DNA of 25,064 nucleotides, taken from positions 1 through 25,064 of IMG/VR virus record IMGVR_UViG_3300033981_001375. One strand, 5' to 3'. The translations under genes were made by a program, and so were the position numbers. The notes beneath the pieces are model-generated. The model saw only the letters and a program-made list of their open reading frames with translations. It did not search any database and was not told the origin of the DNA. The DNA is from a virus. Below, piece by piece: positions 1-25,064 of this stretch (within the stretch, counting starts at the first letter, position 1; each line of letters opens with the position of its first letter).

Positions 1-674
1 GGATCTTTATCTGCTGTTCGGCCCGCTATGCGATCAGCGCTTGTGATGCGACCGCCGTTGGTTTTCTGATAGAAGGTAACTCTACTATTGGAAGAATTAC
101 CTAGTCCTAAGTCGTAGCCGTTAATCGTATTATCACCAAAAGCGAACTGAGTTGGGTCAAGAGCGCCGATGGCTCCTTCACCAATTAAGAAGATTGCCCT
201 AAAGAGTTGGTTACCTCCATAGGATTGCATCTGGGACCAAACGAGGTTTGTATTAACACGTACTCCACCGTATGTAAAACCATTGATGACTTCCCTCTGT
301 GCATAAATAACGGGAACACTTGAGCCGAGTTCTACTACGTTCTGTAGTGAATCAAAGCCAACTTTAGGGGCAAATTCTGTTTGGCTTACAATATTTTGAC
401 CCTGCTTTTGGGTCTGTCGGATATTTGGCCCCTTGCCCCCTGTGTTCTTAGGGGCGAGCAGATTGCCTACATAACTAAGAGCAAGACCTATGACAAGGTT
501 TGCAACAAAAGGTATGAGGAGTAGCGCCTGCGGTTTCCCTGGTTCAATCCGAGAGCGCTTCATCGCCTCTCGAACAAAGGAGCGGTACTCCTCCTCAGTG
601 ATACCTAAGACATCAATGAGCTCCCTGTCTTCAGGGAGAAGGACAATATGACCTTTGTAAGGGGTTAATGACAT
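1..674 (-). CDS. Tail tip/host-specificity (J-like) protein, N-terminal part, cut by window edge
   Basis: Open reading frame from ATG at 674 that runs off the left edge without a stop (224 codons visible). The ATG shares one base with the TGA of the upstream gene (TGATG), which suggests translational coupling. A hydrophobic stretch lies at about residues 50-74 (ALLLIPFVANLVIGLAL). After it comes a segment around residues 119-140 containing SVPVIYAQR. A short membrane-like stretch followed by a 'VPVIYGxR'-style segment is seen at the N-terminus of tail tip attachment proteins and of lambda I/J-type proteins. Its position, last after tape measure and L-like genes, fits the tail tip and host-recognition complex. 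The assignment rests on order and general resemblance; the decisive C-terminal part is outside the window. Confidence 0.6.
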   Translation of the reverse strand, partial: MSLTPYKGHIVLLPEDRELIDVLGITEEEYRSFVREAMKRSRIEPGKPQALLLIPFVANLVIGLALSYVGNLLAPKNTGGKGPNIRQTQKQGQNIVSQTEFAPKVGFDSLQNVVELGSSVPVIYAQREVINGFTYGGVRVNTNLVWSQMQSYGGNQLFRAIFLIGEGAIGALDPTQFAFGDNTINGYDLGLGNSSNSRVTFYQKTNGGRITSADRIAGRTADKD

Positions 675-1141
675 CAGAAGTTAATCTGCCCCGAGGAAGG
701 TAGAGAACCAACAAGTTCTTGTCTAAGAGTTCGTTTTGGAATATGACTTTTAACAGCATCTAACGGACTACCCAGCTTGAGACTTAAGCGGCTACCATCA
801 TGCTGAAAACCATTGACTTGATAAATTTCCTCCATGAAGGTGGAGGTTTCCACCAGTGAGTCAGGGTTTAACCAAACTGTCCGCACTCGGAGGATCCACC
901 GATCATCAGCAGCTTGCTGAATAAAAGACAGCAGCAGATCGCTAACAGCGAACACTAGCTGAGCCTCAATGGAACTCCCCTGTAAGTCGATACTTGTGCC
1001 GCTAAATCCAAAACCAGCGTAGATGTAGTTCACTCCCCCATAGCTGCGTGTCGCATTTGTGTGGAAGTTTTGGAAGGCGTAACCTGTGTCAGCGCCGGCA
1101 AACAATCTGAAGTTAATATAAGTACCAATCGCGATCTGCAT
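674..1141 (-). CDS. Minor tail protein (lambda L-like / DUF1833-like)
   Basis: 155 residues from ATG at 1141, overlapping the tape measure stop by one base (TAATG). The C-terminal half has the pattern seen in minor tail proteins that bridge tail tube and tip: a strand-rich segment, then LSLKLGSPLDAVKSHIPKR (about residues 119-137) and a closing ELVGSLP. The 'L-x-L-x-x-PLDA-x-x-x-x-P-x-R' motif is common in L-like/DUF1833 proteins encoded just after the tape measure gene. No cysteine cluster for an iron-sulfur centre, as in lambda L, is visible. Function inferred: baseplate hub or distal tail component. The exact family is uncertain; the tail-tip role follows mainly from gene order. Confidence 0.6.
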   Translation of the reverse strand: MQIAIGTYINFRLFAGADTGYAFQNFHTNATRSYGGVNYIYAGFGFSGTSIDLQGSSIEAQLVFAVSDLLLSFIQQAADDRWILRVRTVWLNPDSLVETSTFMEEIYQVNGFQHDGSRLSLKLGSPLDAVKSHIPKRTLRQELVGSLPSSGQINF

Positions 1142-4100
1142 TAGATGCCTATACCTCTTCTTGTACTGGGATTATTGCGCAGAGCCGCGAGGGTGCGCTG
1201 TTGACCCATCTTAGCGCCGTTCATTTCGGCTTGTTTGGCTATTCGCAAGGCATCGTCCTCGGTGATGAAGGGTAGGTCACCTGAGTTGACGCGACTGTAC
1301 TTAATCTCTGCAGAGCCACCGATAGCTGATAAAGACTTATCTGCATTGCGCTTCTGCGACACACTAGCGATTGAATCGAGGATTTTCTTGTTAGCGGCAA
1401 AAGGGTCTGAGGGCTCAATATTTGTGCCGCCTTTCTGTGTTACTGGAAAAGCGCCGTCGTCAACAGGGCGGGACATCGCGGCGTAGGCCTGGCTGCGGTG
1501 ATTCGGGACGATCTGACCGCCGGTGTCGGGTACGAAGATCTCGGGGCCGCGTTCACCAATCAGGAGGGGGCGGTTGGCGTCCGCGTTACCACCAGCAGCA
1601 CGAGCACCGAAGAGGCCCCCCAAGAGGCTCCCGAGGCCGCCACCACCGCCACCACCCCCGAGACCGAAGATGCTGCCGAGGAGGCCGCCGCCCGGTGCCC
1701 CACCGCCCAGCAGACCTGTCATCAGAGATTTCGACAGCATCTGTGTTGCGGTATCGACCATCGTTTTACCGATGCTTTGGAACATCGAACCGAAGGCTTC
1801 TTTCGCCGTATTGGTGCCGTTGACGAGTCCAATAAGGCTGGTGCTCATGGCACCGGAGAGCTCTGATTGGATCGTGCCAGCAAGGCTAGTAACCATGCCT
1901 TCAGTATCGGCTAATTCTTGCCGCCACTGTCCGACAAGTTGTAGAATAGGGCTGTTCAGGGCTCTAGCACTTTCGTAGTCACTTTGCGCTGCTGCTAAGA
2001 GACCTTCTTTCGCTTGTCCTGCTTGCGCACGTAGACCGCCAGAAGGATCCGTTATTTCAGTGCCGATCTTTGATAGATCACCCAGCAGAGTTGGTAGACT
2101 TTCAGGTGATAGAGCGGCACTAAGGGCGGGTCCTAAGGTCCCTGATGCAGTGGCAGCAGCAGAAAACATTGCGGCTTCTACTTTTACAATGTTCTGAGAG
2201 AAACCACTTGTGATAGCTGTAAGTGGATTCGTGCTCGGGGTTGTGGCGGCTGTAGTGCTGGGGGTAGATTTACCAGTCGTGGGGACGATGTTGTTAGCTG
2301 GGAGTGCTGATGTGAGGAAGCTAGTATCTACTGACCCATTAAAAGCCTGCCCGATCTTGTTAGCCATGGGATTGACTGTGCTAAAGCCCTTTACTTTTTC
2401 TTCATAATCACGATTAATCGCATCGACTTGTATTCGGTAGTCGATGTCTTCTTGTCGCATCCCGCTACGCCGCATCTCGGCTCGTTTCCGGTTATCTCCG
2501 GCTGATTGTTTCAGTTGCTGAGTGCGCTGCTGGGTTTCCTGGATGTAAGCAAGAGCCCGCTCGGCACCTAGCTGCTTTTGCTTGAGTTCAAGCGTCCGTG
2601 CTTGATTTTCATTGTATTTAATAGCTATACCGTTGAGTATTTCTTGCCATTTTACTCTTTCTTGGTCTGTAAGTCGCGTATCACCAGCAATGTGTGCTCT
2701 CATTTGAGCTAGTTCGCGTTCTGCAATCATGCGATTCTTTGCGTGCTCCACAGTGAGCTTGGACGCTTCTGGGTCAAAGGCTGCATTAGTGGCTGTGCCT
2801 AATGCGGCAATAGTTTGCATTGTGCCGAACATTTCACTTTCCATCGCTTCGAAGTCTTCTTTACCTGGAAGCGCTTGCTCGAATGCTTTACCGACAGCTT
2901 CAAAGTTCTTAGAATTGCCGATGTCAGCAAGAGAAGCACGGAGATCCGCTAGTTTTTGACTACTAGCAACCAGCTTGTTCTCTAAGTCTGTAATCGTCCG
3001 CATGTGCTGCGGATTATCAACGGTGGATCCGTACTCGGGGAGGGGGCGAGCTGGCGCTACTTCTCTGTTTGCGCCGAGTCTGCTCTTATAAAACTTTTCT
3101 AGTTCTCCGAACTTCTTACTAGGTTGTCCGTAGTAACTGCCGCCCGCCATTGTTGGGAATGACGCCCATTCAGGTGCCATTTTTGCCGCAACTTCAGGTG
3201 TAAACTTACCAGCTTTAAGTGAGTCATATACACCACGTTTTTTAAGAAGCTCAATCGCTCCCCGGTCCTGGTTTCCAGGACTGAAATCATTCAGTCCGGC
3301 TTTTTTACTGACTTCATCCCATGTGCCAGGTAGGAACTGGTAGGCACCCGCTGCAGCGCTGGAGTACCTCGGAGTGTGTATGACTTTGTCCGGATGGCGG
3401 GCAAAATTGGAGAACGTGCTGCCTCCAAACATGGTCTTGTAGCCCTTGTCGGACCCTCCCAGCCAGGTGCCCTCAGCATGTCGGATGGTGTCGAGTGCAG
3501 CTCGTAGCTCGGGGGTGATACCGTTTACAGAGGCGCGGGCTGCAGCGGGAGCAGCAGCAGTAGATGCTCCAGGGATTGCTCCACCCTGCGGTAGAGCCCG
3601 GTCAGTGCGTCCGTGAATGAGTGTGAAGAGCCGCTGACCATCTCTTGTGAGACTCATACCAGCCCCGTTACGACCGCCGCTGAAATAATTTCTCTGGGCC
3701 CCTGGTATTACAGGAGCAAGCATGGGCGTGCTTTCTACTGCTGAACTATGGGCCAGTGCGGCTTTACCGCCTCTTTCAATAGCTACTTGTTTTGAAGGTG
3801 TGTAGAAATCAATTGCATCTCTTCCAGTCCCACCATTACGAGAACGGTGGGCAGCACGGGCATCTGTCACCCATTTAGTTTGTTCAGCCTCAGAGCCTTT
3901 AACAGGGAACACTCTTCCATGAACAGCCTGATTGCTTAGTACCATTGCGCGGCCGATCTTGTCATACTCTTCCGCCATCTGTCGCACAAGAGCTACCTGC
4001 TCTTTGAGTGGTACTCCAGCGCCAAATGCCATATCTTGGTGATACTCCGAGCTCCCACCTATCAGGTGAGCGGGACCAGTGCGAAGGCCTGAATCAAAGG

Positions 4101-7086
4101 CTTTACCACCAGAAAGGCCGGTCACGCCACCAGTGGTAGCGCTACCACTCATACCAGCACCGATTTCTTGCTGACCCTTAATTGCCAGCATTGTGTATTC
4201 ATCCGCCTTTCTACGGATCTCAGCAATTCGCTTTTCCTGCTCTAGCCTGTAGTCGGCTAGCGTCTTCTCCATATTGACAAGCTCGGTAGCCATCTCTTTC
4301 TTCTGCGCTTCGATATTGAGTTCCCCTTTCTCGCGCTCGGTGATATAGGTGTTCAGCGCTTCCATGGCCGCCCGGGAGGCGCCTTCCTCACCTTCGAGGA
4401 GCTTTGCGTTGGCCTGCTCCATCTGGGTGATTCGGAGCTCTCCAGCAGCGCGGAAGATGTCGATTTCCTTCTGGGCCAGGGACTGACGACGCTCGAAGAC
4501 GGCGTCCTCCTGGGACTTGCGGAAGTTGGCAAGATCTTCCTCGAAAGCGCGACGACGCTCAGCTAGATCACTTTCAAGCTGCTTTTGTCTTTCGATATTG
4601 GCGCGGTTTTCTTCAGCCTGAAGGCGGATGTCATCTGAACCGGTGCCGCCAGCTTTATCATTGAGCTTAAATTTTTCAGCACGGGCAGCTGCTTCTCGTT
4701 GCTGACGTAGTAAGTCTTGCTGATACCACCCCGTTTTACTGTGACGACCCATGGGATCGGTGATATTGCGGGTATCAAAACCGAAGATTTTATTATCTGT
4801 GGATTTACTCCCTCTTCCAGGTTGCTTCCCTGCGATGGCTCCTAATGTGCCGCCTCCGATTGCGCCGCCAGAAATCAACGCAAGTAATGGTCCAAATTTG
4901 CGAAGCAGTTTGTCTAGCTCTCCAGCAAACCATTTAACGCTATTGCCTAGTTTCTCGAAGATATTAGGGCCAGCCTGTAGCCTTAGTTTCTCATTTATTT
5001 CATTTAAGTTATTGACAGCAGCGTCATACTCATTACTAACTAGGGATTCTAAATATGCCTTCTGAGCTTTTTCGGCCTCGGTAGCGCTCTCACCTACATC
5101 ACGAAACTTAGTGTTTAGTTCCTTCAATGCTGCTTCTGCTTTCTGGGTGCGTGCCAGTTCTTCTTGCTGACGCTGGAAACGACCGAAAAGATCTATAACA
5201 ACGGCTAAAGTAACTTGGATAATTATCATGTACGCATTAGCTTTCATGAAACCAGCAACCGCTCGCCCCATGGATACAACCGCTGCAGATACTGCAGCAC
5301 CCATGCCAACGGCTGCACTCGTGAAAGTCTTCAGGCTAACTCCACTTCTAATCAGATTTTGACTAAGGCCCACCACAGCCGTACTCATATTTCTGATGGG
5401 TCCGATAGCGCCGGCGAACATCTGGGTGATGCCTAGCTTGTTCAGAATTGCTACTTGAGCAGCCAACTGAGCAAGCACCATCACAGGCGGAAGCTGCACA
5501 AGTGCTGTCAAAACTTTCAGCACACCAGCAAGGCCTGTAGCAATAACTGTTACAACTTCACTGAGGTTTGAAAAAAGAGAAGCAAGCGATTTTAGAGATT
5601 CGACACCAATAGAGGCCAGGGCCTTGCCTAGTTCTAAGAATGCACTGAGTAAAACACCAGCACTTTTAACAAGCTCCTCTAAGATGTTGCGAACTGGTGC
5701 AATAAACTCATTAGCATCAGCCTGCAATGAGGTAAAAGCTTGTTGAATAACGGTTACAAACTGCTTAGCGCCCTCGGCGGCACTGGCGCCTATGCCTTGG
5801 AATAAATCCGATCCTCCAACGATCGCTGATAAATTATTGCCGAGGAGTTCACCGATACCCGCTCCCGCTTCTCTACCTATTGCGAATAGGGTATCCCGAA
5901 TGCTATTGAGATAGTTAAAAACAGTTCGGAGACCGCCCAGCATGGGGTCGAGTAAACCTTTACCAAATTCTTGTCCAAAGAGTTCTTGTAAATCCTTAAG
6001 ATTGCTCATCACGCCAGAGAAGCTCTGTGCAGCTATCTTTTGTCCAGCGACAGCACCTTCTAATTTGTTCTGAATAAAGGCAACCACACCACCGGCTTGT
6101 GTTCGTGCTCTTTCTACATCTTCTGAAGTAATCCCCAGTGCCTTCGCCATATACGAGTCTTTTGTAATATCTCCCCGCAGGATCGATCCAATCTCTTGGC
6201 GAGCCTGATGTAGTGGAAGACCAAAGGTGCCTAAAGCGGCAGAGAAGCTGATTGCTAAATCTTCCGCATCTTTTAAGCCCCCACCGATCATTCCGATCTG
6301 AGAGGAGACAATTGCGAAAACTTCAACTACATCATTAGACGTGACTCCCGCGAGTTCAATGGAGCGCTTGCGGATGCTATCGACACGCTCCTCAACTTGT
6401 CCTGTAAGAGCTACAATCTTTTGATAAGGATCTGTAATTTCTGAACCATTTCGAAAGACTTTATTGGTAGAAGCCAGAGTGGTCTGGGTTTTAAGTATCG
6501 TTTCTCTAAACTGGATTTCCCTGCCTATTGTTTCATCAAAAAACCCTCTAAAAGCAGCACCCGTCAGACGTACAGCCTGTTGTACACCGTACAGGGCAAG
6601 ACCAACTTTTGAAAAGTTCTCCACAAGACGCATTGCGCCCCCTCCGCCCGCGCTACCTACTCCGCTTAAGGCAGCTTCAGTTTTTTTGATCTCTCCAGTA
6701 AGTCGCTTAAACGCTTCGGATTTTGTACTAACTCTCTCAAGTTGTTGCTGTAAGTCTCCGAGTTTGGCTCTTAACGCAACGATGCTAGAGGGGTCTGCAT
6801 TGATAAGCAGCTTCTTTTGCTCAAGACCCCTAAGCCTATTTTGAGTATCTTGAATCTGTGCGCCTAACTGTTTGAACGAAGTGCTATTGATGTCGATAGT
6901 GACTTGATGCTCTTTTAAGCGCCTTAGCTCAGTTTGTAAACCTTTGGTTAAAGAGGCTAGACTATTAGAATCTACAATAGGCTTTATCTTTGGCTTGTTT
7001 ACATCTTCTATCTGTTTAGATAGTTTTCTTAACTCATCTAAAGCGGCTTTAGTGTCCGCTGTGACTTTTATCTGATACTCAGACAC
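1141..7086 (-). CDS. Tape measure protein with embedded lambda R-like lysozyme domain
   Basis: 1981 residues from a GTG start at 7086. It sets tail length and is expelled on infection. The N-terminal ~150 residues are charged and coiled-coil-like. Hydrophobic membrane-type helices lie at about 450-630, and long charged helices at about 820-970. Residues ~1010-1095 hold a His/Asp-containing segment (EYHQDMAFG ... GRDAIDFY) that may be a peptidase-like domain (weak). Residues ~1195-1335 closely match lambda endolysin R: HAEGTW with candidate catalytic Glu1205, SSAAAGAYQFLPGTWD, DFSPGNQD, and a final YGQPSKKFGELEKFY. A glycine-rich tract (~1790-1830) precedes LIGERGPEIFVPDTGG, a frequent tape measure C-terminal motif. 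At ~1981 residues, a tail of about 300 nm would be expected from the usual ~1.5 Å per residue. The gene lies directly after the frameshifted chaperone genes, the standard position. Confidence 0.93.
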   Translation of the reverse strand: MSEYQIKVTADTKAALDELRKLSKQIEDVNKPKIKPIVDSNSLASLTKGLQTELRRLKEHQVTIDINSTSFKQLGAQIQDTQNRLRGLEQKKLLINADPSSIVALRAKLGDLQQQLERVSTKSEAFKRLTGEIKKTEAALSGVGSAGGGGAMRLVENFSKVGLALYGVQQAVRLTGAAFRGFFDETIGREIQFRETILKTQTTLASTNKVFRNGSEITDPYQKIVALTGQVEERVDSIRKRSIELAGVTSNDVVEVFAIVSSQIGMIGGGLKDAEDLAISFSAALGTFGLPLHQARQEIGSILRGDITKDSYMAKALGITSEDVERARTQAGGVVAFIQNKLEGAVAGQKIAAQSFSGVMSNLKDLQELFGQEFGKGLLDPMLGGLRTVFNYLNSIRDTLFAIGREAGAGIGELLGNNLSAIVGGSDLFQGIGASAAEGAKQFVTVIQQAFTSLQADANEFIAPVRNILEELVKSAGVLLSAFLELGKALASIGVESLKSLASLFSNLSEVVTVIATGLAGVLKVLTALVQLPPVMVLAQLAAQVAILNKLGITQMFAGAIGPIRNMSTAVVGLSQNLIRSGVSLKTFTSAAVGMGAAVSAAVVSMGRAVAGFMKANAYMIIIQVTLAVVIDLFGRFQRQQEELARTQKAEAALKELNTKFRDVGESATEAEKAQKAYLESLVSNEYDAAVNNLNEINEKLRLQAGPNIFEKLGNSVKWFAGELDKLLRKFGPLLALISGGAIGGGTLGAIAGKQPGRGSKSTDNKIFGFDTRNITDPMGRHSKTGWYQQDLLRQQREAAARAEKFKLNDKAGGTGSDDIRLQAEENRANIERQKQLESDLAERRRAFEEDLANFRKSQEDAVFERRQSLAQKEIDIFRAAGELRITQMEQANAKLLEGEEGASRAAMEALNTYITEREKGELNIEAQKKEMATELVNMEKTLADYRLEQEKRIAEIRRKADEYTMLAIKGQQEIGAGMSGSATTGGVTGLSGGKAFDSGLRTGPAHLIGGSSEYHQDMAFGAGVPLKEQVALVRQMAEEYDKIGRAMVLSNQAVHGRVFPVKGSEAEQTKWVTDARAAHRSRNGGTGRDAIDFYTPSKQVAIERGGKAALAHSSAVESTPMLAPVIPGAQRNYFSGGRNGAGMSLTRDGQRLFTLIHGRTDRALPQGGAIPGASTAAAPAAARASVNGITPELRAALDTIRHAEGTWLGGSDKGYKTMFGGSTFSNFARHPDKVIHTPRYSSAAAGAYQFLPGTWDEVSKKAGLNDFSPGNQDRGAIELLKKRGVYDSLKAGKFTPEVAAKMAPEWASFPTMAGGSYYGQPSKKFGELEKFYKSRLGANREVAPARPLPEYGSTVDNPQHMRTITDLENKLVASSQKLADLRASLADIGNSKNFEAVGKAFEQALPGKEDFEAMESEMFGTMQTIAALGTATNAAFDPEASKLTVEHAKNRMIAERELAQMRAHIAGDTRLTDQERVKWQEILNGIAIKYNENQARTLELKQKQLGAERALAYIQETQQRTQQLKQSAGDNRKRAEMRRSGMRQEDIDYRIQVDAINRDYEEKVKGFSTVNPMANKIGQAFNGSVDTSFLTSALPANNIVPTTGKSTPSTTAATTPSTNPLTAITSGFSQNIVKVEAAMFSAAATASGTLGPALSAALSPESLPTLLGDLSKIGTEITDPSGGLRAQAGQAKEGLLAAAQSDYESARALNSPILQLVGQWRQELADTEGMVTSLAGTIQSELSGAMSTSLIGLVNGTNTAKEAFGSMFQSIGKTMVDTATQMLSKSLMTGLLGGGAPGGGLLGSIFGLGGGGGGGGLGSLLGGLFGARAAGGNADANRPLLIGERGPEIFVPDTGGQIVPNHRSQAYAAMSRPVDDGAFPVTQKGGTNIEPSDPFAANKKILDSIASVSQKRNADKSLSAIGGSAEIKYSRVNSGDLPFITEDDALRIAKQAEMNGAKMGQQRTLAALRNNPSTRRGIGI

Positions 7087-7114
7087 ACCTTAAGCCCTAT
7101 ACGTTATCCGTATT

Positions 7115-7597
7115 TTACGTGGATTGGCTGAGCGGGGTAATCAGAGAAGTAAACACATGCATAGGAATCTGACGCTTGAGTAATAGTTTTTTCAACTGGG
7201 CCACAGTTTCGTCACTGGGCCCGATGCGGGTTGCGCCCTCGGGGTTCCAATCCGGGAACGGCAGGAAATCCTTGACATCCAACTTGGGGGCGGCGCGTTT
7301 GGATCCGGAGAAGCCGTGAGCAATCCCGATTAGGGTCGTGGTCAGGCGAGCTACCGGGAGCGCATCGAGGTTGGCTCGGCCGAATTCCTGGTTGTCCAGT
7401 TCACGGAGGACCCAGCGAATCACGCGAACTGGGGTCCGCAGGAACCGGTCAGCGGGGAAATCAGGCCCGAGAGGGGAGCAGCGAATGCGGAAGTAGATCG
7501 AATCCCAATCGGTCTCGGGGAGCCTGAGATGGGATTCGCAGCGGTCGATGATCTCGTCGATGCTCAGCTCGCGAGCGCTGCTTCCGCCTCTTCTGGC
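7115..7597 (-). CDS. Tail assembly chaperone, -1 frameshift extension (lambda GT-like)
   Basis: This frame is open from the slippery heptamer at 7597-7603 to the TAA at 7117-7115 and has no convincing start of its own. The only late candidate is GTG at 7423, which would discard about 58 codons of protein-like sequence beginning ELSIDEIIDRC. In lambda-type phages the equivalent T part is made only as a C-terminal extension of G, through a -1 slip, and the fusion loads the tape measure. Here a slip at GGGAAAG would give a fusion of about 327 residues (167 from the G-like frame plus 160). The tape measure gene starts 28 bp downstream, as expected. The identification relies on the frame relation, the heptamer and gene order; the sequence itself is not one I recognise by name. 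Confidence 0.75.
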   Translation of the reverse strand, partial: ARRGGSSARELSIDEIIDRCESHLRLPETDWDSIYFRIRCSPLGPDFPADRFLRTPVRVIRWVLRELDNQEFGRANLDALPVARLTTTLIGIAHGFSGSKRAAPKLDVKDFLPFPDWNPEGATRIGPSDETVAQLKKLLLKRQIPMHVFTSLITPLSQST

Positions 7598-8097
7598 TTT
7601 CCCTCGGGTTCAGGCCAACCGTCGCGCTCCCAAAGAAGGAACTGATAAAGGCTCTTGCGGATTTCAGAAGGCAAGTCTTCGGTGTCTTCTTGGGTCCAGT
7701 CCCGGGTTTGGATCCACTCACGAGATTTGGGCATTTTGGTTTGCCCTCTGTACTGCATTAGCAGAGTCACATAAGCGATCTGCGTTTGTGTGAAAGAGAT
7801 GCCGGCACTCTGGACTTCACTGAACTCCTCGACGTAGTCGTACAGGAGATCGCCGTTTGCATCCTCCGACAGATTGGACAGGAGATCCTGTGCTTCCTTC
7901 GGTGCGATGTCCTTATCTTTAGAAATTCGACGAACCAACTTCATTTGAGCAAGTGTTGCCTTGCTCTGCTGTTTATCAATCTTTTCAATCCCAATAATTT
8001 CACCAGGACGGAGCTCTTTGTGAATTGGTAACCGAAAGGGTCCGATCTCGTGGAACTCGGTAGGCGCGGGAAATAGGAGGCTGCCGTACTTACTCAT
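7564..8097 (-). CDS. Tail assembly chaperone (lambda G-like)
   Basis: 177 residues from ATG at 8097 (MSKYGSLLFPAP). The ATG lies inside the end of the preceding gene (ATGAGTAA overlap), which supports this start over a possible codon 18 bp upstream. The protein is acidic and helical, with an N-terminal 'loading' segment (EFHEIGPFRLPIHKELRPGE) followed by helices, and it ends in a Glu/Ala-rich tail. This shape and its place between major tail protein and tape measure are typical of the short form of siphovirus tail chaperones. Near its end, codons 166-167 (GGA AAG) form part of GGGAAAG in the phase needed for a -1 slip into the next frame. The 0-frame stop (TGA, 7566-7564) lies 11 codons after the slip site. 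Confidence 0.75.
   Translation of the reverse strand: MSKYGSLLFPAPTEFHEIGPFRLPIHKELRPGEIIGIEKIDKQQSKATLAQMKLVRRISKDKDIAPKEAQDLLSNLSEDANGDLLYDYVEEFSEVQSAGISFTQTQIAYVTLLMQYRGQTKMPKSREWIQTRDWTQEDTEDLPSEIRKSLYQFLLWERDGWPEPEGKPEEAEAALAS
7597..7603 (-). other. Programmed -1 ribosomal frameshift site, GGGAAAG
   Basis: Read on the minus strand the heptamer is G GGA AAG in the phase of the upstream chaperone frame, the canonical X-XXY-YYZ arrangement and the same heptamer used in lambda G/GT. A slip joins codon 167 of the G-like frame to GCC at 7597, in the frame that runs open to 7115. The downstream frame has no stop between the slip site and 7117. Confidence 0.8.
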
Positions 8098-8323
8098 GGC
8101 TTGTAGGGAGCTCAACGTCCCAGGCCCGACATGGGGTCGATTGGTTGAGCAGTTCTGGTGGGAGATTCACTGACAATGTAGCGCGTTCATCCGCTAAGCG
8201 TATAGACTGGTGACGGATGAGGGGTTCGAGATAGAGGGCACCACAGTGGAGCGTGGAGCCCTCGACTCGACAATTCACCGCAAAGACTGTGCTTTCCGGA
8301 TCACTCAAGAGTGGATAGTTCAT
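8090..8323 (-). CDS. Small protein between major tail protein and tail chaperone
   Basis: 77 residues from ATG at 8323 (MNYPLLSDPE). A reading from further upstream would start inside the terminator hairpin at 8331-8353, so the downstream ATG is preferred. The protein is not recognised. It has two central cysteines (VNCRVEGSTLHCG) and ends in SHE; no membrane segment or signal peptide is visible. Its stop overlaps the start of the chaperone gene (ATGAGTAA), so the two are probably translated together. From position it may be an accessory tail component, but this is only inference. Confidence 0.6.
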   Translation of the reverse strand: MNYPLLSDPESTVFAVNCRVEGSTLHCGALYLEPLIRHQSIRLADERATLSVNLPPELLNQSTPCRAWDVELPTSHE

Positions 8324-8330
8324 GCCGAAG

Positions 8331-8353
8331 AAAAAGGCCCCGAGAACGGGGCC
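8331..8353 (-). terminator. Rho-independent terminator after major tail protein gene
   Basis: On the minus strand a perfect 7-bp stem (GGCCCCG / CGGGGCC) with loop TTCT is followed by five T residues. It lies 25 bp beyond the end of the major tail gene and only 7 bp before the next start codon. It probably lowers read-through into the tail assembly genes, so that the abundant structural proteins are made in excess over chaperone and tape measure. Confidence 0.9.
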
Positions 8354-8377
8354 CTGTGAGTGTGATGGCAGCCGCAA

Positions 8378-8992
8378 TCAGGCGAAGCTGAGCGCAGTGG
8401 TGTTGCTGTACTTGCCGAACACAGGACGACCCCGGGACATAAGATCCAAGGAGATCTCGGTCAGGCCTTCGGCTGACATCTGCTCTTGGTAATTGGAGAC
8501 AACAGCGTTGAATCCTGTAAAGTCGTAGATGTAAGCCCCTGTAGTGCCGGTAGCCTGACCCATTTCTTTCAGGAACTCGAAGTAAACCTCGAAGTTCTTG
8601 TCGTAACGGGCGCGTTGGAACAGCTCAAAGCCCTCTTCGTAATCACCGACAAATTGGGGACAAGTACCTGTACCCCCAGTAGGAACATCAGTGTCCCGTA
8701 GGAAGTAAGTCGTAACACTGGCTTGCACGCTAGATCCAGTGATCACGCTATCGCCCCAGCCGTCATCACCAAGCAGACGGAAGTCTTGATTGGTGTCGTT
8801 GATTTGGAACGAGGTTTGTGTCACACCTTGAATGGTGACATAAGCATCACCCGCGTCCAATGTGGGCAGGGTGATCAAACCAGTGGTACTATTACGTGTA
8901 GCGTAATAGCGACAAGGGGCTTTAAGACCTACAGCACGAACTAGCGTGCGGTGGGCTTTGTGGAAAGCAAGTCCGATTGCATAATCGGCCAT
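8378..8992 (-). CDS. Major tail (tube) protein
   Basis: 204 residues from ATG at 8992, preceded by AGGAGAA at 9005-8999, one of the few strong ribosome binding sites in the region, which suits a highly expressed structural protein. The sequence is strand-rich, with many Thr/Gly and short repeats of hydrophobic/polar alternation, and contains a central acidic helical segment (FELFQRARYDKNFEVYFEFL). No catalytic motif is visible. Position between the terminator-like tail gene and the chaperone pair, and the terminator directly after it, fit the tail tube subunit. The family was not named from sequence alone, so the call depends on context. Confidence 0.75.
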   Translation of the reverse strand: MADYAIGLAFHKAHRTLVRAVGLKAPCRYYATRNSTTGLITLPTLDAGDAYVTIQGVTQTSFQINDTNQDFRLLGDDGWGDSVITGSSVQASVTTYFLRDTDVPTGGTGTCPQFVGDYEEGFELFQRARYDKNFEVYFEFLKEMGQATGTTGAYIYDFTGFNAVVSNYQEQMSAEGLTEISLDLMSRGRPVFGKYSNTTALSFA

Positions 8993-8998
8993 GGTAGG

Positions 8999-9005
8999 TT
9001 CTCCT
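8999..9005 (-). promoter_or_regulatory. Strong ribosome binding site of the major tail gene
   Basis: AGGAGAA on the minus strand lies about 6-7 bases upstream of the ATG at 8992. Most other genes in the window have weak or no Shine-Dalgarno sequence, so this one stands out and supports both the start and high expression. Confidence 0.7.
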
Positions 9006-9477
9006 AGGGGATGGGGGGATGGATGGATGGCTCGGTGATACGAGCCGTGACAGCTTCAAAAGTTGCCTCAGTACGACGCATTGGCACAATTGAAGCCCGG
9101 GGGAAAGTCCGCACCAATCGGCGGACGATGTCTCGCATAGAAAGGGGCATTTGGGTGCCCTCCTTCTTGCCGTAGTTCGTGAAGCGGACGTCCCAAGTCT
9201 CGAAAGACAAAACGCCGCTCATCGAACCTGGAGATCGGACCTCGGGGACTTCCTCGATGGTGCATTCGATGCCGGTGATGTTCCAGCTGGAAGGCACTGT
9301 GGAAGAGCCGATGACATAGACCGCAGGAGTTCGAGAGCCATTGGGCAGGGTGTAGACACCTGGCCAGTGCAACTCGCTCTTGAGGGTGGAGCCGTCAGCC
9401 TCGTAGATGTCGAGGATGTAGCGCTCAAGAGTGCGGCGCAGGTCGCGGGGGCTGGGGCAGGCGGTGGAGATCGTCAT
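9004..9477 (-). CDS. Probable tail terminator / tail completion protein
   Basis: 157 residues from ATG at 9477, overlapping the preceding gene by four bases (ATGA). The N-terminus has a helix of the type RDLRRTLERYILDIYEADG, followed by strands (PAVYVIGSSTVP, GIECTIEEVPEV, WDVRFTNYG) and a helix near residues 110-125 (SMRDIVRRLVRTFP). This helix-strand pattern with a late conserved-looking RLVRTFP helix resembles tail terminator proteins that cap the tail tube at the neck. It lies between the gp10-like gene and the tail tube gene, the usual place. No specific family could be named. Confidence 0.6.
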   Translation of the reverse strand: MTISTACPSPRDLRRTLERYILDIYEADGSTLKSELHWPGVYTLPNGSRTPAVYVIGSSTVPSSWNITGIECTIEEVPEVRSPGSMSGVLSFETWDVRFTNYGKKEGTQMPLSMRDIVRRLVRTFPRASIVPMRRTEATFEAVTARITEPSIHPPIP

Positions 9478-9848
9478 GACGAGCGCTCCAGAGCAGCACG
9501 GAGGAACACACCGAACTTTGTTGGGACCTCCTTGAGTGGCTCTCGTGTCCAGGGCCTAGCTGGGTAGCGTTGACCATTGGTGGCGACATACCCCTCATGG
9601 ACATGGGAGGCGTACTCGGTAGCCCAGGTAAAAGTGACGGAGTCATCTGCGTTGATCTCACGGGTCAAGCTGGCCCGGAGACGACCTGTGTCCACGATGT
9701 CCCGCTGAGTTGGAGGATTAGGCCAGCCCCACTTCACTGCTGAAATTTCATCAGTGAAACTAGCTTCGAGATATACCGCTAATTGCCGCATTGCTTTGGC
9801 CTTAGCAGCTTGAAGAGCTCGTTCAAAATCTCGTTGTGGCCGTGGCAT
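9474..9848 (-). CDS. HK97 gp10-like head-tail joining/minor structural protein
   Basis: 124 residues from ATG at 9848, sharing one base with the previous stop (TAATG). Diagnostic features are an early helix rich in Ala/Lys/Arg, then DIVDTGRLRASL (about residues 50-61), a strand with ATEYASHVHEGY (about 75-86), and QRYPARPWTREPL (about 92-104). The series 'DTGxLRxSL ... YAxxVHeG ... PARPW' is characteristic of HK97 gp10-like proteins at the head-tail interface. Its neighbours, DUF4054 connector upstream and tail terminator downstream, agree. Confidence 0.8.
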   Translation of the reverse strand: MPRPQRDFERALQAAKAKAMRQLAVYLEASFTDEISAVKWGWPNPPTQRDIVDTGRLRASLTREINADDSVTFTWATEYASHVHEGYVATNGQRYPARPWTREPLKEVPTKFGVFLRAALERSS

Positions 9849-10249
9849 TACGCTGGGCCTCCTACAACTCGGAAGATGCCGCCGATGGACTGTCGAAGTG
9901 TTGCGCGATGGTAGGCATCCATCGCGAGATCAAAAACCAGTTCAAAACGTCCTCGGTAGCCATTGATCGTTGCAAAGGCTTGGGAGCCATTGGTAATGCG
10001 TGGATCTAGCTTGGTGGGGTGCAATAAGCGCCCCGAGCACGAATAAACTGTGGTATCTACACCGCTATCCGCTTTCCAAGATGGGACCTGGAGCTTGATA
10101 GCAGCGAGATATTCGACAGTTACGAGATCTTGAGTGAAGTTTCCTGTAGTAGGATCTACAGAGCCCAGCCTGTCTGCGGGCACCTCAAACGCCAGTTCAG
10201 CATTACCCCAAGGGGCGTAATCAGCAATAATCGCAGTAGCGATAGGCAT
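9848..10249 (-). CDS. Head-tail connector region protein of unknown family
   Basis: 133 residues from ATG at 10249 (MPIATAIIADYAPWG), two bases after the upstream TAG. A TTG at 10270 would also be in frame but would overlap the neighbour, so the ATG is preferred. The protein is strand-rich and neutral, with segments VEYLAAIKLQVPSWK, GYRGRFELVFDLAMDAYH and IGGIFRVVG. No motif is recognised. Between the DUF4054 and gp10-like genes, siphoviruses usually encode neck or stopper proteins, so a head-completion role is likely but unproven. Confidence 0.65.
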   Translation of the reverse strand: MPIATAIIADYAPWGNAELAFEVPADRLGSVDPTTGNFTQDLVTVEYLAAIKLQVPSWKADSGVDTTVYSCSGRLLHPTKLDPRITNGSQAFATINGYRGRFELVFDLAMDAYHRATLRQSIGGIFRVVGGPA

Positions 10250-10251
10250 GA

Positions 10252-10560
10252 CTAGAGACTGAAACCACAAATAGCGAGTGAGTCAAGAAGTCGTTTGTAC
10301 TCTTGGCCATAGAGAGTCGATTCGATCAGGTTGCCCGTGGGGGCACCAGAGCGAGCCTCAATCTGCAGACCGATCTGAGCGATGCGGGTGGCCAAGAGAT
10401 GGGCGGCAAGATAGGTGACACCGTCTGTGTGGAGGGAGCCCCACACGACAGGAGAAGCAGCACGACCCGCTTCTGCGATAGCCCCTTCGACAATGTCCTC
10501 CGACTGCTCTCCGAACTCGGGGAAACGGGTTAGGAAGGATTCAGTAGAAGGAATTGCCAC
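10252..10560 (-). CDS. DUF4054-type head-tail adaptor
   Basis: 102 residues from GTG at 10560; the GTG shares its G with the upstream TAG (TAGTG). The sequence starts with SFLTRFPEFGEQSEDIVEGAIAEA and continues with VTYLAAHLLATRIAQIG and a C-terminal TLYGQEYKRLLDSL. An opening 'F...FPEF', a long helix pair with LAAHLLA, and a late 'T.YGqeY..L' are the hallmarks of DUF4054 adaptor proteins in HI1409-type head modules. It should form the ring beneath the portal that joins head to tail. Confidence 0.78.
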   Translation of the reverse strand: MAIPSTESFLTRFPEFGEQSEDIVEGAIAEAGRAASPVVWGSLHTDGVTYLAAHLLATRIAQIGLQIEARSGAPTGNLIESTLYGQEYKRLLDSLAICGFSL

Positions 10561-10976
10561 TAGCCGTTACCAGAGGTAATAGCTGTCTTGCGTCTTGCGA
10601 TCGCGTTTTTGACCTTGATCCGCTGATCCTTAGCGTCCCATTTAGAGAGCTGTTCAAGATCGAAGCTGTCTTCAATCAACCGCAGAGCGGTTTCAAGAGG
10701 GAAAGCAGCGAGAGAATCGCTAGCTTCAGGTTCGACTTGTTCTTCTACGACAGTGGACTCTGTGGTTTCAATGCGTAAAGCACCGATTTGAAGAGCGGTT
10801 TTAACCTCTGCGTAGTCTTGGATTGCAGCCCAAACTGTCTCTGGAACATCACGATTAACACCCGCCGAGAGGCAGAAGTAATCAGGAAGACCCTCCTTCT
10901 GCAGGAAAGAGAAGCCCCAAAAGGCCTCCTTGTCCATTGGAGGATTGAGCAGCTCGGGACGGTAAACGAGGATCAT
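10560..10976 (-). CDS. Hypothetical protein downstream of capsid gene with C-terminal helix-loop-helix
   Basis: 138 residues from ATG at 10976. The middle (about residues 65-95) is acidic and probably flexible. The last 45 residues read as two helices (LRLIEDSFDLEQLSKWDA and RIKVKNAIARRKTAI), a helix-extended-loop-helix look often found at the ends of phage head-completion proteins. No family could be named. The gene is 47 bp after the capsid stop and directly before the DUF4054 gene, so a head decoration or completion role is plausible. Confidence 0.65.
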   Translation of the reverse strand: MILVYRPELLNPPMDKEAFWGFSFLQKEGLPDYFCLSAGVNRDVPETVWAAIQDYAEVKTALQIGALRIETTESTVVEEQVEPEASDSLAAFPLETALRLIEDSFDLEQLSKWDAKDQRIKVKNAIARRKTAITSGNG

Positions 10977-11023
10977 GATGGATGGGTTGGGTTAGCAACC
11001 TGTTCAGAATAGGTCAGAAAAGG

Positions 11024-11938
11024 CTACGCTTTCTCCATGACAAGGCCGCTCTTGGGGTAGTACCAAGCGAGGCCGCCGCAGCGAGCGTGTGCAGCAACGG
11101 AGAATTCCAGACCACGGCGCTCCGGAGGGAAGAACTCCAGGGGTTGAGTGATATGGAACTGGAGCTTGTCTGGGCTCCGGTCGTAGATGACGATGCGGTC
11201 CTTGGACAGGCGACCACCGGATTTCGATGCTTCGAGCTCATTGATGGGTTCAATGGCACGGATGATCGGATTGGTGCGGAGGAAGAACTCCAGAACCGTA
11301 GTGTCGCTGGTGGTCGATCTCGGGGTGGTGGAGATGATGCGGTACACGTCGTAGGGCACCAACATGGTGTTGGGGCTTTCCTTCATGTTGCTGTTCTGAA
11401 CCAGGCGAGTGGGACCTTCGTTCAGCAGTTGCAGCATCTCGTCCGTAGATGCAGTATCGAACCACTTGTTAGGAACAAGCTTATCGATCTGATCGTTGTT
11501 CAAGAAGCCCTTCATACCACTTCCGGTATCTCCGAAAAAGGCGAGGGACTGCATGGTCTCCTCATAGGCCCGCCTGACGGCATTGGCCCGACGCTGCTCC
11601 AGGTTCATGCCGGGGACCATGGAGGCGGCCCGGGTTTCCTGAACGGTGTAGGCGAACGAGGCGCCGAAGGAACGCACCGGGTGGGTGACTTCCTTGCGGA
11701 GCACATCGGAGCGGGGAAGATCCTGCGCTTTGTCAGCGATCATCTTCATACTGCCGATCTTGTCGAACACCCGATAGGTGTAGGAGTTGGCACCGGGACC
11801 TACTTCAGTAGAAATAGGTACAACAGTGGAATACTTGATGTCAGCATACTGTTGCTCGAAAGTGCGAGTAAGGATCTGCTCCAGCTCGCGAGCAAGAAAG
11901 ATACCGACATCAGCATCGTTACGGATGTCTCTGGTCAT
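11024..11938 (-). CDS. Major capsid protein (DUF2184-like)
   Basis: 304 residues from ATG at 11938, overlapping the decoration gene by ATGA. The opening ELEQILTRTFEQQYADIKY, the central PVRSFGASFAYTVQETRAA, and FFGDTGSGMKGFLN, MLVPYDVYRIISTT and the end GLAWYYPKSGLVM match the DUF2184 capsid family: a linker helix, 'Y' strands, a 'GD..., G..G.lN' segment and a late 'G....P.a..' strand. It lies after a DUF2213 protease/scaffold and a DUF2190-like protein, which is the HI1409-type order. It should form the HK97-fold head shell. The length is usual for the family. Confidence 0.85.
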   Translation of the reverse strand: MTRDIRNDADVGIFLARELEQILTRTFEQQYADIKYSTVVPISTEVGPGANSYTYRVFDKIGSMKMIADKAQDLPRSDVLRKEVTHPVRSFGASFAYTVQETRAASMVPGMNLEQRRANAVRRAYEETMQSLAFFGDTGSGMKGFLNNDQIDKLVPNKWFDTASTDEMLQLLNEGPTRLVQNSNMKESPNTMLVPYDVYRIISTTPRSTTSDTTVLEFFLRTNPIIRAIEPINELEASKSGGRLSKDRIVIYDRSPDKLQFHITQPLEFFPPERRGLEFSVAAHARCGGLAWYYPKSGLVMEKA

Positions 11939-12558
11939 GGCACGTCAGCGGTGAAAGTGGAAGCGGGGATGTCCAGTTCCAGAAGAACCAGACCGGCTGC
12001 CGAGGTCTCAGAGAGCCAGCGGGCACCCGTGATGCGCGTGGTCTTATTGGCCACGGCCGTTTTGGCGAAACGTCCAAGGAACGAACCTGCAACAGCACTA
12101 CCACCGGTGGTGTTAGCGGCATTCCAGAAGCGCACGTCATCACCGAGAGCCACGGCCTCAGTGACGTAGACCCAGACGACGCCCTTGGAAAGGACATTCA
12201 CCGTCTCCTTGTCGGGATAGCCGAGGCGGCCGTCCGAGAAGATAGGAGTGGGATTGGGGATGTAGGACTGGGAGCCCCCAACACCCTCCATGGTCATGGA
12301 GCTCACGGCAAGACCAACGATGTTGGTAGCTCCTGCAGCGATCTCGACTGCCAATGCGACATTGGTCGTCGGGGTGTTGTCGATCCTCAGCAGTGCCCCA
12401 AAAGGCAGTGCCGCGCCGGACTGGTTGATGTAGCTACGGGAGACATAGGCTTGCTGATCAGCAATCATGCCCTCGTGAGCTGCATCCTGAGTCAGGGGGT
12501 AATTTCCCTGAGCTCCGATGGGATTGGCTACAGTGGTAGCGGTGAAGGTAACAGCCAT
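11935..12558 (-). CDS. DUF2190-like head decoration/structural protein
   Basis: 207 residues from ATG at 12558, immediately after the protease stop (TAAATG). The protein is rich in Ala, Gly, Thr and Val and has few charged residues, as expected for a beta-rich capsid-binding protein. Segments such as NIVGLAVSSMTMEGVGGSQ, VNVLSKGVVWVYVTEAVALGDDVRF and SFLGRFAKTAVANKTTRI resemble the DUF2190/decoration fold in which 'v..kG.v.v.v..av..Gd.v......' recurs. The place between prohead protease and capsid fits a cement or head-fibre protein. Confidence 0.72.
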   Translation of the reverse strand: MAVTFTATTVANPIGAQGNYPLTQDAAHEGMIADQQAYVSRSYINQSGAALPFGALLRIDNTPTTNVALAVEIAAGATNIVGLAVSSMTMEGVGGSQSYIPNPTPIFSDGRLGYPDKETVNVLSKGVVWVYVTEAVALGDDVRFWNAANTTGGSAVAGSFLGRFAKTAVANKTTRITGARWLSETSAAGLVLLELDIPASTFTADVP

Positions 12559-13815
12559 TTACTTAGTGGCAGTGAGCGGTTTTTTCCATGCGTTCTGTTG
12601 GTCGGCATGGTATTGCGCAATTGGATTGCGCGAGGAGTTACCAGCACCTCTGAGAGCCTGTTGCAGAACAACAGAACTGTCAGCGCGGTCCTCTTCAGGG
12701 GATTCGTCCTCTTCGGTGTCCTCGGGATCTTCCGAGTCGCGATGGGCGAGGATGCCGTCCACAGCGCCTTGGATGTAACTAGGGTTCGCGTCCTCGGGGG
12801 GTTTGTTACCGGTGAGGTTGGTAAAAGCCTGGCTGTAGAGCTCTGCGTCGTCGATCCCATCGAAGTGGAAATCGTCGGCAAAGGCCGGAGCAAGGTGTTT
12901 GAGGGTGGTCAGGCGCTTCTGAACCAGTTGGTCAATCTGCGCTGTGTCGAGACGGGCTCCGGTTGCGGATTCCAGCTCATCAACTCGCTCTTTAAGAGCA
13001 TCAGCACGCCGTTCGGCGTCAGCTTTTTCTTGGGATGAGGCTTTAAGATCGGATTGGGCTGAATCGAGTGCGGTGCGCAACTCGGTTTCAGTTGCCTTAG
13101 CGGCATCAACACGGCGCTCCAGATCCCGTACATAGGACTGGACAGCGGTCGCTGCATCACTGGGCAGTTCGATCTCCAAGCCGTCAAGTTTGACAGTGGC
13201 CATACGAGGAGATGGGTTTGTAGGGGACTGGACTGGACGAACGAGGGGGAAATCAGGATCGATGGCGACTGCATCAGCAGCATCCATGCGGTCTAGGAGC
13301 AGGCGAACTTCAGGGCCTGCTCGTCCTCGGGGGACGACAGCGATGTGGTTAACCCGAATGTTCCGTTGGATGCCGTCATAGGCCTCGCCCTCGGGAGTTA
13401 CACCGGGGGTGGGGTCGTAATCGACTTTGTATCCAGCAGATAGTTCGGTGGCATCGCCTCTGTTAATCTTCTCGATAGAGTCTGCGTCTGTAATTGTGAG
13501 GCAGACTTCTACAAAGCCATTGCTGTAATGGACTTTGCTACCGGAATAGCCAGTCTGGTACAGCTTTGTATTTGTAGAATCAAGAAGAGAAGGGGGATGG
13601 TCATACGTTACGGGAGTCATTCCGAACGTACTAAGTGATTCAGGGTTACTGACCTCTTCTGGAGGGCGGTATTCCCGAACCTGGCTGCCATCTGCGCGTC
13701 GATACAACTGGGTTCCGACACGAGCCGTACGACCCCACACCCGGAGGTAGCCCTCAGGAGTGGTCTCGCTCTTAGTTATAGGAGCGAAGTCGTAGCGAGA
13801 AACAGATGTTTCCAT
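12559..13815 (-). CDS. DUF2213 prohead protease with C-terminal scaffold domain
   Basis: 418 residues from ATG at 13815. Residues ~1-190 match DUF2213: GYLRVWGRTARVGTQLYR, then PVTYDHPP with candidate catalytic His73, ELSAGYKVDYDPTPG with candidate Ser126, and NHIAVVPRGRAGPEVRLL. After a Pro/Ala-rich link, a coiled coil spans about residues 225-285 (heptad-like runs of Leu/Ala with Arg/Glu), followed by an acidic end (EDPEDTEEDESPEEDRADSS). Proteases of this type process the capsid and carry their scaffold as a C-terminal part. It is the first gene of the minus-strand run after the inserted block and is divergent from the XRE regulator gene across 61 bp, so a promoter probably lies there. Confidence 0.85.
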   Translation of the reverse strand: METSVSRYDFAPITKSETTPEGYLRVWGRTARVGTQLYRRADGSQVREYRPPEEVSNPESLSTFGMTPVTYDHPPSLLDSTNTKLYQTGYSGSKVHYSNGFVEVCLTITDADSIEKINRGDATELSAGYKVDYDPTPGVTPEGEAYDGIQRNIRVNHIAVVPRGRAGPEVRLLLDRMDAADAVAIDPDFPLVRPVQSPTNPSPRMATVKLDGLEIELPSDAATAVQSYVRDLERRVDAAKATETELRTALDSAQSDLKASSQEKADAERRADALKERVDELESATGARLDTAQIDQLVQKRLTTLKHLAPAFADDFHFDGIDDAELYSQAFTNLTGNKPPEDANPSYIQGAVDGILAHRDSEDPEDTEEDESPEEDRADSSVVLQQALRGAGNSSRNPIAQYHADQQNAWKKPLTATK

Positions 13816-13876
13816 GGGCCAGCTTACTCGGTTCAGTTGTAATGAGTAGGCTTAATCGGAAAGCGAATAGCAGCCC
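13816..13876. promoter_or_regulatory. Divergent intergenic region (protease / XRE regulator)
   Basis: 61 bp separate the head protease gene (minus) from the regulator gene (plus). Both genes start here, so promoters for both directions, or read-through from the small-gene block for the minus direction, must be nearby. AT-richer stretches occur at about 13838-13853, but no clear -35/-10 pair stands out. The adjacent XRE protein could bind here; this is inference. Confidence 0.35.
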
Positions 13877-14092
13877 ATGGCCATCTACAGGCAGTTGACG
13901 ATTTGTAGGCGGATTAAGGCGTTACGGATACACGCTGGAATGACACAAAGTGACGTAGCAGAACACATGAGCATCAGTCAAGCGGCATATAGTCGCCTAG
14001 AAACTGGGGAAGTGGAAATATCCGTGCTGAAGCTGCTTGAATTGTGTGACTTATACGGGGTGAAGGCGCGGGATATAGTCGATGATGTGTAA
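13877..14092 (+). CDS. XRE-family helix-turn-helix regulator
   Basis: 71 residues from ATG at 13877, essentially a single HTH domain. The pattern RIKALRIHAGMTQSDVAEHM-SISQAAYSRLETGE (residues 12-45) is a classic Cro/C1-type helix-turn-helix, with recognition helix SQAAYSRLE. The end (LKLLELCDLYGVKARDIV) is the usual last helices of the fold. There is no effector domain. It is the first gene of a short plus-strand group that opposes the structural operon, so it may control this group or the divergent head genes. No good Shine-Dalgarno sequence precedes it. Confidence 0.88.
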   Translation: MAIYRQLTICRRIKALRIHAGMTQSDVAEHMSISQAAYSRLETGEVEISVLKLLELCDLYGVKARDIVDDV

Positions 14093-14194
14093 AGGGTGTC
14101 ATTGAGGGGACAACACCAACAGCTTTTGTCTGATCCATTATCCAATCCCTCCGAGATCGGTAGACTATGGACATACAACGATTTTTTGCCACCC

Positions 14195-14452
14195 ATGGCA
14201 ACTCTCACGAAAAAGCGTTTGATGGCCCCTTCTGAGGGAGAGTGCGAAATGGAAGATGGTGGTAGCTACTGCGGTAGTAAGAAGATGAAGGACGGAGGTT
14301 ACAAGCGCATGATGGACAAGGATAAAGAGTTAGGACTAACTGGCGCAGCTTTAAGCTACAAACCAAAGAGCGGTCGTCCAAAGCAAAAGGCAAAGATGGA
14401 CAACATCTGGGCTGATGGTTTTGCTTTTAATTCAAATTCTGTAGTGATCTAA
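14195..14452 (+). CDS. Small Lys/Asp/Gly-rich phage protein
   Basis: 85 residues from ATG at 14195 (MATLTKKRLMAPSEGECEM). The frame is open further upstream but that part looks non-coding, so the internal ATG is chosen. The protein is very polar, with SKKMKDGGYKRMMDKDKE and SGRPKQKAKMD; no fold or motif is recognised and no membrane segment is present. It lies between an XRE regulator and a phosphoesterase on the plus strand. Two cysteines are present. Its reality rests on the conserved-looking composition and neighbours; the function is unknown. Confidence 0.5.
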   Translation: MATLTKKRLMAPSEGECEMEDGGSYCGSKKMKDGGYKRMMDKDKELGLTGAALSYKPKSGRPKQKAKMDNIWADGFAFNSNSVVI

Positions 14453-14505
14453 GGCTACTACCTAAATGCCTGGTGCCCTTATGCAGTATCAAACCACTAG
14501 GCTCT

Positions 14506-15375
14506 ATGGTTAAGCCGCTTTTGCGACTTGAGCGCCGCTCCCCGGAGCTGCTGGAAGTGCGAATCCCGTATGGCAAAGCCGAACCCCATACGTTCTTACT
14601 CGCATCTGATATTCACCTTGATAACCCAAAGTGTAATAGGGATTTACTAAAAAAGCACCTTAAACAAGCACAGGGCGTGGGTGGACACGCCCTTTTCTTT
14701 GGGGATGTGATGTGTTTGATGCAAGGCAAAAAAGATCGACGTGGCTCAAAGAGCAGTATCAGGCCAGAGCATCTGGGCAGCAATTATTTTGATCTGGTTT
14801 TTAGCGAAACTGCTGAATGGCTTTCGCCTTTCTCTTCAACCATCCTGATGATGTCTGACGGCAACCACGAGACCGCCGTTCTGAACAATCAAGAAGTGGA
14901 CCCCTTGGGCAATGTGGTTAGGCTAATGAGGGAGCGGTATAAATCCCCTGTTGAACACATGCGCTATCAGGGGTGGATATGGTTCACGTTTTACCGTGCA
15001 GGCGAAACGAGGGAACATAGTGCGCGACGGTGTACGTTGTTCTTCCATCATGGTGCCTGGGGAGGGATTGTAAGTAAGGGCGTGCTCGGGGGGATGAGAT
15101 ACAGCTCACTGGCGCCGGAATCTTCGATCATTGTTAACGGGCATAACCACGAGAGGTCTATAGTTAGTCATCCATGCTATCGGCTAAACGAAAATGGAAA
15201 ACAGAGAGTTTCTCAGCGCTGGCATGTGCAGACAGGTTGCTACAAAGAAGAGTTTGAAGACGGTGCTGGCTGGGCGGTGGAGCGTATTGTGATGCCTAAG
15301 TCGTTAGGTGGGGTGTGGCTCAAACTTTGGCCCACTCGTGAAGGTGTAGAGATCAGCTTGGAGCCCGCAATATGA
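14506..15375 (+). CDS. Calcineurin-like metallophosphoesterase
   Basis: 289 residues from ATG at 14506, which has an AGG about 5 bases upstream; a GTG 33 bp earlier lacks any ribosome binding site. All metal-binding blocks of the superfamily are visible: ASDIHLD (Asp35, His37), FFGDV (Asp67), DGNHE (Asn120, His121), FFHHGAWGG (His181/182) and NGHNHE (His213, His215). It should therefore bind two metals and hydrolyse phosphoesters; the substrate cannot be told. A DNA-processing or nucleotide role is possible. It overlaps the next gene by four bases (ATGA). Such genes occur in many tailed phages, but their place inside a head operon, on the opposite strand, is unusual. Confidence 0.88.
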   Translation: MVKPLLRLERRSPELLEVRIPYGKAEPHTFLLASDIHLDNPKCNRDLLKKHLKQAQGVGGHALFFGDVMCLMQGKKDRRGSKSSIRPEHLGSNYFDLVFSETAEWLSPFSSTILMMSDGNHETAVLNNQEVDPLGNVVRLMRERYKSPVEHMRYQGWIWFTFYRAGETREHSARRCTLFFHHGAWGGIVSKGVLGGMRYSSLAPESSIIVNGHNHERSIVSHPCYRLNENGKQRVSQRWHVQTGCYKEEFEDGAGWAVERIVMPKSLGGVWLKLWPTREGVEISLEPAI

Positions 15376-15548
15376 AGCCTAGACTGAGGGTTCTTATTGA
15401 GCAGTGTGTGGAAGAAGGGACCTTACTGGGTTATAGGAGAGCGCATAAGCACACAGACGACCCCGGAGAAGATGCTATTGCTGAGATGATCACCAACGCA
15501 ATAATGGGCCGTTTGTATGAGTGGTTTGTGTTTGACGAGTCAGAGTAG
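15372..15548 (+). CDS. 58-residue protein coupled to metallophosphoesterase
   Basis: ATG at 15372 overlaps the phosphoesterase stop (ATGA); stop TAG at 15546-15548. The protein starts MKPRLRVLIEQCVEEG, continues with GYRRAHKHTDDPGEDAI and ends in LYEWFVFDESE. It is helical, with a basic His-rich centre and acidic end. The tight overlap implies joint translation with the enzyme, so it may be a partner or regulator of it. No family is named; it is a real gene by frame, overlap and protein-like composition. Confidence 0.65.
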   Translation: MKPRLRVLIEQCVEEGTLLGYRRAHKHTDDPGEDAIAEMITNAIMGRLYEWFVFDESE

Positions 15549-15673
15549 TCAGGAGTAACAGCTGATAGGGGTGCCCGGCCTTCGGTACGGTTTCAGGCTG
15601 CCCCCAACGAAAGCAACCACCGCGCCCCCCTTGCGGATGATGGGCCGACCGGACCTGGCGAGCGTAGGGCATG
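15549..15673. other. Intergenic stretch with no gene seen
   Basis: 125 bp between the converging plus-strand and minus-strand genes. It is GC-rich and includes a run of C at about 15628-15633. I see no convincing small gene, tRNA or terminator for the plus-strand group. It could be a junction of the inserted block, but no direct repeat was identified. Confidence 0.4.
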
Positions 15674-15698
15674 AAAAAGCCCCGGTGGTGGTCGGGGC
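15674..15698 (-). terminator. Rho-independent terminator of the 82-residue gene
   Basis: On the minus strand a perfect 6-bp stem GCCCCG / CGGGGC with an 8-base loop (ACCACCAC) is followed by TTTTT. It lies 22 bp after the stop of the gene at 15721-15969 and closes that single-gene unit. Confidence 0.85.
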
Positions 15699-15720
15699 GG
15701 GTCGGGAACAGCCGTGGGGA

Positions 15721-15969
15721 TCAGGCGGCGTGGCACAGCTCCCAGCAGGTGTCGGAGATCAACTGATAAGTGCCGGGGCCAACAACGGCATCCAGTGCGT
15801 TGCGCAGGGGAATGCCCGCTTCGGTCAGGGTCAGCACGACCATGGAGATGGCCTGATCTTTGCTGCAACCGGTCTGGGTCAGGCAGTAGTTGAGGGCTTC
15901 GGTGATCTCAGGGCGGCGGGTGGCACCAGTGGCGGCGGCGGCAATGGTTTGGGCGGCGTTGCTGGTCAT
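15721..15969 (-). CDS. Small protein 1 of the leader-module block (82 aa)
   Basis: 82 residues from ATG at 15969, 12 bp after the conserved leader module. The protein is Ala/Thr-rich and helical: TRRPEITEALNYCLTQTGCSKDQAISMVVLTLTEAGIPLRNALDAVVGPGTYQ..., with a hydrophobic helix near residues 42-53 and four cysteines (positions about 29, 35, 75, 79). It is not a membrane protein by eye and no family is recognised. It is a single-gene unit with its own promoter module and terminator. Base composition and style are GC-richer than the surrounding phage genes, which suggests a different origin. Confidence 0.7.
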   Translation of the reverse strand: MTSNAAQTIAAAATGATRRPEITEALNYCLTQTGCSKDQAISMVVLTLTEAGIPLRNALDAVVGPGTYQLISDTCWELCHAA

Positions 15970-16071
15970 GTCTGGTGTTGGGTGGTGGAGGGCCTCCCCT
16001 CCGATGAACTAATAGTAGCGCGTACCGTTGCGGTTAGTAGGGGATTGGCGGATCAGTTTACAACCCGTCAC
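15970..16071 (-). promoter_or_regulatory. Promoter/leader module copy A
   Basis: A 90-bp block (15982-16071) plus 12 bp up to the ATG. On the minus strand it reads: upstream box GTGACGG-TTGT, a variable spacer, AACCGCAACG, GCGC, then TACTAT (16017-16012) as a probable -10 box, then a GGAGGG-GAGG-CCCTCC hairpin (16002-15987). A 40-bp core (15982-16021) is identical in copies B and C, and all three copies have the same length and spacing to the start codon. No -35 box of the sigma-70 type is obvious. The hairpin holds GGAGG-type sequence, but too far from the ATG for a normal ribosome binding site. Confidence 0.8.
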
Positions 16072-16077
16072 ATAATG

Positions 16078-16100
16078 AAAAAGCCCCTCGGGTGAGGGGC
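16078..16100 (-). terminator. Rho-independent terminator of the 63-residue gene
   Basis: Minus-strand stem GCCCCTC / GAGGGGC (7 bp, perfect) with loop ACCC is followed by TTTTT. It lies 14 bp after the stop of the gene at 16114-16305 and just upstream of promoter module A, so it insulates the two units. Confidence 0.9.
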
Positions 16101-16113
16101 GGTCGCGGCGGGG

Positions 16114-16305
16114 TTAGCCGAGGTTGTACTTGGCCCAGGTCTTGACTTGGCCCAGGGTTACAAAGCGCTCAATCTCGCCGGCGTAACGAAGCTGGAAACG
16201 GTAACCGGTGACGGCCAGGCCAGTACTACCCATGTCAACCATGAACACGCCTACGGCCATGAGAGCAAGTTGAACGTCAGAAGCGGAACGGGCGGTGATG
16301 GTCAT
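16114..16305 (-). CDS. Small protein 2 of the leader-module block (63 aa)
   Basis: 63 residues from ATG at 16305, 12 bp after leader module B. Sequence: ARSASDVQLALMAVGVFMVD, then MGSTGLAVTGYRFQLRYAG and IERFVTLGQVKTWAKYNLG. The pattern is helix, two or three strands with glycines, and helix, a compact soluble fold. Its first codons (ATG ACC A) match those of the other two module-driven genes. No family can be named with certainty. It has its own terminator at 16078-16100. Confidence 0.7.
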   Translation of the reverse strand: MTITARSASDVQLALMAVGVFMVDMGSTGLAVTGYRFQLRYAGEIERFVTLGQVKTWAKYNLG

Positions 16306-16407
16306 TTGCTTTGTTAGGTGGTGGAGGGCCTCCCCTCCGATGAACTAATAGTAGCGCTTGCCGTTGCGGTTGCCATGCTCCCATCAGGCCTGTTCACAAT
16401 CCGTCAC
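16306..16407 (-). promoter_or_regulatory. Promoter/leader module copy B
   Basis: Same 90-bp structure as copy A (16318-16407), with -10 box TACTAT at 16353-16348, hairpin at 16338-16323, and a 12-bp gap to the ATG. The upstream box (GTGACGG-TTGTGAAC, read on the minus strand) overlaps the TGA stop of the zinc-ribbon gene, so the module begins inside the end of the preceding gene. Confidence 0.8.
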
Positions 16408-16621
16408 TTTTGGTCTTGGCCCTGACCCGTGCAACCCTGGCGGCCTTGTCGGCACGGCCCTCTGGTGTGAGCCGTTCCCAGCAACGCCGGCAGATCTCCC
16501 CATAGCGTCCGCTGCGGCCTGCTCCACAGGCTGAGCAGATCAACCGCTCTGCTGGTGGGATCTTCCCGGCTTTCCTGGCACGCCAACGGCGGGAGCGCTC
16601 GGCGTTGGTGGGGTCGCTCAC
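16394..16621 (-). CDS. Small zinc-ribbon protein
   Basis: 75 residues if started at GTG at 16621, which overlaps the previous stop (GTGA), giving MSDPTNAERSRRWRARK. An ATG 21 bp upstream is also possible. Two CxxC pairs form a probable zinc ribbon: LICSACGAGRSGRYG and EICRRCWERL (about residues 29-32 and 46-49). The rest is very basic, with SRRWRARKAGK at the front and KAARVARVRAKTKS at the end. A nucleic-acid-binding role is likely from charge and zinc ribbon. Third gene of a three-gene unit behind module C. Confidence 0.72.
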   Translation of the reverse strand: MSDPTNAERSRRWRARKAGKIPPAERLICSACGAGRSGRYGEICRRCWERLTPEGRADKAARVARVRAKTKSDGL

Positions 16622-16782
16622 CACTCCCCCAGGCGATGGCACTGCAGCACCGTGGCGCGAGGGCCGAGGCCTGCCAGCTCGATTGCTGACAGCTGCGCAT
16701 GGGTTAGGGACTGGGCCTGCAAGTGCAGGGTGCGACGTTGTCCGGAAGGGGCCAGCAGGTGGATTTCGTAGGGGTGGGTCAT
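16618..16782 (-). CDS. 54-residue protein between module-driven genes
   Basis: ATG at 16782, TGA at 16620-16618, translated directly. The protein starts MTHPYEIHLLAPSGQRR, goes on to TLHLQAQSLTHAQLSAIELAG and ends VLQCHRLGEW. It looks like a small beta-alpha-beta domain (strand, strand, helix, strand). The start of the next gene overlaps its stop (GTGA), so both are likely co-translated. It is too short for many gene finders. Function is unknown; I rate it real because of the overlap, frame and fold-like pattern. Confidence 0.62.
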   Translation of the reverse strand: MTHPYEIHLLAPSGQRRTLHLQAQSLTHAQLSAIELAGLGPRATVLQCHRLGEW

Positions 16783-16801
16783 GGCTGCGGTGGGATTGCT
16801 T

Positions 16802-16820
16802 GCCGGGATAGGCTCCCGGC
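16802..16820 (-). other. Perfect hairpin between co-transcribed small genes
   Basis: GCCGGGA-GCCTA-TCCCGGC on the minus strand, 7 bp stem and 5-base loop, with no T-run after it. It lies in the 52-bp gap before the 54-residue gene. It could act as an mRNA stability element or a weak attenuator. Confidence 0.5.
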
Positions 16821-16834
16821 GGGCCGTGGGTGGG

Positions 16835-17110
16835 TCAGTAGCGAGCGGCTAATGCAGTGGCCAGATGACGCAGGAAGTGGTGAAAGTCTCCGTTTGCAAA
16901 GTCCAGTTTCCGCACAATGCCGGCGATTTGCTCTTGCTCGGCGGCTGGTGCGTTGTCGATGGCTTCAATCACCACAGAGGTGGGGATGATGTGGGCGGTG
17001 CCGTCCGGGGCTGTCACTTCGTAGATCATCTCGGCCAGCTGCTTCTCCTCAAAGAACAGCTGCAGAAAGCGGCGGGTGCCAGTGGCGGAACGGTGAGCGG
17101 TGGTGGTCAT
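16835..17110 (-). CDS. Small protein 3 of the leader-module block (91 aa)
   Basis: 91 residues from ATG at 17110, 12 bp after leader module C. It begins with a Thr/Ser-rich segment, then RRFLQLFFEEKQLAEMIYEV, strands VTAPDGTAHIIPTS, and helices VVIEAIDNAPAAEQEQIAGIV and FHHFLRHLATALAARY. The arrangement is helix, beta hairpin, three helices; compact and soluble. The style resembles small conserved hypothetical proteins of picocyanobacteria, but I cannot name a family. It heads a unit with the 54-residue and zinc-ribbon genes. Confidence 0.7.
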   Translation of the reverse strand: MTTTAHRSATGTRRFLQLFFEEKQLAEMIYEVTAPDGTAHIIPTSVVIEAIDNAPAAEQEQIAGIVRKLDFANGDFHHFLRHLATALAARY

Positions 17111-17212
17111 GTCTGGGGTTGGGTGGTGGAGGGCCTCCCCTCCGATGAACTAATAGTAGCGCCTAGCGTTGCGGTTGGCTTGGTCACAAGCAGGCTGTTC
17201 ACAAACCGTCAC
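17111..17212 (-). promoter_or_regulatory. Promoter/leader module copy C
   Basis: Same 90-bp structure (17123-17212), -10 box TACTAT at 17158-17153, hairpin at 17143-17128, 12-bp gap to the ATG. The 12-bp gap sequence differs from copy A at one position. The upstream box overlaps the TGA stop of the MuF-like head protein (17211-17209). Confidence 0.8.
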
Positions 17213-18081
17213 ACATCTGTAACAGGAGTAGGCGCCATCGACTCAAACACCGCTTTTGTCAGGTCATCGCTCAACGGAACACCCGTATGCTTTGCGACTT
17301 CCTTGCGATGACGTGCAGCCATTCCGGCATAAGTAGGATCAATCCTTGCTATCTCAGGGTCATACGGCGCTACAGCACACCGGCACCGTGGATGTAACGG
17401 TAACTTTAACTCTGTACGTCGATAAATACGACCTGCCCTGTCTCGACATACTGGACAAGTCCGATCGTCACTTGTCGCGTAATACATCACTAGATCAATT
17501 CCTATTGTAGCGTAATACGCATTACTTGCTTCCGAATACGCACGCATACTTTCGGTTCGTACAATGGTCTCCGCTCGCCCTCTTGTAATCACTAGACGGT
17601 CTCGCATATCACGCACCATCGCATCAGTAGGGCGACCTTCTGCAATCCCCTGCGCCACAATCTCCGCAGCAGTTCGGGCAAACTCATCCCCATGACGCCT
17701 TAAATACCCCTTAGCCTGCGCCGCAGCAGCCATCGTTGCCTCAATCGGAATTGTAATATCCACTCGTGGATGAGTGGGTAGTAGCTCACCCGTGAGCGCA
17801 TCAGCTGCCACGATCCCAAGCTTGGATGCCTCCGCAACTAAATTCCGGAATAACTCGTCATACTGGTCCTGCATGTCCGGCCGCACAGCAGGAATCAGCT
17901 CACGGAACACTTGCAACAGCAGCACATTCCGTTGGCTTGGATCTCGCATGCCGCGTCGCATATGCTCCCGTGCTCGGCGAAGCAGACGATTAAACGAGCT
18001 CTCCAGAACCTGATTTAATAGTACAACTACATCATCCTCGGCATTCCGTAGCAGATTGTTGTAGCGCTCAAGTAGATCCAA
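17209..18081 (-). CDS. MuF-like minor head protein (SPP1 gp7 family)
   Basis: 290 residues from a TTG start at 18081, nine bases after the portal stop. The N-terminal ~200 residues are helical. The C-terminal domain has the diagnostic MuF/gp7 pattern: RGRAETIVRTESMRAYSEA (about 167-185), then ATSDDRTCPVCRDRAG (Cys209, Cys212) and LPLHPRCRCAVAPYD (His230, Cys233, Cys235). These Cys/His residues probably bind metal. Such proteins sit on or near the portal inside the head and may be ejected with DNA. Order portal-MuF-protease is standard, except that here about 3.4 kb of other genes comes in between. Confidence 0.88.
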   Translation of the reverse strand: MDLLERYNNLLRNAEDDVVVLLNQVLESSFNRLLRRAREHMRRGMRDPSQRNVLLLQVFRELIPAVRPDMQDQYDELFRNLVAEASKLGIVAADALTGELLPTHPRVDITIPIEATMAAAAQAKGYLRRHGDEFARTAAEIVAQGIAEGRPTDAMVRDMRDRLVITRGRAETIVRTESMRAYSEASNAYYATIGIDLVMYYATSDDRTCPVCRDRAGRIYRRTELKLPLHPRCRCAVAPYDPEIARIDPTYAGMAARHRKEVAKHTGVPLSDDLTKAVFESMAPTPVTDV

Positions 18082-18089
18082 AACTTAGG

Positions 18090-19898
18090 CTAGTAGACCT
18101 CCCATCCAGCACGTAGCGATTCAATTTCGCTCTCGGGGATAGCGGAGAGTCCTGCGATATTCTGCCGGAACAATCGGGAAATTCCAAGCTTGGCAGCACG
18201 GAGGGACGCGAAACCGGTGGCATAGGGACCGTCGATCAGCTCCCCGTCGCGGTCGAAGCGGGCACGGTACAGCTTATAGGCCCGGGCGCGGTGAGGGCCG
18301 AACACCACCATCGGGGCCGCCTGGCTGGAATCAGTGCGCTGGCCGTCAGGCCCCACCAGATAGCCCGCGCAGAGGTCGTCTACCCGGTGGGTGACCCGGA
18401 TCCGCAGGCCGTGGGCCTCGTAATGGTCGAAAGCGTCGGTCTTGGCGCCGTCCTCGGGGGGCGGGGGTTGATCCTCCGGGGGCTGCTGGGCGGCGAGCTG
18501 CAGGTTCTGATACCCCATCATCCGGCTCTCGAATGAGGCGTCCGCAGCAGCGCTCAGCTGCTTGGTTACAGCAGCATTGAGCGTGGTTTCAGTGTTGAAG
18601 TCGGTGCCACCAAAGCGGGCTTCACGTACTTCAATGGCGTTCAGTACACCGAGATTAATATATGTGTTGTCTATTTGAGCTTGGGCAGCGCGGATGTCAG
18701 CTTTCTCTTTATTAGTCTCAGTAAAAGCTGAGGGGAAAGAGACGGACCAATTACGTGGGGGGCGGCCTCGGGTGGGGCCCTCCTTGCTGGCCAAGATGTA
18801 GGAGAAGATCTGCTCGACCGCTGACATGCAGTAGAGCTCTTGCCAGTTCTCCACCAGGGAAGCCCAGAGGCGCTCTTCAAACCGGCCCTCTTTGCCCAGG
18901 CCACCGGGGGATTCCCCCATGAGAATGGCAGAAGGCCAACCAGTGGCAGCTTGTAGGTCTTTGATGAAGGGATCTGTGGCTGAAGAGATATTGTTGAGAG
19001 CACGGTTGAGATATGTAACTGTCTCTTCTTTGTCAATGACCATGCCTTTGTACATACTGCGAGATAGGATATTGGCTTCTAGGCGCTTCCGGATGTCTGA
19101 TTCGTTGCCAGCAGCAATACGATTAAAGAGTCCTGGGATGCTGTGTACAAATAAATCTGCGTCTGAAAGCATTGTTTCCAAACCCATCATGCCGCTTTCG
19201 TAGCGCTTGTAGGCGTCCCAAATTAGTTGCAGAACAGATTGGCCCCAGCCGACGTTACGTACTCGGAGATTCCAGGGGAGATACAGCCCATCGAAGCGGG
19301 CCACTCGGGATGCGTGTATGCGTATATCGACATATCTGCTGGTCTGGTCGGGCGACATGCGCTGCGAAGTGGAAATCCGGTAGAACTGAGGCTTGCTGTA
19401 GTCAATAATCGTGAAGTCCTCTGGTATCACCTCATGGCGAGACAGCGGGACTAGGCCTCGAACAGCGCGGATACGTGTTGGGTCAACAGGTTCTTCAGGC
19501 GGAAGGCCGTCGTCAATCAGCAGAACTAGGAGAGCGCCACCGTATAGCCGTTGGAGCTTGACAACTTCAGCGTAAGCGCGGCGAAATTCTAGGTTTTTAA
19601 TGTATTCATCGAAATCAGCAATTAGATCGTTAGCATTGGGGATGTCGTCCCCGCCTAGCTTAATTGTTGCAGGGTGTCGCAGAACTGTATCTGCGATGTT
19701 ATCTACGTAGCGACGGGGAATACCGTTTAGATACAGTATTTCTAATTCTGTCTGAGAAAGCAGTGAAGCATTCGCAACTCTTGTGGCGACGCTGCGATCG
19801 GTAGAGGCAGTCCCCATGCCGGTTAGCACGTTCACCAACGCGCCATCTGTACGACTTACAGATTCGTTATTCCGGAATATATCAGACGAGTCAGACAC
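18090..19898 (-). CDS. Portal protein (DUF1073 / HI1409 family)
   Basis: 602 residues from a GTG start at 19898 (an in-frame TAG lies shortly upstream with no ATG between). Typical DUF1073 features are LNGIPRRYVDNIADTVLR (about 58-73), KLQRLYGGALLVL (about 114-126), VPLSRHEVIPED (about 150-161), IRIHASRVARFDG (about 192-204), the turn WGQSVLQLIWDAYKRYE (about 218-234), and ILMGESPGGLGKEGRFEERLW (about 325-345). Twelve such subunits form the DNA entry ring. After a Pro-rich linker (about 472-483) there is an additional C-terminal region of ~115 residues (490-602) beyond the core portal fold. The high-scoring cores leave little doubt about function. Confidence 0.88.
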   Translation of the reverse strand: MSDSSDIFRNNESVSRTDGALVNVLTGMGTASTDRSVATRVANASLLSQTELEILYLNGIPRRYVDNIADTVLRHPATIKLGGDDIPNANDLIADFDEYIKNLEFRRAYAEVVKLQRLYGGALLVLLIDDGLPPEEPVDPTRIRAVRGLVPLSRHEVIPEDFTIIDYSKPQFYRISTSQRMSPDQTSRYVDIRIHASRVARFDGLYLPWNLRVRNVGWGQSVLQLIWDAYKRYESGMMGLETMLSDADLFVHSIPGLFNRIAAGNESDIRKRLEANILSRSMYKGMVIDKEETVTYLNRALNNISSATDPFIKDLQAATGWPSAILMGESPGGLGKEGRFEERLWASLVENWQELYCMSAVEQIFSYILASKEGPTRGRPPRNWSVSFPSAFTETNKEKADIRAAQAQIDNTYINLGVLNAIEVREARFGGTDFNTETTLNAAVTKQLSAAADASFESRMMGYQNLQLAAQQPPEDQPPPPEDGAKTDAFDHYEAHGLRIRVTHRVDDLCAGYLVGPDGQRTDSSQAAPMVVFGPHRARAYKLYRARFDRDGELIDGPYATGFASLRAAKLGISRLFRQNIAGLSAIPESEIESLRAGWEVY

Positions 19899-19936
19899 TC
19901 GATGTTGGTGCGCTATGTGCTACATCCTATCGCTGG

Positions 19937-19960
19937 AATGTAACTTTGCGAACTTACATT
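19937..19960. repeat. Inverted repeat AATGTAA-N10-TTACATT beside the tandem array
   Basis: A perfect 7-bp inverted repeat (19937-19943 and 19954-19960). Its right arm is part of the first 21-bp repeat, so the site adds an opposite-facing half site to the array. It may be an operator for a dimeric protein. Confidence 0.55.
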
Positions 19961-20033
19961 GGGCGCAGAGGAACTTACAATGAGTGCAGAGGAACTTACA
20001 ATGTGCGCAGAGGAACTTACACTGGACACTTAG
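19950..20033. repeat. Four 21-bp direct tandem repeats between terL and portal genes
   Basis: The box GAACTTAC begins at 19950, 19971, 19992 and 20013, an exact 21-bp period, about two helical turns. The middle copies share AGGAACTTACAATG plus GCAG with one to three changes; the outer copies are more diverged. The last copy reaches the terL stop codon. Same-face spacing points to cooperative protein binding. The array fills most of the 131-bp non-coding gap in front of the portal gene. Roles to consider are operator, promoter-associated site or packaging recognition site. Confidence 0.85.
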
Positions 20034-21538
20034 ATATTTGCAAAGAACGCTGCAGTATTTGGAGTTTCTGGAATCAGACTGCAGGCAAAGGCCAACGCCA
20101 TGACAGTATCATCGTTGAAACCGGATGCAGCGGCACGGACTCCGTGATCTTTCTGCTGGAAAGCGCGGAGTTCGTCCACAATCACGCCCTCTGGGAATAT
20201 CAGGTCGTCATGTTCCAACAGGAACAAGATGCGGTCCGTGGCTGTGATCTTACTGGGTTGAGAAGTGGAGAAGAGCTCAATAGCGTACTCGGGGACAATG
20301 CCTTGGAGCGCTTCAGCGATCACTGCACCCATGGCCTGTTTTTCTACGATGATGCGATGCGGGATGTAGTCTTCTATAAGCTCTTTGATCCTGCGCAGGC
20401 TGTACTCAGTGCTGCGGCCGTTTTCACGATATAGGCTGACGACTTCATAAGGCTTACTGGTGATGTCAAGTACCAGTCCTACGAAATAGTCACTGCCGCC
20501 TGCGTTGGGATCTATCGCTAGTACATATGTACGGTTAACCGAGCCGCATTCGCGCCAGGAGCCACGGGCGCCACGGCTGATCAGGTCATAGGGGTAGATC
20601 TGGCTGTCGGTGGCGCCGAAGGAAAGCTCGTACTCGGTGGCCCAGGCGGACTGGGTGATGCGACGATCCTCCCGGGTTTTCTTCGCCCAGTTGGGATCTT
20701 GGTTGTAGACCGGATGCTGGGAGTAGTGAATTGCGACGCGGAGCCACTTGTCTGGCAACTGCGCCAGGCGGCTATTGAGCTCTGCAATAACAGCAGGGCC
20801 CTGGGCGGGGGTATCACGCGCACGCTCGACGTAGGACAACCAATCGGGGAAAATACCGGCGTGCCAAAGGGAGCCGTACCAGTCAGAGGCGGTATCTGGT
20901 GTGCTGGTGACGATCACCCGGCCTTTTTCGCCCAGCATGGAAAGCGTAGGGCTGGCGGCACGGTAGATCTCTTCAGCGCCGTCAACGAAGGCGGCCTCGT
21001 CGATCCAGAGGTCTGAGCAAGAGGGGATGCCACGAGCAGCGCGAGGGCTGCCGGGTAGGAAGTGGATAGTGCCGAAGCCAACGATGCTGATTAGCGTGGC
21101 GCTGTCTGTGGCGTAACGGAATGAGTGGCCTGGGATGCTGTTAAGCATCCGCTTAGCGCGGCGAGCTAATTGAGAAGAGTCGCCCTGAGTTTTGGAGAAT
21201 ACGACAGCAACGTATCCTGGTTCAGTAGCAGCGCGACAGCTGAGGGCGTTGACAACAGTTTCACTGACGCCAACTTGTCGGGATTTATTTACAATAACAT
21301 TTTGATGGGAATAGATCTGCTTTATCAGGTCTATTTGAAAGTCATACGGGTCAAACGGGGCGACAGTGCCGCTTGTGGTGATCCAGGTGAGTCGAGCGAA
21401 TTCAGACCACCGGTCGATGGTGGGCAGGGTGCTGACAGCGGGCTCGGGGGAGGCGGTGGCTTGGGCCTTGCGGCGTTCGATTGCGGCCTGCAGCTTGTCA
21501 GCGCGGCGGGCGAGTTGAGTCAGCGATGAAGTGGTCAT
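20030..21538 (-). CDS. terL: Terminase large subunit
   Basis: 502 residues from ATG at 21538, overlapping terS by ATGA. The ATPase domain has a Walker A-like NKSRQVGVSET (about 84-94), Walker B LWIDEAAF (177-184) and coupling motif VTSTPD (about 210-215). The nuclease domain has LAIDPNAGGSDY (Asp343), IIVEKQAMG (Glu399) and FNDDTVMAL (Asp476/477). These are the expected RNase H-like catalytic acids. It drives DNA into the head through the portal and cuts the concatemer. It is followed by the 21-bp repeat array rather than directly by the portal gene. Confidence 0.93.
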   Translation of the reverse strand: MTTSSLTQLARRADKLQAAIERRKAQATASPEPAVSTLPTIDRWSEFARLTWITTSGTVAPFDPYDFQIDLIKQIYSHQNVIVNKSRQVGVSETVVNALSCRAATEPGYVAVVFSKTQGDSSQLARRAKRMLNSIPGHSFRYATDSATLISIVGFGTIHFLPGSPRAARGIPSCSDLWIDEAAFVDGAEEIYRAASPTLSMLGEKGRVIVTSTPDTASDWYGSLWHAGIFPDWLSYVERARDTPAQGPAVIAELNSRLAQLPDKWLRVAIHYSQHPVYNQDPNWAKKTREDRRITQSAWATEYELSFGATDSQIYPYDLISRGARGSWRECGSVNRTYVLAIDPNAGGSDYFVGLVLDITSKPYEVVSLYRENGRSTEYSLRRIKELIEDYIPHRIIVEKQAMGAVIAEALQGIVPEYAIELFSTSQPSKITATDRILFLLEHDDLIFPEGVIVDELRAFQQKDHGVRAAASGFNDDTVMALAFACSLIPETPNTAAFFANI

Positions 21539-21987
21539 TCATCGGTGGGCTCGAATGAAGGGAGATTGTCTTCGTCCTCGGGGAGAAGTTCAGCGGTCAG
21601 GGGGTCCACCATGGCTTCAAGGTTGGCCAACTTGCGGTTTAGCATCTGGGTCTCTTGATAGCGGCCTGCACCGTTGATTAGGGCACGAGAAGCAGCAATG
21701 CGATCAGAAGCATTCACGCGGGGGTCCCGCATGATGGCTTTAAGGGTGTCGATAGCTTCGGGTAGAAGTTCTATAGTTTGACTTTCGTTGTCTGAGATTA
21801 TCTGCTGCTGTCTGAGGAAGATAGCACGTTGAACTCTTGGTTTCTGACGCCAGTTATAGAGAGTGCGCTCTGCGATGCCAAGTTCTGTAGCGGTCTCTCG
21901 GTTGTTTTTTCCCCGGGCCAGGAGAGCGACAGCCATCCGTTCCTGCTCGCGAAGACCGTCAATGGGGTTGGGATTGATTGTGCGCAT
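21535..21987 (-). CDS. terS: Terminase small subunit
   Basis: 150 residues from ATG at 21987. A helix-turn-helix lies at about residues 24-46 (GKNNRETATELGIAERTLYNWRQ), the DNA-recognition part, followed by long helices for oligomerisation (FLRQQQIISDNESQTIELLPEAIDTLK, DRIAASRALINGAG) and an acidic tail (LLPEDEDNLPSFEPTDE). This pattern, plus its four-base overlap with terL, is typical of small subunits that recognise the packaging start. A possible promoter/operator palindrome lies 14 bp upstream at 22001-22015. Confidence 0.85.
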   Translation of the reverse strand: MRTINPNPIDGLREQERMAVALLARGKNNRETATELGIAERTLYNWRQKPRVQRAIFLRQQQIISDNESQTIELLPEAIDTLKAIMRDPRVNASDRIAASRALINGAGRYQETQMLNRKLANLEAMVDPLTAELLPEDEDNLPSFEPTDE

Positions 21988-22000
21988 GTGCGTGGGTGCT

Positions 22001-22015
22001 GTATATTCAGTATAC
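22001..22015 (-). promoter_or_regulatory. Palindrome with -10-like TATACT before terS
   Basis: GTATA-CTGAA-TATAC on the minus strand, containing TATACT, close to a consensus -10 box. It lies between the 59-residue gene and terS. No matching -35 box was found, so it may be a promoter, an operator, or both. Confidence 0.35.
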
Positions 22016-22022
22016 TAAACAG

Positions 22023-22202
22023 CTACAGCCCTTGGCGCATGGCCCATGCTGTGGCGGCTTTTTGCATTTGCCGGGCCCGGAGGGTGTCTTTACATAGTTT
22101 ACGTAGGGTAGCTATATCGTTGGTTTCATCTACTGTGCGGCACATTCTTTCTAGTTCAAAGGATTGATAAAGGGTTAACTGCATGGGATCAGGGTCCGAC
22201 AT
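22023..22202 (-). CDS. 59-residue NblA-like small protein
   Basis: ATG at 22202 gives MSDPDPMQLTLYQSFELERM (59 residues in all); an in-frame ATG at 22184 would give 53. It ends RARQMQKAATAWAMRQGL, stop TAG at 22025-22023. One long and one short helix are likely. The opening LTLYQSFELERM resembles the start of NblA (LTLEQxFxL), the cyanobacterial phycobilisome-degradation adaptor, which is also ~55-60 residues and carried by some cyanophages. The second half matches less well (conserved-looking Leu/Met positions only). It is the first gene after the terminator at 22232-22253, just before terS. Existence is likely; the NblA relation is a hypothesis. Confidence 0.6.
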   Translation of the reverse strand: MSDPDPMQLTLYQSFELERMCRTVDETNDIATLRKLCKDTLRARQMQKAATAWAMRQGL

Positions 22203-22231
22203 GGAGCTGTACCAAAGTGCGAATAGCTAGC

Positions 22232-22253
22232 AAAAAGGGGGCGCGGGGCCCCC
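22232..22253 (-). terminator. Rho-independent terminator after the coiled-coil gene
   Basis: Minus-strand stem GGGGGC / GCCCCC (6 bp) with loop CCCGC is followed by TTTTT. It lies 22 bp after the coiled-coil gene and separates that gene from the phage terminase operon. Confidence 0.88.
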
Positions 22254-22275
22254 AGTGCAGTCAACAGGCTGCGGA

Positions 22276-22686
22276 TCAGGCCTCGGGGTCTGCGTCAGCG
22301 ACAGGCTCGTCAGCGACAGGCTCGTCGGCCACAGGGGGCTGAGGCAGCACTTCGGCGAGGCGGCCGAGGATGCGGGTTTCCATTTCGTCTTCAGCGACTT
22401 CCTCGGACACAAGGGTCTGGAAGCGCTCAGCGGCGGCGGCCAGTTCAGCTTGGAGAGCGGAGTTGGCGAGGCCGGATTCACCGAGGGCAGCCTTCAGGGA
22501 GGCGTTCTCGGAGATGAGGAATTCGACGCCGGACAGGATTTGGGTAAGGGCGGACATGTGACGTAAGAGGGCGGTGTGATTTTCTGCCAGGAGGGCGGGC
22601 AGACGCTCGATTGTGCGGAGGGCTTTCGAGAAACGCTCCACATCTCGGCTCACCGACCGCGAGAAGTCACGAATAGCCGTGAGCAT
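22276..22686 (-). CDS. Coiled-coil protein with PVADE repeats
   Basis: 136 residues from ATG at 22686. Nearly all-helical: RDFSRSVSRDVERFSKALRT, HTALLRHMSALTQILSGVEF, ASLKAALGESGLANSALQAE and AAAAERFQTLVSEEVAEDE, a probable coiled coil from residue ~5 to 105. The tail repeats PVADEPVADEPVADADPEA and matches a 15-bp DNA repeat (22295-22324). No family is recognised. It is a single-gene unit: its upstream region is a near copy of that before the subtilase, and it ends in a strong terminator. Similar small coiled-coil proteins can be phage scaffold-like or host proteins; the unit structure favours cargo or host origin. Confidence 0.72.
   Translation of the reverse strand: MLTAIRDFSRSVSRDVERFSKALRTIERLPALLAENHTALLRHMSALTQILSGVEFLISENASLKAALGESGLANSALQAELAAAAERFQTLVSEEVAEDEMETRILGRLAEVLPQPPVADEPVADEPVADADPEA
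22295..22324. repeat. 15-bp tandem repeat in the coiled-coil gene
   Basis: TCAGCGACAGGCTCG occurs twice in a row (22295-22309, 22310-22324), with a third, diverged copy after it. It encodes the PVADE repeats of the protein tail. Confidence 0.8.
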
Positions 22687-22707
22687 TTTGGGACGGGTGA
22701 ACTTGGT

Positions 22708-22753
22708 TCAAGCATAGCATTCGGATGTGGGTGCGTCCATGCGCTGTTCGTGA
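22708..22753 (-). promoter_or_regulatory. Duplicated promoter region, copy 1 (coiled-coil gene)
   Basis: 46 bp matching 24970-25015 with 40 identical positions, including 17 bp identical at the gene-near end (22708-22724). The minus strand carries GCTATGCTTGA, with TATGCT as a probable -10 box, about 25 bp before the ATG at 22686. The match probably extends more weakly to about 22795, inside the end of the subtilase gene. Confidence 0.6.
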
Positions 22754-22769
22754 ATAGGTTGGTGCTGCG

Positions 22770-24935
22770 CTATACAAGCCAGTCCGTACTCGGGGGGCTT
22801 GTGGCTGGATCGGACATTGTGGTGGGGCTGGCCTGGGTGCCGTAGAGCTTCAGGTCAGCTATTTGCATCATGTTGCCGTCTGTCCTGAGGGTTGGAAACA
22901 CCAGGCGGTATGTGGTAAGTGCGGACAGACCATCTAGGGAGACGGCTGGAGCTTCTGTCAGTCGTGCAGTGGGCAGCTGAAGGCCGCCCGAGATGAGAAG
23001 ATCCCATCCGCCATTTCGCTGCCCATAGATCTGGTAAGAGGCAGGATCCCTGCCTGGCATGTCATTGGCTGTGGTTACCCTGAACCCAGTGATGTGGGTT
23101 GCTGTCAAGTAGCTGAACTCAATACCAGCGTTGCTACCTCCGATATTCAAATACTTTGTTACGGGATCATTATCAAACGCATTGCCTACCTTCTCAAAGG
23201 TTGGGGAGGCACTAAAACCATCAAGATCTATTGCTGTAATCCCTACGGGCGAGGGGAGAAGCCCTGGTGCTGGTGCTGGTGCTGGTGTTGGTGTTGGCGG
23301 CGCTGGTGCCGGTGGTGCCGGTGGTGCAGGAGTAGGAGTGGGGGCTGGTGGCGCTGGAGTGGGAGCTGGCGTGCTGCCGTGGCCATAGAGCTTCAATTCA
23401 GAAATCTGCATCATCTGGTTTTCTGCTCTGAGCGTCGGGAAAATCACCCGGTAGCTCGACAGAATTGGCAGCTCTGGCAATGCAATGCTGTTGCCAGCAG
23501 TGAGACGCGCCGCTGGTAGTTGCAAAGCACCTGAGGTGAGGAGCTGCCAGGAGCTGCCGTTGAGGCCATAGACCTGGTAAGAGGCCGGATCCCTGCCGGG
23601 CATGTCATTGGCCGTGGTGAGAGAGAACGAGCCCAAACGGGTTGGGGTCGCGAAGCGCAGCTGAATGCCTGAGTTGCTACCTCCGATGTTGAGGTATTTG
23701 GTGTTTGCATTGCTATCAAAGGCGTTGACCACCTGCTCGAATCTGGGAGAGTCACTAAAACCGTCCAGGTCGATTGCCGTGACCTCTACCGGCACCAGCG
23801 CTCCCGGTTGAGGGGCTGGTGTTGGAGGTGCTGGAGCTGGAGTTGGAGCAGGGGGTGGGGTTGGTGCTGGAGCTGGTGTTGGAGGTACCGGGGCCGGTGT
23901 TGGAGCTGGAAAAGCGCCAGTTGGTGGTGGAGTGTTCAGGAATGCCGCCACGTTCAGCCGACCACCTGTCACTGTTTTGCCCGCCAACGAGGCTGTTGGA
24001 GTGGTACTCGCTAGCAACGCTTCTCGAATCTGTTGAGCACTAGCGTTGGGATACTTTGCGGCATAAAGTGCAATCGCCCCCGTAACATGCGGCGCCGCCA
24101 TAGAGGTTCCGCTCAGGGTTGAGTAATTGTTTCCTGGCAGGGTGGAGTAAATGCCAGACGAGGGTGCGGCTAGATCTACCGTTGTCCTTCCATAATTGTA
24201 TTGTTGATTTCCGTTGACATCCAATCCTGTTACAGAGATGACGGCTTCGTAACCGGCTCTCTGCAAGGTGCTGATCCCCGATGGGTAGGAGACATGAACA
24301 TCACTGTCCCGACCGGAATTGCCAGCAGCCGCGACGAACAAAATGTCTGCCTGCGCGGCTCGAAGGATGGCGTCCTCCATCCAAGGGCCTGTTCCACCTG
24401 ACCAGGAATGGTTGCTGGCCACGATGTTGAGGCCATGACGCCGTTTCAGATCCGTCAAGTAATCCAGGGCCCTCTGGACCCCGATGGTCGTTCCGCCGCG
24501 ATTCCCTATGAATTTGATGGGGATAATTCGCAGGTTGGGGGCTACTCCAACCACACCTTGGCTATTTCCACCAACAGCCCCGATAATTCCGGCTACATGG
24601 GTGCCGTGGCCATCTTGAGGGCCGTCAAAAACCGTATTGTCGTTTCTATCGAAATCCCAGCCGCGAATATCATCAATGTAGCCGTTCCCGTCATTATCAA
24701 TTCCGTCTACGGTCTCGTGGGGGTTGACCCAGATATTCGCAGCCAGATCAGGGTGATTAAAATCCACCCCTGTGTCAATAATTCCCACATAAACATCCCT
24801 CGATCCCGTGTGGCCTGTTTTCCATGCTGCTTCGGCATTGGAGCCAAAGCCAGGGCCCATGCCCCATAAGTGGCCATTGGTGTAGCCGGGGTCATTGATG
24901 GTGACGTTGCTCGTGAAGAGCTGATCGCTGTCCAC
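22770..24935 (-). CDS. Subtilisin-like serine protease (S8) with two C-terminal discoidin-like domains
   Basis: 721 residues from a GTG start at 24935; an in-frame TGA lies 27 bp upstream with no other start between. The catalytic domain (about 40-335) is complete: VGIIDTGVD (Asp54), DGHGTHVAG (His110), AAAGNSG (oxyanion Asn206) and LSGTSMAAPHV (Ser278). A Ca-binding-like stretch (about 78-89, DGIDNDGNGYID) lies between Asp and His. Two Pro/Ala/Thr linkers separate two similar ~140-residue domains (about 381-520 and 566-700), both with TAIDLDGFS, KYLNIGGSN, TTANDMPGRDPASYQ and MQI-x-x-LKLYG, resembling F5/8-type galactose-binding folds. No N-terminal signal peptide is visible. It probably cleaves extracellular proteins if secreted by another route; substrate unknown. 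It may be host DNA beside the phage. Confidence 0.9.
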   Translation of the reverse strand: MDSDQLFTSNVTINDPGYTNGHLWGMGPGFGSNAEAAWKTGHTGSRDVYVGIIDTGVDFNHPDLAANIWVNPHETVDGIDNDGNGYIDDIRGWDFDRNDNTVFDGPQDGHGTHVAGIIGAVGGNSQGVVGVAPNLRIIPIKFIGNRGGTTIGVQRALDYLTDLKRRHGLNIVASNHSWSGGTGPWMEDAILRAAQADILFVAAAGNSGRDSDVHVSYPSGISTLQRAGYEAVISVTGLDVNGNQQYNYGRTTVDLAAPSSGIYSTLPGNNYSTLSGTSMAAPHVTGAIALYAAKYPNASAQQIREALLASTTPTASLAGKTVTGGRLNVAAFLNTPPPTGAFPAPTPAPVPPTPAPAPTPPPAPTPAPAPPTPAPQPGALVPVEVTAIDLDGFSDSPRFEQVVNAFDSNANTKYLNIGGSNSGIQLRFATPTRLGSFSLTTANDMPGRDPASYQVYGLNGSSWQLLTSGALQLPAARLTAGNSIALPELPILSSYRVIFPTLRAENQMMQISELKLYGHGSTPAPTPAPPAPTPTPAPPAPPAPAPPTPTPAPAPAPGLLPSPVGITAIDLDGFSASPTFEKVGNAFDNDPVTKYLNIGGSNAGIEFSYLTATHITGFRVTTANDMPGRDPASYQIYGQRNGGWDLLISGGLQLPTARLTEAPAVSLDGLSALTTYRLVFPTLRTDGNMMQIADLKLYGTQASPTTMSDPATSPPSTDWLV
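23268..23375. repeat. Low-complexity Pro/Ala/Thr linker DNA, second linker
   Basis: Short GGTGCT/GGTGTT-type repeats encode the linker between the two discoidin-like domains. A similar stretch at about 23812-23912 encodes the linker after the protease domain. Such runs are prone to slippage. Confidence 0.75.
23812..23912. repeat. Low-complexity Pro/Ala/Thr linker DNA, first linker
   Basis: Runs of GGTGTTGGAG / GCTGGAG type encode APTPAPVPP-style residues between the protease domain and the first discoidin-like domain. Confidence 0.75.
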
Positions 24936-25064
24936 GGTAGGCGCAGCAGTAGGGGACGGTCAAGCTAGGTCAAGCATAGCATTCGGGTCTGGGTGTGTCT
25001 ATGAGCTGTTCTTGAGTTGGTTGAAGGCGGCTCAGGGGACGGCGCGTACTCGGGGATTCCAGGG
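24936..25064. other. Non-coding right end of window
   Basis: 129 bp upstream of the subtilase. It holds the duplicated promoter region and a copy of CGTACTCGGGG (25045-25055). No gene was seen on either strand. Confidence 0.5.
24970..25015 (-). promoter_or_regulatory. Duplicated promoter region, copy 2 (subtilase gene)
   Basis: Match of 22708-22753 (40 of 46 positions). The TATGCT -10-like box lies about 45 bp before the GTG at 24935. The similarity continues weakly to about 25055, where both copies carry CGTACTCGGGG at nearly the same distance (75 and 77 bp from the repeat start). Confidence 0.6.

Follow-up and report, generated by a model that had tools for sequence, protein, structure and literature searches.

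A stretch of viral DNA of 25,064 nucleotides, here called the window, carries three copies of a 90-bp sequence module, each in front of a different small gene, and the question arises of what these modules do and how unrelated genes came to share them. The window covers the whole of its source, a 25-kb record of IMG/VR (IMGVR_UViG_3300033981_001375). On its minus strand, the genes of terminase, portal, and a Mu_F-type head protein are followed by an array of small genes, and then by the genes of the head maturation protease and capsid proteins. The array is thus located between the Phage_Mu_F head gene (17209-18081) and the protease and capsid genes, which bears out an earlier placement of the modules inside a phage head operon. 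The explanation that we favor, to which we assign a probability of about 0.6 in its full form, is that the three modules belong to a mobile cassette regulon, which extends throughout the phage and has an operator of its own.

Anatomy of the modules

A sequence-only reading of the window had described three copies of exactly 90 bp, each followed by exactly 12 nt and the sequence ATGACCA, and we could reproduce this for all three copies, which are on the minus strand (Table 1). The copies share an identical core, as that reading had claimed, although the ungapped run is 41 bp long and not 40 bp; a 41-mer repeat would occur in 25 kb by chance at a rate of about 1e-16. The sequence AACCGCAACG is present in all three copies, the distance from the start of TTGT to the TACTAT box is 46 bp in each of them, and the hairpin GGAGGG-GAGG-CCCTCC is perfect in the window modules, all in agreement with the earlier description. 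The downstream proteins of 91, 63, and 82 residues do not have a common domain, and their likeness is limited to the first few codons, so that they had rightly been called unrelated. Modules 2 and 1 each serve a single gene, which ends in an intrinsic terminator. The sequence-only reading recognized the modules, but it missed the gene of a zinc-ribbon protein (ZnR), the phage-specific element upstream of the -10 box, and a promoterless hairpin within the first operon.

The layout of the module comprises GTGAC / TGTGAAC repeats, located 54 and 44 bp upstream of a TANNNT -10 box. The window modules gave no match to a sigma-70 promoter that includes a -35 box. Transcription is predicted to start at a conserved A, 7 nt past the -10 box. 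Relative to this putative +1 position, the distal repeat spans approximately -67 to -51, and the proximal element -30 to -17. The hairpin begins 3 nt downstream of the predicted start, and that of module 3 occupies positions +4 to +19 of the predicted transcript. Judged from its sequence, the module is very probably a promoter with an RNA leader.

Table 1 Features of the small-gene array in the window
Feature	Positions	Strand	Remarks
Module 3 (most upstream)	17123..17212	-	promoter and leader; drives 91-aa gene, 54-aa gene, and ZnR; PWM 69
Distal box, module 3	17192..17213	-	10-bp direct repeat TGTGAC..TGTGAAC; conserved across records
Proximal phage-specific element, module 3	17163..17176	-	aACCGCAACG
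-10 box, module 3	17153..17158	-	TACTAT
5' leader hairpin, module 3	17128..17143	-	
Cassette gene, 91 aa	16835..17110	-	phrog_6004; relatives in Mycobacterium phages and one enterobacterial phage
Internal promoterless hairpin	16802..16820	-	GCCGGGAGCCTATCCCGGC; 38 nt before ATG of 54-aa ORF
54-aa ORF	16618..16782	-	second gene of first operon; stop overlaps ZnR start (GTGA)
ZnR gene	16394..16621	-	75 aa, basic, GTG start, C-x2-C-x11-C-x2-C; candidate regulator
Module 2	16318..16407	-	promoter and leader of 63-aa gene; distal repeat contains ZnR stop codon; PWM 79
Distal box, module 2	16387-16408	-	
Proximal phage-specific element, module 2	16358-16371	-	
-10 box, module 2	16348-16353	-	TACTAT
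5' leader hairpin, module 2	16323-16338	-	
Cassette gene, 63 aa	16114..16305	-	no family
Intrinsic terminator of 63-aa gene	16083..16100	-	
Module 1	15982..16071	-	promoter and leader of 82-aa gene; PWM 72
Distal box, module 1	16051-16072	-	
Proximal phage-specific element, module 1	16022-16035	-	
-10 box, module 1	16012-16017	-	TACTAT
5' leader hairpin, module 1	15987-16002	-	
Cassette gene, 82 aa	15721..15969	-	family also behind modules in L009, L011, L029, L062, L084
Intrinsic terminator of 82-aa gene	15679..15698	-	

Distribution of the module among phages

Viral contigs were scanned with parts of the module and then with a promoter pattern of fixed spacing, which yielded 86 distinct module copies on 60 loci, three of which are fragments nearly identical to the window. 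Merging of loci from the same contig and of identical copies left 46 records, mostly fragments, with at most five distinct copies per record. The search pattern imposed TGTRAAC, CTANNNT (and hence TANNNT), and CAYYGG. Positions outside the pattern, namely GTGAC at -54, G at -37, CC at -35/-34, G at -4, and G at -2, numbered relative to the start of the -10 box, are conserved to the same degree as the imposed ones. The PWM scores of the true copies range from 15 to 98 and do not overlap with those of chance pattern matches, which are -15 or less, and no score above -10 was obtained in shuffled sequence. The spacing of the module parts is therefore kept in relatives, and the idea of a common element stands against the possibility, raised together with it, that the module occurs only locally and without conserved spacing. 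An exact search of genome contigs for the window core and one hairpin variant gave no hits, the patterns being too strict; blastn of the module against phages and plasmids returned no match; and one plasmid record selected for comparison showed no kinship.

The module-bearing phages belong to at least two virion types. Their arrays are located beside a serine recombinase gene in GpA-type phages, and between head genes in phages of the window type, whereas further arrays occupy other regions. Record L007 encodes a terminase with 76-78% identity to the terminases of Synechococcus phages S-CBS1 and S-CBS3, as well as a sigma factor with 43% identity to that of S-LBS1. The terminase of the window is approximately 30% identical to those of phages of other cyanobacteria. 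The hosts are likely to be Synechococcus-like cyanobacteria, which for the window itself we infer.

The 83 genes located behind module copies belong to 45 protein families with a median length of 68 residues, and in 59 of them the ATG is positioned 47-50 nt past the start of the -10 box. The same module thus precedes 45 families of small genes at fixed spacing, in accordance with the earlier proposal of a portable expression cassette or a small regulon with a common RNA leader. The families recur in differing combinations. The window and record G021 have the same head genes and carry different cassettes directly past the head gene end, the array at that site being shorter in G021. Among the relatives, none was found in which this site is empty. 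Strict terminators follow 24 of 82 cassette genes, and not every cassette is closed. Comparison of the cassette proteins with Pfam, PHROGs, and PADLOC identified one J-domain, the rest being mostly domainless, and the PADLOC scan found no known defence proteins among them. The J-domain (DnaJ) is located at the N-terminus of a cassette protein of about 165 residues, the gene of which is present in L040, L053, L063, L077, L082, and L094, and it may possibly serve as a handle on host chaperones. Another cassette protein, which starts with MKALYITDEIDTCDCCGRT and has its own cysteine pairs, recurs behind modules at L019:11340, L036:4380, and L016 (position ~3628).

The leader hairpin is kept as a structure

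A hairpin at or near +4 is present in the fold of every distinct leader (55 of 55), with a mean z of -2.5, and the stretches flanking the hairpin have z near 0 and no fold. The segment between the hairpin and the ATG is CA-rich and unusually free of structure. Alignment of all leaders by MAFFT misplaced the 3' arms of the hairpins, and the pairs were therefore counted in 21 flank-anchored leaders, in which 96% of pair cells pair, 17 cells are changed on both sides, and two-sided changes affect four of the six pairs. The covariation of the leaders is 0.452 compared to 0.217 in shuffled ones, and the observed score was not reached by any shuffle or by any sliding of the pairing. The sequences of stems and loops vary widely, the latter including GAGA, GAAA, and AACC. 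Thus, the hairpin is kept as a structure and not as a sequence motif. It does not contain a T-run, and none of the Rfam 15 covariance models matched the modules when E values up to 1 were considered.

The sequence-only reading had suggested a sequence-based recognition of the GGA-rich hairpin. The commonest hairpin indeed has GGAGG and a GAGG loop, located 16-20 nt before the ATG, which would suit a site for a specific RNA-binding protein (GGA / GAGG) or a ribosome standby site presenting the Shine-Dalgarno sequence. However, loops differ among the leaders, the GAGG loop is not general, and the stems change in compensated pairs, as is not expected of a sequence-specific site. The suggestion is unsupported by these data, and we consider both functions improbable. 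Since the hairpin is conserved as a structure and not as a sequence, it most likely protects the 5' end of the mRNA and insulates the start site from the following gene, a function to which we give slightly better than even odds.

A second repeated hairpin, GCCGGGAGCCYATCCCGGC, is promoterless and precedes internal genes of the cassette operons, at a distance of approximately 41 nt from their ATG. Apart from the window (Table 1), it is present at L007:4164, L030:5819, L116:5628, and other sites. The recurrence of the promoterless hairpin before internal genes points to hairpins near gene starts as a general habit of these arrays, with a role in mRNA stability or translation and not in the start of transcription.

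The proximal element is specific to each phage

The proximal elements of module copies from the same record are 78% identical, as opposed to 45% between records (label permutation p 0.002), and the identities of the sequence around the -10 box are 80% and 63%, respectively (p 0.002). Neither the distal repeat (p 0.57) nor the leader (p 0.09) contains a record-specific signal, and that of the middle segment is slight (p 0.03). The new records found through ZnR provide the same picture, with proximal identities of 82% within and 59% between records (p 0.001), and p values of 0.60 and 0.46 for the distal repeat and leader. Because only these two parts are alike within a phage, the finding is most simply explained by a phage-specific trans-acting factor, and it is quite likely that such a factor reads the proximal element.

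The copies in the window resemble each other more than they resemble copies from different phages, as would be the case if they were recent local duplications and the within-phage likeness reflected shared descent of whole modules. However, copies from the same record do not resemble each other more in the distal and leader parts than copies from different records do, and in the middle part only slightly more. Gene conversion or duplication of entire modules would not single out the proximal and -10 bases. Local duplication is refuted as a full account, and we regard it as highly improbable.

ZnR and other candidate regulators

ZnR, a protein of about 75 residues, is encoded on 50 of the 60 module-bearing loci. 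In 40 of 47 cases, the stop codon of its gene is located 41 or 51 nt before a -10 box, inside the distal repeat of the next module, and the difference between the two distances equals the 10-bp repeat. A module is positioned upstream of ZnR in 34 of the 47 cases, and ZnR is therefore probably produced from the regulon that it may control. A search with the ZnR protein only, without the promoter pattern, identified 29 previously unseen contigs, of which 21 carry modules. The eight contigs without a detectable module mostly encode the most divergent forms of ZnR. ZnR was not seen among isolated phages. The predicted structure of ZnR (mean pLDDT 84) has a zinc ribbon positioned between helices. 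Fold searches with this model in PDB and BFVD gave nothing significant, and the profile match to an S14-like zinc ribbon is weak (E 0.006).

The proximal elements in front of the same gene family are 39% identical when the ZnR proteins differ, and those in front of different gene families are 77% identical when the ZnR proteins are similar. Two ZnR clades are represented by the window type (ACCGCAACG) and the L007 type (CCGTCACGG). Between records, a correlation with ZnR is seen for the middle segment as well.

The first candidate for the reader of the proximal element was a phage sigma factor. According to this explanation, the modules are phage sigma-factor promoters, and a protein of the sigma-70 family reads the -10 box together with the proximal element, with ZnR as a passenger. 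Of 27 module-bearing records, 15 have a Sigma70_r2 domain above the cut-off, compared to 2 of 24 control contigs, and records G012 and G016 add divergent sigma homologues. Furthermore, the record-specific bases extend into the -10 box itself, which a sigma factor fits equally well. However, the nearest cultured relatives, S-LBS1, S-CBS1, S-CBS3, and KBS-S-2A, encode a sigma factor and have neither the module nor ZnR, and record G015 contains four modules in 38 kb with no sigma factor detected. In the 13 records that encode both proteins, the partial correlation with the proximal element is 0.59 for ZnR given sigma and 0.00 for sigma given ZnR; the latter is -0.14 at the -10 box. The cultured relatives and partial correlation weaken the case for the sigma factor, which we consider an unlikely reader. 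Since the proximal element follows ZnR and not sigma, and the sigma-bearing cultured relatives lack the module, ZnR is the better candidate for the phage-specific factor, and we give it slightly better than even odds. The physical linkage of ZnR to the module means that shared descent inflates their correlation, which weakens the case for ZnR itself, but linkage fails to explain why the likeness within records does not extend beyond the proximal element and the -10 region.

The distal repeat is the same in all the phages and is therefore better explained by a host factor. Its sequence is suggestive of a site for the response regulator RpaB. The binding site of RpaB, HLR1, has the consensus KTTACAWW-N2-KTTACAWW and activates transcription when positioned at about -66 to -45 (PMC13421787). 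The distal box has the HLR1 geometry of a 10-bp direct repeat, agrees, in the largest copy group, with 12 of the 16 positions that the consensus specifies (background rate 2.5e-4 per position), and is located close to the activating position. It is conceivable that the modules are controlled by the host altogether, with the distal repeat acting as an HLR1-like RpaB site, the cassettes following light or redox conditions, and the phage adding only the cassettes. The distal box not being phage-specific is consistent with such control, and an OmpR-type DNA-binding domain is not encoded in phages of the set. However, the half-sites of the phage-borne module are TGTGAM and not TGTAAM, so that both of them carry an identical A to G change, and the choice among approximately 200 offsets and strands leaves the match suggestive only. 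Furthermore, host control leaves the phage-specific proximal element unexplained, and the host is itself putative. We therefore doubt that RpaB accounts for the modules as a whole, although it is a less remote explanation than the sigma factor. Among other sites considered, that of the P2 Ogr type (TGT-N12-ACA) was rejected, because ACA is not conserved at that distance, and the CRP, NtcA, and LexA motifs are poor matches.

Proposed mechanism of cassette expression

A mechanism for the mobile cassette regulon can be formulated from the comparison of the modules. The distal repeat, common to all these phages, is probably bound by a host factor. The proximal element and the bases around the -10 box would be bound by a phage-encoded factor, most likely ZnR, and the action of this factor may be activation rather than repression. 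The usual position of the ZnR gene in the operon behind the upstream module would enable autocontrol. A new small gene would join the regulon when it is inserted between two modules, for which recombination at the repeats is the probable route. In the transcript, the hairpin located close to the start is followed by the unstructured CA-rich stretch and the ATG, and this arrangement may keep the 5' end protected and the start insulated.

We tentatively propose, with somewhat less than even odds, that each phage has a private promoter code, in which ZnR made from the array reads the 10-14-bp element beside the -10 box, the two changing together, in combination with the structure-only 5' hairpin. 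If so, newly acquired genes would enter the regulon of one phage and remain unread by competing phages, and the hairpin would free expression from dependence on the inserted gene. The module represents a natural "plug-in" expression system, in which one standard unit would put any small gene under the control of the phage regulon. At least 45 families of mostly uncharacterised small cyanophage proteins are thereby marked as putatively co-regulated and are candidates for functions in host takeover or counter-defence. If ZnR is the reader, the phages would provide cyanobacterial work with a collection of small transcription regulators, probably orthogonal to each other, together with the operators that match them, and the manner in which phages add foreign genes without upsetting control would become directly testable.

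Comparison with described systems

No description of this module was found in the literature searched. The closest described kinds are PeSL cassettes, SAS/ESAS elements, and morons, each of which shares a part of the module and none the combination. PeSL cassettes were reportedly described by Arbiol in 2010 and Comeau in 2014. They are "mobile regulatory cassettes" of T4-type phages, in which a short promoter and stem-loop are repeated between genes of variable regions and are proposed to allow the shuffling of genes by recombination (PMC4503421). The module resembles them in that it, too, combines a promoter with a stem-loop and recurs between genes that vary from one relative to another. In contrast, the stem-loop of PeSL is a terminator, whereas the module hairpin sits downstream of the promoter in the 5' leader. 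The module also differs by its fixed upstream repeat, phage-specific element, linked zinc-ribbon gene, and presence in siphovirus-like phages. The module-bearing phages are not T4-like, unlike those with PeSL; they have head modules of the GpA or Mu_F type and the siphoviruses S-CBS1, S-CBS3, and S-LBS1 as relatives.

SAS/ESAS of cluster K mycobacteriophages are conserved elements in front of the starts of unrelated non-structural genes, with function unproven (PMC3203893). SAS is a 13-bp sequence, GGGATAGGAGCCC, which is located 3-7 nt from the ATG and forms a ribosome site, and half of the SAS have 17-bp inverted repeats upstream (PMC3203893). They resemble the module as a repeated conserved element ahead of unrelated genes, but the module holds a promoter 47-50 nt from the ATG and a variable hairpin. 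The sequence GGGATAGGAGCCC is absent from the positions 3-7 nt before the start codons in the modules, where the hairpin ends 17 nt before the ATG, and the upstream part of the module is a direct repeat instead of the 17-bp inverted repeats of ESAS.

The promoters of morons are normally unrelated to each other. Morons, or lysogenic accessory genes, are extra small genes with their own promoter (PMC7067206). The cassettes are similar to them as small genes positioned between structural genes, with their own promoters as judged by sequence, but the cassettes are all served by one standard promoter. As to terminators, the window has two.

The module also bears likeness to the middle promoters of phage T4, which have a -10 box, no -35 box, and an upstream element read by the small phage protein MotA. 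The shared features are the -10 box without a -35 box and the phage-specific element just upstream. However, MotA boxes are centered at -30, and T4 middle promoters lack a distal repeat and leader hairpin, whereas the proximal element of the module is centered at approximately -23.5, and no likeness between ZnR and MotA was observed.

Additional features of the window and related records

Most of the module-bearing records encode a sigma-70 family factor (for example, L027:2958-3911 on the minus strand), and some encode two. These cyanophage factors are related to principal sigma factors, and their best PDB matches are SigA chains. Past the terminator of the last cassette, the window contains an 80-bp stretch (~15560-15650, minus strand) that is nearly identical to L007:5359-5450 (plus strand). 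Related forms are present in G005 and G007, and one frame of the L007 sequence reads RLIIRKGGAVVAFVGGGLKPYRRPG. The array is adjoined by a DNA repair exonuclease-like gene (phrog_7339) on the opposite strand (14473-15375, plus), and a phosphoesterase-like gene is located near the array of L007 too. Between the terminase and portal genes of the window (19950-20045), there are three to four tandem 21-bp repeats (GAACTTACAATG...), which contain the half-HLR1-like sequence CTTACAAT once per two helical turns. A subtilase-like gene (22770-24935, minus strand) has internal repeats spaced by 543 bp and is flanked by 66-bp direct repeats (22696-22761 and 24958-25023), which are 80% alike.
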